Below, piece after piece: positions 1-64,000 of a stretch of 64,000 bases of DNA. The DNA is from Flavobacterium sp. 102 (lineage in GTDB: Bacteria; Bacteroidota; Bacteroidia; Flavobacteriales; Flavobacteriaceae). Position 1 is the stretch's first letter. Every line of letters begins with the position of its first letter. The stretch covers positions 868,001-932,000 of the forward strand of contig NZ_RBKX01000001.1 in assembly GCF_003634615.1 (NCBI RefSeq). Reading direction: 5' to 3'. The notes beneath the pieces are model-generated. The model was given only the letters and a program-made list of their open reading frames with translations, ran no database searches and was not told the origin of the DNA. Position numbers and translations under genes: made by a program.

Positions 1-820
1 GAAAATCTTTTAGCGCATCCATGTAAGTGTCTAATTCATAGTTCAGACAACATTTCAATTTACCACATTGACCGGCTAATTTTTGCGGATTTAAAGATAA
101 TTGTTGGTAACGTGCCGCCGAAGTATTGACGCTTCTGAAATCAGTCAACCAAGTCGAACAACACAATTCTCTTCCGCAGGAACCTATGCCGCCTAAACGA
201 GAAGCTTCCTGACGGAAACCGACTTGTTTCATTTCAATTCTCGTACTGAATTCACGCGCGTAATCTTTGATTAACAAACGGAAATCAACACGATCGTTCG
301 CTGTATAATAGAAAGTCACTTTAGAACCATCGCCTTGGAATTCGATATCAGAAATTTTCATTTCCAATTTGTGAGCAATCGCCAATTCACGGGCTTTTAC
401 CTTCATCGGTTCTTCTTTGTCACGAGAATCGCTCCAAATATCGATGTCCTTTTGAGAGGCTTTTCGGTAAACTTTTGCGATTTCAGGACTGGTGTGATTT
501 ACGCCTTTTTTCTTCATTTGAATTTTAACCAATTCGCCTGTAAGGGTTACAATTCCGACATCGTGACCAGGAGAAGCTTCAGTAGCTACTACGTCACCGA
601 TGCTTAAAGTTAGTTTTTCGGTATTGCGGTAAAATTCTTTTCTTCCGTTTTTAAAACGCACTTCAATACAATCGAAAGGTGCTTCTCCATTGGGCAAACT
701 CATGTTGGAGAGCCAATCGAAAACGGTTAATTTGTTGCAGCTATCGGTGCCGCAAGTCCCATTATTTTTGCATCCTTTTGGCGCACCGCCATCGGAAGTT
801 GAACAACTTGTACAAGCCAT
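1..820 (-). CDS. ricT: PSP1-domain protein, RicT/YaaT family (3' end outside window)
   Basis: The first 273 codons are present and the C-terminus lies beyond the left edge. The start ATG (818-820) opens a Cys-rich N-terminus (MACTSCSTSDGG). It is followed by a PSP1 core with the conserved Cys clusters SCGRELCC and QCGKLKCC near residues 230-260. In Bacillus, RicT forms a [4Fe-4S] complex with RicA and RicF that affects RNase Y processing. That role is family knowledge, and Bacteroidetes usually lack the partners, so the role here is inferred. It starts 109 bp beyond the ferredoxin stop on the same strand and may be read from the trhO operon or from its own promoter. Family assignment is secure; the exact function is not. 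Confidence 0.88.
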   Translation of the reverse strand, partial: MACTSCSTSDGGAPKGCKNNGTCGTDSCNKLTVFDWLSNMSLPNGEAPFDCIEVRFKNGRKEFYRNTEKLTLSIGDVVATEASPGHDVGIVTLTGELVKIQMKKKGVNHTSPEIAKVYRKASQKDIDIWSDSRDKEEPMKVKARELAIAHKLEMKISDIEFQGDGSKVTFYYTANDRVDFRLLIKDYAREFSTRIEMKQVGFRQEASRLGGIGSCGRELCCSTWLTDFRSVNTSAARYQQLSLNPQKLAGQCGKLKCCLNYELDTYMDALKDF

Positions 821-929
821 AATTTGGATATAGGTAGGTTGGTTGCGCCGAATATAATCAGCACTACTTATCATAAACGTTAAAAGTGTAAAGATATTGT
901 TTTTTCGGTTAAAATTAGCCGCAAAATTT

Positions 930-1160
930 TTAAGTTTCCTTCAGGGTGATAATGTGGACAGGACACGCTTTTTCTGCCAATTCGCAATTTTCAACAATAG
1001 TATGGTCGGCTGATTTCAGGGTGTAAAATCCTTTGGCATTCACCGATTTTAAAAGCACCGATTTACCATCTTTTTTTGACATCTGAAATTGTCCCGGTGC
1101 CATTTCTACACAGTAATTGCAACCAATACATTTGTCTCTTTGTAGCGTAATAATAACCAT
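930..1160 (-). CDS. Small single-cluster ferredoxin
   Basis: A 76-residue protein with Cys11, Cys14 and Cys17 (CIGCNYC) and a distal Cys66 followed by Pro. These are the four ligands expected for one [4Fe-4S] cluster in a one-cluster bacterial ferredoxin. Cys59 is extra and could form a disulfide, as in some 3Fe/4Fe ferredoxins. The start codon directly abuts the stop of trhP (no spacer), so translation is probably coupled. Its position as last gene of a trhO-trhP operon suggests, as inference only, that it supplies electrons or otherwise serves the Fe-S enzyme TrhP. Nothing in the sequence shows which partner it uses. Confidence 0.9.
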   Translation of the reverse strand: MVIITLQRDKCIGCNYCVEMAPGQFQMSKKDGKSVLLKSVNAKGFYTLKSADHTIVENCELAEKACPVHIITLKET

Positions 1161-2402
1161 TTAATTTTCTACAATTTTATATATTTTGTCGGACAAACGG
1201 ATACGAAAAGGCACTTTTAAAGTACAACTATCTCCTTTTGAGGCTTTCTGCAACGGCAAATCGTTGACCATCATATCTTCAATAAACATTTCTTGAGCTC
1301 CGGTGCTTGGTCCTGTGATTAAGATTTTGTCGCCTTTTTTGATATCATAGGCTTCGATTTTGAATTCGGCTATATTGGTCTTTGGGAAATAATGCATGCC
1401 TTTACCAATGTAAACTTTTTTCTGAGTAGCGCTCGAACCGGGATTATCGCTCCATTCTCCCAGTTTTTGTCCCAAATAATATCCGCTCCAAAATCCACGG
1501 TTGTAAACGGTAGAAAGGGTTTCCATCCAAATATTAATTTTTTCTTTAGAAAAGGTATTTTGGCAATAGGAATCGATGGCTTCGCGATAAGTTTTTACTA
1601 CGGTTGCCACATAATCGGCAGCGCGTCCTCGACCTTCAATTTTCAAAACTTTGACACCGGAATCAATGACTTGGTCTAGGAAATCAATCGTACATAAATC
1701 TTTAGGTGACATCATGTATTCATTATCGATTTCAATTTCGAATCCGCTTTCTTGGTCGATTACAGTATATTTTTTACGGCAATTTTGTTTGCAAGCACCG
1801 CGATTGGCAGAAGAATTATGAGAATGCAAACTCAAATAACATTTGCCCGAAACCGCCATACAAAGTGCACCATGACCAAAAATTTCAATTTCAACCAAAT
1901 TGCCGTTTGGTCCTTTGATTCTTTCTTTTTCGATATCATTAGTGATTTTTTTTACTTGTCGTAAACTTAACTCACGAGACAAGACTATTGTATCGGCAAA
2001 CATTGCGTAGAATTTTACGGTTTCAATGTTGGTCACATTCAATTGGGTTGAAATGTGTACTTCAATACCCATTGTCCTTGCGGTCATAATGACTGCTTGG
2101 TCTGATGCAATTACCGCAGTAATTTTGGCTTTTTTGGCTTTTGCCAAAAGGGTTTTCACGACAGACAAGTCGTGATCGTAAATAATAGTATTTAAAGTCA
2201 GATAGGTTCTGACGTTTTTTTCTTCACATCGGCGGGCAATTTCAGGCAAATCATCTAAAACGAAATTCACTGTAGCACGCGCACGCATGTTTAATTGTTC
2301 GACACCAAAATAAACCGAATCACATCCGTTGTCTAAAGCCGCCTGCAGTGATTCGAAATTGCCAGCCGGCGCCATCAATTCAAGTCTTCCCGAAGTAGTC
2401 AT
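1161..2402 (-). CDS. trhP: U32-family protein, probable tRNA uridine hydroxylation protein TrhP
   Basis: A 413-residue U32-family protein. The family is labelled 'peptidase', but the characterised E. coli member TrhP (YegQ) is an Fe-S protein that makes 5-hydroxyuridine at tRNA position 34, in a pathway dependent on prephenate. Visible marks are the N-terminal LMAPAGNFESLQAAL, the central Cys set (Cys181, Cys188, Cys204, Cys208) around RGACKQNC, Cys237, and KIEGRGR near 254-260. The C-terminal ~86 residues form a separate beta-rich domain that recurs at the end of neighbouring TrhO. It shares one base with the trhO stop (TAATG), so the two are translationally coupled. The paralogue RlhA (23S rRNA hydroxylation) is the main alternative. 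Confidence 0.82.
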   Translation of the reverse strand: MTTSGRLELMAPAGNFESLQAALDNGCDSVYFGVEQLNMRARATVNFVLDDLPEIARRCEEKNVRTYLTLNTIIYDHDLSVVKTLLAKAKKAKITAVIASDQAVIMTARTMGIEVHISTQLNVTNIETVKFYAMFADTIVLSRELSLRQVKKITNDIEKERIKGPNGNLVEIEIFGHGALCMAVSGKCYLSLHSHNSSANRGACKQNCRKKYTVIDQESGFEIEIDNEYMMSPKDLCTIDFLDQVIDSGVKVLKIEGRGRAADYVATVVKTYREAIDSYCQNTFSKEKINIWMETLSTVYNRGFWSGYYLGQKLGEWSDNPGSSATQKKVYIGKGMHYFPKTNIAEFKIEAYDIKKGDKILITGPSTGAQEMFIEDMMVNDLPLQKASKGDSCTLKVPFRIRLSDKIYKIVEN

Positions 2403-3763
2403 TAGTGGATGATTTTAAATAACTTATCAGACAAACGAACTCGAAACGGCACTTCAAAAGTTACTTTGTCACTAGGTTTTGCAACCACGTTATCATTGCC
2501 GTTTACTAACATTTTTTCCAAAATTAAAGTTTCGTCACCGGTTGTTGGTCCGGAGATGATGATTTTGTCACCAATATTCAGTTCTTGGTTTTCGATGATG
2601 AAAAGGCCAACGCTGGCTTTGGTGTAATAGTGTTCGACCTTACCAAGCAGTACTTTTTTCACCCTTATCTTTTGGCGAATGTCGGTTGGTTTTTTTTTGG
2701 CTGTAGCCAAAGCAACATCGGAGAGTTCGCCCGAATGTTTGAATTTCAGGTTTTCAGATTTTCCTTTGCGGAAGACTTTGTTGCCGACTTGCTTTCCGCT
2801 TCTTAATCTTACTTGTTCCGCCAAAGGCAAATGCGTTATTTCAAGACATTCATTGGAACAACAATTTTCCATAGCCGCTTTACAATCGTCACATTGGATA
2901 AACAGCAAATGACAACCATCGTTGGAACAATTGGTGTGATTATCACACGGCTTTCCACATTGGTGACATTGCGAAACAATATCGTCGGTAATTCTTTCGC
3001 CTAAACGATGGTCGAAAACAAAATTCTTTCCGATGAATTTGCTTTCCAGATTTTCTTCCTTGATTTGTTTGGCATAATTGATAATTCCGCCTTCTAATTG
3101 GAACACATTTTTAAAACCTTGGTGTTTAAAGTAAGCAGAAGCTTTTTCACAACGAATACCACCGGTGCAATACATCACTAGGTTTTTATCTTCTTTAAAA
3201 TCTTTTAATTGTTCGTTGATGATAGGCAGACTTTCTCTAAAAGTTTCCACATCCGGAGTTATCGCGCCTTTGAAATGCCCAATTTCGCTTTCGTAATGAT
3301 TTCTGAAATCAACCACAATCGTGTTAGGGTCTTCTAAAATCTGATTGAATTCGTTGGCTTTTAAATGTACACCAATATTGGTTACATCAAAGGTTTCGTC
3401 GTTTAAACCATCGGCTACAATTTTGTCCCGAACTTTCACAGTCAACTTCAAAAACGAATGGTCATCGTGTTCCACAGCCACATTCAATCGGATGTTTTTC
3501 ATGAAATCATAGGCTTCTAATGTTTCGCGGAAAGCTTCAATGTTTTCGGCCGGAACCGACATTTGAGCGTTGATTCCTTCTTTGGCAACATACGTTCGGC
3601 CTAAGGCATCGAGTTGGTTCCATTGGATAAATAAATCGTCGCGAAATTTTTTTGGATCTTCAATTTTGGCATACGCATAGAAAGACAACGTTAGTCGTTG
3701 TTTGCCGGCTTGGTCAATCAATTCGGCTCTTTCTTCTGCGCTTAAGGTGTTATACAGTTGCAT
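2402..3763 (-). CDS. trhO: Rhodanese-domain tRNA uridine(34) hydroxylase TrhO with extra C-terminal domain
   Basis: A 453-residue protein of the YceA/UPF0176 family, in which E. coli TrhO performs O2-dependent formation of 5-hydroxyuridine-34 in tRNA. The order is an N-terminal acylphosphatase-like region (1-115), a rhodanese domain (about 130-235) with active loop CTGGIRC (Cys199, Cys205), and a Cys-rich segment (Cys266, 269, 273, 279, 284, 291, 294, 301, 302, 306) that looks metal-binding. A further region, about 367-453, is absent from the ~350-residue E. coli protein. That last region is similar to the C-terminus of TrhP encoded next door. It is first gene of the operon, with a TAnnTTTG element at 3820-3827. 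Confidence 0.88.
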   Translation of the reverse strand: MQLYNTLSAEERAELIDQAGKQRLTLSFYAYAKIEDPKKFRDDLFIQWNQLDALGRTYVAKEGINAQMSVPAENIEAFRETLEAYDFMKNIRLNVAVEHDDHSFLKLTVKVRDKIVADGLNDETFDVTNIGVHLKANEFNQILEDPNTIVVDFRNHYESEIGHFKGAITPDVETFRESLPIINEQLKDFKEDKNLVMYCTGGIRCEKASAYFKHQGFKNVFQLEGGIINYAKQIKEENLESKFIGKNFVFDHRLGERITDDIVSQCHQCGKPCDNHTNCSNDGCHLLFIQCDDCKAAMENCCSNECLEITHLPLAEQVRLRSGKQVGNKVFRKGKSENLKFKHSGELSDVALATAKKKPTDIRQKIRVKKVLLGKVEHYYTKASVGLFIIENQELNIGDKIIISGPTTGDETLILEKMLVNGNDNVVAKPSDKVTFEVPFRVRLSDKLFKIIH

Positions 3764-3819
3764 GCTATAAACGTTTAAGTGAGAAATATGTTGTGAGTTC
3801 TAAATGGAAGAATTCGGTG

Positions 3820-3827
3820 CAAATTTA
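3820..3827 (-). promoter_or_regulatory. -7 promoter element of trhO operon
   Basis: On the minus strand the bases read TAAATTTG, an exact match to the Bacteroidetes TAnnTTTG consensus. It lies 56 bases from the trhO start, leaving a 5' leader of about 50 nt. No clear -33 TTG was identified. Confidence 0.6.
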
Positions 3828-3844
3828 CATTTTTTTTGCAATAA

Positions 3845-3880
3845 AAAAACCCAAGCAGTTTTTAGACCGTTGGGTTTCTT
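3845..3880 (-). terminator. Intrinsic terminator after the bacilliredoxin gene
   Basis: An 8-bp stem (3847-3854 with 3870-3877, AAACCCAA/TTGGGTTT) is followed on the minus strand by a U-rich run. It lies 90 bp past the bacilliredoxin stop and just upstream of the trhO promoter, so it separates the two units. Confidence 0.75.
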
Positions 3881-3969
3881 TTTCATAGCATTTCTCCCAT
3901 TTTCATGGCATCTTATTCAAGAGATGCAATTCAATAGAAAAGGTTGCGTGAAGTTTTTAAAAATATTTT

Positions 3970-4380
3970 TTAGCAGAATTCTGCGTATGCATCTTTAAGG
4001 TTTTCTGCGATTAATTCTGCCGGACGACCTTCAATGTGGTGACGTTCTAACATGTGCACCAATTCGCCGTTTTTGAACAAAGCCATACTTGGCGATGACG
4101 GTGGAAAAGGAAACATTTGTTGGCGAGCTGCATCAACAGCTTCTTTGTCAACACCGGCAAAAACAGTGATTAAATGGTCTGGTTTTTTAGCGCCATCTAA
4201 ACTCATTTTAGCTCCCGGACGAGCATTTCTTGCCGCACAACCACAAACCGAATTTACTACTACTAAAGTCGTTCCTTCTGCTTTAATCGCGTTTTCAACG
4301 TCAGCTGCTGTATATAATTCTTGAAAGCCAGCTTCTGAAAGTTCAGCGCGCATTGGCAATACCATTTCTTCTGGATACAT
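3970..4380 (-). CDS. Bacilliredoxin, BrxA/BrxB (YphP/YqiW) family
   Basis: 136 residues, the usual size for this family. The signature Cys46-Gly-Cys48 active site sits in VVNSVCGCAARNARPG, with a further Cys136 at the very C-terminus. In Bacillus these thioredoxin-fold proteins remove bacillithiol from S-bacillithiolated proteins. Bacteroidetes make bacillithiol, so the same role is plausible here. It is single-gene transcribed: a TAnnTTTG element lies at 4434-4441 and a terminator at 3845-3880. BrxA and BrxB cannot be told apart from this sequence alone. Confidence 0.9.
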   Translation of the reverse strand: MYPEEMVLPMRAELSEAGFQELYTAADVENAIKAEGTTLVVVNSVCGCAARNARPGAKMSLDGAKKPDHLITVFAGVDKEAVDAARQQMFPFPPSSPSMALFKNGELVHMLERHHIEGRPAELIAENLKDAYAEFC

Positions 4381-4390
4381 ATTTTTTTGA

Positions 4391-4425
4391 TTTTAAATAT
4401 TAGAAATTAAATATTAGATATTGAA
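4391..4425. repeat. Five imperfect heptads in bacilliredoxin leader
   Basis: Consecutive 7-mers TTTTAAA, TATTAGA, AATTAAA, TATTAGA and TATTGAA lie between the promoter and start codon of the bacilliredoxin gene, so they are transcribed. No protein or strong hairpin explains them. They resemble in period the heptad tracts at 46536, 47961, 49095 and in the pyrimidine cluster. Confidence 0.55.
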
Positions 4426-4433
4426 ATCTGTTG

Positions 4434-4441
4434 CAAAGATA
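4434..4441 (-). promoter_or_regulatory. -7 promoter element of bacilliredoxin gene
   Basis: The minus strand reads TATCTTTG, an exact TAnnTTTG match, 54 bases from the start codon. The remainder of the 4381-4514 gap holds only the heptad tract; no hisIE terminator is obvious. Confidence 0.55.
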
Positions 4442-4514
4442 ATGAGAATTCTGAAGGGAAGTTTTAAAGAAATGATAAAGATTTGTTATTGTTTGATAGT
4501 CTAAAAATCCGATT

Positions 4515-5108
4515 TTATTTATTCTTCATTCGGTCTTTTAAAATGGTTTCTACTTTTTCTAAACTAAAGCCTTTTGCTTTGAGCAATATTAAATAGTGAA
4601 ACAGTAAATCAGCGGCTTCATTCAAGAACAAATCAGCATTGTCATCTTTGGCTTCTATGACCAATTCGACTGCTTCTTCGCCAACTTTTTGAGCAATTTT
4701 ATTGAGGCCTTTTTGGAAAAGTGATGTGACATAAGATTCTGAACTTGGGATTGAAATACGTTCTTCAATGACTTTTTCCAACTCATTTAGAAAAGAAATT
4801 TGAGGTTCATTGTCAAAACAAGAAGTAGTTCCATTGTGACACGTTGGTCCGTTTGGAATCACTTTAATCAGTAATGCATCTTGGTCGCAATCATCTTTTA
4901 TGGAAACTACTTTTAGAAAATTTCCAGAAGTTTCGCCTTTGGTCCACAACCTGTTTTTACTTCGACTGAAAAAGGTCACAATGTTTTCATCTTGTGTTTT
5001 TTGGAATGCGTCTTCGTTCATGTAACCTAGCATCAACACTTGTTCCGTTTGGTTGTCCTGAATAATCGTTGGAATTAATCCGTTATATTTAGAGAAATCT
5101 AAGGTCAT
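4515..5108 (-). CDS. hisIE: Bifunctional phosphoribosyl-AMP cyclohydrolase / phosphoribosyl-ATP pyrophosphatase
   Basis: 197 residues catalysing steps 2 and 3 of histidine synthesis. The N-terminal HisI half (1-~105) shows the zinc-site signature CHNGTTSCF, with the earlier DCDQDA metal motif. The C-terminal HisE half (~110-197) is an all-alpha nucleotide pyrophosphohydrolase with [13 protein letters not shown] and [10 protein letters not shown]. The fusion is the normal arrangement in Bacteroidetes. It is the last gene of the his operon, and its ATG overlaps the hisF stop by 4 bases (ATGA). Confidence 0.96.
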
Positions 5109-5857
5109 CTGATGGGTATGTTTTTAGTTTTTAAAATGTTTTTTAAAGTTGAAATCGGGACTTCGTTAAAGTGGAAAATACTGGCGGCTAATCCGGCGCT
5201 GACTTCGGTTTTAGTGAATAAATCGATAAAGTCTTTTGCATTTCCAGCGCCACCAGAAGCAATTATTGGAATAGAAACCGCTTCACTTATAGCATTGGTG
5301 ATGTCTAATGCAAATCCGTTTTTGGAACCATCATTGTTCATAGACGTAATTAGTAATTCTCCAGCTCCTAATTCTTCGACTTTTTTTGCCCAATCGATGG
5401 CTAAAATTCCTGTGGATTCTGTTCCACCTTTTATGAAAACAAACCAATCGTTTTCCACTTTTTTGATGTCGATGGCAACCACTAAACTCTGACTTCCAAA
5501 AGCATCTGAAATTTGGGTAATCAACTCAGGATTCAAAACGGCAGCCGAATTAATACTTACTTTATCCGCACCGGATTGCAATAGTAATCGCGCCTCTTCA
5601 ACCGATTGAATGCCGCCGCCAACGGTGAAGGGAATATTAATTTCTTTTGACAATTGCGTGACCATTTCCGCTAAGGTTTTTCGCTTTTCCAAGGTCGCGC
5701 TGATGTCTAAAAGTACTAACTCATCCGCTCCGTTTTTAGAATAAAATGAAGCCAATTCTACTGGATTTCCGGCATATTTTAGTGCCAAAAATTGTACACC
5801 TTTCACGACTCGTCCGTCTTTAATATCCAAACACGGAATGATTCTTTTCTTTAACAT
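5105..5857 (-). CDS. hisF: Imidazole glycerol phosphate synthase, cyclase subunit
   Basis: 250 residues, a (beta/alpha)8 barrel. The N-terminus [17 protein letters not shown] carries the first catalytic Asp (near residue 11), the second lies in VAIDIKK (~130), and phosphate-binding VGGGIQS and SGGAGN loops are present. HisF uses ammonia from HisH to close the imidazole ring, giving imidazole glycerol phosphate and AICAR. It overlaps hisA by 7 bases and hisIE by 4 bases, in line with tight translational coupling through the operon. Confidence 0.97.
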
Positions 5858-6564
5858 AATTCGCGTAAGTTTTCAATTTTTATTGTGCCTTCGTATAATG
5901 CTTTTCCGATGATGGCACCTTCGCATCCGATGGTTTTCAATAGTTCTAAATCCGAAATAGTTGTCACGCCGCCACTCGCAATTAAATTCACTTTGGTCTT
6001 TTCTAAAATGACCGAATACAATTCATTAGAAGTACCTTGAAGCATGCCGTCTTTTGAGATGTCGGTACAAATCACAATTGAAATTCCTTTGGAAACATAA
6101 TCAGAAATATACTCCACGACATCAATTTCTGAAGTTTCTAACCAACCTTGAGTGGCAATTTTTCGGTTCAAACAATCGGCGCCTAAAATGATTTTATTAC
6201 TTCCAAATTCAGTCAACCAATTTAAAAATTCGGTTGGATTTTTAGATGCAATGCTTCCGCCCGTAACTTGATTGGCTCCGTTTTCAAAAGCGATTTCGAG
6301 GTCTTTTCTTTGTTTTAATCCACCACCAAAATCGATTTTCAAATTGGTTTTTGTTGCAATTTGATACAATACTTTATGGTTGATAATCTGGTTCGATTTT
6401 GCTCCATCCAAATCCACTAAATGTAAATATTGGAAGCCGTTGTCTTCAAAATATTTGGCTACTTCCAATGGATTTTCATTGTAAATTTTTTGCGTGGCAT
6501 AATCGCCTTTGGTCAATCGGACGCATTTTCCGTTGATGATGTCTATGGCTGGAATGATTCTCAT
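5851..6564 (-). CDS. hisA: Phosphoribosylformimino-AICAR phosphate isomerase
   Basis: 237 residues, a half-barrel duplicate homologous to His[17 protein letters not shown] gives the catalytic Asp near residue 8; DFGGGL and ASGGVTT are the two phosphate loops, and CTDISKDGM carries the second catalytic Asp. It isomerises ProFAR to PRFAR, the substrate of HisF-HisH. The ATG overlaps the hisH stop by 4 bases. No sign of the dual-function PriA form; trp genes are not in the window. Confidence 0.96.
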
Positions 6565-7139
6565 AATTTTAAAAAGTTTAGTAAAAGTTGCTCGCCAACA
6601 CGAGATGATTTTTCAGGATGAAATTGTGTGGCGTAAAAATTATCCTTTTGCATCGATGCACTAAACGGAACGATATAATCGCAAATGGCTGTTGTTTCTT
6701 TACTGATTTCGACGTAGTAACTGTGTACAAAATAGAAATTTTCATCTGCTGAAATTCCGTAATATAATTCAGAGTTTAACTGTGAAATGTTGTTCCAACC
6801 CATGTGTGGCACTTTCAATTTGGGTTCGAATTTTTTAACTGTTGCTTCGAAAATTCCTAAACATTCTGTGTTTCCTTCTTCAGAAAATTGACATAATAAT
6901 TGTTGCCCGAGACATATTCCTAAAACCGGTTGTCTAAGGTTTTTGATTACTTGGTCCAAACCTTTTTCTTTCAAATACTTCATTGCCGAACTTGCTTCGC
7001 CCACACCAGGAAAAATTACTTTTTCAGCTTGTTTCAAAATCGTTTCATCATCGGTTACGACACATGAATACCCCAATCGTTCGATGGCATTTTTCACAGA
7101 AGTAATGTTGCCTGCGTTGTATTTTACTAATGCTATCAT
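6561..7139 (-). CDS. hisH: Imidazole glycerol phosphate synthase, glutaminase subunit
   Basis: 192-residue class I glutamine amidotransferase. The nucleophile elbow GICLGQQ holds the catalytic Cys (about residue 76). The His-Glu pair of the triad is in TQFHPEKS near the C-terminus. It releases ammonia for HisF. It overlaps hisB by 4 bases upstream and hisA by 4 downstream. All triad residues are intact. Confidence 0.96.
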
Positions 7140-8227
7140 AATATTCCTTTGGTGCTTGGTATGCCGTTAGTTCCGTCTTTTTGAACCGCCATTTTTATTG
7201 CTTTGGCGAACGCTTTGAAAATTGATTCTATTTTGTGGTGCTCGTTTTCGCCTTCACTTTTGATGTTTAAATTGCATTTGGCACCATCACAAAACGATTT
7301 AAAAAAGTGTGAAAACATTTCGGTTGGCATTTCTCCGATTTTTTCTCGGTTGAATTTCGCATCCCAAACCAACCATGAACGACCACCAAAATCCAATGCA
7401 ACTTGCGACAAACAATCGTCCATCGGAAGTAAAAAACCGTAACGCGTAATGCCTTTTTTAGAACCCAAAGCTTGCGCAAAAACGTCGCCCAAAGCTATTC
7501 CGACATCTTCAATAGTATGGTGTTCATCAACATACAAATCGCCTTCTACGTTGATGTTTAAATCTATATTTCCGTGTTTGACAATTTGGTCGAGCATATG
7601 ATCGAAAAATCCTAAACCGGTTTTGATGTTGCTTTTTCCGTTTCCATCTAAGTTAATTTCAATTGCAATTTCGGTTTCTTTTGTTGTTCGAATTAATTTT
7701 CCAACGCGAGGTTGTTCCTTTAAAAATTGATAGATTTTTTCCCAAGAAGTCGTTGATAAAATCGCTCGTTCATTGGCTGTAGCTGAAATAAAAATCGCCT
7801 GACTTCCTAAATTTTCTGCTAGTTGAATATCAGTAACTCTATCTCCAATTACGAAGGAATTTTTTAAATCGTAATTGCCTTTGATGTACTGTTGCAATAA
7901 CGCAGTTCCAGGTTTTCGTGTTGGCAAATTTTGCTCTGGAAATGACACATCAATAATCACATCCGAAAATTGAATTCCTTCGTTTTCGAACGCTTTTATC
8001 ATTTTATTTTGAGCTGGCCAAAAGGTATTTTCTGGAAACGAATTAGTTCCCATTCCATCTTGATTTGTTACCATGACCAACTCATAATCTAATTCTTTGG
8101 CAATGCGTGATAAATACTGAAAAACCTGCGGATAAAATTCCAATTTTTCCAAACTATCGACTTGAAAATCTATCGGTGGTTCGATGATTAACGTGCCATC
8201 TCTGTCTATAAATAAAGCTTTTTTCAT
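7136..8227 (-). CDS. hisB: Bifunctional histidinol-phosphatase / imidazoleglycerol-phosphate dehydratase
   Basis: 363 residues. The N-terminal HAD phosphatase (1-~165) starts with the DxDGT motif (DRDGTL) and has VIGDRVTD. The C-terminal dehydratase (~170-363) has the two metal-binding duplicates [10 protein letters not shown] and ENEHHKIES, with FDHMLDQ. It carries out steps 6 and 8 of the pathway. The fused form is typical of Enterobacteria and Bacteroidetes. It overlaps both neighbours by 4 bases. Confidence 0.96.
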
Positions 8228-9237
8228 GATGTGACTAATTGTAATGCGTAGACTAATTGTTGATTTTCTCTTGGAGTTCCGATGGTAATTCGAATCGTAT
8301 TTTCAACTACCGAACTTCGGTTTCGTGTGATGATTTGTTGTTCGATTAAACTATTGTAAATGGCGGTTGCATTTTCCATTTCGACTAATAAAAAATTAGC
8401 TTCTGACGGATAAATTTTGGTTACAAAATCTAAAGCCAAAAGGGATTTCTTAAGCAATTTCCGTTCGGATTTTATCAGTTGTACATTCGATTTGAAAGTA
8501 GCTTCATCGGCAAGTGATTTTACCGCAGCTTCTTGATTCAATTGACTCACATTATATGGCGGTTTTACCTTATTCATCACCGAAATGATGTTTTCATCTG
8601 CATAAGCAATTCCGATGCGAACTGCTGCCAAACCTCGAGCTTTACTAAACGTTTGTGAAATAATTAAATTAGAATATTGTTTGATTTTAGAAACTAAAGA
8701 AGGTTGTTCACTAAAGTCGATGTAAGCTTCGTCTAAAAACACAATGCCGTTGAAGTTTTCAATGATGTATTCCAGATTTTCTAAATAATTTCCAGTCGGA
8801 TTGTTGGGCGAACATAAATACAAAACTTTAGCCTTTTGCTCCAAAATAGCTTCAGTATTCAATTGAAATTCTTTGGTAAGCGGAATTGAAATGATTTCAA
8901 GATTATTGATGTTCGCATAGACTTCATACATCCCATAAGTTGGTGGACAAAGGATGATTTTGTCTTGATTTGGTTCGCAAAAAACACGTTGTACTAAATC
9001 GATGATTTCGTCGCTTCCGTTACCGATTAAAATGTTTTCAATAGCTACTTTCTTTTGACTGCTCAAAATTTGTTTCAAGCGCCATTGGTATGGATCGGGA
9101 TAGCGGTTTAAGTTGCCATACGGATTTTCATTGGCATCCAAAAAGACGCCTTGATTGCTTTTGTATTCATCTCTCGCGCTCGAATACGGCGTTAACGAAA
9201 GAATGTTTTTCCGAATTAAATTAGAGATATTATCCAT
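8224..9237 (-). CDS. hisC: Histidinol-phosphate aminotransferase
   Basis: 337-residue class I/II PLP-dependent aminotransferase. The PLP Lys lies in [34 protein letters not shown] and FLDEAYIDF are the other cofactor contacts. It converts imidazole acetol phosphate to histidinol phosphate. It overlaps hisD by 8 bases and hisB by 4 bases. Confidence 0.96.
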
Positions 9238-10519
9238 TTTGTAATTTTTTTAATCGGATGGAAACCGCGTTTTTGTGGGCATCTAGTTGTTCGGCTGCAG
9301 CCATGAGTTCAATCGTTGAGCCAAGGTTTTGTATGCCTTTGGAAGTCAATTTTTGAAACGTGATTTTTTTGACAAAACTGTCTAACGAAACGCCGCTGTA
9401 ATTCTTCGCATAACCATTAGTTGGTAACGTGTGATTGGTTCCGCTGGCGTAATCTCCGGCGCTTTCACAACTGTAATTGCCAATAAAAACCGAACCGGCA
9501 TTTTCGATGAATTCAATTTTATTTTCGGCATCTTTTATAGCCAAAATCAAATGCTCTGGTGCGTAAAAATTACTGAACTCGATTCCGGTTTGAATACTAT
9601 CGAAAACCAAAGCACGACTGTTTTCTAAAGCTTTTTCTACAACGGATTGTCGAGGTAAAAGTGCTATTTGACTTTCAATGGCTGCTGCCACTTTCGAAAC
9701 AATTTCCTCTGAATGGGTTACTAAAATTACCTGGCTATCGCCACCGTGTTCAGCTTGCGAAAGCAAATCGGAAGCAACAAATTCAGGGTCGCAAATGTCA
9801 TCGGCAATGACCAATAATTCACTTGGTCCGGCAGGCAAATCGATGGCTAAACCCAATTGTTGTGCGTATTGTTTGGCCGCTGTGACGTATTGATTTCCGG
9901 GACCGAAGAGCTTGTCGACTTTCGGAATTTCATCGGTTCCAAAGGTCATAGCGGCAATCGCTTGGATGCCGCCGACGTTATACATTTGAGTTACACCGGT
10001 CAATTGCGCAGCATACAAAATAGCTGGATTGATATTGCCGTTCTTATCTGGTGGCGAACACAGAATTATGTTTTTGCAACCAGCAATTTTAGCCGGAATG
10101 GCTAACATCAATACAGTAGAAAAAAGCGGTGCTGTTCCGCCGGGAATGTAAATGCCAATTGTTTCAATGGCGCGACTTTCTCTCCAGCAAAAAACACCCG
10201 AAGTGGTTTCGATTTTGGTTGGAATTTCTTTTTGAGAACTGTGAAATTTCGAAATATTATTAGCTGCAACTTGAATTGCTTTTTTTAATTCGATTGGAAT
10301 TTCGGCTATAGCTTTTTCTATTTCTGCAGTTGATATGGCTATATTTTTAATAGAAATGCCATCGAAATAATTGGTGTACTTTTTTACGGCAGCCGAACCA
10401 TTTTTTTCAATGTCGTTAAAAATGGATTTTACGGTTTCGTTTAAATCGGCTGTCGCTACAGTTTGTCTTTTGGACAATTCATTCCATTGTTCAGGATTTG
10501 GATTTATGTAAGTTTTCAT
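9230..10519 (-). CDS. hisD: Histidinol dehydrogenase
   Basis: 429 residues, full length. Visible motifs are YIPGGTAPLFSTV, VGGIQAIAA, the NAD-binding GPGNQYVTAAK, DLPAGPSE, QAEHGGDSQ (Zn/His region) and NYSCESAGDYASGTNHTLPT with catalytic residues. It performs the last two oxidations, histidinol to histidine. It is the second gene of the operon, 15 bp after hisG. Confidence 0.97.
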   Translation of the reverse strand: MKTYINPNPEQWNELSKRQTVATADLNETVKSIFNDIEKNGSAAVKKYTNYFDGISIKNIAISTAEIEKAIAEIPIELKKAIQVAANNISKFHSSQKEIPTKIETTSGVFCWRESRAIETIGIYIPGGTAPLFSTVLMLAIPAKIAGCKNIILCSPPDKNGNINPAILYAAQLTGVTQMYNVGGIQAIAAMTFGTDEIPKVDKLFGPGNQYVTAAKQYAQQLGLAIDLPAGPSELLVIADDICDPEFVASDLLSQAEHGGDSQVILVTHSEEIVSKVAAAIESQIALLPRQSVVEKALENSRALVFDSIQTGIEFSNFYAPEHLILAIKDAENKIEFIENAGSVFIGNYSCESAGDYASGTNHTLPTNGYAKNYSGVSLDSFVKKITFQKLTSKGIQNLGSTIELMAAAEQLDAHKNAVSIRLKKLQNG

Positions 10520-10534
10520 ATTTGTTAAATTGAA

Positions 10535-11392
10535 TTATCGAATCATTTTTTCTATCGGAATAATTAAAATTCCTTCAGCACCGAGATTTTTGAGTTGTTC
10601 TATGATTTCCCAATAATCGTCTTCTCGGATGACCGAATGCAAACTGCTCCAATCTTTGTTGACCAACGGTAAAATGGTTGGTGATTTCATACCCGGAAGT
10701 AAAGAACAGATGTTGTCGATGGCTGAATTCGGAGCATTTAATAAAATATATTTATTCTGTTTGCCTTCGCGAACCGATTGGATTCGGAATAGTAATTTGT
10801 TGAGAATGGCTTGGATTTCTTGCGTCAGATTTGGATTGGCAATTAGAACGGCTTCGCTTTTAGTAACGGTTTCGACTTCTTTCAAACCATTCATCAAAAG
10901 TGTACTTCCGGTGCTGACAATATCGAACACGGCATCGGCTAAACCAATGCTGGTGGCAATTTCAACACTTCCGCTGATTTCTTCGATAAAAACATTAATG
11001 TCCTTTTTGGCAAAAAAATCAATTAGGATTTTAGGATAACTGGTCGCGATTCGTTTGCCTTCAAAATAATTCAAATCGGTGTAGATTTCGTCTTTCGGAA
11101 TGGCCAATGACATGCGGCAACCGGCAAAACCTAATTGCTGAATCACATTTACTTCTTTGCCTTTTTCCCAGACTTCATTTTCGCCTAAGATGCCTATATC
11201 GGCAACGCCTTGTTCCACGTACTGCGGAATATCATCATCGCGCAGGAATAGGATTTCGACCGGAAAATTTTGTGCAACGGCTTTGAGTTTTCGTTCACCA
11301 TTGGAAATTTTGATACCACATTCTTCCAGCAGTTGGAGTGATTTTTCGCTTAGTCGGCCACTTTTTTGAACAGCAATTTTTAAAGTACTCAT
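10535..11392 (-). CDS. hisG: ATP phosphoribosyltransferase, long form
   Basis: 285 residues, with the catalytic domain to about residue 210 (KIAVQKSGRLSEKS at the start, the PRPP loop DIVSTGSTLLMNGL near 155-170) and a C-terminal ACT-like HisG_C domain (~212-285). The long form is the hexameric enzyme inhibited by histidine and needs no HisZ. It catalyses the first committed step. It is the first structural gene, about 115 bp downstream of the His-rich leader peptide and 47 bp past the attenuator, so its expression should depend on attenuation. Confidence 0.96.
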   Translation of the reverse strand: MSTLKIAVQKSGRLSEKSLQLLEECGIKISNGERKLKAVAQNFPVEILFLRDDDIPQYVEQGVADIGILGENEVWEKGKEVNVIQQLGFAGCRMSLAIPKDEIYTDLNYFEGKRIATSYPKILIDFFAKKDINVFIEEISGSVEIATSIGLADAVFDIVSTGSTLLMNGLKEVETVTKSEAVLIANPNLTQEIQAILNKLLFRIQSVREGKQNKYILLNAPNSAIDNICSLLPGMKSPTILPLVNKDWSSLHSVIREDDYWEIIEQLKNLGAEGILIIPIEKMIR

Positions 11393-11439
11393 TTTTTAAT
11401 TGTGAATAAAAGCTGAGTATATCGCGAAGTGTATAAATA

Positions 11440-11476
11440 CAAAAAACCCGTCTTGATATACTCAGACGGGTTTTTA
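11440..11476 (-). terminator. his operon attenuator (terminator hairpin)
   Basis: On the minus strand ACCCGTCT (11464-11471) pairs with AGACGGGT (11446-11453), extended by A-U pairs and followed by a run of U. The 10-nt loop AGTATATCA (11454-11462) can also pair with TGATGTATT just after the leader stop (11499-11507, two G.U pairs). It can also pair with an 11-bp partner downstream (11413-11423). These are mutually exclusive options suited to attenuation. All pairings were found by eye. Confidence 0.8.
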
Positions 11477-11507
11477 ATTATGTTTTTGGATTAGCTACAA
11501 TACATCA

Positions 11508-11564
11508 TTAACTCGCCTGGTTGCAAGAATGATGATGATGTAATTGAGCAATAATCGTGTTCAT
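11508..11564 (-). CDS. hisL: his operon leader peptide, 18 residues with four consecutive His
   Basis: ATG at 11562-11564 opens an 18-codon frame ending at TAA (11508-11510): MNTIIAQLHHHHSCNQAS. Four consecutive His codons are the hallmark of a his attenuation leader: ribosomes stalling there for lack of charged His-tRNA would change the downstream RNA fold. The His-codon run itself (TACATCAT) is complementary to ATGATGTA straddling the region just after the stop codon. A promoter element lies 19 bases upstream and a terminator 31 bases downstream, followed by hisG. Confidence 0.88.
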   Translation of the reverse strand: MNTIIAQLHHHHSCNQAS

Positions 11565-11582
11565 TGTTTTATTTTGATGCAG

Positions 11583-11590
11583 CAAAACTA
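11583..11590 (-). promoter_or_regulatory. -7 promoter element of his operon
   Basis: The minus strand reads TAGTTTTG, an exact TAnnTTTG match. Transcription starting a few bases downstream would give a leader of about 10-15 nt before the leader-peptide ATG. Confidence 0.65.
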
Positions 11591-11650
11591 GCCATAACTT
11601 TCTGAAGAAACATTGCTTTTTATAAAGTTTAACATTTGTTCATTTTCGCA

Positions 11651-12790
11651 TTACCGAATAATTCTTCTCAGCAAAGCCTTGATAAAAAGACCTTTCGGGC
11701 ATTTCCAAATGACTTGCAAATCTTCCCAAAACGTAGTTTCTTCATCTAAGAACTTGAAGATAACAGTGGCATTTCCTTTTTCAAACATCGCTGAAAATAT
11801 GGTGGAACCTAAATGATTTTTTTGGTCCAAAATATCTAAAAGAAGCAAATCATAAAACCAAAATTTATCAGTTTTATGAAATTTAGTTAAGTCATTTTCT
11901 TTGGATAGAAATTGCACTAAGGCTTTTGATTTTTTGACAGTGTTTTTTAAAGTATAACCTGTGCTGGCTTTTGTCCAACCGCCGGCAGAACCAATGTTGA
12001 GAATGTTTTTTGAATTATGTTGCCAAAACGGATAACATGTCATCGGGATATTGCCTTGTTCTTTTTCGATTAATTCGTACTCCGTAATGCCAAGTTTTTC
12101 AATGTAGTTTTTGATTTCGGTTTCGTATTCTGCTGCCGACAATAAATCTTTGGAGAACAAAGTATATTCTAATAACGCTTCTGTTTCCGAAGTTGGTAAC
12201 ACGTACATAAATCTTGTATTGCCTTTTTGCTCAATTGAAAAATCCATGAATGTAGCGCAATCGGGATTGAAAGCAGCTTCCTTGCTTTTGATAAACCAAC
12301 CGATAAAATGTTGGTGTAAAAATGGATATTTGGTTTGGTTTTTAACCAATTCCGAATTGAAAATGGAGTTAAAAATTTGGTTACAAGTAAAACTCTCAGA
12401 ATCGGTTTTGACTTCGCAACGATGTCTTAATTCTTGAAAATCGGTTACTCTTTGATTTAGAAAAGTAATGTTTTTTTCTTTGGAAATAATTTCAAAAACA
12501 TGATTGTAAAAATCGAGTCCTTTGACCATTTTGTATTGGTAAGGATTCAGGTTTAGTTGTTTTTCAAAAGATTCGTTTTTAAACCAAGCGGTATTCCATT
12601 TGGCGGAAGCCAAATCATCGTATAAACCGTTATCATCCCAAAAACACCATGTTCGGTCGTTGGTTTTTTTTGAATTTTCGTCAATCAGAAGAATGGATTT
12701 GTCTTTGAACTTTCCGGAAAGTACCATTTCATAAACCGTCATCAAAGCGGATAAACCGGCGCCGGTAAAAATGTAATGGTAGTGTTTCAT
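11651..12790 (-). CDS. crtY: Lycopene beta-cyclase (CrtY type)
   Basis: 379-residue FAD-linked lycopene cyclase. The N-terminal dinucleotide-binding motif FTGAGLSALM is followed by the family signature NDRTWCFW (~44-51). GNIPMTCYPFWQ and IGSAGGWTKASTGYT are the central cyclase and FAD-contact motifs. It cyclises lycopene ends to beta-ionone rings, a step to beta-carotene and zeaxanthin, the yellow pigments of flavobacteria. No other crt genes are in the window. The ATG shares one base with the stop of the TonB receptor (TAATG), so it sits in that receptor's transcript. Confidence 0.9.
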   Translation of the reverse strand: MKHYHYIFTGAGLSALMTVYEMVLSGKFKDKSILLIDENSKKTNDRTWCFWDDNGLYDDLASAKWNTAWFKNESFEKQLNLNPYQYKMVKGLDFYNHVFEIISKEKNITFLNQRVTDFQELRHRCEVKTDSESFTCNQIFNSIFNSELVKNQTKYPFLHQHFIGWFIKSKEAAFNPDCATFMDFSIEQKGNTRFMYVLPTSETEALLEYTLFSKDLLSAAEYETEIKNYIEKLGITEYELIEKEQGNIPMTCYPFWQHNSKNILNIGSAGGWTKASTGYTLKNTVKKSKALVQFLSKENDLTKFHKTDKFWFYDLLLLDILDQKNHLGSTIFSAMFEKGNATVIFKFLDEETTFWEDLQVIWKCPKGLFIKALLRRIIR

Positions 12791-14838
12791 TAATATAGTG
12801 TATATCTCAATCCCAGAAAACCTCTGATGCCTTGATTTGGTGCATAAACATAACTCGGGTCAAAAGTCAGCGCATAAGGATTTGATGGTGTTGCCATCAC
12901 ATTTCCGTTGGCGTCGTAATCGACATTTTCGTCAAAAGGATCTTCTGCTCTGGCAATCAAAAACGGATTTCCTTTGTTGGGTGTCCAATTTAGAATGTTT
13001 TTGATTCCTCCGTAAAGCTCAAAATTACGGAATTTTTTATAAGTAAACTGGATGTTCTGCAAACTCCATGGTTTTGAATACTCATCTCTTGGATCAAGCG
13101 GTCCTAAAAGCGGTAATCGCATCGGGCCATAGAGATTTCCGGTATAGTCAATAGAGAGAAACCAATCGGGAATGTCGTAGGTTATGGCCCAATTCATACT
13201 GAATTTTTCCGTTAAAACCGGTTGCGTAGTGATGCCGTCTTTCATGTTTTTCGGATCCATAAAAGTAAAACCGATTAAGGCTTTTATTCCGTAAGGTGTT
13301 ACCAAATCAACATTGCCGCTTACGCCAAGTGTTTCGGAATAACCATCGAGGTTTTGGTAAATAATTTGGTTCGGATTGGTGTCATAATCCGGTATGATTT
13401 GATTGGTGAAATAAGTATACCAAGTAGAAAATTCAAAACCCAAGAAAGTAGCATCGTCAAATCTGATTTTTTTGAGGTAATTGAAATTAATGTTATACGA
13501 CTTTTCAGGATTTAAGTTTTCGGTTATTATCACCTCTCTTGAACCGGTTAAGGCGGCGTGTTCTTCAGTAAACAAATTGACAATTCGGAATCCCGTACCG
13601 GCGTTTATTCTGAAAACATCATTTTTGGTCGGGTTCCATTTGTACGCAATTCGCGGTGTAAAAATATTGCCGTGATTGTTGTTGTAATCATATCTGGCGC
13701 CTAGTAACAGATGGTGTTTTTCAGCCAGTTTTATTTCGTCTTGGATAAAAGTGCTGTAAATATTCGTTTTTTCAGCGGTAATTGTCGCCGCAGTATTGTC
13801 GTTGTAATATTGGTGTCGAATAGCAGCGCCAAAGAGCAAATTGTGGTTTTCTAGTTTTTTATCCCAAAGGTATTGTCCAAAGCCAATTTTTTGCTGTGCC
13901 AAATACAAAGTCGTTCCATAAACCGAATTTTGGTCATGAGAGGTAGCCGAAATAGAAATAAACATATCTTCTTTTACCGGCAATTGGTACTTGCTCAACA
14001 ACTCAAATCTTGTAGTATAAATGCTTTCGCCATAAACTTCATTTCCGCCACGGTAACTTTTATTCCATTGCATTTCGCCGCCCCAACGGTCTTCATAAAA
14101 AATTCTTCCGGCCAGTGTGAATTCCTTTTGACTTTTTCGGATAAAATTCCATTTGTTAAAAATAGAGATTCTTTCTTGAAGCGTTACATCGGTAAAATTA
14201 TCGTTGTTGTTGTCTATCGGGTTGTTATAATTGTAATAGTTCAATCCCAATAAAGATTTTGCGTTTTGTCCGACATTGGCTTTAAAACCCAAATCAATAT
14301 TGTTTTCTAACCAAGAAGTTGAAAAGACGTCAGCGGAAAATAAGGGTGCATTTTTGGTTTTTTTGGTAATGATATTGATTAATCCGCCAACCGCTTCACT
14401 GCCATACAAACTCGACGCCGGACCTTTTATAATCTCTATTCTGTCAATCATCGAATTCGGAATTCCGGATAATCCGTAAACGGTTGACAATGCACTTACG
14501 ATTGGCATTCCGTCAATAGTTACCATAGTATACGGACCTTCCAAGCCGTTGATGTGAATATCGCCGGTGTTACAAATATTGCAATTCAATTGTGGTCGAA
14601 CGCCATTTACGTTTTGTAAAGCTTCAAATATATTGGACGTTGGATTTTTCTTCAAAAATGCACTTGTATAAACTTCTACCGGAACCGGAGTTTCCAAACG
14701 AGATACAGGTTTTAAAGTTCCAGAAATGACAATCTCTTCTAATGCTTCAGATTTTGAATTGATGGGAATCGTATCATTTACTTGAGCTGACAAGCCATTG
14801 AAAATCAAGATTATCGTTATTAAAGTAATATTTTTCAT
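12790..14838 (-). CDS. TonB-dependent outer-membrane receptor (probable metal/haem/siderophore uptake)
   Basis: 682 residues. It has a signal peptide (MKNITLITIILIFNGLSA, cut about residue 19), a plug domain (~35-150) with LETPVPVEVYT, a CNICNTGDIHINGLEGPY stretch and IKGPASSLYGSEAVGG, then a beta-barrel ending in an aromatic residue (RYTLY). The Cys-x-x-Cys pair in the plug is shared with HmuR/ferrienterochelin-type receptors of Bacteroidetes. The gene is divergent from a DtxR-family regulator. Its -7 element (14861-14868) lies inside a TTTAG-N6-CTAAA palindrome, which suggests metal-repressed expression. The substrate cannot be named from sequence. Confidence 0.88.
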   Translation of the reverse strand: MKNITLITIILIFNGLSAQVNDTIPINSKSEALEEIVISGTLKPVSRLETPVPVEVYTSAFLKKNPTSNIFEALQNVNGVRPQLNCNICNTGDIHINGLEGPYTMVTIDGMPIVSALSTVYGLSGIPNSMIDRIEIIKGPASSLYGSEAVGGLINIITKKTKNAPLFSADVFSTSWLENNIDLGFKANVGQNAKSLLGLNYYNYNNPIDNNNDNFTDVTLQERISIFNKWNFIRKSQKEFTLAGRIFYEDRWGGEMQWNKSYRGGNEVYGESIYTTRFELLSKYQLPVKEDMFISISATSHDQNSVYGTTLYLAQQKIGFGQYLWDKKLENHNLLFGAAIRHQYYNDNTAATITAEKTNIYSTFIQDEIKLAEKHHLLLGARYDYNNNHGNIFTPRIAYKWNPTKNDVFRINAGTGFRIVNLFTEEHAALTGSREVIITENLNPEKSYNINFNYLKKIRFDDATFLGFEFSTWYTYFTNQIIPDYDTNPNQIIYQNLDGYSETLGVSGNVDLVTPYGIKALIGFTFMDPKNMKDGITTQPVLTEKFSMNWAITYDIPDWFLSIDYTGNLYGPMRLPLLGPLDPRDEYSKPWSLQNIQFTYKKFRNFELYGGIKNILNWTPNKGNPFLIARAEDPFDENVDYDANGNVMATPSNPYALTFDPSYVYAPNQGIRGFLGLRYTLY

Positions 14839-14854
14839 TAAAACAAAATAAAAA

Positions 14855-14870
14855 TTTAGACAAAACTAAA
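14855..14870. promoter_or_regulatory. Candidate DtxR-family operator over TonB-receptor promoter
   Basis: TTTAG (14855-14859) and CTAAA (14866-14870) form a perfect palindrome with a 6-bp centre. The receptor's minus-strand -7 element TAGTTTTG occupies 14861-14868, so a bound repressor would block it. The half sites resemble TTTAG/CTAAA halves of DtxR/MntR-type operators, and the dtxR-like gene is adjacent. Confidence 0.5.
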
Positions 14871-14902
14871 AATTAATTTTAATTTATATTAAAAAAATAA
14901 AA

Positions 14903-14910
14903 TATATTTG
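14903..14910 (+). promoter_or_regulatory. -7 promoter element of dtxR-zip unit
   Basis: TATATTTG matches TAnnTTTG and ends 13 bases before the regulator ATG, implying a very short leader. It is separated from the divergent receptor element by about 35 bp. Confidence 0.6.
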
Positions 14911-14923
14911 TAAAAAAGCGAAT

Positions 14924-15571
14924 ATGACCATTTCCGAAGAAAATTATATTAAAGTTATTTATCACTTGTCGTTGGTTTCTCCAAAAGGCGTAAATACAAA
15001 CGCTATTGCCGGAATGTTAGAAACCAAAGCGTCTTCGGTAACCGATATGTTGAAGAAACTTTCTGAAAAAGATTTGGTTTCCTATCAAAAGTACCAAGGC
15101 GTAAATTTGACAGAGAATGGACTTCTTTCTGCCAAAATGATTGTTAGAAAACACCGTTTGTGGGAAGTTTTTTTGGTGGAGAAATTGGCTTTTAATTGGG
15201 ATGAAGTTCACGAAATTGCGGAAGAATTGGAACATATAAAATCGGTAGCATTAATCAATAAATTAGATGCTTTTTTAGGTTTTCCTGCCTTTGATCCGCA
15301 TGGTGATCCGATTCCGAATGAAAAAGGTGTGATTCAAAAGGTCAATAAATTATTGCTTTCGGAAGCCGAATTAGACCGAGAATATTATTGCATTGGCGTA
15401 AAGGATTCTTCTTCAGAGTTTTTAAAATATTTAGACAAACAAAAAATAGCTTTGGGTTCTGTTTTTAAAGTGATAGAAAAAGAAAGTTTTGATGATACTT
15501 TGACGGTTGAAGTCAATTCGCAAGAAAAAACAATTTCGAATAAAATAGCTAATAATTTATACGTTCAATAA
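14924..15571 (+). CDS. Metal-dependent transcriptional regulator, DtxR/MntR family
   Basis: 215 residues. The N-terminal winged helix (~1-65) begins SEENYIKVIYHLS with the recognition helix in ETKASSVTDMLKKLSEKDLV. The dimerisation/metal domain (~66-140) has the family marks EELEHIKS and GFPAFDPHGDPIP. A C-terminal SH3-like FeoA-type domain (~145-215) follows. Such proteins bind Fe2+ or Mn2+ and repress uptake genes. The context (TonB receptor opposite, ZIP transporter 2 bp downstream, feoAB nearby) fits iron or manganese control. Which metal it senses is not resolved. Confidence 0.93.
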   Translation: MTISEENYIKVIYHLSLVSPKGVNTNAIAGMLETKASSVTDMLKKLSEKDLVSYQKYQGVNLTENGLLSAKMIVRKHRLWEVFLVEKLAFNWDEVHEIAEELEHIKSVALINKLDAFLGFPAFDPHGDPIPNEKGVIQKVNKLLLSEAELDREYYCIGVKDSSSEFLKYLDKQKIALGSVFKVIEKESFDDTLTVEVNSQEKTISNKIANNLYVQ

Positions 15572-15573
15572 TT

Positions 15574-16392
15574 ATGTACGAATCAATAATAGAATATTTT
15601 AGTAGTATTGACCCAATTTTGGCGGCTTTTTATGCCACGATGTTTACTTGGTTTTTAACTGCATTGGGTGCTTCGTTTGTATTCTTTTTTAAGAATATGA
15701 ATCGAATAGTTCTTGACGGAATGCTTGGTTTTACAGGCGGTGTTATGATAGCGGCTAGTTTTTGGAGTTTGTTAGCACCAGCCATAGAAATGAGTAAAGG
15801 CGAAGGTTTTGTGAAAGTAATGCCGGCCGCCATTGGTTTTGGATTAGGAGCGCTTTTCATTTTTGGTTTAGACAAAATTTTACCGCATTTACACATCAAT
15901 TTTCAAGAAACTGAAGGGGTAAAATCGCCTTGGCAACGAACAACTTTATTGGTTTTAGCGATTACAATGCATAACATTCCAGAAGGTTTGGCGGTTGGTG
16001 TGCTTTTTGGTGGTGTCGCCGCCGGAATTCCGGAAGCGTCAATTGCCGGAGCCGTTACTTTAGCCATTGGAATCGGAATTCAAAATTTCCCGGAAGGAAT
16101 TGCAGTTTCCATGCCGTTGCGCCGAATGGGAATGAGTCGTTGGAAGAGTTTTATGTACGGACAATCTTCTGCTTTAGTAGAACCCATTGCAGGAGTTTTG
16201 GGCGCAGTGGCCGTTACTTTTTTTACACCATTATTGCCTTATGCCTTAGCTTTTGCAGCCGGTGCTATGATATTTGTAGTAGTAGAAGAAGTAATTCCGG
16301 AAACCCAACAAGATAAGAACACTGATATCGCAACTTTAGGGTTAATCGGCGGATTTATTGTTATGATGACTTTGGATGTTGCTTTGGGTTAA
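15574..16392 (+). CDS. ZIP-family divalent metal transporter
   Basis: 272 residues with about eight membrane segments. The ZIP signatures are present: HNIPEGLAVGVLFGG in TM4 and the TM5 NFPEGIAVSMPLRRMG stretch, then GQSSALVEPIAG. It is ZupT-like and would import Zn2+, Fe2+ or Mn2+ across the inner membrane. It starts 2 bp after the DtxR-like regulator, so the regulator probably controls its own operon with it. Its last four bases overlap the end of the convergent Cys-rich FeoB-partner gene. Confidence 0.92.
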   Translation: MYESIIEYFSSIDPILAAFYATMFTWFLTALGASFVFFFKNMNRIVLDGMLGFTGGVMIAASFWSLLAPAIEMSKGEGFVKVMPAAIGFGLGALFIFGLDKILPHLHINFQETEGVKSPWQRTTLLVLAITMHNIPEGLAVGVLFGGVAAGIPEASIAGAVTLAIGIGIQNFPEGIAVSMPLRRMGMSRWKSFMYGQSSALVEPIAGVLGAVAVTFFTPLLPYALAFAAGAMIFVVVEEVIPETQQDKNTDIATLGLIGGFIVMMTLDVALG

Positions 16393-16514
16393 TGACAACC
16401 ACAATCGTCTTTGTCGCAACCTTTTTTGTTCTTCTTTTTCCCAATAAATTTTTGGGCTAAAAAGCCAATAGCGATTCCTAAAGCGATATAAACCAATATT
16501 TCTTGAATATTCAT
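16389..16514 (-). CDS. FeoB-associated Cys-rich membrane protein, 41 residues
   Basis: ATG at 16512-16514 opens MNIQEILVYIALGIAIGFLA, a single membrane segment, followed by a Lys-rich stretch and the tail GCDKDDCGCH with three Cys. This matches the small FeoB-associated Cys-rich family found beside feoB. It begins 1 bp after the feoB stop, so it is the third gene of feoA-feoB. It probably helps iron passage or FeoB assembly (inferred from family). Its stop codon overlaps the stop of the convergent ZIP gene by 4 bases. Confidence 0.85.
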   Translation of the reverse strand: MNIQEILVYIALGIAIGFLAQKFIGKKKNKKGCDKDDCGCH

Positions 16515-16515
16515 C

Positions 16516-18621
16516 TTATTTCAAAAATTGATACGCAATCAGCGCGGTTAAATAGGCAAAACCACTCATGAAAACCAATTGAATTATTGGCCATTTCCAA
16601 CTGTTGGTTTCTTTTTTTACAATGGCCAAAGTACTGATGCATTGCATCGCAAAAGCATAAAAAAGCAATAACGAAACACCTGTGGCAAAGTTGAAAACTT
16701 TTCTTCCATCGGGATGAACTTCAGCTTTCATACGGTTTTTGATAGTGGTTTCTTCATCGCCATGACTTCCAACGCTGTAAATGGTTGCCAAAGTTCCAAC
16801 AAAAACTTCACGAGCCGCAAACGAGCTTACCACAGCAATTCCGATTTTCCAGTCGTAACCCAAAGGTTCAATAATAGGTTCAATAGATTTTCCCATAATC
16901 CCGATATAAGAATTCTCGAGTTTATGCGAACTGATTTGGTCGTTTACATATTCTAAATCGTCTAGTCTATTCTCTAATTTAACTTTTTTAATCACCAAGC
17001 TTTCCGCATTGTCAAACCCTTTTTTTGGTCCGTGAGAACCCAAAAACCAAAGGATAACTGAAAGTGCTAAGATGATTTTTCCGGCGCCAAAAACAAAAGC
17101 TTTCGTTTTTTCAATTACGTTAATCGCCACGTTTTTAAACAGCGGTAATTTGTAACTTGGCATTTCAACCACGAAATACGATTTGGTTTTCAGTTTTAAA
17201 ATTTTGTTCAAAATATAAGCTGAAAAAATCGCCATTCCGAAACCTAAAAGATACAACAACATTAAGGTTGCGCCTTGTAAACTAAAAATGCCTAACAATC
17301 TTTTTTCGGGAATGATTAAGGCTATCAAAATCGCATAAACGGGTAAACGTGCCGAACAAGTAATAAATGGCGTAACCAAAATGGTTATCAATCGCTCTTT
17401 CCAATTTTCAATATTTCGCGCACTCATAATCGCCGGAATGGCACAAGCTGTTCCCGAAATTAAAGGCACAACACTTTTTCCGGACAAGCCGTAACGGCGC
17501 ATGATTTTGTCCATCAAAAAGACCACGCGACTCATATAGCCGCTTTCTTCCAGTACCGAAATAAAGAGGAATAGAAAAGCAATTTGCGGAATGAAAATAA
17601 CTATACCGCCAATTCCGGGAATAATGCCTTCGCTGATTAAATTAGTGAATTCGCCACTCGGAAGATTGGTTTTAGCATAATTGGCCAAATTGGCAAAAGT
17701 ACTATCAATAAATTCCATCGGAATGCTTGACCAATCAAAAATCGATTGGAAAATCAGCAATAAGATCCCAAAGAAAATAACGTATCCAAAGATTTTATGG
17801 GTTAATACTTTATCTAATTTGGAACGCAAATCAGAAGCGTTTTCGGTATCAATTTTCTGCCCGATTTTCAATGTATCATTGATAAATTGGTAACGCTTAA
17901 TCGTCTCTTTTTGTTGCAAGCGTTTTAAATCGGAATGTGATTTGGCAAAAGAACTTTGGATTTCTTTTCGTTCCAAATTCAAGAAATTAACGTCCTGAGT
18001 AATTACCAGCCAAAGTTTGTACAACAATTGATCAGGGAAAGCGATTCGAAGTTTATTAAAATAATCCACATCAATGCTCGAAGCATTCAAACAAGGTTCA
18101 GTCGATATATTTTTATAGTCAACGATAGTTTTTTTCAGCTCGTCAATACCAATGCTTTTTCGCGTGCTGACCAAAACGATTTTCGTTTTTAACTTTTCTT
18201 CCAAATAAGGAATGTCAAGCGTTATGCCTTTCGCCTTCATTCGATCAGTCATGTTGATGACTAAAATGGTTGGAATTTCAAGGTCTTTTATTTGGGTAAA
18301 AAGTAAAAGGTTTCTTTTCAGATTTTCAACATCGGTTACCACAACTGCAACATCCGGAAAAAGCTTGTCTTTTTTGTTGAGTAATAATTCGATAACCACA
18401 TTTTCATCAATGGAACTCGCATTCAAACTATACGTTCCCGGTAAATCAAGAATGTTGGCTTTGACATTATTGGGCAATTTGCAAAAACCGAGTTTTTTTT
18501 CAACGGTAATTCCGGGATAATTTCCAACCTGTTGGTTCAATCCTGTGAGTTGATTGAACACCGAAGTTTTCCCGGTATTCGGATTCCCAATAAGCGCTAC
18601 GTTGATGTTTTGAATGCTCAT
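16516..18621 (-). CDS. feoB: Ferrous iron transporter B
   Basis: 701 residues. The N-terminal G domain carries G1 (GNPNTGKTS), G3 (DLPGTYSL) and G4 (VINMTDRM), followed by a GDI-like helical part to about 260. The membrane domain has the two Gate motifs, with SGTACAIPAIMSAR and CSARLPVY as the Cys-containing metal-path segments. It takes up Fe2+ at the inner membrane with GTP hydrolysis. It lies 6 bp after feoA and 1 bp before the Cys-rich partner. No key motif is missing. Confidence 0.96.
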   Translation of the reverse strand: MSIQNINVALIGNPNTGKTSVFNQLTGLNQQVGNYPGITVEKKLGFCKLPNNVKANILDLPGTYSLNASSIDENVVIELLLNKKDKLFPDVAVVVTDVENLKRNLLLFTQIKDLEIPTILVINMTDRMKAKGITLDIPYLEEKLKTKIVLVSTRKSIGIDELKKTIVDYKNISTEPCLNASSIDVDYFNKLRIAFPDQLLYKLWLVITQDVNFLNLERKEIQSSFAKSHSDLKRLQQKETIKRYQFINDTLKIGQKIDTENASDLRSKLDKVLTHKIFGYVIFFGILLLIFQSIFDWSSIPMEFIDSTFANLANYAKTNLPSGEFTNLISEGIIPGIGGIVIFIPQIAFLFLFISVLEESGYMSRVVFLMDKIMRRYGLSGKSVVPLISGTACAIPAIMSARNIENWKERLITILVTPFITCSARLPVYAILIALIIPEKRLLGIFSLQGATLMLLYLLGFGMAIFSAYILNKILKLKTKSYFVVEMPSYKLPLFKNVAINVIEKTKAFVFGAGKIILALSVILWFLGSHGPKKGFDNAESLVIKKVKLENRLDDLEYVNDQISSHKLENSYIGIMGKSIEPIIEPLGYDWKIGIAVVSSFAAREVFVGTLATIYSVGSHGDEETTIKNRMKAEVHPDGRKVFNFATGVSLLLFYAFAMQCISTLAIVKKETNSWKWPIIQLVFMSGFAYLTALIAYQFLK

Positions 18622-18627
18622 TTTTGA

Positions 18628-18864
18628 TTAATTGTCACGGATTTCGACTTCAATCTCATGAGCCGTTTCTTTTCTTATGGCCAAATGAGAACCGTTGTTC
18701 ACGTTGATATAAATAGGATCGCCAAACGGTGCAATTTGAATAATCTCGATGTCATTATCCGGTAAACATCCCATTTCTAAAAGTTTTAGCGGGATTTTAT
18801 CCAAATCAACATAAGTGATAACTGCTTTGTCTCCAATTTTTAATAAATCAACGGTAGTTTTCAA
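18628..18864 (-). CDS. feoA: Ferrous iron transport protein A
   Basis: 78-residue SH3-fold FeoA: LLKIGDKAVITYVD, then LLEMGCLPDNDIEII, GDPIYINVNNGSHLAIRKETA and the final EVEI. The only usable start is TTG at 18862-18864: an in-frame TAA sits two codons upstream and the next Met is inside the conserved core. It is therefore a non-ATG start. It works with FeoB at the cytoplasmic face. A -7 element lies at 18891-18898. A weak palindrome with TTTAG (18867-18886) overlaps the expected transcription start and could be a second metal-regulator site. Confidence 0.93.
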   Translation of the reverse strand: MKTTVDLLKIGDKAVITYVDLDKIPLKLLEMGCLPDNDIEIIQIAPFGDPIYINVNNGSHLAIRKETAHEIEVEIRDN

Positions 18865-18890
18865 TGCTTATTTAGATTGAATTAAGATTG

Positions 18891-18898
18891 CAAAAGTA
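18891..18898 (-). promoter_or_regulatory. -7 promoter element of feoA-feoB unit
   Basis: The minus strand reads TACTTTTG, an exact TAnnTTTG match, 26 bases before the TTG start of feoA. Confidence 0.6.
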
Positions 18899-18938
18899 GG
18901 CATAAAAAAAGAATACTAGGTGATAATTGTCAGTTTAA

Positions 18939-19613
18939 CTAATTTTTATCGTCTTCCAATAACCAATTGATATCTTCAATTAATTTTTGAATGTCTTCTT
19001 TTTTGGTGCCGTCATAAAACCCACGAACACGTCTTTCGGCATCGACAAGGACAAAATTTTCGGTGTGAACCATATCGTATAGTTCATCGGGCTTGCCTAA
19101 TTTAACAGCCAAATATGATTTTCGCGCCATACTGTAGATTTCTTTTTTGTCTCCGGTAACCAAGTTCCATTTAGAATCAACAACACCATGTTTTATGGCA
19201 TATTTCTTCAAAACCGGAACACTGTCAATTTCAGGAGTTACACTGTGTGACAAGAGCATCACTTTTGGGTTATTCAAAAATGCTTTTTGAACATCAACCA
19301 TATTTTTACTCATCACAGGACAAATAGAACCACAAGTAGTGAAGAAAAAATCGGCGACATATATTTTGCCTTCGTAGTCTTTTGGAGTAATTATTTTACC
19401 ATTTTGATTGGTAAAAGAAAAGTCGGATATTTTATGGTATTTCTCTACAAATTGAACTGTGCTGTCAACCAATTCCGGATTTACATCGGCCGGATTGTAT
19501 ATAGGAAGTGTTTTACTTGGTTTTAAAACATTGTAAAAAAGCGAAACCGTTATGATAGAGAAGATGACAAAAGTGCCAATAAAGATTCGGTATTTTTTGA
19601 GAAAAGCAAGCAT
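18939..19613 (-). CDS. SCO1/SenC/PrrC family copper-binding protein
   Basis: 224 residues from the ATG at 19611-19613; an in-frame TTG 36 bases upstream would add a hydrophobic stretch but is less likely. An N-terminal membrane anchor (FIGTFVIFSIITVSLFY) is followed by a thioredoxin-fold domain with the metal/redox motif TTCGSICPVMS and the distal His in MVHTENFVLVD. SCO proteins deliver copper to cytochrome oxidase CuA or act in thiol-disulfide exchange. No oxidase genes are nearby. It is upstream of feoA on the same strand but has its own promoter element. Confidence 0.9.
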   Translation of the reverse strand: MLAFLKKYRIFIGTFVIFSIITVSLFYNVLKPSKTLPIYNPADVNPELVDSTVQFVEKYHKISDFSFTNQNGKIITPKDYEGKIYVADFFFTTCGSICPVMSKNMVDVQKAFLNNPKVMLLSHSVTPEIDSVPVLKKYAIKHGVVDSKWNLVTGDKKEIYSMARKSYLAVKLGKPDELYDMVHTENFVLVDAERRVRGFYDGTKKEDIQKLIEDINWLLEDDKN

Positions 19614-19626
19614 TATTTTTTTTTGA

Positions 19627-19634
19627 CAAAAATA
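19627..19634 (-). promoter_or_regulatory. -7 promoter element of SCO1-like gene
   Basis: The minus strand reads TATTTTTG, 13 bases before the ATG at 19613. This supports that ATG rather than the upstream TTG as start, since the TTG lies upstream of this element. Confidence 0.55.
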
Positions 19635-19719
19635 CAAAAGCAAAACCAACGATTGTCGTTTTTGAGACTAATCAACACTTATAATTTTGTTAAAAGTGCA
19701 TTTCTAAATTGAGAATCGA

Positions 19720-19727
19720 TAAATTTG
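19720..19727 (+). promoter_or_regulatory. -7 promoter element of first M13 peptidase
   Basis: TAAATTTG matches TAnnTTTG and ends 26 bases before the ATG of the peptidase. Confidence 0.55.
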
Positions 19728-19753
19728 TGTAAACTAACAAAATTTCAATCTTT

Positions 19754-21805
19754 ATGAAAAAGAAGACCATATCAAAAGCACTGCTTGCCACGGTATTATT
19801 GGCGGGTGTTTTGCAAATTAATGCACAGGAGAAAAAACCCGGAATCGACTTGTCTTTGATGGACAAATCGGTCAGACCAAATGATGATTTCTTCAATTTT
19901 GTTAATGGAACTTGGGTAAAAAATACTGAAATCCCGGCAGACAGAGTTCGTTGGGGTAGTTTTGATGAATTGCGTCAAAAAACAGATACCGATGCATTAG
20001 CCATTTTAGAAGAAGCTTCAAAAAATCCGGCATACAAATCAAATACCGATCAAGGGAAAGCCATCAATCTTTACAAATCGATTATGGATACCGTAGCTAG
20101 AAACAAAGCCGGAATTGCTCCGTTAAAACCTTATTTAGCCAAAATCAATGCCGTTAAAAACATAGCCGATCTGCAAAAGCTAATGGTTGAAATGGCACCT
20201 GAAGGCGGTATTGGATTCTTTGGCGTTGGTGTAGGAACCGATGCGAAAAACAGCAATAGAAATGTGGTGAATGTCGGTCCGGGTTCTTTAGGGCTGCCGG
20301 ACAGAGATTATTATGTTTCCGAAGAAGCAGATTCTAAAGAAAAAAGAGCCAAATATGTAGCACACGTAACCAGAATGCTTCAACTTATTGGTGACAAACC
20401 GGATGTTGCTAAGAAAAATGCTGAGAAAATATTGGCTTTAGAAACCGCCATGTCTAAACCAAGATTAGACCGAGTAGAAAGAAGAGACCGAAGAAAAACG
20501 TATAACCCAATGACGGTAACCGATTTGCAAAAATTAACACCTTCTATCAATTGGGATGGCTATGTTACCGGAATCGGTTTGCCAAAAGTGGATTCTGTAA
20601 TTGTGGCTCAACCAAGATACATGGAAGCTTTGCAAGGTATTTTTACCGAAAACAAAGTAGAAGATTGGAAAGCCTATATGCGTTGGACGTTGCTAAACGA
20701 TGCGGCAAGTAAACTATCAACCACGATTGAAAAAGCCAATTGGGATTTTTACAGCAAAACATTAAGTGGCGCGGTAAAACAAAGACCGCTGAATGAAAGA
20801 GCGCTTCAAGTAATTAACGGAGCAACTGGTGAAGCTTTAGGGAAATTATATGTAGAAAAAATGTTTCCGGCTGAAGCCAAAATCAAAGCCGAAAAAATGA
20901 TTAAAAATGTCATTAGAGCCTATGAAATCAGAATCAATAACTTGACTTGGATGTCACCAAAAACTAAATTAAGTGCTATCGAAAAGTTGAATAAAATGAC
21001 CATTAAAATTGGCTATCCGGACAAATGGAAAGACTATTCGGCATTGACAGTGAAAAGTGTGGCTGAAGGCGGAACTTATTTTGACAATGCGATGAGTATT
21101 TCCAATTGGAACTTCAAAAGAAATATTGATAAATTAGGCAAACCGGTTGATAAAACCGAATGGGGAATGTCACCACAAACGGTAAATGCTTATTTTAATC
21201 CGTCTAATAATGAGATTGTATTTCCGGCGGCTATTTTACAACCCCCATTTTATGATTATAAAGCAGATGAAGCAGTTAATTATGGCGGAATTGGAGCAGT
21301 TATTGGTCATGAAATTTCACACGGATTTGACGATTCAGGATCAAGATATAATGCTGATGGGAATTTAGTAAATTGGTGGACAGACGAAGATTTGAAACAA
21401 TTCACGGCTTTAGGGAATGCGTTGGCCGATCAGTATTCGGCTTTAGAACCGCTACCGGGAATCAAAGTGGACGGCAAATTTACTTTAGGGGAAAACATCG
21501 GAGATTTAGGCGGAATTAATGCAGCTTACGATGGTTTGCAATTGTATTTAAAAGAAAACGGCAATCCCGGATTGATTGACGGTTACACTCCGGAACAACG
21601 TTTGTTTATTTCATGGGCGACCATTTGGAGAAGCAAAATGCGTGACGAAGCCATTAAAAATCAAGTAAAAACCGATCCGCATTCACCGGGAATGTACCGA
21701 GCTTATGTGCCGTTGTTGAACTTGGAAACTTTCTACAAAGCGTTCGATATCAAACCGGGCGATGGCATGTATGTTGAACCGGATAAACGAGTAAAAATCT
21801 GGTAA
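19754..21805 (+). CDS. Secreted M13 (neprilysin/PepO-like) metallopeptidase
   Basis: 683 residues with a Sec signal peptide cut near residue 25 (VLQINAQ). The N-terminal all-alpha M13 domain is followed by the catalytic domain with zinc motif HEISH (His519, Glu520, His523), the third ligand Glu580 in GENIGDLGG, and the NAYFNPSNNEIVFPA substrate-binding stretch. It ends in KRVKIW, as in its paralogue at 51674-53689. It is expected to cleave short peptides in the periplasm or outside. It is a single gene with its own promoter element and a strong terminator. Confidence 0.95.
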   Translation: MKKKTISKALLATVLLAGVLQINAQEKKPGIDLSLMDKSVRPNDDFFNFVNGTWVKNTEIPADRVRWGSFDELRQKTDTDALAILEEASKNPAYKSNTDQGKAINLYKSIMDTVARNKAGIAPLKPYLAKINAVKNIADLQKLMVEMAPEGGIGFFGVGVGTDAKNSNRNVVNVGPGSLGLPDRDYYVSEEADSKEKRAKYVAHVTRMLQLIGDKPDVAKKNAEKILALETAMSKPRLDRVERRDRRKTYNPMTVTDLQKLTPSINWDGYVTGIGLPKVDSVIVAQPRYMEALQGIFTENKVEDWKAYMRWTLLNDAASKLSTTIEKANWDFYSKTLSGAVKQRPLNERALQVINGATGEALGKLYVEKMFPAEAKIKAEKMIKNVIRAYEIRINNLTWMSPKTKLSAIEKLNKMTIKIGYPDKWKDYSALTVKSVAEGGTYFDNAMSISNWNFKRNIDKLGKPVDKTEWGMSPQTVNAYFNPSNNEIVFPAAILQPPFYDYKADEAVNYGGIGAVIGHEISHGFDDSGSRYNADGNLVNWWTDEDLKQFTALGNALADQYSALEPLPGIKVDGKFTLGENIGDLGGINAAYDGLQLYLKENGNPGLIDGYTPEQRLFISWATIWRSKMRDEAIKNQVKTDPHSPGMYRAYVPLLNLETFYKAFDIKPGDGMYVEPDKRVKIW

Positions 21806-21814
21806 GAATAAATC

Positions 21815-21848
21815 AAAAACCTCAAGAATAGCTTGAGGTTTTTTTTAT
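21815..21848 (+). terminator. Intrinsic terminator after M13 peptidase
   Basis: A 12-bp stem (21815-21826 with 21832-21843; CCTCAAG/CTTGAGG core) with a 5-nt loop and a long T run. It may also serve the convergent SDR gene. Confidence 0.85.
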
Positions 21849-21867
21849 TTTAATATAGTGACATTAT

Positions 21868-22677
21868 TTAAATTGATAAGTTTTGATTTTGAAATTCGTA
21901 GCCTAAAATAACTTCAATTTTATCACTCAAAATAGTTTTCCCAACAGAAGGGTTACTTTCGTCAAATAAAGGCAATGGTAAATTAAGTCCCAATGCTTTT
22001 TTGGTATAATATTCTTTTCGTGTTGGATGAAAAGGACCAACGGCGTTAAAGGTTTCGCCAAAACAATTTTGCTCGATTATGTTTTCAATAATTCCAATGC
22101 AATCCACTTGATGAATCAAATTAATCGGCGCATCAGGATTTTTAAGGTTTTGCCTTCCGGCCAAAAGACGAATCGGATGTCGGTCTTTACCAATCAATCC
22201 GCCAAAACGAATGACTGTGGTTTTGAAGTTAGGATTACTTTGCAAAAGATTTTCAGCTTCCAATAATTGCTTCCCGCTTTCTGAATCGGGTTGTGGTTTT
22301 GTTTCTTCTGTAATAGTTGAATTGTCATCTGAATAAACCGAAGTTGAACTTACAAAAATCACTTTTTGTACACTATTTTTTTCTATAAATGGAATCAGAC
22401 GCTCCATTTTGGCCACAAAATTTTCTGCAGTATTGCCTCTTAATTTAGGCGGAATATCAATGATTAAGATTTCTGAATTGGATAGAAATGAATCAATTTT
22501 ACCGCTGATTTCGTTTTCGGATAACGCAATTTGGAAAGCGTCAATTCCGGTATTTTTCAATGTGGACATTTTTTCCAAAGAAGTCGTCGAACCTTTTACC
22601 GAAAATCCTTTTGATAATAAAGATTTTGCTAAAGGCAAACCCAACCAACCACAACCTAAAATACTAATTTTTTTCAT
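21868..22677 (-). CDS. SDR-type NAD(P)-binding epimerase-like protein (YeeZ-like)
   Basis: 269 residues. The Rossmann motif is GCGWLGLPLA at residues 8-17. VIFVSSTSVYSD and the FGGLIGKDRHP stretch are as in the atypical YeeZ/YbjT-type extended SDR group, with no complete YxxxK. The substrate is unknown. Its ATG shares one base with the stop of the M28 peptidase gene, so the two are cotranscribed. Likely an oxidoreductase or epimerase of small metabolites; nothing more specific is supported. Confidence 0.82.
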   Translation of the reverse strand: MKKISILGCGWLGLPLAKSLLSKGFSVKGSTTSLEKMSTLKNTGIDAFQIALSENEISGKIDSFLSNSEILIIDIPPKLRGNTAENFVAKMERLIPFIEKNSVQKVIFVSSTSVYSDDNSTITEETKPQPDSESGKQLLEAENLLQSNPNFKTTVIRFGGLIGKDRHPIRLLAGRQNLKNPDAPINLIHQVDCIGIIENIIEQNCFGETFNAVGPFHPTRKEYYTKKALGLNLPLPLFDESNPSVGKTILSDKIEVILGYEFQNQNLSI

Positions 22678-25064
22678 TATCGTAAACTATCAACGGCAAC
22701 GGTTAAACTATCTCTTTGAGTTGTTCTTCCAATCGGATAAGGTTTTGGATTGTCTTCTAAAACTGTTGAAGCTTTGACTTTTTGGCGAATAATTATAGCG
22801 TCATTTAAAACAAACGGTGTTGGCATCATCCAGTCTTTTCTTTTGGTAATCGTAAACAATGGATTGTTCATTAAATCAAACGAACTTTCCACCAAATTCA
22901 AATCCAGTTTTTGATTGGCTGCAATAGAAAATTCTAATTCTAATGGAAGATTATCAACTACATAATAACTTAGTAATTTCCCGCTGGATTTACTTGAAAT
23001 ATTGCTGCTAAAATCAATCGATTTTACGCCGTTGGCCTTAAAGTTATTGATGGTAATGTTATTGTTAGAGAAGATATCGTACCGATTTACTTTTCGGTTT
23101 GGCGTGATTTTGATTCGGTACAAACGTTGGTTGCCTTGTAAAGTATCACGCAGAAATTCAATAGTTGGTTTGGCGATGTTTTTGACTGGTGCTGTAGCCA
23201 TGAAAGTATATTGTGAACCGTATTTGCTATACAGTTTATTGGTGTTTAAAATTGCTCCACTTTTCGGATTTTCGCCTAAATAGCTTTTCGTCCATTCGTC
23301 TAAATTGACATCATAAGTAGCCCAATGCGCTTTGTTTTGATCAGCATCTAATATATAAACCAAGCTGTTTGGTTTGGCTTTACCATAAGTGTAGCCTGAA
23401 CCTTGATGCGCTTTGATAAATAATCCTATTGACAATAAAAAGAAGACCAATGACCAAATTCCTTTTCGTGGAAACGAACCAAAAACAGGTAACAATAAGC
23501 CAAAAGTTAAAACAGTCAAAATGGAACTGCCAAATAGGATTTTCAATCCCAAACCAATGGGGAACATTTGGATAAACGGCATAATAATAACAATGGTCGG
23601 AATCGCTAACAAACAATTGATTAACCAATTAGACTTTTGTGTCAACACAAAAATGCCCAACATCAAAGCACTCGAAAGCACCGGAATAATCAAAAATCCG
23701 GCTCCGGGTAATTGTAATGCGATGCCGATATTGATTAGTAACCAAATAAATAACGGTGCAATCATTTGGTTCATTTCCGGATTGCGTTTGCCGTTATTTT
23801 GGTAAAACAAAAAGCAAATCGCCAAAGTCAAACTTACAAAAGCGTAAATATAATCGTGACCGTTATAGGTAAATCCGTGAAGAATGTCTTGGTATTCGGG
23901 ATAAAAATTGAGTAATAATTTCCAACCAACATAAGTCAACAAACCGGCGGTAATTAAGGAAGCCAAGAGCGGAATAAAACCTTTGATGATTTCGTCCATG
24001 CGTAAAACGTGTTTGCCCATTCCGATAAATAGGAACAAGAATACTAAACCGAATCCGATAATGACCATCGGCAAAATCCAACCAAAAGGATAACTCAAGA
24101 AACCAAAAGGAACACTGAAATAAACTTTATCATCGGTAGCATTCAGGTTTTTCAAATCCGCATTCGCAAAATGGTTCAATAGCGGAAACAAATAAGTGCC
24201 TTGATGTGCCAAGGTTTTTGGGTCTAAATGTTCGAATTTGTCTTGGGAAGTATGATAGTCATAATGGCCATCAATAAAAGCAAAATTAAAGCCTTGAATT
24301 TTTCCTTCTTCTCTAAAAACCGTCAAATCAGTATCATTCGGCAACATTTTGTAAATGCTGTACATCAACGAATTAGAAACCGGATATTGTGCTTTTCCAT
24401 CGCTGAAAGCTTCGACCATTTTGGCATTCCCTTCATTGGTTTCCATTAACATATAACTGGGTCCGGAACTTCCTCTCGCTTCAAAATTTAAGACCAAACC
24501 AACTGCTGGAGCCCATTGATGTTGTGTTACGAAAAGCGCAGCACCATTCAATCCCAATTCTTCCGCATCACTAAAGAGAATGATAATGTCGTTTTTATGG
24601 GCTGTTTTATTGTGTAAAAAAGCACGAACACTTTCGATAATTGTTGCTACACCGGAAGCATCATCGCTCGCACCATGCGAAAATGAATGTGGCGCACTGT
24701 CGTAATGGGACAGTAATAATAGTGATTTGGAATTGGCAGTTCCTTTGATTTTGGCCAAAATATTTTTCGACTTCACCAAAGTGCCTTTTTCAGTCATCGT
24801 AAAACCTTCTTGAAGAGAAGTTTCTAAGCCTAAATTTTGCAATTCTTTTTGCAGATATTGCGCCACAACTTCATGGTTTTTAGAACCAACATAATGTGGT
24901 TTCAAGGTCATCGCTTTGACGGTTTGCAAAGCTCTTGTGGTAGAAAATTCGGAAAGTGGCGCTTCTGTTTTGTCGTAGTTTTGAGGCATCATAAAGTAAA
25001 ATACGCCCGTAATAACAGCTACTAAAAAAAGAAAGCTTAGCAATGATGGTTGGTTGTTTTTCAT
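22677..25064 (-). CDS. Membrane-anchored M28 family aminopeptidase
   Basis: 795 residues. An N-terminal membrane anchor (LLSFLFLVAVITGVFYFM) precedes the M28 zinc-peptidase domain (~45-310), with HYDSAPHSFSHGASDDASG (His and bridging Asp ligands), FSDAEELGLNG (catalytic Glu and Glu ligand) and the distal His in DGHYDYHTSQD. About nine membrane segments (~320-560) follow, then a C-terminal periplasmic beta-rich domain. The layout resembles the ER aminopeptidase/FXNA family. It is presumably for N-terminal trimming of peptides at the cell surface. Confidence 0.9.
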   Translation of the reverse strand: MKNNQPSLLSFLFLVAVITGVFYFMMPQNYDKTEAPLSEFSTTRALQTVKAMTLKPHYVGSKNHEVVAQYLQKELQNLGLETSLQEGFTMTEKGTLVKSKNILAKIKGTANSKSLLLLSHYDSAPHSFSHGASDDASGVATIIESVRAFLHNKTAHKNDIIILFSDAEELGLNGAALFVTQHQWAPAVGLVLNFEARGSSGPSYMLMETNEGNAKMVEAFSDGKAQYPVSNSLMYSIYKMLPNDTDLTVFREEGKIQGFNFAFIDGHYDYHTSQDKFEHLDPKTLAHQGTYLFPLLNHFANADLKNLNATDDKVYFSVPFGFLSYPFGWILPMVIIGFGLVFLFLFIGMGKHVLRMDEIIKGFIPLLASLITAGLLTYVGWKLLLNFYPEYQDILHGFTYNGHDYIYAFVSLTLAICFLFYQNNGKRNPEMNQMIAPLFIWLLINIGIALQLPGAGFLIIPVLSSALMLGIFVLTQKSNWLINCLLAIPTIVIIMPFIQMFPIGLGLKILFGSSILTVLTFGLLLPVFGSFPRKGIWSLVFFLLSIGLFIKAHQGSGYTYGKAKPNSLVYILDADQNKAHWATYDVNLDEWTKSYLGENPKSGAILNTNKLYSKYGSQYTFMATAPVKNIAKPTIEFLRDTLQGNQRLYRIKITPNRKVNRYDIFSNNNITINNFKANGVKSIDFSSNISSKSSGKLLSYYVVDNLPLELEFSIAANQKLDLNLVESSFDLMNNPLFTITKRKDWMMPTPFVLNDAIIIRQKVKASTVLEDNPKPYPIGRTTQRDSLTVAVDSLR

Positions 25065-25140
25065 TCTTGGCTAATTGTTTGTTCAGAACAAGAATTACAA
25101 ATTCAAGCGGTAATTTCTCATTTTGTACAGGGTAAATTTA

Positions 25141-25491
25141 CTAAATATCTTTTTTAACTAACACATAAAAATCATTGTCCAAAACCATATAACCTTGGTC
25201 ATAAACAAAATGGTAAGTGTTTCCGGTTTTTGTGCTCAAAATATTGGTCAGATAATCAAAGTCGAACCCTTTGGTAAGTAGTTTGGTTTTTGTTGTTTTC
25301 GTCTTGCCTTCCACATTCAGCTCCGAAAGGATACGATAATTTTTGCGCAACTTGTTGTTAATGTTTCGCATATAATTGGTGCTGTCCTTGTTGATTTTGT
25401 TGTTGTAAGCATTGCGACAGCCATCACTACAGAACTTTTTGTCCTCGCGACCGACAATCTTTTCGCCACATTCTAAACAGTTTTTATGCAT
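25141..25491 (-). CDS. Small zinc-ribbon protein (DUF2116-like), function unknown
   Basis: 116 residues. The N-terminus holds a zinc-ribbon pair, Cys5-x2-Cys8 and Cys21-x3-Cys25 (CLECGEKIVGREDKKFCSDGC), followed by a basic helical middle (NYMRNINNKLRKNYRIL) and a beta-rich C-terminus. Family members are conserved in Flavobacteriaceae with no known role; nucleic-acid binding is plausible from the ribbon and charge. It follows the GNAT-nitrilase gene by 22 bp on the same strand. Confidence 0.8.
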   Translation of the reverse strand: MHKNCLECGEKIVGREDKKFCSDGCRNAYNNKINKDSTNYMRNINNKLRKNYRILSELNVEGKTKTTKTKLLTKGFDFDYLTNILSTKTGNTYHFVYDQGYMVLDNDFYVLVKKDI

Positions 25492-25513
25492 ACGAATCCT
25501 TTTTAATGGAACA

Positions 25514-27040
25514 TTATTTCAATTTTTTAATCTGATATAAATCGTGTCTTCTGTCTTTTAGAATTCGGACACTTCCGTGTTCATGGAGTTTTTTCAGCAA
25601 ATCCAAATCAACATCCACAATCAAAGTCATTTCGGTATTTGGCGTGGCTTCTGCTTTTATTCCATTACTTGGAAAAGCAAAATCAGAAGGTGTAAAAACG
25701 GCTGTTTGCGCATATTGGATGTCCATGTTGTTTACTTTGGGTAAATTCCCAACGCATCCCGCTATCGCTACATAACATTCATTTTCGATGGCTCGGGCTT
25801 GTGCGCAAAGTTTTACACGAGTATAGCCGTTTTGGGTATCGGTTAGGAACGGAACAAATAAAATTTCCATGCCTTGGTCTGACATTAATCGGGATAATTC
25901 AGGAAATTCAACATCATAACAAATCATAATTCCAATTTTTCCGCAATCGGTATCAAAGGTTTTGATTTCGGATCCGCCTTTCATTCCCCAGTATTGCACT
26001 TCGTTTGGCGTGATGTGAATTTTAGTGTACATTTCAAATGTTCCGTCTCTTTTGCACAAAAATCCAACATTGTACAAAACGCCATCTTCTAAATAAGGCA
26101 TGCTTCCTGTAATGATGTTGATGTTGTATGAAATGGCGAATTCTTGAAATCTTTTGCGAATCGGCTCACTGTAATTGGCAATTTCTCGGATAGCATCTGC
26201 TTCCGATAAATGATTGAAATCGGCCATCAAAGGTGCGATGAAGAGCTCCGGGAAAAGTGCAAAATCACTTCCGTAACCAGAAACAACGTCTATAAAAAAT
26301 TCAGATTGTTCGAAAAGTGCTTCCAAATTGGCTAGCGGACGCATTTGCCATTGTACTAAACCAATCCGAATAACACTTTTTCTGGTGTTGATTAGTTTGG
26401 GACTTTTATCATAATAGATATTGTTCCATTCGAGTAAAACGGCAAATTCCTTTGAGCTTTTATCTCCTTCGAGATAATTTCGCATGATTTTGATTACGTG
26501 AAAATCATTGCTCAGTTGAAAGGAAAGTACGGGATCATAAATTTCTTTTTGGCGTACTTTATCGATATATATTTTTGGCGTAATCTCTTCGGAATATTTA
26601 GTGTAATTGGGAATTCGGCCTGCAAACATAATGGCTTTTAGGTTCAATTGTTCGCATAACTCTTTTCGGGTATCATATAAACGACGACCGAGGCGTAAAC
26701 CTCTGTATTTTGGATGAATGAAAACATCAATACCATACAATACATCACCCAAAGGATCGTGCGTTGAAAAAGTATAGTTCCCAGTAATGTCAGCATAATT
26801 GTGTGTGCTGTTGGCCGTGTCTTCATTTACAATTAATGAAAGCGCAGAACCTACCACTTTGCCATCAACTAAAATCACTAATTGCCCTTCGGGGAAAATA
26901 GTCAAAAGTTTGTTGATATGATGTTCTTTCCAATAGGCGTTTTCCAACTCGCTATAGGCTTCCATCATTGATTTTTTTAATTCTTTGTAATCTTCGATGC
27001 GTAAATTTCGCAGTTCAACTTTGTTTATTTCAGTTTGCAT
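25514..27040 (-). CDS. GNAT acetyltransferase - carbon-nitrogen hydrolase fusion
   Basis: 508 residues in two enzymes. The N-terminal GNAT domain (~5-215) has the acetyl-CoA loop RGLRLGRRLYDTR. The C-terminal nitrilase-family domain (~225-508) has the Glu-Lys-Cys triad in LFPELF, KIHITPNE and ICYDVEFPE. Such fusions are annotated in many bacteria, but I know of no established substrate. It would both acetylate and hydrolyse amide/nitrile bonds of related metabolites, or acylate a target using an amide donor (inference). The minus-strand leader contains TACCTTTA, one base off the promoter consensus. Confidence 0.9.
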   Translation of the reverse strand: MQTEINKVELRNLRIEDYKELKKSMMEAYSELENAYWKEHHINKLLTIFPEGQLVILVDGKVVGSALSLIVNEDTANSTHNYADITGNYTFSTHDPLGDVLYGIDVFIHPKYRGLRLGRRLYDTRKELCEQLNLKAIMFAGRIPNYTKYSEEITPKIYIDKVRQKEIYDPVLSFQLSNDFHVIKIMRNYLEGDKSSKEFAVLLEWNNIYYDKSPKLINTRKSVIRIGLVQWQMRPLANLEALFEQSEFFIDVVSGYGSDFALFPELFIAPLMADFNHLSEADAIREIANYSEPIRKRFQEFAISYNINIITGSMPYLEDGVLYNVGFLCKRDGTFEMYTKIHITPNEVQYWGMKGGSEIKTFDTDCGKIGIMICYDVEFPELSRLMSDQGMEILFVPFLTDTQNGYTRVKLCAQARAIENECYVAIAGCVGNLPKVNNMDIQYAQTAVFTPSDFAFPSNGIKAEATPNTEMTLIVDVDLDLLKKLHEHGSVRILKDRRHDLYQIKKLK

Positions 27041-27078
27041 AAAAACCTAATTTTGATAAAGGTAGGTAAATTAATTCC

Positions 27079-27121
27079 CGTTTACAAACGTTTACAAACA
27101 ATTACAACCGAAAGTAAACGG
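27079..27121. repeat. Tandem 10-mer and flanking inverted repeat between divergent genes
   Basis: CGTTTACAAA occurs twice head to tail (27079-27088, 27089-27098), followed by a degenerate third copy. CCGTTTAC at 27078-27085 is inverted as GTAAACGG at 27114-27121. It lies in the 189-bp gap between the GNAT-nitrilase gene and ssb and could be an operator; no factor is known. Confidence 0.45.
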
Positions 27122-27229
27122 TAAGAAACCGACTAATTTTTTCTAACCGTCACAACTTTGCCTTGTTGATTTGAAACAACAGTCAACACGAGAAGTAATT
27201 TTAACAATAACATTTAAATTTTAAACGCC

Positions 27230-27562
27230 ATGAATGCAATGAAAAACAGAGTACAGTTAATTGGTCACGTAGGACAAGAACCGGAAGTAAAAACTTTTGA
27301 CGGAGGAAAAAAAGTAGCTAATATTACTATCGCCACGAATGATTATTACACCAACGACAAAGGTGAAAAAGTAGAAAATACCGAATGGCACAAAGTAGTT
27401 GCTTGGGGCAAAACTGCCGAAATCATTGAGAAGTATGTAACCAAAGGCAAAGAAATTGCTATTGAAGGTAAATTAACCCACAGGAGTTATGACGACAAAG
27501 ACGGTACCAAACGTTATGTTAGCGAAGTGGTTGTAAATGACATTTTGTTGTTAGGTAAATAA
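27230..27562 (+). CDS. ssb: Single-stranded DNA-binding protein (short form)
   Basis: 110 residues, nearly all OB fold: KNRVQLIGHVGQEPEVK, ANITIATNDYYTNDKGEKVENTEWHKVVAWGK, then IEGKLTHRSYDDKDG. It ends at DILLLGK, so the flexible linker and the acidic C-terminal tip that recruits partner proteins are missing. A longer essential SSB would be expected elsewhere. This form may act in competence, stress or as an accessory SSB. ATG codons at 27230 and 27239 are both possible starts. Confidence 0.92.
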   Translation: MNAMKNRVQLIGHVGQEPEVKTFDGGKKVANITIATNDYYTNDKGEKVENTEWHKVVAWGKTAEIIEKYVTKGKEIAIEGKLTHRSYDDKDGTKRYVSEVVVNDILLLGK

Positions 27563-27582
27563 CATTTTACAGTCACTTAGTT

Positions 27583-27617
27583 AAAACGGCAAAGTCTATA
27601 CTTTGCCGTTTTTTATT
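27583..27617 (+). terminator. Intrinsic terminator after ssb
   Basis: A 12-bp perfect stem AAAACGGCAAAG/CTTTGCCGTTTT (27583-27594, 27601-27612) with a 6-nt loop and a T run. Confidence 0.9.
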
Positions 27618-27762
27618 TAGAATTTCGTAATAATTTAACTCAATAAATATAAAGTTGTCAACACGAAAACGTTTTCGGTGTCTATTTGAAAATAGAGAAG
27701 TAATGATTGTCCAATAATTTAATTACATTTATTTCGGTCAATTTGTCAAACAAACCAAAAAC

Positions 27763-28191
27763 ATGAAAAAATTAAAATTAATGTTGATTTTAATTACGGC
27801 TTTATTTGCCGTCAACTTTGGTTTGGCACAAGTAGGAATTAACACTTCAAACCCATTAAGTACCTTAGATATTAATGGTAATCTATCGGTCAAAACTATA
27901 TCGCTTACGGGAAGTGGTTCGGCAACTTTAATTAGTGATGGGGTTTATATTTCTATTGCTCCGCAAGCAACGGATCAAGAATTCAGATTACCAAGTGCGG
28001 TAGTTTTTCCGGGTAGAGTATACATTATCAGAAATATTCAAAATTCGATTACGGCCAAGTTAACTTCAGCCGTCGGGTTGTTATTTCCAAAAGGTTCCAC
28101 TGTAGGAAGTACTGAAATTTATATGTTCGAAGGCAGTAAAAGAAGCATAATTGTAATTAGTGATGGCGCTAATTGGACCTATTTTGACTAA
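27763..28191 (+). CDS. Small secreted protein with Bacteroidetes VGINTxxP head motif
   Basis: 142 residues with a signal peptide cut after LAQ (about residue 23). Directly after it comes VGINTSNPLSTLDINGNLSV, the motif that opens many large secreted or tail-fibre-like Bacteroidetes proteins. The rest is a single small beta-rich domain with no C-terminal sorting signal. It looks like a stand-alone head domain. Function unknown. It is flanked by terminators on both sides, so it is monocistronic. Confidence 0.78.
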   Translation: MKKLKLMLILITALFAVNFGLAQVGINTSNPLSTLDINGNLSVKTISLTGSGSATLISDGVYISIAPQATDQEFRLPSAVVFPGRVYIIRNIQNSITAKLTSAVGLLFPKGSTVGSTEIYMFEGSKRSIIVISDGANWTYFD

Positions 28192-28195
28192 ATAA

Positions 28196-28226
28196 AAAAA
28201 CCTTCTAATGTTGAAGGCTTTTTATT
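28196..28226. terminator. Weak bidirectional terminator
   Basis: A 5-bp stem CCTTC/GAAGG (28201-28205, 28213-28217) with T runs on both outer sides. It lies between the convergent secreted-protein gene and the Cys/Lys-rich gene. Confidence 0.5.
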
Positions 28227-28405
28227 TTATTCAGTTTTTTGATCAAATCAAACATTGGACACCTTTTGCATCTTTTGTCCTCTGACTTCTTATACTTTTC
28301 ACAACACTCAGATTTACAGTTTTCAGCAATCTTGTGTGTTTTAAGGAGTAGTTTTTTGTGCTTTTTATCCTTTTCTTTGGTCTTATTTTTTTCTTTCTTG
28401 CCCAC
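28205..28405 (-). CDS. Small Lys/Cys-rich protein, function unknown
   Basis: 66 residues beginning at a GTG (28403-28405); no in-frame ATG exists upstream. The N-terminal half is almost all Lys/Glu (MGKKEKNKTKEKDKKHKK). The second half has Cys in CKSECCEKYKKSEDKRCKRCP, six Cys in about twenty residues, which suggests metal or Fe-S binding. It lies 37 bp downstream of ferritin on the same strand and may share its transcript. I recall similar small proteins in flavobacteria, but no function. Confidence 0.6.
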   Translation of the reverse strand: MGKKEKNKTKEKDKKHKKLLLKTHKIAENCKSECCEKYKKSEDKRCKRCPMFDLIKKLNKIKSLQH

Positions 28406-28442
28406 CTTTTCTACATTTATAATAAGTACGTGTTAAACCGGA

Positions 28443-28964
28443 TTACGGTTTTGTGTTCAAAGAAACAGAGCTGGTTACAACCAATTGCTGAATATCACGG
28501 TCAAATAAGTATAAACCACCGCGGTCTTCACCAATTAAATTGATTTTGTCTAAAATGGTTTTGGCTTGTGCTTCTTCTTCTATTTGCTCAGCTACGTACC
28601 ATTGCAAGAAATTGTGAGTAGCATAATCTTTTTCGCCTAAAGTGATATGGACCAATTCGTTAATTGAATTTGAAACAAACAATTCGTGTTGGTACAATTC
28701 TTCAAACATTTCTTTGAATGTCCCGAACTTTGTTTTTGGGGCTTTTAGTTCCGTGATGGTAGCATGCGATCCTCTTTCGTTAACATATTTAACGAGCTTT
28801 AACATGTGTTGGCGTTCTTCGTCAGATTGACCGTACATGAATTGAGCAACACCTTCAAGTCCTTGTACTTCAGCCCAACAAGCCATAGACAAATAAATTT
28901 GTGATGATTCCGCTTCAATGCGTATTTGATTGTTAAGTGCGTTTTCGATATTAGCTTGTAACAT
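28443..28964 (-). CDS. ftnA: Bacterial non-haem ferritin
   Basis: 173 residues in the ferritin four-helix fold. The ferroxidase ligands are visible in helix A (NQIRIEAESSQIYLSMA), helix B (DEERQHMLKLV) and helix D (YVAEQIEEEAQAKTILDKI). No haem-binding Met as in bacterioferritin is evident. It stores iron as ferric mineral in the cytoplasm, which fits with the iron uptake genes elsewhere in the window. The leader has TAACTTTA, one base off the promoter consensus. Confidence 0.95.
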   Translation of the reverse strand: MLQANIENALNNQIRIEAESSQIYLSMACWAEVQGLEGVAQFMYGQSDEERQHMLKLVKYVNERGSHATITELKAPKTKFGTFKEMFEELYQHELFVSNSINELVHITLGEKDYATHNFLQWYVAEQIEEEAQAKTILDKINLIGEDRGGLYLFDRDIQQLVVTSSVSLNTKP

Positions 28965-28990
28965 GATATTTTTTTTGTAAAGTTAGAAAA

Positions 28991-29614
28991 TTATTCGTTT
29001 AACAACTCTTGAAGTAAAGTTAAAAATTGCCCAACATGATAGCCATCGGCTAATCCGTGATGCACGTGAACTGCAATAGCCATGGTTTTTTTGCCGTTTT
29101 CTTCGACCATTTTGCCAAAAGAAACTTTCGGACAACTGTCAGGCCAAGTGAAACTTCTAGCATGTGAATAAGAAGTAAAATCAATCCAAGGTACAGCAGA
29201 AAAGTGAATTAAATTGTCTTCAAAATCACGTGTGATTAATCCGATTGTGTTTTGAATTCGCTCAATTTCTTTTTTGGTGATTTTGGCAAATTCATTTAAG
29301 TTTTTGTCATATTCCATTAAGGAAAAACCAAAAGTTTTGTCTTCGCGTAAAATGGTAGCTGAAGCATCAATTCTGTCAAAAACATACACTTCATTATCAA
29401 TAATTCGGTAACGGAAATTTTCTACAGCATTGACTCCAATTAATGTTTTATGCAAATAATAGGTGAAAAATGAAACACCTAATTTCTTAGCATTCGTATA
29501 AGCATTGGAACAATCCACTCTAGTGGTGATACCAAAAAAAGGTTCTTCCATTTGTTTAAAGAATAGAAAATGCTCTTTTCGATTCCAAGTCTCTAGTTCA
29601 AGTTTGTGCTTCAT
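28991..29614 (-). CDS. Chloramphenicol acetyltransferase-like (type A CAT fold) acyltransferase
   Basis: 207 residues. The catalytic HHxxxDGxH motif is present as VHHGLADGYH (His185/His186), and the N-terminal WNRKEHFLFF plus SYSHARSFTWPDS match the CAT family. CAT-like proteins are common chromosomal genes in Bacteroidetes, so resistance should not be assumed. Base composition and neighbours are ordinary, with no mobile element nearby. The natural substrate is unknown. Confidence 0.85.
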   Translation of the reverse strand: MKHKLELETWNRKEHFLFFKQMEEPFFGITTRVDCSNAYTNAKKLGVSFFTYYLHKTLIGVNAVENFRYRIIDNEVYVFDRIDASATILREDKTFGFSLMEYDKNLNEFAKITKKEIERIQNTIGLITRDFEDNLIHFSAVPWIDFTSYSHARSFTWPDSCPKVSFGKMVEENGKKTMAIAVHVHHGLADGYHVGQFLTLLQELLNE

Positions 29615-29679
29615 GGATGAAGATAATTATTTCAGCTTAACTAATTCTGAGTGTTTTAATCAGCGAATTTGCGGTGATT

Positions 29680-30369
29680 TTATTTTAATAAAATTGGCAA
29701 AACCTCAGTAATTTTTTCCAAAGCGGTAAAGTTAGGATGTTCTACTTTGTGGCTGATTTTTTCATGTTCCCAAGTCGTGTGAAACGGAATATGCACCGCA
29801 TAACCGCCAATGCCTAACACTGGTAAAACATCTGATTTAAGAGAATTGCCAATCATAAAAAACTCATCTGCTTTGATTTCCAAACGCTTTAACAAATCTT
29901 CATAATCTTTTTCTTTTTTATCCGACATCACTTCGATATGGTGAAAATAATGGCCTAAACCGGAGTTGTGTAATTTTCTCCGTTGGTCCAATAAATCGCC
30001 TTTGGTTGCCACAACTAATTTGTATTTTCCGTTTAAAGCCGCCAAAGTTTCTTCTACACCATCCAATAATTCGATAGGTTTTTGAAGCAATTCTTTACCG
30101 TATTCCGTAATCTTTTCAATAGTTTCGATCGAAATGGTATTGTTCGAAATTTTCATCGCGGCTTCAATCATCGAAAGGATATAGCCTTTGATTCCGTAAC
30201 CGTATAATTCTAAATTGGCGATTTCGGTTTTAAACAATTCCTGTGACAAACCTTGATGCGACAAATAATCGCTCATCAAAGCACAGAATTTCTCTTCCGT
30301 TTCTTGAAAATACGGTTCGTTGACAAACAAAGTGTCATCGGCGTCGAAAGCGATTACTTTTAGGTTCAT
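29680..30369 (-). CDS. HAD-superfamily hydrolase
   Basis: 229 residues. Motif I is AFDADDTLF (nucleophile Asp9), motif II lies in VVATKGD, and motif IV in MIGNSLKSDVLP. The cap is a C1-type helical insertion. It is probably a small-molecule phosphatase such as a phosphoglycolate- or nucleotidase-like enzyme; the substrate is not evident. It starts 3 bp after the secreted protein of unknown function and is third in the metG operon. Confidence 0.9.
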   Translation of the reverse strand: MNLKVIAFDADDTLFVNEPYFQETEEKFCALMSDYLSHQGLSQELFKTEIANLELYGYGIKGYILSMIEAAMKISNNTISIETIEKITEYGKELLQKPIELLDGVEETLAALNGKYKLVVATKGDLLDQRRKLHNSGLGHYFHHIEVMSDKKEKDYEDLLKRLEIKADEFFMIGNSLKSDVLPVLGIGGYAVHIPFHTTWEHEKISHKVEHPNFTALEKITEVLPILLK

Positions 30370-30372
30370 GTA

Positions 30373-31830
30373 TTAGTCATTGAATTTATAAAACGAATAA
30401 GTTTTGGTTTCTTTATCGAAACCGGCATAGAACAAAGCCGAATTAAATTTGAATACAACAGGAGAACTTAAATTCTCTTTTGTTTCTGAAAATTCTCTTA
30501 ATTTATCAAAAGCGGTTTTTTTAACATCGCCTTCAAGATGATTGAAATTATTGTCAAACAAACAATTGATGTAAACTACTTTTCGTCCTTTATAGGAATT
30601 CAAGTTATTCATAGAATAATTAGAAGAAATAGCACTTCCAATCAATGCGCCGGTAAATCCGCCAAGTAAAGCACCATACATTGCCGCATTGTTTTCTACT
30701 AAAGAAACACCACCAATAACCATATACAAATTATCATTGGCTGAAAAAATGGATAGGGATGGATTTAAGTCATTTATTTTGCGTATCAACTGACTGGATT
30801 TGTCTAAAACTCTTTTGCTTTTAACATTGCCATTTTCCTGATAGATGTCGGAGTTTTTAAAAGTAATTTCTTGACTATTGATGAGAAATTGCTTTTTTTC
30901 CAGACCTTCCATGTCTTTTACAGACAATTTCATGAAGCTTGAATTGATTTTTGTCTGAACAATTTTGTCCTGAAGAAAAAAGGAGTTTGAATCATAGCTA
31001 TAACCAGTCGATTGTCCGTTTTCATCTATTATGCGCTGATCTTCAGGAAAATTGGGTTGCGTAAACATTTTTGTGGAAGCCGAAAAATCATCTAGATCAA
31101 TAGTGAAAGTTTGTGTAAATCTTCTGTTGTTGTCTAATGTAAACAGCAATTTATTCCCTAAAACATAAATCTTGCGTTTGTTAGCGCTGAAAGCTAATGA
31201 AGCAGGCGATTCATTTGAAATTGTTTGAAATGAATAAGGCATTTCATAATTTGTTGAGCTGGAAACAATTTCCCATAAGGTTGTGATTTTGTCTTCTCTG
31301 TCAAGAAATCTTTTTGCTGTTAAGTCGACAGTTTTTTTAGTAAGATTTCCGTCTTTTAAGATGTAGAAATTCAATATACCCGTACTTTTTACAATGGTAA
31401 TCATGTAAAAAATATTGTTGACAGTAATCTGCTTTATGATTTTTTCTTTGGCAAGAGGGATATTCACGGGTTTAGAATTGGCTTTTTTAGCATCATAATC
31501 GAAACATTGAGACAGCATTTCTTTACCGTTTGAATTGGACCAATAAACGTAATATTGATTTCCGGATATGCTATAACCAACGATATCATCATAATCTTTT
31601 GATGGACTTTCAGAGGCAATCGAATCGATTACGCTAAAATTTTCATCAAATCGAACAGAATGCACCTTGTTTTTGTCACTAAAAAACAATGAAACTTGCT
31701 TTTTGTTTTCTTCCACAATCTGGAAAACATCTGATTTTTTATTGATGCTTAAACTTGTATTTTTTATCATTTCTTGTGAAAAAGAATGAAAGCCAATTAG
31801 GCAAATAAGTGTTAAAAAGGATTTTCTCAT
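30373..31830 (-). CDS. Secreted protein of unknown function with glycine-zipper segment
   Basis: 485 residues with a signal peptide (FLTLICLIGFHSFSQ). The bulk is beta-rich repeats that look propeller-like by eye. Near residues 385-410 the stretch NAAMYGALLGGFTGALIGSAI is a glycine-zipper that could insert in a membrane. I do not recognise the family. It lies 15 bp after metG and 3 bp before the HAD gene, probably in one transcript. Confidence 0.75.
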   Translation of the reverse strand: MRKSFLTLICLIGFHSFSQEMIKNTSLSINKKSDVFQIVEENKKQVSLFFSDKNKVHSVRFDENFSVIDSIASESPSKDYDDIVGYSISGNQYYVYWSNSNGKEMLSQCFDYDAKKANSKPVNIPLAKEKIIKQITVNNIFYMITIVKSTGILNFYILKDGNLTKKTVDLTAKRFLDREDKITTLWEIVSSSTNYEMPYSFQTISNESPASLAFSANKRKIYVLGNKLLFTLDNNRRFTQTFTIDLDDFSASTKMFTQPNFPEDQRIIDENGQSTGYSYDSNSFFLQDKIVQTKINSSFMKLSVKDMEGLEKKQFLINSQEITFKNSDIYQENGNVKSKRVLDKSSQLIRKINDLNPSLSIFSANDNLYMVIGGVSLVENNAAMYGALLGGFTGALIGSAISSNYSMNNLNSYKGRKVVYINCLFDNNFNHLEGDVKKTAFDKLREFSETKENLSSPVVFKFNSALFYAGFDKETKTYSFYKFND

Positions 31831-31845
31831 GTTTTTGTTTTGGAA

Positions 31846-33903
31846 TTAACTAATCAAAGCGCCATTATCCACACCATCAGCATCAGGATTGACAAAAACC
31901 AATTTGCCTTCAGCGTTATTTGTCATCAAAATCATGCCCTGACTTTCCACGCCGCGCAACGCTCTTGGTGCCAAATTCACTAAAACCGTAACGCGTTTTC
32001 CCACGACTTCTTCTGGCGAAAAATGTTCTGCAATTCCTGAAACTATAGTGCGAACATCAATTCCGGTATCGACTTTTAGTACCAAAAGTTTATTGGCTTT
32101 CGGCATTTTTTCAGCTTCCAAAATCGTTCCGACACGCAAATCTAATTTGGAGAAATCTTCAAAGGTTGTCGTTGGTTTTTGTGGTTCTGTTACTTGGTTT
32201 TCCATAACATTCGCTTTTTTAGTCGCTTCGAGTTTGTCTATTTGTTTTTGGATTTCGGCATCTTCAATTTGGGCAAATAATATTTCGGCTTCGCCAATTT
32301 GATGTCCGGCCTGAATTAATTCGGAAGTTTCTGCAACCGAATTCCAGCTCAAGCTTTCCAATTTTAAAATCTTCGATAATTTATTTGACGTAAAAGGTAA
32401 AAATGGTTCAGCCAAAACTTGTAAAGCCGCCGCAATTTGCAACGCCACATACATTTGGGTTTGCACGCGTTCCGGATTGGTTTTAACCATTTTCCAAGGT
32501 TCTTCGTCGGCTAAATATTTATTTCCGAGACGAGCGACATTCATCAATTCGCCTTGTGCTTCTCTAAAACGGTAACGCTCAATCGAACTCGAAATCACCG
32601 CAGGATAGGCTTTTAATTCGGCTAAAGTTTGTTCGTCAACATCACTAAATTCGTTTGGCGAAGGAACAATGCCGGTGTAATATTTATTGGTTAAAACGAC
32701 TACACGATTGATGAAGTTGCCAAAAATCGCTGCCAGTTCGTTGTTATTTCTCGCCTGAAAATCTTTCCAGGTAAAGTCGTTGTCTTTGGTTTCCGGTGCG
32801 TTTGCCGTTAAAGCATAACGCAAAACATCTTGCTTTTCAGGGAAATCGATTAAGTATTCATGCAACCAAACCGCCCAGTTTTTAGAAGTTGATAATTTAT
32901 TGCCTTCTAAATTCAAGAACTCATTCGCAGGAACATTATCAGGTAAAATAAAACTGCCTTCGGCTTTCAACATCGCCGGAAAAATGATACAATGGAAAAC
33001 GATATTATCTTTTCCGATGAAATGAACCAATTTAGTGTCATCTTTTTTCCAATAATCTTCCCAGTTTTTGCCTTCGCGCGCTGCCCATTCTTTGGTTGAA
33101 GAAATATAACCAATTGGTGCATCAAACCAAACGTATAGTTTTTTGCCTTCTGCGCCTTCAACAGGAACATCGATTCCCCAATCTAAGTCACGCGTTACGG
33201 CACGAGGTTTTAAGCCATCGTCTAACCAAGATTTCACTTGTCCGAGAACATTGGTTTTCCAATCTTTGGCGTGTCCAACCAAAATCCATTCTTTTAAGAA
33301 ATCATCATAACGATCCAAAGGTAAAAACCAGTGTTTGGTCGATTTCAAAATCGGTGTTTCTCCTGTGATGGTTGATTTCGGATTGATTAAATCTGTTGCG
33401 TTTAAAGTCGAGCCACAACGTTCACATTGGTCGCCATAAGCTTCCGGATTTTCACATTTCGGACAGGTTCCGGTTACGAAACGGTCGGCTAAAAATTGGT
33501 CCGCTTTGGCATCATATAATTGCTCGGTTACTTCTTCGATGAAGTCACCATTGTCGTATAGTTTTCTGAAAAATTCAGACGCAGTATCGTGGTGAATTTT
33601 AGAAGACGTTCTCGAATAATTGTCAAATGAAATTCCGAAATCAATAAAAGACTGACGAATAATGCCGTCGTATTTGTCGATTACCTGCTGTGGCGTGATG
33701 CCTTCCTTTTTCGCTTTCATCGAAATGGCAACGCCGTGTTCGTCGCTTCCGCAAATAAAAGCCACATCTTTTCCTTGTAATCTTAAATAGCGCGCGTAAA
33801 TGTCTGAAGGCACATAAACTCCGGCCAAATGACCGATGTGAATTGGTCCATTAGTATAAGGCAAAGCGGCCGTAATGGTATATCTTTTTGGATTTTCTAA
33901 CAT
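31846..33903 (-). CDS. metG: Methionyl-tRNA synthetase
   Basis: 685 residues: HIGH motif ([10 protein letters not shown]), zinc knuckle [23 protein letters not shown]-type loop NKLSTSKNW, the anticodon-binding helical domain, and a C-terminal EMAP-like tRNA-binding domain (~580-685; [18 protein letters not shown]). It charges tRNA-Met in the cytoplasm. It is the first gene of a three-gene unit with its own promoter element at 33922-33929. Confidence 0.97.
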
Positions 33904-33921
33904 ATTCTTTTAAATAGAGAG

Positions 33922-33929
33922 CAAAAATA
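33922..33929 (-). promoter_or_regulatory. -7 promoter element of metG
   Basis: The minus strand reads TATTTTTG, 18 bases before the ATG of metG. Confidence 0.6.
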
Positions 33930-33971
33930 ACTTTTTAGCCACGAAATCTCGAATTAATTTTGGGATTTGTT

Positions 33972-33979
33972 TACTTTTG
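33972..33979 (+). promoter_or_regulatory. -7 promoter element of S66 carboxypeptidase gene
   Basis: TACTTTTG matches TAnnTTTG, 30 bases before the ATG at 34010, and is divergent from the metG element. Confidence 0.6.
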
Positions 33980-34009
33980 GTACAGCCAATTTACAATCAT
34001 TTTTGATTC

Positions 34010-34966
34010 ATGCGAATCCTTTTAATCTTAGTTTCACTAATTACATTTTCTTCTTATTCCCAAAAAAAGATGATTACACCACCATATCTCCAAAAAGGCG
34101 ACACGATTGCCATCGTTTCTACAGCGCGAAAAAACATTGATGACAACCTAAAACCGACGATTGATATGCTTGAAGGTTGGGGTTTGAAAGTCAAAATCGG
34201 GAACACCATTGGTTTGGATTATTACCAGTTGGCCGGAACTGACGAACAACGAACGGCAGATTTTCAAGCACAAATGGACAATCCGAATATCAAAGCGATT
34301 TGGTGTGTTCGCGGCGGTTATGGCACCGTGAAAATCATTGATCAGTTAGACTTTACTAAGTTCAAGCAACACCCAAAATGGATTATCGGTTTTAGTGACG
34401 TTACCGTTTTACACAGTCATTTGAACCGAATGGGAATTGAATCTTTGCATGCGATTATGCCGGTGAGCGTGGCGCGAGCGACTGATGAAGCAAAAAACTC
34501 ACTTTGTACCGCATTGTTTGGCGAAAAATTACAATACACTTTAGATTGCGACGCTTTGAATCATTTGGGCAAAGCCAAAGGCGAATTGGTTGGTGGAAAT
34601 CTTTCAATTTTGTACAGTTTGTTAGGCTCTGAATCCGCGATTGATTGTAACGATAAAATTCTTTTCATTGAAGATTTAGACGAATATTTATACCATATCG
34701 ACCGAATGATGATGAACCTAAAACGAAACGGATGTTTGAGCAGTTTGAAAGGAATCATTGTTGGTGGCATGACCGACATGAAAGACAACGAAATTCCATG
34801 GGGAAGAAACGCTTTGGAAATTATTGAAGACAAGGTAAAAGGATTAAATATTCCTATCATTTATAACTTTCCGGCCGGACATATCAGAGACAATCGTGCG
34901 CTAATTTTTGGCAGACAAGTTTCGATGGAAGTTACGGCGCAAACAAGTAAAGTAATTTTTGAATAG
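34010..34966 (+). CDS. LD-carboxypeptidase, S66 family
   Basis: 318 residues with a signal peptide (cut near residue 17, SYSQ). YLQKGDTIAIVSTAR, CVRGGYGTVKIID and the nucleophile elbow GFSDVTVLHSHL are family marks. The Glu and His of the triad lie in FIEDLDEYLYHIDR and NFPAGHIRDN. The family cleaves the L,D bond between residues 3 and 4 of murein tetrapeptides. The signal peptide suggests periplasmic action rather than cytosolic recycling (LdcA). Confidence 0.92.
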   Translation: MRILLILVSLITFSSYSQKKMITPPYLQKGDTIAIVSTARKNIDDNLKPTIDMLEGWGLKVKIGNTIGLDYYQLAGTDEQRTADFQAQMDNPNIKAIWCVRGGYGTVKIIDQLDFTKFKQHPKWIIGFSDVTVLHSHLNRMGIESLHAIMPVSVARATDEAKNSLCTALFGEKLQYTLDCDALNHLGKAKGELVGGNLSILYSLLGSESAIDCNDKILFIEDLDEYLYHIDRMMMNLKRNGCLSSLKGIIVGGMTDMKDNEIPWGRNALEIIEDKVKGLNIPIIYNFPAGHIRDNRALIFGRQVSMEVTAQTSKVIFE

Positions 34967-34972
34967 ACATCC

Positions 34973-35026
34973 TAGACTACTTAGAAGGTTAGATTGTTTG
35001 AAAATCTAAGAAGTCTAATCGGTCTA
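34973..35026 (+). repeat. Intergenic hairpin with 8-bp periodic arms
   Basis: TAGAC, TTAGA and TTAGATT on the left pair with AATCTAA, TCTAA and GTCTA on the right, around a 7-nt loop, with TTAG recurring every 8 bases. It fills nearly the whole spacer between the S66 gene stop and the yraN start (11 nt beyond its end). Its placement is like the heptad hairpins in the pyrimidine cluster, but the sequence differs. Confidence 0.55.
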
Positions 35027-35037
35027 AAAATCTGAAA

Positions 35038-35397
35038 ATGGCAGAACACAATCAACTAGGAAAATTTGGGGAAGAATTGGCGGTAGCATTTCTACAAAAG
35101 AAAGGCTATTCCATTTTGGAAACCAATTGGACTTTTCAAAAAGCCGAGATTGATATCATTGCCCAAAAGGAAGGTATTTTAGCCGTTGTTGAGGTAAAAA
35201 CGCGTTCTTCCATTGAGTTTGGCTTGCCACAAGATTTTGTTAAACCTAAGAAAATCCAATTGTTGATTAAAGCCGTAAATGAATATGTAACGTCTAATGA
35301 TTTAGATGTTGCTGTACGGTTTGATATTATTGCCATTTTTAAAGAAAACAGCGATTATAAAATTGAGCATATTGAAGATGCTTTTTATCATTTCTAG
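35038..35397 (+). CDS. yraN: YraN/UPF0102 family nuclease-like protein
   Basis: 119 residues: GKFGEELAVAFLQKKGYSILETNW, then the PD-(D/E)XK-like core EIDIIAQKEGILAVVEVKTR and FDIIAI. The family has the fold of Holliday-junction resolvases; activity is not established. It is ubiquitous in bacteria. It follows the S66 gene by a spacer filled with a hairpin. Confidence 0.92.
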   Translation: MAEHNQLGKFGEELAVAFLQKKGYSILETNWTFQKAEIDIIAQKEGILAVVEVKTRSSIEFGLPQDFVKPKKIQLLIKAVNEYVTSNDLDVAVRFDIIAIFKENSDYKIEHIEDAFYHF

Positions 35398-35526
35398 ATA
35401 GATTAATCTTAATAAACGGTTTTACAATTTCTGTAAATTTCATATAAACAAATCCTAAATTTCAGAATAAAAAATAGTTTTGAATTGAATTTCAATAACT
35501 TTACAAAAAAATAACATTTATAAGCT

Positions 35527-37695
35527 ATGAAAAAAGTTTTACTGTTTGCTGCATTTTTGATCTCTGTTTCAATTATTGCACAAAGTAAAGTAGCGGAAAA
35601 AGTAACCAACTTACAAAAATCAAATACTGATTTTAAGAGAGTTTCTGTTTTGTCGACTACTCAAAATACCATCAACGCTGAGGTCAACAAAGTGGTTGAA
35701 GGTGCTACATTGGCCGCTTTAGATTTGACGAAAGTCAATGAAGTTGTCAACAATAGATACAATACCATTGAATTAGAAATTCCCTACCAAAACCAAACCA
35801 TTTCTGTTTTGTTATACCAATCTAATCCGTTGGCGGAAGGGTTTCATGTAGATACTGATAAAGGTAAAAACATTCCATACGAAAAAGGCGTTTATTACCG
35901 CGGAATTATAAACGGGAATACCAATTCAGTTTCGGCATTTAATTTCTTTAACGGAGAGTTTAACGGTATAATTTCGAGCTCGGAATTAGGTAATTTAGTA
36001 ATTGGAAAATTAGACAAACCTAACAATCAGACTGAATACATTGTTTATTCGGATGCTAAAATGAAGGTGTTGAATCAGTTTGGATGTAACACTAAAGAAG
36101 AAGGAGTAACTGTAAACACGAACAATGAGACCAATAGAGATGTAAACACTGAAAAATGTGTTACTTTTTATTACGAGGTAGATTACAATTTGTATTTAAA
36201 TAATGGTAGCAATGTTACCACTACTACTAATTGGATGACTTCTGTATCGAATAATGTTCAAACATTATTTGAATTTGATGGAATTTCAACAGCCTTAAAA
36301 TCCATTTTTGTTTGGACAGAAACAGATCCTTACAACGGAATTTCAACATCCTCCGGGGATTATTTAAGTTCGTTTCGTAGTACAAGAACAGTTTTTGATG
36401 GTGATGTGGGACATTTAATTGGTGTTGACCCGGGTTCATTAGGCGGAGTTGCTTATTTAAACACTTTATGTACACAAAGTAATTATGCCTATTCTGATGT
36501 GAATTTCGCTTATTTAACGGTGCCAACTTATTCTTGGACGGTACAAGTAATTACCCATGAATTTGGACATTCACTCGGATCACCTCATACGCACCGTTGT
36601 TCATGGAATGGAAACAATACCGCTATTGACGGTTGCGGACAACAAGCAGGATTTACGGAAGGCAGTTGTCCACAAGGTCCAATTCCGGTACCGGAAGAAA
36701 AAGGAACAATTATGAGTTATTGTCACTTAATTTCAGGAGTCGGGATTAGCTTTAACAATGGTTTTGGCCCACAACCGGCAGAATTATTGGTTAATAATAT
36801 TGATAGTAAAGCCTGTTTAAGTGTAGATTGTATAAACACTTGTATCAATACCATTACTGACATAACAATAACTAATATCACTACCGATTCTGCTTTAATC
36901 ACATGGAATGACATTGGATCTAATTCCAGTTGGCAAATTTCGGTTACCTCAACTTTAGCAGCTCCGGTTTGGAATACGGTTGATACAAATAGTTATAGTG
37001 TTTCAGGCTTGAATGTTAATTCATATTACAGAGTTAGAATTAGACCTTTATGTGATAATGTTACGCCTACCAGTAGGGAAAAAATATTTGCTACAAAATC
37101 ACCCGATTATTGTAATAATGTTTTATTCACAGATTCAGGTGGAGCTTCCGGAAACTATTTAAACTTTGAATCTTGGACGAGAACGTTGACTCCTTCAAAT
37201 CCGGGATTGAAATTACGAGTTACTTTCTCAAGCTTTAACATTGAACAAAATTGGGATTACTTGTACATTTACAATGGTCCGGATGATACCTATCCAGATT
37301 TAACATTGGGCGGATTAACCGGTTCAGCATTGCCAAATCCTTTTAATTCAACAGCATCTGATGGTTCATTGACCTTTAAGTTTTATTCGGATGAAGGAAC
37401 TGTTGCCTCGGGCTGGAATGCCACCGTTACTTGTACCGGAACTTTAGGGGAAGTAGATGCAGACTTTATAGATTACAGCTATTATCCAAATCCAACCAAT
37501 GGAAATGTGACCATTAATTCTAAAGATCCAATTTCTGAAGTATTGGTTTATAATGTTCAAGGCCAATTGTTATTCAATCAAAAAATGAACGAAATGACGA
37601 CCAATGTTGACATGTCATCCTTTGCTAACGGAACGTATTTCTTCAAGTTGAAAATCAATGGTGTGGAAGCCAATTTCAAAATATTAAAAATGTAA
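35527..37695 (+). CDS. Secreted reprolysin-like metalloprotease with T9SS sorting domain
   Basis: 722 residues. There is a signal peptide (cut after AQ, about residue 19) and a propeptide. The M12B-like catalytic domain has HEFGHSLGSPH (His344, Glu345, His348, His354) and a Met-turn in IMSYCHL. A fibronectin type III module (~435-520), a CUB-like module (~530-640) and a C-terminal type A sorting domain (SYYPNPTNG to KILKM) follow. The last domain directs export by the type IX system, so the enzyme should be released or surface-attached. Monocistronic with a strong terminator. Confidence 0.94.
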   Translation: MKKVLLFAAFLISVSIIAQSKVAEKVTNLQKSNTDFKRVSVLSTTQNTINAEVNKVVEGATLAALDLTKVNEVVNNRYNTIELEIPYQNQTISVLLYQSNPLAEGFHVDTDKGKNIPYEKGVYYRGIINGNTNSVSAFNFFNGEFNGIISSSELGNLVIGKLDKPNNQTEYIVYSDAKMKVLNQFGCNTKEEGVTVNTNNETNRDVNTEKCVTFYYEVDYNLYLNNGSNVTTTTNWMTSVSNNVQTLFEFDGISTALKSIFVWTETDPYNGISTSSGDYLSSFRSTRTVFDGDVGHLIGVDPGSLGGVAYLNTLCTQSNYAYSDVNFAYLTVPTYSWTVQVITHEFGHSLGSPHTHRCSWNGNNTAIDGCGQQAGFTEGSCPQGPIPVPEEKGTIMSYCHLISGVGISFNNGFGPQPAELLVNNIDSKACLSVDCINTCINTITDITITNITTDSALITWNDIGSNSSWQISVTSTLAAPVWNTVDTNSYSVSGLNVNSYYRVRIRPLCDNVTPTSREKIFATKSPDYCNNVLFTDSGGASGNYLNFESWTRTLTPSNPGLKLRVTFSSFNIEQNWDYLYIYNGPDDTYPDLTLGGLTGSALPNPFNSTASDGSLTFKFYSDEGTVASGWNATVTCTGTLGEVDADFIDYSYYPNPTNGNVTINSKDPISEVLVYNVQGQLLFNQKMNEMTTNVDMSSFANGTYFFKLKINGVEANFKILKM

Positions 37696-37715
37696 TTATT
37701 ACAATTTATTATAAA

Positions 37716-37749
37716 AAGAAAGCCACTCAATTCGAGTGGCTTTTTTATT
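37716..37749. terminator. Bidirectional terminator between protease gene and mfd
   Basis: A stem of about 10 bp, AAAGCCACTC/GAGTGGCTTT, with a 5-nt loop and T runs both ways. The mfd stop lies within its right side. Confidence 0.85.
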
Positions 37750-40700
37750 TTTTCATCAATTCCATAAACTCTAAAGCTCGGGAAATTGATTTTACGTTTT
37801 CAAATGTGAGTAATAATCGCAAACCATTTTTGGTTTCTTTCTCTTTCATTTTACAAATATTCCCATGCTGTTGTACAAACTGTAACATGTGTCGGAATGG
37901 CTTCGAATTGTAATAAGCTGACTGTTGGTCAGAGACAAAATAGCCAATCAGTTTGCCTTGTTTCATCACAATTCTTTCAATTCCCATTTGTGTGGCAATC
38001 CATTTGATGCGAATGCTGTTTAAAAGGGCTTTGGCTTCTTTCGGCAATGGGCCAAAACGGTCAATCAACTTATTTTCGTAGGCAATTAATCCTTCTTCGT
38101 TTTTAATAGTGCCCAATTCATTGTACAAATTCAAACGCTCCGAAATGTTATTGATGTATTCATCAGGGAAAAGCAATTCAAAGTCGGTATCGATTTGTAA
38201 ATCTTTGACGTACTCTTTGTTTTCGTCTTCGTTTTCTTCTTGGTACAAGTCTTTGAATTCGTTTTCTTTCAACTCTTCAATGGCTTCGTTCATGATTTTT
38301 TGATAGGTTTCAAAACCGATTTCGTTGATAAAACCACTTTGTTCTCCGCCTAATAAATCTCCGGCACCGCGAATCTCTAAATCCTTCATCGCAATATTAA
38401 AACCACTTCCCAATTCGCTGAATTGTTCCAAAGCCTGAATCCTTTTTCGGGCATCATCGGTCATCGCAGAATACGGCGGACAAATGAAATAACAAAATGC
38501 TTTTTTATTACTTCTTCCAACTCTTCCACGCATTTGATGCAAATCAGACAACCCGAAATTATTGGCATTGTTGATGAAAATCGTATTGGCATTCGGCACA
38601 TCCAAACCACTTTCGATAATCGTTGTGGCAACCAAAACATCAAAATCACCATTCATAAATCCGAGCATCAACTCTTCCAACTTGGTACCTTCCATTTGAC
38701 CATGACCAATACCAACGCGGGCATCGGGAACCAATCTTTGAATCATACCGGCAATTTCCTTGATGTTTTCAATTCGGTTATTGATGAAAAAGACTTGGCC
38801 ATTTCTTTGAATTTCATACGAAATCGCATCGCGAATCAACTCTTCATTAAAGCCAACAACCTGTGATTCGATAGGATAACGATTGGGTGGCGGTGTTGTA
38901 ATGACGGATAAATCGCGAGCTGCCATTAACGAAAACTGCAAAGTTCTCGGAATCGGTGTTGCGGTTAAAGTCAAGGTATCGACATTCGCAGCGATGGTTT
39001 TGAGTTTGTCTTTGACGTTTACACCAAATTTCTGTTCTTCGTCTACAATCAACAAACCTAAATCTTTAAACTGTACATTTTTGTTAACCAATTGGTGCGT
39101 GCCAATGATAATATCCAGTTTCCCGGAAGCCAATTCTTCTAAAGTTTGTGTTTTTTGTTTCGCCGTTCTGAATCTATTTAAGTAGCCAATTTTCACCGGC
39201 ATTTCTTTTAATCTTTCTGTAAAAGTTCTATAATGTTGGTAAGCCAAAATAGTGGTTGGCACCAAAATCGCAACTTGTTTACTATTATCCACCGCCTTGA
39301 ACGCTGCACGAATCGCCACTTCCGTTTTCCCAAAACCTACATCGCCACAAACCAATCGGTCCATTGGACGGTCTTTTTCCATATCGGCTTTGACGTCTTG
39401 CGTGGCCGTGATTTGGTCGGGTGTGTCTTCGTAAATAAACGAGCTTTCTAATTCTTTTTGCAAATAACTATCGGGCGCAAACTGGAAGCCTTTTTCCAAT
39501 CTTCGTTTGGCGTACAATTGAATTAAGTTGAACGCAATGTGTTTGACACGCGCTTTGGTTTTTTGTTTTAAAACTTTCCAAGCGTTGGAACCTAATTTGT
39601 AAATCTTTGGCGGCGTGCCGTCTTTGCCGTTGTATTTAGAGATTTTATGCAGCGAATGGATACTAACGTAAACAATGTCGTTATCGGCATAAACGAGTTT
39701 AATGGCTTCTTGCGTTTTGCCTTCGACCTGAATTTTTTGCAAGCCACCAAACTTTCCAATTCCGTGATCAATATGCGTTACATAATCGCCTACGGATAAT
39801 GAATTCAGTTCTTTCAGCGTCAAGGTTTGCTTTTTAGAGTAACCGTTTTTGATGGTAAATTTGTGGTAACGCTCAAAAATCTGGTGGTCGGTGTAACAAG
39901 CAATTTGGTTTTCTTCATCAATGAAACCTTGGTACAAAGACGAAACGATTGTATGGTATTGCTTGCGAATATTTTCGTGATTGGCTTCGTCTAAACTTTC
40001 AAAAATATCATGAAAACGATTCGCCTGACCTTCATTGGCACAATACAAATAATTGCTATAACCGTTGAAATGATTGTCACTCAAATTATTCAACAACAAA
40101 TCAAATTGCTTGTTGAACGAAGGTTGAGGTTGTATGTGGTATTCAAAAGTCTTAGTCGTTTTGAATAAGGGTTTGTTCGATAATTCTATAATGGAAAAAT
40201 CCAATGCTTTGCGCAAAAAACCTTCTTGGTTTAAGAACAAATGTTCCGGCGAAGCATGTTTGACGTCTTTTGATAATTTGTCAAAAGTTTCAATGGCTTT
40301 GCCAAAAAGTTTGTCTAATTGTGAAGTCAGAAACTCCGTATTTTCAATACACAAAACGGTTTTGTCGCTAATATAATCGAGGAAACTTTCGCGGTTTTCT
40401 TTGATGAATTTGTTTTCCAGATTTGGGATAATGGTAATCTTGGTTTGCTTTTCTACCGACAACTGGGTGGCGACATCAAACGTTCGAATGCTATCGACTT
40501 CATTCCCAAAAAACTCAATGCGATACGGATTGTCATTCGAAAAGGAGAACACATCTAAGATTCCGCCACGAACAGAAAACTCGCCCGGTTCGGTGATAAA
40601 ATCTACACGTTTGAATTCGTATTCAAATAAAACTTCGTTGATAAAATCGATAGAGACATTATCGCCAACGGAAACTTTTAAAGTGTTTTTGTCGAGTTCT

Positions 40701-41134
40701 TTTCGCGTCACCACTTTTTCAAAAAGTGCTTCGGGATATGTGACAATGACGGCCGGTTTTTTGCGGGAATTGATTCGGTTCAACACTTCGGAACGCAACA
40801 ATACGTTGGCGTTGTCGGTTTCTTCAATTTGGTACGGACGACGATATGAACTCGGATAAAACAGTACGTCATTGGCACCAATCATTTGTTCCAGATCATT
40901 TAAATAATAAGCCGCTTCTTCTTTTTCGTTGAGAATTAGTAGAAATGGTTTTTCGCTTTTCTTAAAAATAGCTTGAAAAACAAATGACAATGACGAACCC
41001 AAAAGTCCTTTTAACTGAATCTTAGCCAAAGGATTTTGCTTCGCCAGTTCGCTAACGCTCGTGTCAAGACTGTCTGCAATTTGTTTGACTTTCGCCGAAT
41101 GGAGATAACTGTTATATAAAGAGTTTTGACTCAA
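37745..41134 (-). CDS. mfd: Transcription-repair coupling factor
   Basis: 1129 residues, full length. The UvrB-homology N-terminus, the RNA-polymerase interaction (CarD-like) domain with GDYVTHIDHGIGKFGG (~450), the RecG-like motor with Walker A GDVGFGKTEVA and DEEQ box VDEEQKFG, the TRG motif and the C-terminal UvrA-binding region are all present. It removes RNA polymerase stalled at lesions and recruits UvrA. It starts 3 bp after the upstream lipoprotein gene and is probably cotranscribed with it. Confidence 0.97.
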   Translation of the reverse strand: MSQNSLYNSYLHSAKVKQIADSLDTSVSELAKQNPLAKIQLKGLLGSSLSFVFQAIFKKSEKPFLLILNEKEEAAYYLNDLEQMIGANDVLFYPSSYRRPYQIEETDNANVLLRSEVLNRINSRKKPAVIVTYPEALFEKVVTRKELDKNTLKVSVGDNVSIDFINEVLFEYEFKRVDFITEPGEFSVRGGILDVFSFSNDNPYRIEFFGNEVDSIRTFDVATQLSVEKQTKITIIPNLENKFIKENRESFLDYISDKTVLCIENTEFLTSQLDKLFGKAIETFDKLSKDVKHASPEHLFLNQEGFLRKALDFSIIELSNKPLFKTTKTFEYHIQPQPSFNKQFDLLLNNLSDNHFNGYSNYLYCANEGQANRFHDIFESLDEANHENIRKQYHTIVSSLYQGFIDEENQIACYTDHQIFERYHKFTIKNGYSKKQTLTLKELNSLSVGDYVTHIDHGIGKFGGLQKIQVEGKTQEAIKLVYADNDIVYVSIHSLHKISKYNGKDGTPPKIYKLGSNAWKVLKQKTKARVKHIAFNLIQLYAKRRLEKGFQFAPDSYLQKELESSFIYEDTPDQITATQDVKADMEKDRPMDRLVCGDVGFGKTEVAIRAAFKAVDNSKQVAILVPTTILAYQHYRTFTERLKEMPVKIGYLNRFRTAKQKTQTLEELASGKLDIIIGTHQLVNKNVQFKDLGLLIVDEEQKFGVNVKDKLKTIAANVDTLTLTATPIPRTLQFSLMAARDLSVITTPPPNRYPIESQVVGFNEELIRDAISYEIQRNGQVFFINNRIENIKEIAGMIQRLVPDARVGIGHGQMEGTKLEELMLGFMNGDFDVLVATTIIESGLDVPNANTIFINNANNFGLSDLHQMRGRVGRSNKKAFCYFICPPYSAMTDDARKRIQALEQFSELGSGFNIAMKDLEIRGAGDLLGGEQSGFINEIGFETYQKIMNEAIEELKENEFKDLYQEENEDENKEYVKDLQIDTDFELLFPDEYINNISERLNLYNELGTIKNEEGLIAYENKLIDRFGPLPKEAKALLNSIRIKWIATQMGIERIVMKQGKLIGYFVSDQQSAYYNSKPFRHMLQFVQQHGNICKMKEKETKNGLRLLLTFENVKSISRALEFMELMKK

Positions 41135-41137
41135 AGC

Positions 41138-41737
41138 TTATTGGCGTGGTTTTAAATTTGGATCCGGAGTGGACGGAATGGCTCTGCTGGTGTCTAACAT
41201 GCGCAACATGTCGCTTTCGCCATCTTCTATTTTGATGTTGCTTTTTCGGGTAATTTCATCGAGTTGGAACTGTAATGAAGCCACTTCGATATTGATTTCT
41301 TGCACCAATTTCACAATCTTAGAATCCGGAATTTGTTGCAAATTGACAAAAAGATTGATAGAATTAATTTTGGTGTTAATTGTGGCAATTCGGCTTTTAA
41401 CTTCCGGTATAGCGAACTTCACAGGAATATTATTATTCAAGTCGGCTGCTTTTTTAGAAAGGGTTTTGGCTTTTGCTTTAAAAGCACCGATACTGCTTTT
41501 GGGTTTTTGTCCCAATTCGTTTAAAAACACGCGCCATTCGGCCCAATTGGTAGTGAGCGAACGAGCGGTTTCATTAGTAAGTTGGGTATTAAAATTCCAC
41601 CCTTTATTAATGTTGTTAAAAATGACTTCTTGTTTCTTCGCTTCCTTTTCCTGTGCTAAGATGCGGATTTTTGGATCTTCTTGACAAGAGACCAAACACA
41701 ACAGCATTAAAAGCAGGGCAGAAAAATAAATTTTCAT
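41138..41737 (-). CDS. Lipoprotein of unknown function, helical
   Basis: 199 residues with a lipoprotein signal (lipobox LVSC, Cys19). The mature part is strongly helical with KAKTLSKKAADLNN and INTKINSIN stretches that could form a coiled coil. No family is recognised. Its placement directly before mfd suggests only shared transcription. A promoter element lies at 41764-41771. Confidence 0.8.
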   Translation of the reverse strand: MKIYFSALLLMLLCLVSCQEDPKIRILAQEKEAKKQEVIFNNINKGWNFNTQLTNETARSLTTNWAEWRVFLNELGQKPKSSIGAFKAKAKTLSKKAADLNNNIPVKFAIPEVKSRIATINTKINSINLFVNLQQIPDSKIVKLVQEINIEVASLQFQLDEITRKSNIKIEDGESDMLRMLDTSRAIPSTPDPNLKPRQ

Positions 41738-41763
41738 TCGTTTGAATTTAAGTCGTAAAGGTA

Positions 41764-41771
41764 CAAAGGTA
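41764..41771 (-). promoter_or_regulatory. -7 promoter element of lipoprotein-mfd unit
   Basis: The minus strand reads TACCTTTG, 27 bases before the lipoprotein ATG. Confidence 0.55.
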
Positions 41772-41862
41772 AAAGGAAACTTCAGAATGAGATACTTAAA
41801 GGAATTATAATTTTGTTAAAAAAGAACGCCACTTTTAGTTAATGAAACATTTCTTAAAACTG

Positions 41863-41870
41863 TATCTTTG
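41863..41870 (+). promoter_or_regulatory. -7 promoter element of threonine dehydrogenase gene
   Basis: TATCTTTG matches TAnnTTTG and implies a leader of about 55 nt before the ATG at 41931. Confidence 0.6.
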
Positions 41871-41930
41871 CCGGACACTCGAGCATAGTGACTGTATGGA
41901 ACGAAGTGGAATAAAACACACACAAACTAA

Positions 41931-42869
41931 ATGAGTACAAAAATCTTAATCATTGGCGCTTGCGGACAAATCGGAACCGAGTTAACCAAAAAACTGAGAA
42001 GCATTTATGGCGTTGATAATGTTATTGCTTCCGACATCCGAAAGCTAAATATTGATATCGTCAACGAAGGCATTTTTGAAGTAGTCAATGCTTTGGATTA
42101 CAATCAAATTGAGCATTTAATTGAGCAATACCAAATCACCGATGTCTATTTGATGGCCGCTTTGCTTTCGGCGACAGCTGAAAAAAATCCGGCGTTTGCT
42201 TGGGATTTGAATATGAATTCACTTTTTCACGTTTTGAATTTGGCGAAAGCCAAAAAAATCCAAAAGATATTCTGGCCATCGAGCATTGCGGTTTTCGGAC
42301 CCACAACGCCAAGGAACAATACGCCACAATACACCATCATGGAACCGACAACAGTTTACGGCATTAGCAAGCAAACCGGTGAAAGATGGTGTGAATATTA
42401 CCATCATATTTATGGGGTTGACGTGAGAAGTATTCGTTATCCGGGATTAATCAGTTGGTCAACTGAACCAGGTGGCGGCACAACCGATTACGCAGTTGAT
42501 ATTTACCACAAAGCTTTGAAAGACGGTAAGTATGAATGTTTCCTTTCGGAAGATACGGCCTTGCCAATGATGTATATGGATGACGCAATTAGAGCGACTG
42601 TTGAAATCATGCAAGCACCGAGTGATAGTATCAAAATTCGATCTTCTTATAATTTAGCCGGCGTAAGTTTTACACCAAATGAAATCGCCGCTGAAATCAA
42701 AAATCACATTCCTGATTTTACCATATCTTATAAACCTGATTTCCGTCAAAAGATTGCGGATAGTTGGCCGGCTTCTATTGATGACAGTGCCGCACAAAAG
42801 GACTGGAATTGGAAGCACAAATTTGATTTGGCTTCTATGACGGTCGAAATGTTAGAGAATCTTAAGTAA
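41931..42869 (+). CDS. tdh: L-threonine 3-dehydrogenase, SDR (epimerase-like) type
   Basis: 312 residues. The NAD motif is GACGQIG (~8-14), then PSSIAVFGP and the catalytic YGISKQTGE (Tyr-x3-Lys). YPGLISWSTEPGGGTTDYAVD and SFTPNEIAAEI are typical of the short-chain threonine dehydrogenase described from Flavobacterium frigidimaris, distinct from the zinc-dependent E. coli Tdh. It oxidises threonine to 2-amino-3-ketobutyrate using NAD+. The usual partner Kbl is not in the window. Monocistronic, with promoter and terminator. Confidence 0.93.
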   Translation: MSTKILIIGACGQIGTELTKKLRSIYGVDNVIASDIRKLNIDIVNEGIFEVVNALDYNQIEHLIEQYQITDVYLMAALLSATAEKNPAFAWDLNMNSLFHVLNLAKAKKIQKIFWPSSIAVFGPTTPRNNTPQYTIMEPTTVYGISKQTGERWCEYYHHIYGVDVRSIRYPGLISWSTEPGGGTTDYAVDIYHKALKDGKYECFLSEDTALPMMYMDDAIRATVEIMQAPSDSIKIRSSYNLAGVSFTPNEIAAEIKNHIPDFTISYKPDFRQKIADSWPASIDDSAAQKDWNWKHKFDLASMTVEMLENLK

Positions 42870-42884
42870 ACAATACTATAAAGC

Positions 42885-42914
42885 AAAACGCTACCTTTTG
42901 GGTAGCGTTTTTTA
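42885..42914 (+). terminator. Terminator after threonine dehydrogenase gene
   Basis: An 11-bp stem AAAACGCTACC/GGTAGCGTTTT (42885-42895, 42901-42911) with a 5-nt loop and T run; it may serve the convergent globin gene too. Confidence 0.9.
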
Positions 42915-42932
42915 CAATAAGAAAGTGAGTTA

Positions 42933-43514
42933 CTATTGCACTATTGGATCTCTTAAAGATTCCAATACTGCAACGATATCGGTATACAATTGTGTATTTG
43001 CCGCTACACCATTTTGATTGGCTGCCGCTCCGACATAGCCAACAAATTTTGTATAATTAGCATCGGTTGAAGTGGTACCCATTCTTGGATTCATTGCCGG
43101 ATTGTGCGCCGTTACCATGTCTAAACCTGAATAAGTATTTACAGCATTCGTTCCTCCGGTGTTGAAAGAGAAAAAGTCGGTAAGGTTGTCCACCAAAATA
43201 GCTAAGTTAGTAGTGTTACCCGCTCCAACTTCTGTTAAAACAGGCGTAAAGTGCGCGCCTAAATTACCGGAAGCTCCAGCCTGAACATCAGCCACGATTA
43301 AACCTACAGTAGTGTTGACTACTTTGCGGTAGCTTAAACGACCTTGTTCAATCATTTGTCCCGGATTATCAGGGTCGGATACCATAGTCGTTCCGCCTAA
43401 TCTTTCGTAGATTGATGGTGTTGCCGGAGTTGAATCATCATCGCTACTGCAGGAAGTGAAGACTACTGCTCCGAAGACTAAAGCACTTAGTGCTAATTTT
43501 GAATACTTTTTCAT
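42933..43514 (-). CDS. Lipoprotein with truncated haemoglobin (group 1-like) domain
   Basis: 193 residues. The signal ends in lipobox FTSC (Cys22), followed by an Asp/Ser-rich linker. From residue 34, SIYERLGGTTMV matches the start of group 1 truncated globins. Later YSGLDMVTAHNPAM supplies the probable proximal His137, and the C-terminus VLESLRDPIV matches the final helix. Truncated globins bind O2 or NO and are usually cytosolic, so a lipid-anchored one facing the periplasm is unusual. An Asn/Gly-rich insertion follows the first helix. It lies 18 bp after the membrane-anchored protein. Confidence 0.8.
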   Translation of the reverse strand: MKKYSKLALSALVFGAVVFTSCSSDDDSTPATPSIYERLGGTTMVSDPDNPGQMIEQGRLSYRKVVNTTVGLIVADVQAGASGNLGAHFTPVLTEVGAGNTTNLAILVDNLTDFFSFNTGGTNAVNTYSGLDMVTAHNPAMNPRMGTTSTDANYTKFVGYVGAAANQNGVAANTQLYTDIVAVLESLRDPIVQ

Positions 43515-43532
43515 AATGATATAATTTGAAGA

Positions 43533-43961
43533 TTAATTAAAAATTCCTTGGATAAACTTGCTGAACTTGTATTTGAAACTGTCTTTTTTCATTACAGGAC
43601 AAACTTGTTTGTTGGCTAAACTTGGCGGTAATAAAAAACGTTCTGCTTTGTAATCGCCTTTGGTCATTAATTCGTCGTACACTTTTTGGGAGTCGGCGAT
43701 GGTGTTGTCGTGAAAATAGACCACCACATTTTCTTTGACAATGATGTCACTTTTAACTCCGTTGATTCTGTGGAGTTTTTCTTTTATAGCCACAGCGCTA
43801 AGGGAATCAAACGGTTGGGCAAAATCGATACGACTGATTTGTATCGTTGCATTTTCTACCGGTCTGGCATTGGCGATATGATAAACCAAGATGCCGAAAA
43901 GCAGCACTACTACTCCGAGTAGGCTCCAAGCTATTCTCTTTACGGTTTTGTTAATTTTCAT
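43533..43961 (-). CDS. Membrane-anchored small protein, possible ferredoxin-like (HMA-like) fold
   Basis: 142 residues: one N-terminal membrane segment (IAWSLLGVVVLLFGILVYHIA) and a soluble domain whose order (IQISRIDFAQPFD, helix, INGVKSDIIVKENVVVYFHDN, helix) resembles heavy-metal-associated domains but lacks the CxxC. A later NKQVCPVMKKD carries a lone Cys. I do not recognise a named family. It precedes the globin lipoprotein in one transcript and has the TCGTACATGAGGG motif 20 bases upstream of its start. Confidence 0.72.
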   Translation of the reverse strand: MKINKTVKRIAWSLLGVVVLLFGILVYHIANARPVENATIQISRIDFAQPFDSLSAVAIKEKLHRINGVKSDIIVKENVVVYFHDNTIADSQKVYDELMTKGDYKAERFLLPPSLANKQVCPVMKKDSFKYKFSKFIQGIFN

Positions 43962-43981
43962 ACTCTATTTGTTTTTTGTTT

Positions 43982-43994
43982 CCCTCATGTACGA
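43982..43994 (-). promoter_or_regulatory. 13-bp motif TCGTACATGAGGG, copy 1
   Basis: Identical to copy 2 at 44308-44320 and placed 20 bases before the ATG of the membrane-anchored protein. Position and identity suggest a shared promoter or operator. It does not match TAnnTTTG; CGTA is reminiscent of ECF sigma -10 elements. Confidence 0.55.
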
Positions 43995-44065
43995 CGTGAT
44001 TTCAATTTTGGTTTTACAAAAGCGAAAAAAAATTACTGTAGTGGTAATGTGAAGGCTATAAAATC

Positions 44066-44097
44066 AAAAAGCGCCACTTGTAGCAGTAGCGCTTTTC
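44066..44097 (-). terminator. Probable terminator after 35-residue membrane peptide
   Basis: An AAAAGCGC/GCGCTTTT stem with a 14-nt loop that also has internal pairing; U-rich on the minus-strand exit side. The 43962-44357 gap otherwise holds the two 13-bp motifs and the small ORF. Confidence 0.55.
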
Positions 44098-44177
44098 TTT
44101 AAACAAAAACAAAACTAACCTAACCTCTTAGTATGGGATGTAGTTGTCTTTTAGCTTGAAAAATACAAGCTGTCTCT

Positions 44178-44285
44178 TTATGCGGGAGCAAACAGGGCAA
44201 AGCAATAAGCCAAAAAAAGCAGCAGAAACAGTACTATAAACGCTATAGTGCCGAATAGTGCGTTGATTTTTTTGTTATTATCCAT
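44178..44285 (-). CDS. 35-residue single-pass membrane peptide
   Basis: ATG at 44283-44285: MDNNKKINALFGTIAFIVLF is the N-terminal half, running into a long hydrophobic helix and ending FAPA. A short charged N-terminus plus one membrane helix is typical of small membrane proteins. The 13-bp motif lies 22 bases upstream, as for the gene at 43961, which supports real expression. No homologue recognised. Confidence 0.5.
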   Translation of the reverse strand: MDNNKKINALFGTIAFIVLFLLLFLAYCFALFAPA

Positions 44286-44307
44286 AATCGTAGCAATGGG
44301 ATTCTTA

Positions 44308-44320
44308 CCCTCATGTACGA
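44308..44320 (-). promoter_or_regulatory. 13-bp motif TCGTACATGAGGG, copy 2
   Basis: Identical to copy 1 at 43982-43994 and 22 bases before the ATG of the 35-residue membrane peptide. Confidence 0.55.
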
Positions 44321-44357
44321 GAAAAGGAAGGCTATGGATTTGAAGAAGGTAGAAAAA

Positions 44358-44852
44358 CTATTTTTTTTCTTTTAGTGTGCTGATGAGTTTGTCCTCGATA
44401 GGTGTTTTAGCCTTTAAGACTTCGTCTATGTTGTCATTCGGGATGGTCATCGAAAGGACGTAGTGTTTAATTTTCCATTGGCCATTGACCAAAACTAAAA
44501 CGCCCGAACCGCGACAGATTTTCATTTGAGTATCCAACAATTCATCAAACCAAGCGGTTTTTTTATCGTTGCTGAAGTAAATATTTCTTTCTAAAGCGGT
44601 AAAATTCCATGCTTTTCCTTTGTCAAAATAAGGTTTGGCAAAGGCTTTAAAATCTGTTTTGTTCCAATTCTCGGTAGCATCGGTGCCAATGAAAATCGAT
44701 TCTTCAGCCATGGCATCAAAATAGTCTTTGAAATTGGCTTCCGCTGCAGCTTTGTGCCAAGCGTCTAAAACTTTATTAATTTGTTCTTTCCCTTGTGCAT
44801 TAACCAAGGAGAAACTAAAAGTGAAGACCAAAAGAAGCAGCATATTTTTCAT
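44358..44852 (-). CDS. Secreted SnoaL/NTF2-like protein
   Basis: 164 residues with a signal peptide cut near LVNAQ (residue 20). The mature part has the cone-shaped NTF2-like pattern: INKVLDAWHKAAAEANFKDYFDAMAEESIFIGTD at the start and GVLVLVNGQWKIKHYVLSM at the end, typical of SnoaL_3/DUF4440 proteins. No catalytic residues can be assigned. It has its own promoter element at 44879-44886. Confidence 0.85.
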   Translation of the reverse strand: MKNMLLLLVFTFSFSLVNAQGKEQINKVLDAWHKAAAEANFKDYFDAMAEESIFIGTDATENWNKTDFKAFAKPYFDKGKAWNFTALERNIYFSNDKKTAWFDELLDTQMKICRGSGVLVLVNGQWKIKHYVLSMTIPNDNIDEVLKAKTPIEDKLISTLKEKK

Positions 44853-44878
44853 TATCTTGTGTTTTAGACAGTTAAAAT

Positions 44879-44886
44879 CAAAAGTA
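44879..44886 (-). promoter_or_regulatory. -7 promoter element of SnoaL-like gene
   Basis: The minus strand reads TACTTTTG, 27 bases before the ATG at 44852. Confidence 0.55.
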
Positions 44887-44937
44887 AATATACGATTTAG
44901 TGTTTATTTAGCCGATAACTTTTTGTAATTTTATAGG

Positions 44938-46539
44938 ATGAATATACGGTTGGCTATGAAAAAACAACAATGGATTGGTGTTGTACTTGTCGTTTTAGTA
45001 CTTGGGTTTTCTTTAACCGGATGGTATTGCGCCAATAAAGGAGAAAAAGCGTTAATAGTAGAAAGTAAGTTTCAACCTGAAGACGTTTCCTTGTCTTTTG
45101 ACAGCACACAAGTAGCCGCTTTTTATGCCAAATATCCTAAGTTGGTTTTGTATAAAACTCAAGCAGTAGCACTGTATCAAAAAAGCCAGTACAATTTTAT
45201 TTGGTATGATAAAAAAGGGCGAAAAGAAACCGCCGAAGTGATTTACAATAAGATGAACAATCTTTTTGAAGAAGGCGTTCAAGCGAAAGTGCCTTATAAA
45301 GATATTTTGGATGGTTTGTTCCAAAAGACTTCATCGAAACCCAATGTGGATGTCGAATTGTTCCTGACCAATTATTATTTCTATTATACCAACAAAGTAC
45401 TTCAGGGAATTGATGATACTAAAGTGGAAGAGTTAGGTTGGTATTTGCCTCGAAAAAAATTATCCTATGTTCAATATTTAGATTCTTTGTTGGTTGATCC
45501 AAAACTGATTGACAACAAAGAGCAACTGATAGGGCAATATTATAAACTGAAAACGGTATTGCAAAAATACAGAGCAATAGAACAAAACGGCGGTTGGACA
45601 GCTATTATAACTCCGGATGATTTCAAACAATTAAAACCGAATGACAGTTCCGACTTGGTAATGCAAATCAGAAACCGATTGTTTTTGACGTCTGATATTG
45701 AAACTGATTCGAAGAGTGCTGTTTATGACGAATCTTTGCAACAAGCCATATTGAAGTACAAACAGCGCAACGGATTTTCAGCAGATAAGATTATTTTACC
45801 TAAACACATTGCCGAAATGAACGTGTCCATTAGCGACCGCATCAAAACCATTATGGTCAATATGGAACGCTGCCGTTGGATTTCGACCGATTTGACGAAA
45901 GCCAAAGAATTTATTGTGGTGAATATTCCGTCCTATCGCCTGACTTATTTCAAGGAAGGAAAAGCCGCTTTGGTTTCGAATGTGGTGGTGGGAACTTCTT
46001 TAAATGAAACCGTGATTTTTAGCGGTATGATGAGTTATATTGTTTTTAGTCCGTATTGGAATGTGCCGACCAGCATTAAGAACAAAGAGATTCTTCCGGC
46101 GATTAAAAAGAACCCAAACTATTTGGCCAAGCACAATATGGAGTGGAACGGCAATAACATCCGACAAAAACCGGGACCGAATAACTCCTTAGGTTTGGTG
46201 AAGTTTTTATTCCCGAATTCGAATAATATTTATTTACACGATACGCCGGCTAAGAGTTTGTTCAGTCAAGAAAAAAGGGCGTTCAGCCATGGTTGTATCC
46301 GTGTAGAAAAGCCCAAAGAACTGGCCAAATTAATTCTGGAAGGCAATCCCAATTGGACGCCCGAAAAAATTGACGCAGCCATGAGCGGCGGTAAAGAAAA
46401 GTGGCATACCTTGAAGAACCAAATCCCCGTGTATATTGGTTATTTTACGGCTTGGGTGGATGATGAAGGCACGATTAATTTCCATAAAGACATTTATGAA
46501 AGAGATAATGCTTTGGCGATGTTGTTGTTGGAGGAATAA
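44938..46539 (+). CDS. L,D-transpeptidase, YcbB/LdtD-like
   Basis: 533 residues. An N-terminal membrane anchor (WIGVVLVVLVLGFSLTGWYC) is followed by an LdtD-type scaffold with a peptidoglycan-binding-like region (~235-280). The YkuD catalytic domain (~315-490) has SHGCIRV with His451 and nucleophile Cys453. It forms 3-3 cross-links in murein or links proteins to it. An ATG at 44956 is an alternative start that would still keep the anchor. It is monocistronic and its stop lies inside a heptad tract. Confidence 0.92.
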   Translation: MNIRLAMKKQQWIGVVLVVLVLGFSLTGWYCANKGEKALIVESKFQPEDVSLSFDSTQVAAFYAKYPKLVLYKTQAVALYQKSQYNFIWYDKKGRKETAEVIYNKMNNLFEEGVQAKVPYKDILDGLFQKTSSKPNVDVELFLTNYYFYYTNKVLQGIDDTKVEELGWYLPRKKLSYVQYLDSLLVDPKLIDNKEQLIGQYYKLKTVLQKYRAIEQNGGWTAIITPDDFKQLKPNDSSDLVMQIRNRLFLTSDIETDSKSAVYDESLQQAILKYKQRNGFSADKIILPKHIAEMNVSISDRIKTIMVNMERCRWISTDLTKAKEFIVVNIPSYRLTYFKEGKAALVSNVVVGTSLNETVIFSGMMSYIVFSPYWNVPTSIKNKEILPAIKKNPNYLAKHNMEWNGNNIRQKPGPNNSLGLVKFLFPNSNNIYLHDTPAKSLFSQEKRAFSHGCIRVEKPKELAKLILEGNPNWTPEKIDAAMSGGKEKWHTLKNQIPVYIGYFTAWVDDEGTINFHKDIYERDNALAMLLLEE

Positions 46540-46570
46540 GGGATAAGAGAAAAGGGATTAGGGATAAGTT
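46536..46570. repeat. Five GGGAT-type heptads between convergent genes
   Basis: ATAAGGG, ATAAGAG, AAAAGGG, ATTAGGG and ATAAGTT run consecutively from the last codon of the L,D-transpeptidase gene to the stop of amt. A near-identical tract is at 49095-49122. Not a hairpin. Confidence 0.6.
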
Positions 46571-47906
46571 AAAATGCTTCGCCGTGTTGCGACAAATCCA
46601 ATCCCATGTTTTCTGATTCTTCTGAAACTCTTATTGGAATAATGATATTGGTTAACTTGAATAACCAATAAGCACCGCCAAAAGTAAAGACCGAGACTAA
46701 AACCAAAGCCAACATGTGGTGACCAAAGATGCTCCAACCACCATATAATAAACTCGCGTTTTCTCCTTTGGCAAAAATCGCGGTTAAGATCATTCCCATG
46801 ATTCCGCCTACGCCGTGACAAGCGAATACGTCTAAAGTATCGTCGATTTGTTTTAGTTTTTTCCAATACACCATTTTGTTAGAGACAATGGCGCCGATGA
46901 ATCCGAAGAAAATACTTTGCGGAATCGTCACATATCCTGCCGATGGTGTAATCACGACCAATCCAACTACAGCACCGATACAAGCACCAAGTGCCGATAC
47001 TTTTCTGCCGTTCATTCGGTCAAAGAATACCCAAGTCAGCATGGCCGAAGCCGAACAAATCGTTGTCGTAGCAAAAGCCATTGCGGCAGTTGCATTGGCG
47101 GCTAAAGCAGAACCTGCGTTGAATCCGAACCAGCCGAACCATAGCATTCCGGTGCCTAATAATACAAACGGAATATTCGTTGGAATGTGTTCGCTGTTTT
47201 TTCTTTTGCCTAAAACTAAAACACCAGCCAAAGCCGCAAAACCTGCACTCATGTGAACGACTGTTCCGCCTGCGAAATCCTTTACGCCGAAAAAGCTTCC
47301 CAAGAGACCGTTTGGGTGCCAAATCATGTGGCATAAAGGCGCGTAGATACAAATGGTAAACAAACAAATAAAGAGCAAAAAGGAAATGAAACGGATGCGT
47401 TCCGCGAGCGCGCCGGTAATGATGGCCGGTGTTATGACAGCAAATTTCATTTGGAACAAAGCAAACAAAATAAAAGGTATCGAAGAAGCCATCGTCTTGT
47501 GCGGATGCATTTCGACATAGCTAAAGAAAGCAAAATCAAACGGGTTGCCAATGATGCCATAGTGAACACCATTGATTGTTGGGCCAATCGGCGCGCCAAA
47601 AGAAAGCGAAAAACCAACGGTTACCCAAAGCAAACTGATTACACCCAAACAGATAAAGCTTTTAAGCATCGTGGAAATGACATTCTTTTTTCCCACCATA
47701 CCGCCGTAAAAGAAAGCCAATCCCGGCGTCATGAGTAAAACCAAACAAGAAGCGGTGAGTAGCCAAGCCACATCGGCATAACTAATGGTGTCAATAGGAT
47801 TGAAAGCGTCGCTGTTGTCGGCTAATTTTTCAGGCCAAAATAAACCCGAAATGGCGACTAAAGTAATGATGAGAAAAGAAACTATCCAACGTTTTTCGAT
47901 TTTCAT
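46569..47906 (-). CDS. amt: Ammonium transporter
   Basis: 445 residues, eleven or so membrane helices. Amt signatures: FFYGGMVGKKNVISTM, the GGTVVHMSAGFAAL segment with the first pore His, and FACHGVGGIMGM with the second. An N-terminal hydrophobic stretch (IVSFLIITLVAISGLFW) may be a signal or extra helix. The cytosolic tail (SEESENMGLDLSQHGEAF) is the usual Bacteroidetes type. It conducts ammonium/ammonia. No glnK is adjacent. Confidence 0.95.
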   Translation of the reverse strand: MKIEKRWIVSFLIITLVAISGLFWPEKLADNSDAFNPIDTISYADVAWLLTASCLVLLMTPGLAFFYGGMVGKKNVISTMLKSFICLGVISLLWVTVGFSLSFGAPIGPTINGVHYGIIGNPFDFAFFSYVEMHPHKTMASSIPFILFALFQMKFAVITPAIITGALAERIRFISFLLFICLFTICIYAPLCHMIWHPNGLLGSFFGVKDFAGGTVVHMSAGFAALAGVLVLGKRKNSEHIPTNIPFVLLGTGMLWFGWFGFNAGSALAANATAAMAFATTTICSASAMLTWVFFDRMNGRKVSALGACIGAVVGLVVITPSAGYVTIPQSIFFGFIGAIVSNKMVYWKKLKQIDDTLDVFACHGVGGIMGMILTAIFAKGENASLLYGGWSIFGHHMLALVLVSVFTFGGAYWLFKLTNIIIPIRVSEESENMGLDLSQHGEAF

Positions 47907-47960
47907 AAAAAGATAATTATAAGACCGACCCCTAAATTTTACAGGGTAAAGTTATTTAAA

Positions 47961-47988
47961 ATTATGAATTATGAGTTATGAGTTGTGA
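47961..47988. repeat. Four ATTATGA-type heptads upstream of amt
   Basis: ATTATGA, ATTATGA, GTTATGA, GTTGTGA in tandem, within the 184-bp gap between amt and the next minus-strand gene. CAGGGTAAA occurs on both sides (about 47942 and 47996). No further structure is seen in this gap. Confidence 0.55.
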
Positions 47989-48090
47989 ATTTGTTCAGGG
48001 TAAAATTAAATTTTTGTTTAAATTTTAATGAAATCGAAATGTTATTGTGAATTTAGAAAATAAAGAGTTTGTTTTTGTAGAATGTATAAT

Positions 48091-49035
48091 TCACTTTTTC
48101 TGAACTGCTTTTTGTAACTCTTTTAAATCTCCTGATTTAAAATTAGTGGGCGAACTTGTATAAGCCGAATAAATGATTTCTCCGGTGTTGGAGTTGGTGA
48201 CTGTTACGAATTTCTCGGTTGGGGTTTTGATGAACAGTAAATAATAAAACGGCGTTGCGTTGGTCAAGATTTTATCATTGAGTTCCACTAATGGCAAAAC
48301 TTTATAAGCTTGACTCAAACCGTCGAAGATTTCTTTGTCTTCGTATTTCTTGCTTTCGTCGTCCGCTTTTTTGGGGAACTTTATCATCACATAGTCCGGA
48401 ATAAATAGCGTGGAAGCACTCATTTTTTGGAGTTCTGTTTTGTTGGCGATTTCGGTTTTGGCTAGGCAGTCGGTGCCTTTGTTGAGTAGGGAAGTGAGTT
48501 GTTGAAGGTAATTGGCAAGAACTCCTGCGCCCCAATTTTTAAAATGACCGGCTGCATCGTAGTCCATTTTGTAAAGACTGCTTGGGTTGTTTTGGGCATA
48601 GAAATCGGCGAAGAGTTCTATGGTTGCGATAGAGATTTTATCGGCTTGGTTGAAGTGACGGCGTTTTTTAGGATCGTGGGTGTATTTACCGTTGGTGGTC
48701 CAAAGTTCTAAATAGATGCGGGTTTCGGTGGACGCTAACGTGCTGTTGGAAGTCGTCATATTGGCAGTAATCGTGACAAAGCTATTGTTGGGCGCTATGT
48801 TTTTCTCAACATCGGTGTATTTAATGCACTCGACTTTGGATAGTGTCCAGGCTTTTTTGATGGCGTCAACATAAGCCACTGCTTTTGGTGAAGCGGGGTC
48901 TTTCATTGCGAAGTAGGTAGTGCCTTGTTTGATTCTGGCTATTTCAGAGGTGTTGGTGATGGTGATTTGGCTGAAGCCGAATAAAGGAAATAAAGCTATG
49001 GCTATGAAAGTTGGAAAGGTGAATTTTGATTTCAT
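48091..49035 (-). CDS. Secreted protein of unknown function
   Basis: 314 residues with a signal peptide (PTFIAIALFPLFGFSQ). The mature protein is a mix of helix and strand with no motif I recognise; TTNGKYTHDPKKRRHFNQADK and YYLLFIKTPTEKFVTVTNSNTGE stand out. It has no lipobox and no T9SS sorting domain, so it is presumably periplasmic. It is alone between amt and the divergent oxygenase gene. Confidence 0.75.
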   Translation of the reverse strand: MKSKFTFPTFIAIALFPLFGFSQITITNTSEIARIKQGTTYFAMKDPASPKAVAYVDAIKKAWTLSKVECIKYTDVEKNIAPNNSFVTITANMTTSNSTLASTETRIYLELWTTNGKYTHDPKKRRHFNQADKISIATIELFADFYAQNNPSSLYKMDYDAAGHFKNWGAGVLANYLQQLTSLLNKGTDCLAKTEIANKTELQKMSASTLFIPDYVMIKFPKKADDESKKYEDKEIFDGLSQAYKVLPLVELNDKILTNATPFYYLLFIKTPTEKFVTVTNSNTGEIIYSAYTSSPTNFKSGDLKELQKAVQKK

Positions 49036-49094
49036 AAAGGTTGGGTTGGTGAGGTAAAGTTAAAGAAATAATGATTTGGTTGGTGGGGAAAAGT

Positions 49095-49122
49095 GAGGGA
49101 TAAGGGATAAGGGAAAAGGGAA
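49095..49122. repeat. Four GGGAT-type heptads
   Basis: GAGGGAT, AAGGGAT, AAGGGAA, AAGGGAA in tandem, between the divergent secreted-protein gene and the oxygenase gene; similar to the tract at 46536-46570. Confidence 0.6.
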
Positions 49123-49204
49123 TATAACAGATTTTTTATTTGGCGGTTTAGCGGATTTAATAGACTACCTTACCAAAACTTGTCAAATCAAGTGTGGGTG
49201 TGTG

Positions 49205-49798
49205 ATGGAAGATAGTTTTGAGACCTTGATTAATAGTTTTATAGCGAGTAAAGTGGGGATTGCGGAGCATTTTTTGAGTAAGGAGTTGTGCCAACATTTG
49301 AAAGAGAACATCCTCGCGCTGCAGGCGAACCATTTATTGGAAAAAGCCGGCATTGGCAACGACCTAAAACTCCAACACAACAGCCAAGTGCGAAGCGATG
49401 TGATTTATTGGCTGGATAAAAAGCACAACAACATACACGAGAATGCGTTCTTCGAAAAGATGGATGCCTTCGTCCTCTATCTAAACGAAAGTTGCTACAC
49501 CGGCATTACGGGTTATGAATTTCATTATTCCTTATACGAAGCAGGTGATTTTTATAAAAAACACTTAGACCAGTTTCAAGACAACTCCAGCCGACAGTTC
49601 TCGATGATCAGTTACCTAAACCCCGATTGGGAAACCAAAGACGGCGGCGAACTACAGATTTACCAAAACCCAACAAACCAAACCATTTCACCTAATGCAG
49701 GGAAAACGGTGTTCTTTAGGAGCAATGAATTGGAACATGAGGTCTTGGTGACGAATGTGGTAAGGATGAGTGTTACGGGGTGGTTGAAGAGAGGGTGA
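49205..49798 (+). CDS. 2-oxoglutarate-Fe(II) dioxygenase (prolyl 4-hydroxylase-like)
   Basis: 197 residues from the ATG at 49205; a GTG one codon earlier is also in frame. The facial triad is HLDQF (His and Asp) and the distal His in ELEHEVL, with the 2OG-binding Arg in VRMSVTGWL. YEFHYSLYEAGDFYKKHLD and FSMISYLNPDWETKDGGEL are the P4H-family core. The target (protein, small molecule or tRNA) is unknown. Confidence 0.9.
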   Translation: MEDSFETLINSFIASKVGIAEHFLSKELCQHLKENILALQANHLLEKAGIGNDLKLQHNSQVRSDVIYWLDKKHNNIHENAFFEKMDAFVLYLNESCYTGITGYEFHYSLYEAGDFYKKHLDQFQDNSSRQFSMISYLNPDWETKDGGELQIYQNPTNQTISPNAGKTVFFRSNELEHEVLVTNVVRMSVTGWLKRG

Positions 49799-49870
49799 GT
49801 TGTATTGTGGGTTTAGGAATATCGCTAAGACTAATAAAATATATTGATGCCGAATATTTTTTAAATTCCC

Positions 49871-49945
49871 GTACGGAAATGACCCAATTGCTGTACGGAA
49901 ACAAACTCATTGCCGTACGGGAATTATAGAAAAGATGTACGGAAA
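49871..49945 (+). repeat. Four GTACGG(A/G)AA motifs at exact 22-bp period
   Basis: Cores begin at 49871, 49893, 49915 and 49937, each 22 bp from the next; sequences between them differ. Copies 1 and 3 are within perfect CCGTACGG palindromes. The array ends 76 bp before the HU-like start. Two helical turns of spacing would put bound proteins on one face of the DNA. Confidence 0.75.
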
Positions 49946-50020
49946 TTAAAAACAAGAGCAGGTACAGGCATAATTTTTGTTTTAAACCATTTGAAAATTA
50001 ATCCTTATAGTTTGATTATT

Positions 50021-50404
50021 ATGGCAGTACAATTTAAAATGGTAGCCAAACAAAACAATTTGGCTTCTCCACCGGAACTTAAATATTACCCTTGTGCGGT
50101 GCACCAAGGAGAAACAGATTTGGATGCTTTGGCCGAGGTGGTTGCCTCACGCTCAACCGTTAGCAAGGCCGATTGTTATGGGGTGATTATTGCCCTAACC
50201 GAGGCCATTGGTGAAACGCTAAAGGATGGACGTATCGTAAAAATAAACAGCTTGGGCACGTTTCAATTAGTATTGCAAGGCACGGCAGCCGATACTCCGG
50301 ACGATTTAGGCAAAGTCAATATCAAAGGCAGCAAAATAGTGTACAAACCTTCTTCGGTTATTAAAAATAAATTAAAAGATATTAGTTTTAAGAGGTTGAG
50401 GTAG
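50021..50404 (+). CDS. HU-family DNA-binding protein (Bacteroidetes HU-like)
   Basis: 127 residues from the ATG at 50021. The open frame extends upstream to 49910, but that part covers the 22-bp motif array and has no HU similarity. MAVQFKMVAKQNN is the usual start of the Bacteroidetes histone-like proteins. STVSKADCYGVIIALTEAIGETLKDGRIVKINSLGTFQL is the HU core, followed by a tail with KIVYKPSSVIKN. It would bend or coat DNA. The repeats upstream probably control it. Confidence 0.88.
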   Translation: MAVQFKMVAKQNNLASPPELKYYPCAVHQGETDLDALAEVVASRSTVSKADCYGVIIALTEAIGETLKDGRIVKINSLGTFQLVLQGTAADTPDDLGKVNIKGSKIVYKPSSVIKNKLKDISFKRLR

Positions 50405-50429
50405 GGAGTGGTTGAAGAGGGGGTGAGTG

Positions 50430-50467
50430 ATACATATTGTCTGTTGATCAAAACATACAATATGTAT
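50430..50467. promoter_or_regulatory. Paired operators (C-box-like) of the XRE regulator
   Basis: ATACATATTGT (50430-50440) is perfectly inverted as ACAATATGTAT (50457-50467). Each side is also its own 13-bp near-palindrome: ATACA-TAT-TGTCT at 50430-50442 and ATACA-ATA-TGTAT at 50455-50467, centres 25 bp apart. A TTGATCAA palindrome sits between. The right site overlaps the start of the -7 element. Confidence 0.75.
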
Positions 50468-50474
50468 AGTTTTG
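50467..50474 (+). promoter_or_regulatory. -7 promoter element of XRE-nuclease unit
   Basis: TAGTTTTG matches TAnnTTTG and ends only 4 bases before the ATG at 50479, so the transcript should be leaderless or nearly so, as is known for many restriction-system controller genes. Confidence 0.6.
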
Positions 50475-50478
50475 TTTA

Positions 50479-50748
50479 ATGATAAATGAATTTCTTTTAA
50501 ATGAATTTGGCTCAAAAATCAAGCAATTAAGGCTTGATAAAAATATCAGTCAAGAAAAACTTTCTTTTTTGACAGGTTTCCACAGAACATATATAGGAAT
50601 GATTGAAAGAGGTGAAAGAAATATTTCGCTTACTAACATGGCTGTCTTTGCAAAAGTTTTTGAAATAAATTTATCTGAACTGTTAGATTTTAAAGTTATA
50701 AATCCAAATCATAGTTTTAAAAATTATGATTTGAAATCTGAAAAATAA
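50479..50748 (+). CDS. XRE-family regulator resembling restriction controller (C) proteins
   Basis: 89 residues, almost entirely the helix-turn-helix: IKQLRLDKNISQEKLSFLTG, then FHRTYIGMIERGERN and ISLTNMAVFAKVFEINLSELL. The RTYIGMIERGERNISL stretch is that of C proteins which time restriction endonuclease expression. Its stop overlaps the ATG of the next gene by one base (TAATG). The paired operators at 50430-50467 should give autoregulation. A toxin-antitoxin-type repressor is an alternative. Confidence 0.88.
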   Translation: MINEFLLNEFGSKIKQLRLDKNISQEKLSFLTGFHRTYIGMIERGERNISLTNMAVFAKVFEINLSELLDFKVINPNHSFKNYDLKSEK

Positions 50749-51218
50749 TGTCAAGAAAACACTCGTTTGTATTGACATTATCAAATAATGTCACAGAAAA
50801 AGAAGGTGTAAATTATCTAATAGAAAATTACACGGGTTTTTTCAAAATTGACTTAGCAACAAAGAAAGAATTATTAGATTTATTAAAGATTGAATATAGA
50901 TATTTACAAGCTTTTGATTTGATTTATGTTCCTGAAATGGTTGGAAGAATTGCCGATATGGGTTTTATCCAGACTTATTTAGAGGACATAATTTTAGTAG
51001 AATTAAAAACCACCAAAAAGTATTTGCCAGAAAACCCAAAAGGCTTTTTTTTTGGCGCAACTGAAAATGAATTTAATTTTGGTAAAATACTTGGTTCAAG
51101 ATTTAGATTTTGTTTCGTTAGCCTGAATGAAAAAGGCTCTTCTTTTGCTTTTTTAACCCTTGATGAACTTGAAGAGAGAATAAAAAACAGAAGAATACAG
51201 TATCAGATTAACTTGTAA
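50748..51218 (+). CDS. Putative PD-(D/E)XK nuclease, DUF3883-like
   Basis: 156 residues. The core is RIADMGFIQTYLEDIILVELK, with Glu85-x-Lys87 and Asp70 or Asp80 as candidate metal ligands. FFFGATENEFNFGKILGSRFRF follows, the pattern seen after the catalytic Lys in DUF3883 domains. The N-terminus (~1-60) is a small helical part with no match I know. Translationally coupled to an XRE regulator, it looks like the endonuclease of a restriction module, but no methyltransferase is present within the island. It could be modification-dependent, an orphan, or another defence effector. Confidence 0.6.
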   Translation: MSRKHSFVLTLSNNVTEKEGVNYLIENYTGFFKIDLATKKELLDLLKIEYRYLQAFDLIYVPEMVGRIADMGFIQTYLEDIILVELKTTKKYLPENPKGFFFGATENEFNFGKILGSRFRFCFVSLNEKGSSFAFLTLDELEERIKNRRIQYQINL

Positions 51219-51228
51219 GAAGTTTGTT

Positions 51229-51465
51229 TTATTCTAATTCGCAATCTATTTCATAATACGAGTTTTTGAATTCTTCCTCTAACTCTGCTCTTGTATATCT
51301 ATGATTTTTGTCAAAGACTATTCTTTCATTGACATCAAAAAAATAGTAATTCCTTCTTCTTTTGTAAATATTCCAAGTTGAGGTTAGTATTCCTTTTCTT
51401 TTGGTTAATTCTAGCCCAGAATTAGTATTACTATCTAGCTTTAATAAGATTTCTTTAATAGTCAT
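51229..51465 (-). CDS. Small hypothetical protein
   Basis: 78 residues, ATG start, highly charged: IKEILLKLDSNTNSGLEL, then YKRRRNYYFFDVNERIVFDKNHRY and an acidic end. It is convergent with the nuclease gene (10 bp between stops) and has the same A+T-rich character, so it probably belongs to the same island. No family recognised; an immunity or inhibitor role is only a guess. Confidence 0.5.
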   Translation of the reverse strand: MTIKEILLKLDSNTNSGLELTKRKGILTSTWNIYKRRRNYYFFDVNERIVFDKNHRYTRAELEEEFKNSYYEIDCELE

Positions 51466-51566
51466 GTTTTCATTTTTTCAAAAATATTCATTTCCTATTG
51501 ATTGACCCGCCTACAATTGTATGCGTAAGTCGTGTTTGTTTGTAAAATTTATGAACAATACGTTTA

Positions 51567-51591
51567 GCCCTTCGACAGGCTCAGGGTGACA
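51567..51591. repeat. Dispersed-type intergenic repeat (CCCTTCGACAGGCTCAGGG)
   Basis: The sequence is G+C-rich against its surroundings, with CCCT/AGGG ends able to pair. From memory, close variants occur many times in unrelated bacterial genomes as intergenic repeats. Only one copy is in this window, so repetition is not shown here. Confidence 0.45.
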
Positions 51592-51623
51592 GTCGGGTTC
51601 TCGATTGGGTTTAGTTATAAAAC

Positions 51624-51653
51624 AAAAAACCCCAACGTCTCCGTCAGGGTTTG
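51624..51653 (-). terminator. Terminator after second M13 peptidase
   Basis: AAACCC/GGGTTT outer and ACG/CGT inner pairs (51627-51652) with a U run on the minus-strand exit, 22 bp past the peptidase stop. Confidence 0.7.
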
Positions 51654-51673
51654 TAATATCTTTTAAAATTCTT

Positions 51674-53689
51674 CTACCAAATCTTCACTCGCTTTTCAGG
51701 CGCTAAATACAAAGAATCGGTTGGTTTAATATTAAACGCTTCATAAAACTCCGGAATGTTGCGTACGGTTCCGTTGACTCTGAACAAAGCCGGTGAGTGT
51801 GGGTCGGAAGCAATTTGATTTCGTAAAGCTTCTTCACGAGATTTCTCGGCCCATACTTGTCCCCAACCTAGGAATACGCGTTGCATGCCGGTGAAGCCGT
51901 CCATCACCGGTGCTTCTTTTCCGTTGAGTGTGGCTTTGTAGGCTTTAATGGCGATGCTCAATCCGCCTAAGTCGCCAATGTTTTCACCCAAGGTAAACGC
52001 ACCGTTTACATTCAAATCGGGGAAGGCTTTAAAGCTGTTGTATTGCTCTACCAACGCTCCGGTTTTCTTTTTGAACGCGGCTAAATCTTGTGGTGTCCAC
52101 CAGTTTTTCATGACACCTTTGCCATCAAAAGTACTGCCTTGGTCGTCAAAACCGTGGCCAATTTCGTGACCGATAACAGCACCAATGCCACCATAATTTA
52201 CAGCATCGTCTGCATTCAAATCAAAGAAAGGCGGTTTCAAAATCGCGGCCGGGAAGACAATCTCGTTTAACGAAGGATTGTAATAAGCATTTACCGTTTG
52301 TGGGTTCATGCCCCATTCGGCGCGGTCAACCGGTTTGCCCAGTTTGGCTAAGTTGCGGTTGTATTCAAATTCGGCTGCTCTTTGAGCATTTCCGAAAAGA
52401 TCATTCTTATCAATTTTAAGCGCCGAGTAATCTCTCCATTTGTCAGGATACCCAATTTTAATCATAAAGTTATCCACTTTGTTCAAAGCTTCTTTCTTAG
52501 TGGCTTCACTCATCCAATCCAAAGTTTTGATGCTTTCGGCATAAGCTTTCAATAGGTTTTTCACCATACCAACCATTCTTTCTTTGGCTTCAGGAGAAAA
52601 GTGTTTTTTAACGTATACTTTCCCTACGACTTCACCCAAACCACCGTTTACCACTTCAACAGCGCGTTTCCAATCTTCTTGTTGTTTCTCGGTGCCATAC
52701 AAGGTTTTGCTGTAAAACTCAAAGTTTTGGTTGTCCAAAGCCGTAGTCAAACCACCGGCAGATCGGTTGATTAATCCCCATTTTAGATAGGTTTTCCATG
52801 TGTCAATTGGGGTCGATTTGATAATGTTGTTTAAACTTTTAGTATATTCTACTTGAGTTACTACCAGATTTTTTTCTTTGTCTACTCCGGCACTTTTTAA
52901 CATCGCTGTCCAATTGAAATCGGGCATCAGTGTTTTTAAATCTTTCACTGCGTAAGCATTGTACAATTTTACAATGTCACGCGTGTCTTCTTTTTTCATG
53001 TGTTGGGTCGCCAAGGTAGTTTCCAAAGCCATGATTTTGGCCGCACTTTCAGCCGCATTCGGCAGGTTGGTCAATTGGAACATCTTCTCAATATGCGCTA
53101 CATATTTTTGACGAATGTCAGTCATTTTAGCATCGGTAGCCAAATAGTATTCTCTTTCCGGAAGTCCTAAACCGGCTTGCCAAGTGATCAAAGTATATTT
53201 CGTTGGGTCTTTAAAATCAGTGTACACCGAAACGTTAAACGGAACGGCCACACCGGTTCTGTTGGCCTTACCAAAATACGCTGCTAAATCGTCATAAGAA
53301 GCGATAGCGTCGATGGCTTTCAATTCGGGTTGGATAGGTGCAACGCCTTTAGCATCACGACCTTTTCTGTCCATAAACGAAGCATAGTAGTCTCCGATTT
53401 TTTGTTCGTCTGAACCTTCCGCATTGCTACCTTTAGCCGCTTCTTCGATAATGGCTTTGACGTCTTTTTGAGATTGGTCATACAGCATGTCAAAAGCGCC
53501 ATAAGAAGCTTTGTCAGCCGGAATCTTGGCGGTTTTCATCCAAGCACCGTTGACGTAAGCGGCAAAGTTATCGCCGGGTTTGACCAGCGTATCCATGTTT
53601 TTTGTAGTGATACCCGAAGTGAGTTCTTTTTGGTTACAAGCCGCCAATAAAACGGAAGCTGATAACAATAAGATTTTTGTATTTCTCAT
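51674..53689 (-). CDS. M13 family metallopeptidase, lipoprotein
   Basis: 671 residues with a lipoprotein signal (LLAAC, Cys18). The zinc motif is HEIGH (His508, Glu509, His512), the third ligand is in GENIGDLGG, and NAYYNPSLNEIVFPA and the terminal KRVKIW match the paralogue at 19754-21805. It probably acts on peptides at the outer membrane. The lipid anchor distinguishes it from the soluble paralogue. The leader holds TAGCTTTT, one base off the promoter consensus. Confidence 0.95.
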   Translation of the reverse strand: MRNTKILLLSASVLLAACNQKELTSGITTKNMDTLVKPGDNFAAYVNGAWMKTAKIPADKASYGAFDMLYDQSQKDVKAIIEEAAKGSNAEGSDEQKIGDYYASFMDRKGRDAKGVAPIQPELKAIDAIASYDDLAAYFGKANRTGVAVPFNVSVYTDFKDPTKYTLITWQAGLGLPEREYYLATDAKMTDIRQKYVAHIEKMFQLTNLPNAAESAAKIMALETTLATQHMKKEDTRDIVKLYNAYAVKDLKTLMPDFNWTAMLKSAGVDKEKNLVVTQVEYTKSLNNIIKSTPIDTWKTYLKWGLINRSAGGLTTALDNQNFEFYSKTLYGTEKQQEDWKRAVEVVNGGLGEVVGKVYVKKHFSPEAKERMVGMVKNLLKAYAESIKTLDWMSEATKKEALNKVDNFMIKIGYPDKWRDYSALKIDKNDLFGNAQRAAEFEYNRNLAKLGKPVDRAEWGMNPQTVNAYYNPSLNEIVFPAAILKPPFFDLNADDAVNYGGIGAVIGHEIGHGFDDQGSTFDGKGVMKNWWTPQDLAAFKKKTGALVEQYNSFKAFPDLNVNGAFTLGENIGDLGGLSIAIKAYKATLNGKEAPVMDGFTGMQRVFLGWGQVWAEKSREEALRNQIASDPHSPALFRVNGTVRNIPEFYEAFNIKPTDSLYLAPEKRVKIW

Positions 53690-53999
53690 AGAAGTTTTGA
53701 GTTTAATTAAAAAGCTAAGTTACTGTTTTTTTAAGAACGTCGCCACACCTTGACAGTGTTGCCTTGTAGAAATTTGTTTGGATTAATTGCTTAAACAAAA
53801 AGGAAAACCAATCGCCCTTGGGTTAGTGTGTAATCTATTGAATTTGTTACAATTCGATAGTTTTCTAACGGTTACCCTTGTTAATACTTAGGGTTTTCAT
53901 CTAAAATTACCGAAATGATAATAATTCAGAGTTAAAATTTGTTTATTATGGAATTGTTATTACTTTTATTAAAATATTTGTAAAATAATAATAATTTAA
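53690..53999. promoter_or_regulatory. 310-bp divergent intergenic region upstream of pyrimidine cluster
   Basis: No ORF or strong hairpin is seen. Near the mmsA start are several TTTG-ending tracts (AAAATATTTG at 53974-53983, TTAAAATTTG near 53932) that approach but do not match TAnnTTTG. The cluster promoter must lie here. Confidence 0.4.
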
Positions 54000-55457
54000 A
54001 TGAAATATTCAGCAATTCAGAATTACATCAACGGACATTTTGTTCAACCCTCTACTCCCAAAACTTTAAATGTCATTTCTCCCTTAGACGGGAGTTTTTT
54101 ATCTACAGTCCCTTTGTCGAGCGCGAAAGATTTAGACGAGGCGGTGAAAGCTGCCCAAGCTGCGTTTCCGGCGTGGAGCAAAACCCCGATTAAGGAACGC
54201 GTTCAGGTGTTTTTCAGATACAAAGCGTTATTAGAAAAAAACCTAAAAGAGTTAGCCGAACTGTGTAGCGAAGAAAATGGAAAAACCTATGGCGAATCCG
54301 TTGCCGAAATAGAAAAATGTATCGAGCTAACCGAATTCGCCGCGTCATTACCACAATTAATCACCGGCGAATTACTAGAAGTCAGCAAAGGTGTTGAATG
54401 CAGAACAGAGCACGTGCCTTTGGGCGTTGTCGCTTCCATTGTTCCTTTCAACTTTCCTTCGATGGTTCCCAATTGGACGATCCCAAATGCGATTGCATTA
54501 GGGAATTGCATGATTATCAAACCTTCTGAAAAAGTGCCGTTAAGCTGTGGTCGTTTGGCTGAATTGTTAAAAGAAGCCGGATTGCCGGATGGTGTTTTCA
54601 ATGTAGTTCACGGCGATGTAGATATTGTAAATGCGATTTGTGACCATCCGAAAATTGAAGCGGTTTCGTTTGTGGGTTCCACGAAAGTAGCGAAGATAGT
54701 GTACCAAAGAGCGACCCATAATTTAAAAAGATGTTTGGCTTTAGGTGGTGCCAAAAACCACTTAATGGTCTTACCCGATGCGATTCCGGATATGACGGCG
54801 CAGAATGTAGCAGCATCGATGTCGGGGTGTGCCGGACAACGTTGTATGGCGGCTTCGGCTATGATTGGCGTAGGCAATGTGGATGCCATTGTGTCCAAAA
54901 TATGTGACGAAGCGCGCAAAATAATTCCGGGACAAAATCTTGGGGCGGTCATTAATAAAGAATCTCAAGATAGAATCGAAAACTATATCACCCAAGCTGA
55001 AAAAGACGGTGCCAAAATATTAGTCGACGGCAGAAACACCAAAGTCGCCGGAAAGGAAAACGGCACTTATGTTGGGCCAACGGTAATCGACTTCGTAACA
55101 CCCGAAATGAGTGTGGCAACAGAAGAAATCTTCGGACCTGTAATTTCTATCATCAGAACCAAAACAGTTGACGAAGCTTTGGCTATTGAAAACAAAAATC
55201 CGTATGGAAATGCCGCGAGTGTCTTCACCCAAAATGGTGGCATGGCGCGTTACATCATCGACAAAGCCAGTGCGGGAATGATTGGCGTAAACGTTGGCGT
55301 TCCCGTACCAAGAGAACCGTTCAGTTTTGGCGGTTGGAACGAAAGTAAATTCGGCGTAGGCGACATCACCGGAAAAAGCTCGATAGAGTTTTGGACCAAA
55401 TTGAAAAAGAGCACGATAAAATGGAATGCGGAAGCCGGTGTGAATTGGATGAGCTAG
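54000..55457 (+). CDS. mmsA: CoA-acylating methylmalonate/malonate-semialdehyde dehydrogenase
   Basis: 485-residue aldehyde dehydrogenase. The catalytic Cys is in GCAGQRCMAASAM (~283-290), with VPFNFPSMVP, the KPSEKVPLS cofactor contacts, and EEIFGPVIS. The general-base Glu common to non-CoA ALDHs is replaced as usual in MmsA (LALGGAKNHL). In this cluster it would convert malonate semialdehyde (from beta-alanine) to acetyl-CoA, or the methyl homologue from thymine to propionyl-CoA. It is the first gene of the cluster and is followed by an inverted-repeat element. Confidence 0.92.
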   Translation: MKYSAIQNYINGHFVQPSTPKTLNVISPLDGSFLSTVPLSSAKDLDEAVKAAQAAFPAWSKTPIKERVQVFFRYKALLEKNLKELAELCSEENGKTYGESVAEIEKCIELTEFAASLPQLITGELLEVSKGVECRTEHVPLGVVASIVPFNFPSMVPNWTIPNAIALGNCMIIKPSEKVPLSCGRLAELLKEAGLPDGVFNVVHGDVDIVNAICDHPKIEAVSFVGSTKVAKIVYQRATHNLKRCLALGGAKNHLMVLPDAIPDMTAQNVAASMSGCAGQRCMAASAMIGVGNVDAIVSKICDEARKIIPGQNLGAVINKESQDRIENYITQAEKDGAKILVDGRNTKVAGKENGTYVGPTVIDFVTPEMSVATEEIFGPVISIIRTKTVDEALAIENKNPYGNAASVFTQNGGMARYIIDKASAGMIGVNVGVPVPREPFSFGGWNESKFGVGDITGKSSIEFWTKLKKSTIKWNAEAGVNWMS

Positions 55458-55462
55458 AAAAA

Positions 55463-55611
55463 TTATGTTAAATGTTGAATGTTAAATTATTTAGGAGCTA
55501 ATCCCGCTTTTCACTTCAATCTTTTATGCCGAAAAACGGCACAAAAGGATTTCCGTTGCAATCGGGGCTAGAAAATCTCATTTAAAATTCAACATTCAAC
55601 ATTCAAAATAA
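55463..55611 (+). mobile_element. Heptad-arm inverted repeat, member A (with structured insert in loop)
   Basis: The left arm starts 55463 (TTATG plus heptads TTAAATG, TTGAATG, TTAAATT, then a degenerate fourth). The right arm 55579-55611 is CATTTAA, AATTCAA, CATTCAA, CATTCAA, AATAA. About 25 of 33 positions pair. It begins 5 nt after the mmsA stop and ends 9 nt before the next ATG. Confidence 0.75.
55490..55573 (+). ncRNA. Structured RNA-like element inside member A
   Basis: The outer stem AGC..CCCG (55496-55506) pairs with CGGGGCT (55563-55569). The inner hairpin has TTTT-A-TGCCG pairing with CGGCA-C-AAAA around a 5-nt loop (55522-55546). From memory, sequences opening GGAGCTA-TCCCG and closing with CAATCGGGGCTA recur in flavobacterial genomes. 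It may relate to a known Flavobacteria RNA motif, not verified. Confidence 0.55.
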
Positions 55612-55620
55612 AAAATAAAG

Positions 55621-56973
55621 ATGATTACAAAAGAACAAACCCTGACCAAAGAACAAATCATAAGCGATAGCAAAGAATTTAGTTTATTCTCGTGGTCAGC
55701 ACAAGGAAGTGTCAATCCCATAGCAATAGAAAGAGCTGAAGGCGTTTATTTATATGATTACGACGGCAATAGAATCATCGATTTTTCTTCGGGCTTGATG
55801 TCGGTCAATATCGGTCATGGTGACCAAAGAGTTACCGAGGCAGTCGTAGAACAAATGCAGAAAGTAAGTTTTGTAACGCCAAGTTGCACGACGGAAATCA
55901 GAGCGAAATTGTCAAGAAAGTTGGCCGAAATCTGTCCGGGCGATTTGAATAAGGCGTTCTATACTTTATGCGGAACTTCCTCCATTGACAACGCGATTAA
56001 ATTGGCAAGATTGTACACCGGAAGACATAAAATCATCGGAAGATATCGCGCGTTTCATGGCGGTTCCATTGGCGGCATGACCGTTGGTGGCGACCCAAGA
56101 AAATTAGCCAACGATTCCCAACAAATGCCAAATGCGGTGCATTTAGACGACCCGTATTATTTCTTTGGCATGAAAGATTTAGATGAAACGACCAAGTTGA
56201 ATTTAAGTTTGGAATACGTAGAAAGAGTGATTCATCTCGAAGGGAAAACCAATATCGCAGCGTTCATTTTTGAAGGCGAAAGCGGTTCTTCGGGCTGTTT
56301 GCATTATCCGAAAGGGTATTTAAAAGGCGTAAAAGCACTTTGTGAAAAATATGGAATCCTATTCGTAGCCGATGAGGTCATGAGCGGTTTTGGCCGCACC
56401 GGAAAATGGTTTGGTTTCGAAAACCACGACATTGTTCCTGATATGGTTTGTATGGCGAAAGGATTAACCGCGTCTTATTTGCCGTTAGGCTGTTTGATGG
56501 TTTCGGATAAAATAGCCGCCAAATTTGAAACGACGCCCATGATGATTGGCTTAACGTATAACGGTCATCCTGTAGCTTTGGCTGCTGCTTTGGCTGTAAT
56601 CAACATTTACGAAAGCGACCGATTAATCGAGAATACTCGTAAAATGGGAGCGTATTTAGAATCCAGAATCGAAGAGATGAGAAGTGAACATCCTAGTATG
56701 GGAACGTTCAGAAACACCGGATTGTTGGGTTGTTTAGATATCTTAAAAAATAAAAGCACAGGCGAATTAATCGCTCCTTATAACGCCGCAGGCGATGATT
56801 TAAAAGTAACGAACGCTATTGCGGGCAAGGTTCGCGAATTAGGTTTGTACACTTTCGTACGTTGGGGTTACATTTTTATTGCACCGCCATTGTGCGTCAC
56901 GGAAGCGCAAATCGATGAAGGTTTAGCGATTATCAGTGAAGCTTTAAAAATATCAGACGCAGCCTTAGTATAA
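55621..56973 (+). CDS. Class III aminotransferase (beta-alanine/omega-amino acid)
   Basis: 450 residues of the aspartate aminotransferase superfamily, class III. The PLP Lys is in VCMAKGLTASYLPLG. CGTSSIDNAIKLAR binds the phosphate, and FVADEVMSGFGRTGKWF is the family signature. By context it transfers the amino group of beta-alanine or beta-aminoisobutyrate to a keto acid, giving the semialdehyde used by MmsA. It overlaps no neighbour; the permease starts 17 bp on, the only junction in the cluster without a repeat element. Confidence 0.9.
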   Translation: MITKEQTLTKEQIISDSKEFSLFSWSAQGSVNPIAIERAEGVYLYDYDGNRIIDFSSGLMSVNIGHGDQRVTEAVVEQMQKVSFVTPSCTTEIRAKLSRKLAEICPGDLNKAFYTLCGTSSIDNAIKLARLYTGRHKIIGRYRAFHGGSIGGMTVGGDPRKLANDSQQMPNAVHLDDPYYFFGMKDLDETTKLNLSLEYVERVIHLEGKTNIAAFIFEGESGSSGCLHYPKGYLKGVKALCEKYGILFVADEVMSGFGRTGKWFGFENHDIVPDMVCMAKGLTASYLPLGCLMVSDKIAAKFETTPMMIGLTYNGHPVALAAALAVINIYESDRLIENTRKMGAYLESRIEEMRSEHPSMGTFRNTGLLGCLDILKNKSTGELIAPYNAAGDDLKVTNAIAGKVRELGLYTFVRWGYIFIAPPLCVTEAQIDEGLAIISEALKISDAALV

Positions 56974-56990
56974 ACAAACTCTAACCCAAC

Positions 56991-58442
56991 ATGTCCGAAA
57001 ACCTAAATCATACAAATTCGTCTTTGTATAGTGAAGACTTGGCGCCGGTTTCAGCCGAAAAGCGAACTTGGACCACATGGAATTATGCTGCCCTTTGGAT
57101 CAGCATGAGTCTTTGTATTCCGACCTATATGTTATCGAGTTCGCTGATAGAAGGCGGCATGAATTGGTGGCAAGCGATATTGACTATCTTTTTAGGAAAC
57201 ACGATTGTTTTAATCCCAATGATTTTAAACGGTCATGCCGGAGCCAAATATGGGATTCCTTTTCCGGTCTTTGCCAGAGCGAGTTTCGGAACAATGGGTG
57301 CCAATATTCCGGCATTACTCAGAGCGATAGTTGCTTGCGGTTGGTTCGGTATCCAAACTTGGATTGGTGGTTTTGCCATTTATCAAATGATGCGTTTGTG
57401 GATACCAAGCATAGAAACGTTGCCGCAAATATTTCCTGATTCTTGGGGTTTGCAAACCGGACCGGCGATATGCTTTTTGCTGTTCTGGTTGCTGAATATG
57501 TATGTGGTGTATTTGGGCGTTGATAGCATTCGAAAATTGTTGGTATTCAAAGCCATCTTTTTACCGATGGCGGCTTTAGCTTTATTGTTTTGGGCGATTA
57601 GCGCTGCGAATGGTTTGGGACCGATTTTGGAAACCCAATCTAAATTCACCAACTCCGTTGATTTCTTCCATTTCTTTTTTCCGGCGCTGACTGGAATGGT
57701 AGGTTTTTGGGCAACATTGTCTTTAAACATTCCCGATTTTACCAGATACGCGACTTCGCAAAAAGCACAAATCAAAGGACAGATTTACGGGTTGCCAACG
57801 TCGATGACGCTATTCGCCTTCGTTGGTGTTGTTGTGACTTCGGCTACGACGATTGTTTTCGGAACAACGATTTGGGATCCGGTGATATTGGCTGGGAAGT
57901 TTGATAGTAAGTTATTGGTAAGTCTTGCCATGATAGCCGTAGCAATTTCAACTTTAGCAACCAATATTGCCGCAAATATTGTCAGTCCGGCGAACGATTT
58001 CGCCAATTTATCTCCAAGTAAAATCGATTTCAGAAAAGGCGGTTATATCACAGGGATTATCGGAATTATGATTTTTCCTTGGAAATTAATTGCCGACCCA
58101 ACGGGTTATATTTTTACTTGGTTGGTAGGCTATTCGAGTTTGCTAGGACCGGTTGGTGGTATCATGATAGTCGATTATTATTTCATCCGAAAACAGACCT
58201 TGGTCGTGGATGATTTATACAATAAAAACGGCATTTACAGTTTTTCCAAAGGGTTCAACACCAAAGCGATTTGGGCATTGCTCCTCGGAATTCTCCCTAA
58301 TGTTCCCGGCTTTTTCTTAACCATCAAAGTAGTAGATAACTCCGTTTTCCCGGAATGGATTTCAGGCTTGTATCATTATGCTTGGTTTGTAGGCTTTGGG
58401 ATTAGTGGACTAGTGTATTATGTTTTAATGAGAAAAAAATAA
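56991..58442 (+). CDS. NCS1-family nucleobase/hydantoin permease
   Basis: 483 residues, twelve predicted membrane segments. NCS1 marks are WTTWNYAALWISMSLCIPTY, the FPVFARASFG stretch, WFGIQTWIGG, NIPDFTRYA and SPANDFANL. Relatives take up uracil, cytosine, allantoin or hydantoins with H+ or Na+. In this cluster uracil or thymine is the likely cargo; a dihydropyrimidine or hydantoin cannot be excluded. Confidence 0.93.
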   Translation: MSENLNHTNSSLYSEDLAPVSAEKRTWTTWNYAALWISMSLCIPTYMLSSSLIEGGMNWWQAILTIFLGNTIVLIPMILNGHAGAKYGIPFPVFARASFGTMGANIPALLRAIVACGWFGIQTWIGGFAIYQMMRLWIPSIETLPQIFPDSWGLQTGPAICFLLFWLLNMYVVYLGVDSIRKLLVFKAIFLPMAALALLFWAISAANGLGPILETQSKFTNSVDFFHFFFPALTGMVGFWATLSLNIPDFTRYATSQKAQIKGQIYGLPTSMTLFAFVGVVVTSATTIVFGTTIWDPVILAGKFDSKLLVSLAMIAVAISTLATNIAANIVSPANDFANLSPSKIDFRKGGYITGIIGIMIFPWKLIADPTGYIFTWLVGYSSLLGPVGGIMIVDYYFIRKQTLVVDDLYNKNGIYSFSKGFNTKAIWALLLGILPNVPGFFLTIKVVDNSVFPEWISGLYHYAWFVGFGISGLVYYVLMRKK

Positions 58443-58444
58443 AA

Positions 58445-58516
58445 TTATGTTGAATGTTAAATGTTGAAGGCTAAATGAAAACCCATTCAACATACAACAT
58501 TCAGCATTTAACATAA
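58445..58516 (+). mobile_element. Heptad-arm inverted repeat, member C
   Basis: Two 33-nt arms (58445-58477, 58484-58516) with a 6-nt loop. Left: TTATG then TTGAATG, TTAAATG, TTGAAGG, CTAAATG. Right: CATTCAA, CATACAA, CATTCAG, CATTTAA, CATAA. Starts 2 nt after the permease stop, ends 7 nt before the next ATG. Confidence 0.8.
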
Positions 58517-58523
58517 AAAGAAA

Positions 58524-59906
58524 ATGAGTGTTTTAATTAAAAACGGAAGAATCATAACCGCTACCGATGATTATGTGGCAGATATTTTTATAGAAGGCGA
58601 AACAATTTCAGCCATAGGTAAAAATTTTAACGTTCAAGCCGATGAAGTAATCGACGCCTCAGGAAAGTTAGTCATGCCGGGTGGAATTGATCCTCACGTG
58701 CATTTGGATATGCCGTTTATGGGAACGTACAGCAGTGACAATTATGAAACCGGAACCCGAGCCGCATTGTATGGTGGAACGACAACTGTGATTGATTTCA
58801 TTCTGCAAACCCAAGGCAAAAGCCTACAATCCGCGTTACAAGAATGGAAAGGCAGAAGTGATAACAATGCGGTAGGCGATTACAGTTTTCACATGGCGGT
58901 GACCGATTTCAATGACGAAACCAAAAAAGAAATCCAGCATTTTATTGAAGTCGAAGGCATCACTTCTTTCAAAACATTTATGGCCTATAAAGGCGCATTG
59001 ATGATTGATGACCGCCAAATGGTCGGCTTGATGCAAGAAGTTAAAAAACGCGGCGGCTTAATCAACGTTCACGCCACCAATGGCGATATGATTGATTTCT
59101 TGATTGCCAAGCACAAATCAGAAGGCAAATTATCACCCTTATACCATTATTTATCCCAACCCGAAGTCACCGAAGCGGAAGCCAGCAGTCGCTTTGCCGA
59201 TATGGCGGATTACACCGGTTGTCCCGGTTATATTGTTCACCTAACTTGTGAAGGTGCGTTAAACGCAGTGCGATTTGCGACTCGCAGAAACCAACACGTA
59301 TTCGTAGAAACCTGTATTCAATATTTGATTTTGGATGCGAGTTTGTATGAACAAAATTTTGAAGGAGCTAAATGGGTTATGTCGCCGCCTTTGCGTGAAA
59401 AGAAAGACCAAGAAACGCTTTGGGCCGGATTGAATCAAGGTTTAGTCAATGTTGTGGCAACCGACCATTGTCCGTTTATGTGGGAACAAAAATTAATGGG
59501 AAAGGACGATTTCTCTAAAATCCCAAATGGCCATCCGGCAATCGAAAACCGAATGGAGTTATTATTTAGCGAAGGCGTAAACAAAGGCAGAATCACGTTG
59601 AATAAATATGTAGAAGTCGCTTCAACCAACGCAGCCAAAATCTTCGGCATGTTCCCGAAAAAAGGAACCATTGCCATAGGAAGCGATGCGGATATAGTCT
59701 TATTTGATGCCCATGAAAAACACACGCTTTCCGCCAAAACGCATCACATGAATGTGGATTACAGTGGTTATGAAGGTTGGGAACTGACCGGAAAAGTAAA
59801 AACCGTTTTGTTGCGAGGCAAAGTAGTAATTGACAATAACGAATGTAAAGTGCAAAAAGGCTACGGCCAATTTGTGAAACGAAATAAAGTGGACGGGAAG
59901 ATATAA
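58524..59906 (+). CDS. hydA: Dihydropyrimidinase
   Basis: 460-residue cyclic amidohydrolase. The metal-binding start is GGIDPHVHLDMPF, the carboxylated Lys lies in TSFKTFMAYKGAL (~150), NVHATNGD and VHLTCEGA give the His ligands, and VATDHCPF the Asp. It opens dihydrouracil or dihydrothymine to the N-carbamoyl amino acid. It is flanked on both sides by inverted-repeat elements, the downstream one starting at the base after its stop codon. Confidence 0.95.
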   Translation: MSVLIKNGRIITATDDYVADIFIEGETISAIGKNFNVQADEVIDASGKLVMPGGIDPHVHLDMPFMGTYSSDNYETGTRAALYGGTTTVIDFILQTQGKSLQSALQEWKGRSDNNAVGDYSFHMAVTDFNDETKKEIQHFIEVEGITSFKTFMAYKGALMIDDRQMVGLMQEVKKRGGLINVHATNGDMIDFLIAKHKSEGKLSPLYHYLSQPEVTEAEASSRFADMADYTGCPGYIVHLTCEGALNAVRFATRRNQHVFVETCIQYLILDASLYEQNFEGAKWVMSPPLREKKDQETLWAGLNQGLVNVVATDHCPFMWEQKLMGKDDFSKIPNGHPAIENRMELLFSEGVNKGRITLNKYVEVASTNAAKIFGMFPKKGTIAIGSDADIVLFDAHEKHTLSAKTHHMNVDYSGYEGWELTGKVKTVLLRGKVVIDNNECKVQKGYGQFVKRNKVDGKI

Positions 59907-59978
59907 TTATGTTGAATTTTAAATTTTAAATGCTAAATGAAAAGGCATTCAACATGCAACATTCAACATTCAAAATAA
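59907..59978 (+). mobile_element. Heptad-arm inverted repeat, member D
   Basis: Arms 59907-59939 and 59946-59978, loop 6 nt. Left: TTATG then TTGAATT, TTAAATT, TTAAATG, CTAAATG. Right: CATTCAA, CATGCAA, CATTCAA, CATTCAA, AATAA. Starts directly after the hydA stop and ends 6 nt before the next ATG. Confidence 0.8.
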
Positions 59979-59984
59979 TAAAAG

Positions 59985-60848
59985 ATGAGGATAGTAAAAT
60001 CAGGCTTAATCCAATTGAGTTTGGCCAAAACCGAAGGCGAAGGCACGATTTCCGAAATTATGGAAGCGATGCTGCAAAAGCACATTCCCTATATCGAAGA
60101 AGCCGGAAGACAAGGCGTTCAGATTTTGTGTTTTCAGGAGATTTTTAATACGCCTTATTTCTGTCCCGGACAAGACAGCGCTTGGTATGCTTCGGCAGAA
60201 AGTGTGCCCGGTCCAACGACAGAAAGAATGCAGGTTTACGCCGAGAAATATGACATGGTGATTGTTGTTCCGGTGTATGAAAAAGACCAAGCCGGCGTTT
60301 TATACAACACTGCTGCGGTTATTGATGCTGATGGAACGTATTTGGGTAAATACCGCAAAAATCACATTCCGCAAACGGGTGGTTTTTGGGAGAAGTTTTT
60401 CTTCAAACCGGGAAATTTAGGTTATCCTGTTTTTCAAACCAAATACGCTAAAATCGGCGTTTACATTTGCTATGACAGACATTTTCCTGATGGTGCCAGA
60501 TGTTTGGGATTGAACGGTGCCGAAATTGTTTACAATCCATCCGCCACAACCGTTGGACAATCCCAAAATTTATGGAAACTCGAACAACCGGCACATGCCG
60601 TGGCCAATGGTTATTTCATGGGTTGTATCAACCGAGTAGGCATTGAAAAACCTTGGAACTTGGGACGCTTTTATGGTACATCTTATTTCGTGAATCCGTT
60701 GGGTGAAATTTTCGCCTGCGCTTCTGAAGATAAAGATGAGTTGTTGGTAGCCGAATTCGATTTGGATTTAATAGAACAAATCAGAGCCAAATGGCAATTC
60801 TACCGAGACCGGAGACCCGAAACTTATGGTGAAATTACAGCACCTTAG
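59985..60848 (+). CDS. Beta-ureidopropionase / N-carbamoyl-beta-alanine amidohydrolase (nitrilase family)
   Basis: 287 residues. The Glu-Lys-Cys triad is in CFQEIFNTPYF, KYRKNHIPQ and VYICYDRHFPDG. NPSATTVGQSQNLWKLEQPAHAVANG-type residues match the beta-ureidopropionase branch rather than simple nitrilases. It hydrolyses N-carbamoyl-beta-alanine to beta-alanine, CO2 and ammonia. Its end is followed 7 nt on by a repeat element. Confidence 0.92.
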   Translation: MRIVKSGLIQLSLAKTEGEGTISEIMEAMLQKHIPYIEEAGRQGVQILCFQEIFNTPYFCPGQDSAWYASAESVPGPTTERMQVYAEKYDMVIVVPVYEKDQAGVLYNTAAVIDADGTYLGKYRKNHIPQTGGFWEKFFFKPGNLGYPVFQTKYAKIGVYICYDRHFPDGARCLGLNGAEIVYNPSATTVGQSQNLWKLEQPAHAVANGYFMGCINRVGIEKPWNLGRFYGTSYFVNPLGEIFACASEDKDELLVAEFDLDLIEQIRAKWQFYRDRRPETYGEITAP

Positions 60849-60855
60849 AAAATAA

Positions 60856-60926
60856 TTATGTTGAATGTTAAATGCTAAATTTTGAATGAAAGGCATTTAA
60901 CATTCAAAATTCAAAATTTAACATAG
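60856..60926 (+). mobile_element. Heptad-arm inverted repeat, member E
   Basis: Arms 60856-60888 and 60894-60926, loop 5 nt. Left: TTATG then TTGAATG, TTAAATG, CTAAATT, TTGAATG. Right: CATTTAA, CATTCAA, AATTCAA, AATTTAA, CATAG. Ends 7 nt before the preT ATG. Confidence 0.8.
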
Positions 60927-60933
60927 AAAAAAT

Positions 60934-62319
60934 ATGAGCATAAAAAATAACCGATTAACCCCGGCCGAATACCAGGAGAACTTCACTGATATTCATCCGC
61001 CATTTGAAACCAGAGATGCCGCTGTGGTGGAAGCCAACCGTTGTTTGTTTTGTTACGATCCGCCATGTATGAAGTCGTGTCCGACGTCTATCAACGTACC
61101 CAAATTCATCAGACAAATCACGACGGATAATATTAAAGGCTCAGCACATACCATTTTTTCTTCCAATATTATGGGCGCGGGATGCAGTAAAGTGTGTCCG
61201 GTAGAAAAATTATGCGAAGGCGCTTGTGTCTATAATTTAATGCACGAAACGCCTATTAATATAGCCAAACTCCAACGCTATTCGACTGAAAAAGCGATGG
61301 AAAACAATTGGCAACTCTTCGATAGAAAGCCATCAAAAGGCAAAAAAGTCGCTATTGTTGGTGCCGGTCCTGCGGGTTTGAGTTGTGCGCATACTTTGAG
61401 CCGTGAAGGAATCGATGTGACCATTTATGAAAAAGAAAGCAAAGGCGGTGGTTTGATGACTTACGGTATTGCCGCTTATAAAGTAACGCCTGAATTTTGC
61501 GAAGAGGAGGTGAATTACATCACTTCCATTGGTGGCATCGACATCAAATACAATCAAGAATTTGGCAAAGACGTCACTTTGGAACAATTACAACAAAACT
61601 ACGATGCGGTTTATATGGCGTTCGGAGTTGGATTGGCGCGTCAATTAGACATTGAAGGCGAACATTTACAAGGTGTTGAAGATGCGATTAAATTCATTTA
61701 CGAATTACGCGATAATGATTATTCCAAAATTGCCGTAGGCGATAAAGTAGCCGTAATCGGAATGGGAATGACTGCTATCGATGCCGCTACGCAAGCCAAG
61801 AGATTAGGTGCTTCCGATGTGACTTTGGTGTACCGAAGAACACAATCCGAAATGCCTTGTACTGAAAAAGAATTGGACATTGCCAAACTCGACGGTTGTA
61901 AAGTAATCTGGTTGGCATCTCCCAAAGAAATCAGAGGCGAAAACGGTAAAGTCTCTCAACTGGTTTGCGATGTAATGAAACTCGGCGAACCCGATGCCAG
62001 CGGCAGAAGAAGTCCGGTAGTTTCGGGAGAAACTTTTACGCTAGATGTAGATATGGTCATCAAAGCTGCCGGGCAAATGCCTTTCCAATCTTTGGTGAAT
62101 GACAATAATATCGAAAACAACAACGGCAAAATTGTCGTTGATGGAAAATCATCCGCTAAGATAGCCGGTGTATTTGCCGGTGGCGATTGCGTCAACGGCG
62201 GAAGAGAAGTGGTCGATGCGGTACAAGCCGGAAAAGACGGAGCCGCCGCTATTTTAAAATACATCATCAGTCCGGATTATATCATCGAATCCGAATTAAA
62301 ACCAACTTTTAATAACTAA
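60934..62319 (+). CDS. preT: NAD-dependent dihydropyrimidine dehydrogenase, PreT-type subunit
   Basis: 461 residues. The N-terminal double [4Fe-4S] region (~35-105) has CLFCYDPPCMKSCP and GCSKVCPVEKLCEGAC. The FAD motif is VAIVGAGPAGLSCA (~128-141) and the second Rossmann motif is VIGMGMTAIDAA for NAD(P)H. It resembles the small subunit of glutamate synthase and the N-terminal half of eukaryotic DPD. It passes electrons from NADH to PreA, which reduces uracil or thymine. PreA follows, separated by the ORF-bearing repeat element. Confidence 0.93.
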   Translation: MSIKNNRLTPAEYQENFTDIHPPFETRDAAVVEANRCLFCYDPPCMKSCPTSINVPKFIRQITTDNIKGSAHTIFSSNIMGAGCSKVCPVEKLCEGACVYNLMHETPINIAKLQRYSTEKAMENNWQLFDRKPSKGKKVAIVGAGPAGLSCAHTLSREGIDVTIYEKESKGGGLMTYGIAAYKVTPEFCEEEVNYITSIGGIDIKYNQEFGKDVTLEQLQQNYDAVYMAFGVGLARQLDIEGEHLQGVEDAIKFIYELRDNDYSKIAVGDKVAVIGMGMTAIDAATQAKRLGASDVTLVYRRTQSEMPCTEKELDIAKLDGCKVIWLASPKEIRGENGKVSQLVCDVMKLGEPDASGRRSPVVSGETFTLDVDMVIKAAGQMPFQSLVNDNNIENNNGKIVVDGKSSAKIAGVFAGGDCVNGGREVVDAVQAGKDGAAAILKYIISPDYIIESELKPTFNN

Positions 62320-62321
62320 AT

Positions 62322-62746
62322 TTATGATGAATGCTAAATGTTAAATGTTGAATGGAATGAAAACAGAGAACAAAATAGTAACCTTAACTTTTGATTTTTC
62401 TATTGCCATTATTGGTTTGTATAAAACTTTATTAGATCAAAAAGAGTGTGTGATTTCTAAACAATTACTTCGAAGCACCACTAGCATCGGAGCGAATGTG
62501 GAAGAAGCCAATGCCGCTCAAACTAAGAAAGATTTTATTGCGAAAATGTCGATTGCTTCAAAAGAGGCCAGAGAAACAAAATATTGGTTACGGCTTTTAG
62601 ATAAAAGTAAGCTGGTTCCCTTAGATTATTCAACATTTTAATACAGATTGAGCACATCATCAACATCATAACCAAGATTGTAAAAACAAGTCAAACGTCT
62701 TTACAATAAGAAACATTCAAAATTCAACATTCAAAATTTAACATAA
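62322..62746 (+). mobile_element. Heptad-arm inverted repeat, member F, carrying a four-helix-bundle gene
   Basis: The left arm 62322-62354 is TTATG then ATGAATG, CTAAATG, TTAAATG, TTGAATG. The right arm 62714-62746 is CATTCAA, AATTCAA, CATTCAA, AATTTAA, CATAA. 26 of 33 positions are complementary. The 359-nt loop consists almost entirely of an S23/IVP-like gene. It begins 2 nt after the preT stop and ends 7 nt before preA, exactly the placement of the ORF-less members. Confidence 0.8.
62357..62709 (+). pseudogene. Four-helix-bundle protein, 23S rRNA intervening-sequence (S23/IVP) family, frameshifted
   Basis: From the ATG at 62357 the frame encodes 94 residues: VISKQLLRSTTSIGANVEEA and KKDFIAKMSIASKEARETKYWL are the family core. 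It stops at 62639-62641. One base earlier in frame the missing last helix continues (LIQIEHIINIITKIVKTSQT) to a TAA at 62707-62709. A single T lost from the run at 62636-62639 explains this. Full length would be about 117 residues, the family norm. It could be an inactivating mutation, a sequencing error or programmed slippage. An ATG at 62345 lies inside the left arm. Confidence 0.82.
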
Positions 62747-62753
62747 TAAAATT

Positions 62754-64000
62754 ATGGCAGATATATCAACCGATTTTTTAGGCATAAAATCTCCAAATCC
62801 GTTTTGGTTAGCCAGTGCGCCACCAACCGATAAATTAATCAATGTTGTCCGTGCTTTTGAAGCAGGTTGGGGCGGCGTGGTTTGGAAAACTTTAGGTTCC
62901 CAAGTCAAAAATGTGTCTTCGCGTTACTCTTCTGTGGAATATGGAAGAAAACGCATCATGGGTTTCAATAATATAGAATTGATCAGCGACCGACCTTTAG
63001 AAATCAACCTCAAAGAAATCACCCAAGTCGTAAAAATGTTCCCCGACCGAGCGATGATTGTTTCGCTGATGGCAGATAACGACCGAAAATCATGGCACGA
63101 TTTAATCATGAAGTGTGAAGATGCCGGAGCGATGGGCTTTGAATTAAATTTTGGTTGTCCTCATGGTATGACCGAAAGAGGCATGGGCGCCGCCGTTGGC
63201 CAAGACCCGGAAATTGCCAAAATGGTAGTCGAATGGGTAATGGAAAAAGCCACGATTCCTGTAATTACTAAGCTTACGCCCAATGTGCATTCCGTTGTTC
63301 CAACCGGAAGAGCAGCGGTTGAAGGCGGAACCAGCGCACTGAGTTTAATCAATACCATACAAAGTGTCACCGGAATTGACTTGGATACTTTAGTGCCCAA
63401 TCCCTACGTAGCCGGAAAAAGTGTTTTTGGTGGTTATTGCGGTCCGGCGGTGAAGCCGATTGCTTTAAAAATGCTTACGACTGTTGCGCAAGATGAAGTA
63501 ACCAACAAAGTGCCGATTTCCGGAATTGGTGGTGTTAGTACTTGGAAAGATGCGGTTGAATTCATGTTGTTAGGCGCGACTTCAGTACAAGTTTGTACCG
63601 CAGCCATGACGCATGGTTTCCGAATAGTAGAAGACATGTGCGAAGGTCTAAACAACTGGATGGATGAAAAAGGCTATCAGAAAACCACCGATTTCATTGG
63701 CAAATCTGTAGAAAAAATCACCCATTGGGAAGACTTGGACATCAACTACCACCACATTGCCAAAATAGACCAAGACAAATGCATTCATTGTGGTTTGTGT
63801 TACATCGCTTGCGAAGACACGTCACACCAATCCATTAACATCGAAAGAGGTATTCCATATAACAATTACACGATTAAAGAAGAGGAATGTGTAGGCTGTA
63901 ATTTGTGCAAATTAGTTTGTCCGGTTGATGAATGTATCACGATGGAAGTCCACCGAGTGGCTCCCGAATATGTGAATTGGAAAGATTGGCAAGAAAGAGG
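62754..64000 (+). CDS. preA: NAD-dependent dihydropyrimidine dehydrogenase, PreA-type subunit (3' end outside window)
   Basis: 415 codons are present. The FMN-barrel domain (~1-310), as in dihydroorotate dehydrogenase, has NPFWLASAPPTD, ELNFGCPHGM and PISGIGGVSTW. A C-terminal pair of [4Fe-4S] motifs follows: CIHCGLCYIAC (~342-352) and CVGCNLCKLVCP (~379-390). It reduces uracil/thymine to the 5,6-dihydro form with electrons from PreT. The frame is still open at the window edge and probably ends soon after. Start ATG at 62754, 7 nt past the right arm of the repeat element. Confidence 0.95.
   Translation, partial: MADISTDFLGIKSPNPFWLASAPPTDKLINVVRAFEAGWGGVVWKTLGSQVKNVSSRYSSVEYGRKRIMGFNNIELISDRPLEINLKEITQVVKMFPDRAMIVSLMADNDRKSWHDLIMKCEDAGAMGFELNFGCPHGMTERGMGAAVGQDPEIAKMVVEWVMEKATIPVITKLTPNVHSVVPTGRAAVEGGTSALSLINTIQSVTGIDLDTLVPNPYVAGKSVFGGYCGPAVKPIALKMLTTVAQDEVTNKVPISGIGGVSTWKDAVEFMLLGATSVQVCTAAMTHGFRIVEDMCEGLNNWMDEKGYQKTTDFIGKSVEKITHWEDLDINYHHIAKIDQDKCIHCGLCYIACEDTSHQSINIERGIPYNNYTIKEEECVGCNLCKLVCPVDECITMEVHRVAPEYVNWKDWQER

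Follow-up and report, generated by a model that had tools for sequence, protein, structure and literature searches.

What is a gene for an S23/IVP protein doing inside a pyrimidine operon of Flavobacterium sp. 102, enclosed by two complementary arms made of heptads? For S23/IVP proteins, a ring structure has been solved but, to our knowledge, no function is known; heptameric repeats between genes are a long-standing observation, and we know of no agreed explanation for them. The gene lies at the preT-preA junction of the stretch of 64,000 nucleotides that was analysed here (the window), and the features of this junction are as follows.

60934..62319, forward strand: preT-like gene, upstream in the operon (open reading frame [ORF]; orthologue in the relative G220 75% identical)
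62322..62354, forward strand: 5' arm of the S23 element, built of heptads like ATGTTGA (26/33 positions pair with the 3' arm; self-match at lag 7, 0.77)
62357..62641, forward strand: S23/IVP (PF05635) open frame, cut short by a frameshift (Pfam E value 6.9e-21; homologue of L038)
62639..62709, forward strand: C-terminal part of S23 in a shifted frame, LIQIEHIINIITKIVKTSQTSLQ followed by a stop (sequence reading; 82% over 22 residues to L038)
62714..62746, forward strand: 3' arm of the S23 element, complementary partner of 62322..62354
62754..64000, forward strand: preA-like gene, downstream in the operon, leaving the window (ORF; G220 orthologue about 90% identical)

A frameshifted S23 gene between complementary arms

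A preliminary description made from the sequence, from which the names preT and preA were taken over with no family search behind them, had placed an S23/IVP gene between complementary arms at 62322-62354 and 62714-62746, and it was right in both respects. The match of 26 of 33 positions was equaled by 6 of 200,000 random draws with the same spacing in the window, and the profile search with PF05635 gave 74.7 bits (cut-off, 33.8; E values of 6.9e-21 to 8e-21) despite the frameshift. Two bases separate the preT stop codon from the 5' arm. The single frame from 62357 to 62709 that had been proposed does not exist, however; the ORF ends at 62641, and the conserved C-terminal stretch continues to 62709 in a shifted frame, because the run of T at 62636-62639 has one T fewer than that of the intact homologue L038. 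The genome (3.82 Mb, one contig) contains 10 PF05635 genes.

Complementary arms at S23 genes of several phyla

Complementary arms with a score of at least 24 were found beside the gene at 115 of 145 S23 loci, drawn from the genome itself (8/10), its relatives (24/28), a phylum-wide draw (19/29), and a set of named genomes (64/78); the loci of the relatives and of the phylum-wide draw were taken among the matches listed, at most 30 per genome search, and L107 and L126 were dropped for their short flanks. By inspection, complementary flanks were present at all 10 S23 genes of the genome. A null distribution from mismatched arm pairs was inflated by shared units (253/2,900 at a score of 24), and therefore control genes were used instead. 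In this control run, arms were present at 112 of 143 S23 loci (two further loci dropped) but at 0 of 30 rbfA loci (RbfA), whereas the control ORFs had arms in 3 of 53 cases beside RbfA and in 17 of 214 cases beside S23. Thus, the S23 genes elsewhere do not have unrelated flanks, which had been named as the finding that would speak against the earlier proposal, but arms of the same class.

Outside the Bacteroidota, as judged by record title, 18 of the 22 loci in the named set scored at least 24. The titles include Desulfobacterota-type bacteria, Verrucomicrobia and relatives, Planctomycetota, Nitrospirae, Clostridia, SAR324, Sumerlaeota, and KSB1, whose higher ranks are in part as we presume them to be. 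On cyanobacterial plasmids, arms of 7 or 8 nt, e.g., TTTTAGC, AGGGAGT, and AGTCAGG, were seen at 10 of 10 S23 loci, which were hand-picked, not random, among 40 listed of 43 matching records. Two of these 10 copies are antisense, one between ribonucleotide reductase genes and one between secretion genes.

Arms built of 7- or 8-nt units in tandem, with AG in phase

Autocorrelation of the arms peaked at lag 7 (z, 23.5) and lag 8 (z, 17.7), and over 104 arms, the best lag was 7 in 55, 8 in 45, and another value in 4. The most phased dinucleotide was AG (0.78 versus 0.31 in shuffled sequences; z, 37.6), and the consensus phased on it was [A/T]AGKNAW for period 7 and AAGKYWCA for period 8. With a median length of 30 nt, an arm is slightly longer than four units. 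Both arms are AG-rich when read inward, with AG exceeding CT in 101 of 115 cases, falling below it in 3, and equaling it in 11; L010, L038, and L007, which make up the window's own lineage, are exceptions with GAAT/AAAT-type units. The units of the genome's own S23 genes differ from one another (GTTATGA, TAATTGA, AGTGTTC, AAGGGAT, an octad, and others). One arm family common to all S23 genes was ruled out; the 7- or 8-nt units differ from one S23 lineage to another.

Arm period tracks the S23 protein. A tree of 100 S23 proteins, in which 12 of the 97 inner branches were starred, showed 8 changes of period where 33 were expected, and 0 of 500 shuffles came out as low, a pattern also expected from plain joint inheritance of arms and gene. 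The two arms of a locus were also more similar to each other than to those of orthologues at 65 loci and less similar at 28, and 15 of 20 syntenic groups were positive (sign test, P = 0.04), with groups restricted to an S23 identity of at least 60%. The first grouping, which gave 73 versus 26 loci, had put L038 with L024-type loci that have the same junction but another S23, and therefore the comparison was redone at this threshold.

Two loci deviate from this build. L009 carries a divergent S23 gene with arms of the opposite, pyrimidine-rich kind between two genes that we take to be amidinotransferase-like. At L190:4622-5144, a heptad hairpin surrounds a non-S23 gene, presumably an HsdR-N-like ORF, and its 5' arm is pyrimidine-rich relative to the gene.

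S23 elements sit in the gaps of operons

All 10 S23 loci of the genome lie between protein-coding frames, none in an rRNA gene; the junctions include sdhA-sdhB, nuoF-nuoG, panB-rluC-like, and mevalonate genes, with gene names read off the proteins and not from a family search. The S23 gene had the strand of both neighbors at 129 of 141 loci, the strand opposite to both at 2, and the strand opposite to one at 10, after 6 of 147 loci that lacked a neighbor on one side had been dropped. With one vote per syntenic group, 52 of 63 were co-directional, a count that rests on a grouping in which L076 was joined with L004 at sdhA-sdhB, and 260 of 319 background pairs of adjacent genes were on the same strand. 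The synteny of L076 and L004 was afterwards found to be unsupported by alignment of their flanks. The 5' arm began a median of 2 nt after the upstream stop codon (n = 110; quartiles, -3 to 10), and a median of 13 nt lay between the end of the 3' arm and the ATG that follows (n = 105). Among the 23 NuoF ends displayed, that of each of the three S23-bearing loci (L333, L349, and L361) was altered, in L333 by visible translation of the arm sequence; 18 of the 20 ends at loci without S23 had the usual form, and two (L337 and L347) were shorter.

Hairpins without a reading frame

Four neighbors of the S23 element in the window had been assigned to the same family of hairpins, with tiny or noncoding loops:

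55463..55611, forward strand: heptad hairpin with a Flavo-1 RNA in its loop (RNA fold z, -5.3; the G220 hairpin at this junction has another unit)
55496..55573, reverse strand: Flavo-1 RNA (RF01705) in the loop of the preceding hairpin (79 bits)
58444..58516, forward strand: heptad hairpin without an ORF between permease-like and dihydropyrimidinase-like genes (fold z, -6.2; site empty in G220)
59907..59979, forward strand: heptad hairpin without an ORF between dihydropyrimidinase-like and ureidopropionase-like genes (fold z, -2.1; site empty in G220)
60855..60924, forward strand: heptad hairpin without an ORF between the ureidopropionase-like gene and preT (fold z, -3.9)

The four are real, of the same heptad type, and situated at operon junctions, but the loop of 55463-55611 is not tiny, as it holds the Flavo-1 RNA. 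This RNA had 73 matches in the genome at an E value of 0.001 or lower, and since only one of the best 30 of these 73 copies is inside a heptad hairpin, Flavo-1 was rejected as a regular payload of the hairpins and its presence in this loop is probably incidental. The pattern ATGTTRA (24 nt, at most 3 mismatches) matched 27 times in the whole genome, versus 7 times for the reversed control, at about nine places, five of them in the window. Two sampled hairpins without an ORF share, by eye, the units GTTATGA and AAGGGAT with resident S23 elements. The preliminary description had also suggested that the small hairpins of the window could be internal-deletion derivatives of the S23-bearing form, since ATGAAAA occurs both at the gene start and in one short loop; this common stretch is short, and such a derivation would be no more than a possibility.

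By a fixed rule that dropped low-complexity arms and admitted some doubtful cases, 20 hairpins with 7- or 8-nt arms and no ORF were counted in 1,000 kb of seven S23-rich genomes and none in 540 kb from six genomes free of S23 (Mann-Whitney test, P = 0.003); since the S23-free genomes belong mostly to other, distant families, relatedness confounds this contrast. G122, which is S23-rich with 13 genes, had no such hairpin in 100 kb. After omission of 4 of the 20 hairpins as terminator-like or doubtful, 9 of the remaining 16 lay between co-directional, 4 between divergent, and 2 between convergent genes, and 1 was within an ORF.

Shared elements, empty sites, and alternative inserts

In two pairs of loci, L010/L038 and L008/L026, the alignment covered both arms and the gene at 69 to 72% identity and stopped at the flanks; in a third, L006/L037, it was confined to the gene and some of the 5' arm (71%). 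The partners L038, L026, and L037 are from congeners, two from G011 and one from G001. The junction of L038 in G011 is common also to L024 in G001 and to L034 in G004. Between L038 and L024, the flanks are 73 to 81% identical on both sides, whereas the S23 proteins are 19% identical and the arms are different, so one junction is occupied by two unrelated elements.

The preliminary description had asked for empty sites in sister strains. G220 has the pyrimidine operon, with proteins 75 to 89% identical to those of the window, and it leaves empty three of the five junctions that are filled in the window (gaps of 19, 15, and 17 nt), the gap of 17 nt being preT-preA itself. Of the other two, one has a hairpin with another unit and one an insert of 330 nt with ATTTTGA arms. 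In this last gap (L363), between the ureidopropionase gene and preT, the preT start region is tandemly duplicated around the 3' arm.

Conserved junctions of congeners had variable contents as well. Among the matches listed, 30 loci at sdhA-sdhB comprised 2 with S23, 9 with hairpins without an ORF (by eye), 12 with gaps of 12 nt or less, 4 with gaps of 24 to 34 nt, and 3 with other inserts. At nuoF-nuoG, 29 loci among the matches listed (L359 dropped) comprised 3 with S23, 4 with gaps of 19 nt or less, and 22 with gaps of 38 to 182 nt (one of 646 nt), which include at least eight hairpins by eye. One of these loci without S23, L352, has a hairpin with the AAAGTCATAAAGTC unit of the S23-bearing form. 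Since S23-bearing hairpins and the S23-less L352 with the same unit occur in sister genomes, derivation of the one form from the other, in either direction, is plausible at this junction. In L005, also at nuoF-nuoG, a 14-nt direct repeat, AAAAGTCATAAAGT, is present at both ends of the S23 gene and offers a possible route to a hairpin without an ORF.

Hence, both marks of a mobile genetic element were found, the same element (arms and gene together) at unrelated sites and empty sites, which favors the earlier idea of a mobile intervening-sequence-like element. Many S23 copies are nevertheless old and vertically inherited; there are 20 syntenic groups, one of them with 26 loci.

A proposed hairpin element with S23 as its cargo

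The arms, the shared elements, the empty sites, and the companions without an ORF together argue that S23 genes ride a mobile hairpin element that encodes no transposase. We consider it probable that a small mobile element of protein-coding operons, laid out like the intervening sequences (IVSs) of rRNA, carries the S23 gene as its cargo. Such an element would consist of a 5' arm in which a unit of 7 or 8 nt, mostly containing one AG, recurs in tandem about three to six times, the S23 gene, and the inverted arm, and would occupy the stop-to-start gap of an operon in the sense of that operon, from whose promoter it would presumably be expressed. Arms and gene would move jointly, and the hairpins without an ORF would be relics of S23 elements or copies mobilized by them. 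The S23 homopentamer may recognize the repeats, one per subunit, with binding leading to persistence and spread; spread could proceed via DNA or via single-stranded hairpins formed in replication, and host enzymes would supply the strand chemistry. By analogy with rRNA IVSs, RNase III might cut the S23 segment out of the transcript. Among the observations that stand against a mobile element are that it encodes no strand-cutting enzyme and that the arms score below 24 at 30 of 145 loci.

The likeness to rRNA IVSs lies in the PF05635 gene in the loop of complementary arms, in sporadic distribution, and in the need for host transcription. In Coxiella, excerpts of the published work describe a 28-bp stem around the PF05635 gene of the 23S rRNA IVS and its demonstrated excision by RNase III (PMC4990558), and S23 ORFs are also described within rRNA insertions of CPR bacteria (PMC11270868, in part). 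The elements described here differ in that they lie between protein-coding genes, have arms of tandem AG-phased 7- or 8-nt units, and are accompanied elsewhere in the genome by hairpins of the same arm class without an ORF. If the analogy extended to RNA, the arms would pair in the polycistronic mRNA, RNase III would cut the stem, and the freed S23 segment would spread as RNA. The sense bias of 129 to 2, the gene-plus-hairpin layout that is excised in Coxiella, and the better folding of the window hairpins as RNA compared with shuffled sequences all agree with this. A selected RNA stem, however, predicts that G.U mismatches outnumber A.C mismatches in the sense strand of the arms, and this excess was looked for and was absent: 90 G.U versus 108 A.C, 195 versus 214 at a looser setting, and 17 versus 18 over syntenic groups. 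Since there is no excess of wobble pairs, the complementarity of the arms is better explained at the level of DNA than by a selected mRNA stem. Moreover, a search of the genome with its 10 S23 genes for reverse transcriptase (PF00078) gave 0 matches. We therefore regard spread at the RNA level as unlikely. Of the earlier view that an IVS-like element enters mRNA, the IVS architecture within protein-coding operons remains, whereas entry into and excision from mRNA are so far unsupported.

The arms could instead be targets of regulation and not the ends of an element: a ring-shaped S23 protein would bind AG-phased repeats of its own leader and of ORF-less hairpins in other operons, for which TRAP, a ring-shaped RNA-binding regulator that binds NAG triplets at regular spacing, is the model. 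An AG that recurs in phase over about three to six tandem units would suit such a ring, and the S23 crystal entries 2gsc and 2rld each have five chains, in line with the toroidal homopentamer cited within PMC4990558 (seen in excerpt). S23 proteins are under purifying selection, with a median dN/dS of 0.09 over 107 syntenic pairs, which are not independent and from which pairs with in-frame stops, few codons, or saturated dS had been dropped; the period tracks the protein, and in copies that stayed in place, low dN/dS could reflect a host function. But movement is indicated by homology that is confined to the element while the surroundings are unrelated and by sites that are empty in close relatives, units vary widely among the S23 genes of one genome, and some hairpins without an ORF lie between divergent (4/16) or convergent (2/16) genes. 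A purely regulatory module thus appears doubtful.

A third possibility is a DNA element of the MITE or REPIN kind, moved by an unlinked transposase with S23 as a passenger. REPIN/RAYT systems also combine a gene flanked by inverted repeats with dispersed hairpins that lack an ORF (PMC3116915, in excerpt), and S23 hairpins are scattered between genes likewise; the ORF-less hairpins here are in fact related to the gene-flanking repeats. Y1 transposase genes of the same genomes, for which REP flanks are expected, had inverted repeats at 15 of 30 loci by the rule used for S23 and at 17 of 30 when counted from the ATG, among the matches listed, so such systems coexist with S23 elements. Small GIY-YIG genes had them at 23 of 24 and 22 of 24 loci, respectively, among the matches listed and with six UvrC-like loci of 30 (L255-L284) left out. 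Since both kinds of gene are repeat-flanked, inverted flanks are not peculiar to S23; the tandem 7- or 8-nt build is, as the flanks of Y1 and GIY-YIG genes have no such period. S23 elements differ from REPIN/RAYT further in having no transposase, arms that are tandem arrays, and a four-helix-bundle protein, and the S23 gene and its unit are inherited together. Y1_Tnp (PF01797) was not found among the matches listed for the five S23-bearing relatives G004, G011, G012, G013, and G014, a search that was limited to the Y1 family. With PF01797 absent from the matches listed for these five relatives and PF00078 absent from the genome, a Y1 transposase or a reverse transcriptase was rejected as necessary for S23 elements, and transport by an unlinked transposase seems rather improbable to us.

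Formation of heptad arrays anywhere by replication slippage, with S23 genes merely tolerating them, draws on the over-representation of heptameric repeats in some genomes (PMC4679880, PMC4692102, in part) but is extremely improbable in view of 0 of 30 RbfA loci and 3 of 53 adjoining ORFs with arms, a pattern that recurs in several phyla, and arms that are both AG-rich inward.

The GIY-YIG flanks are inverted, nonperiodic, and often like TGTCATTTCGACGAAGGAGAAATC, and a similar hairpin without an ORF is present at L188:5196-5272. Small GIY-YIG genes look like another REP-like system of gene plus repeat.

Relation to heptameric repeats and to other S23 genes

The STRRs of cyanobacteria are heptameric repeats. 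Others have been described as TAACTGA in Beggiatoaceae (PMC4679880), GGGAATC in Xanthomonas, and GGGGA(C/T)T in Nostoc (PMC4692102), and those of Xanthomonas form convergent pairs in 70 and 75 cases (PMC4692102; both papers in excerpt). With S23 arms they share units of 7 nt, an intergenic position, and, in Xanthomonas, frequent arrangement as inverted pairs. Xanthomonas campestris has an S23 protein, Xcc0516 (2gsc). The excerpts of PMC4679880 and PMC4692102 do not mention S23, and in the open-licence literature, with few subscription papers covered, we found no report that links S23 genes to heptad arms.

Tentatively, S23/IVP elements may constitute a new class of mobile hairpin that crosses phyla and has no transposase, nuclease, or reverse transcriptase of its own; the pentamer would read the AG-phased repeats on either side of its gene, with one repeat for each subunit, the heptamers of cyanobacteria and Bacteroidota would largely be companions without an ORF, and the rRNA IVS would be the special case that landed in rRNA. 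The link between S23 and the arms joins an orphan protein family with poorly explained repeats and gives each S23 protein its own candidate binding repeat, and the rRNA IVS would become one case of a wider element. PF05635 resembles Avd of diversity-generating retroelements and has a similar fold (PMC10053308, in part), but the S23 host genome differs from a host of such elements in having 0 matches to reverse transcriptase (PF00078).

S23 genes in conserved operons, such as sdhA-sdhB, nuoF-nuoG, and cas, may be insertions and not functional members. S23 genes have been reported in cas loci (PMC3936711, in excerpt), and operon-internal insertion may explain them. In Flavobacterium columnare, a four helix bundle gene between those for guanylate kinase and nicotinate mononucleotide adenylyltransferase was classed with phage elements (PMC5524665, in part); it may be an operon-internal S23 element.

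The S23 sites on the cyanobacterial plasmids include, besides conjugation and other genes, the junctions cas6-cas4 and Cmr2-Cmr3, the last two represented by loci L394 and L402.
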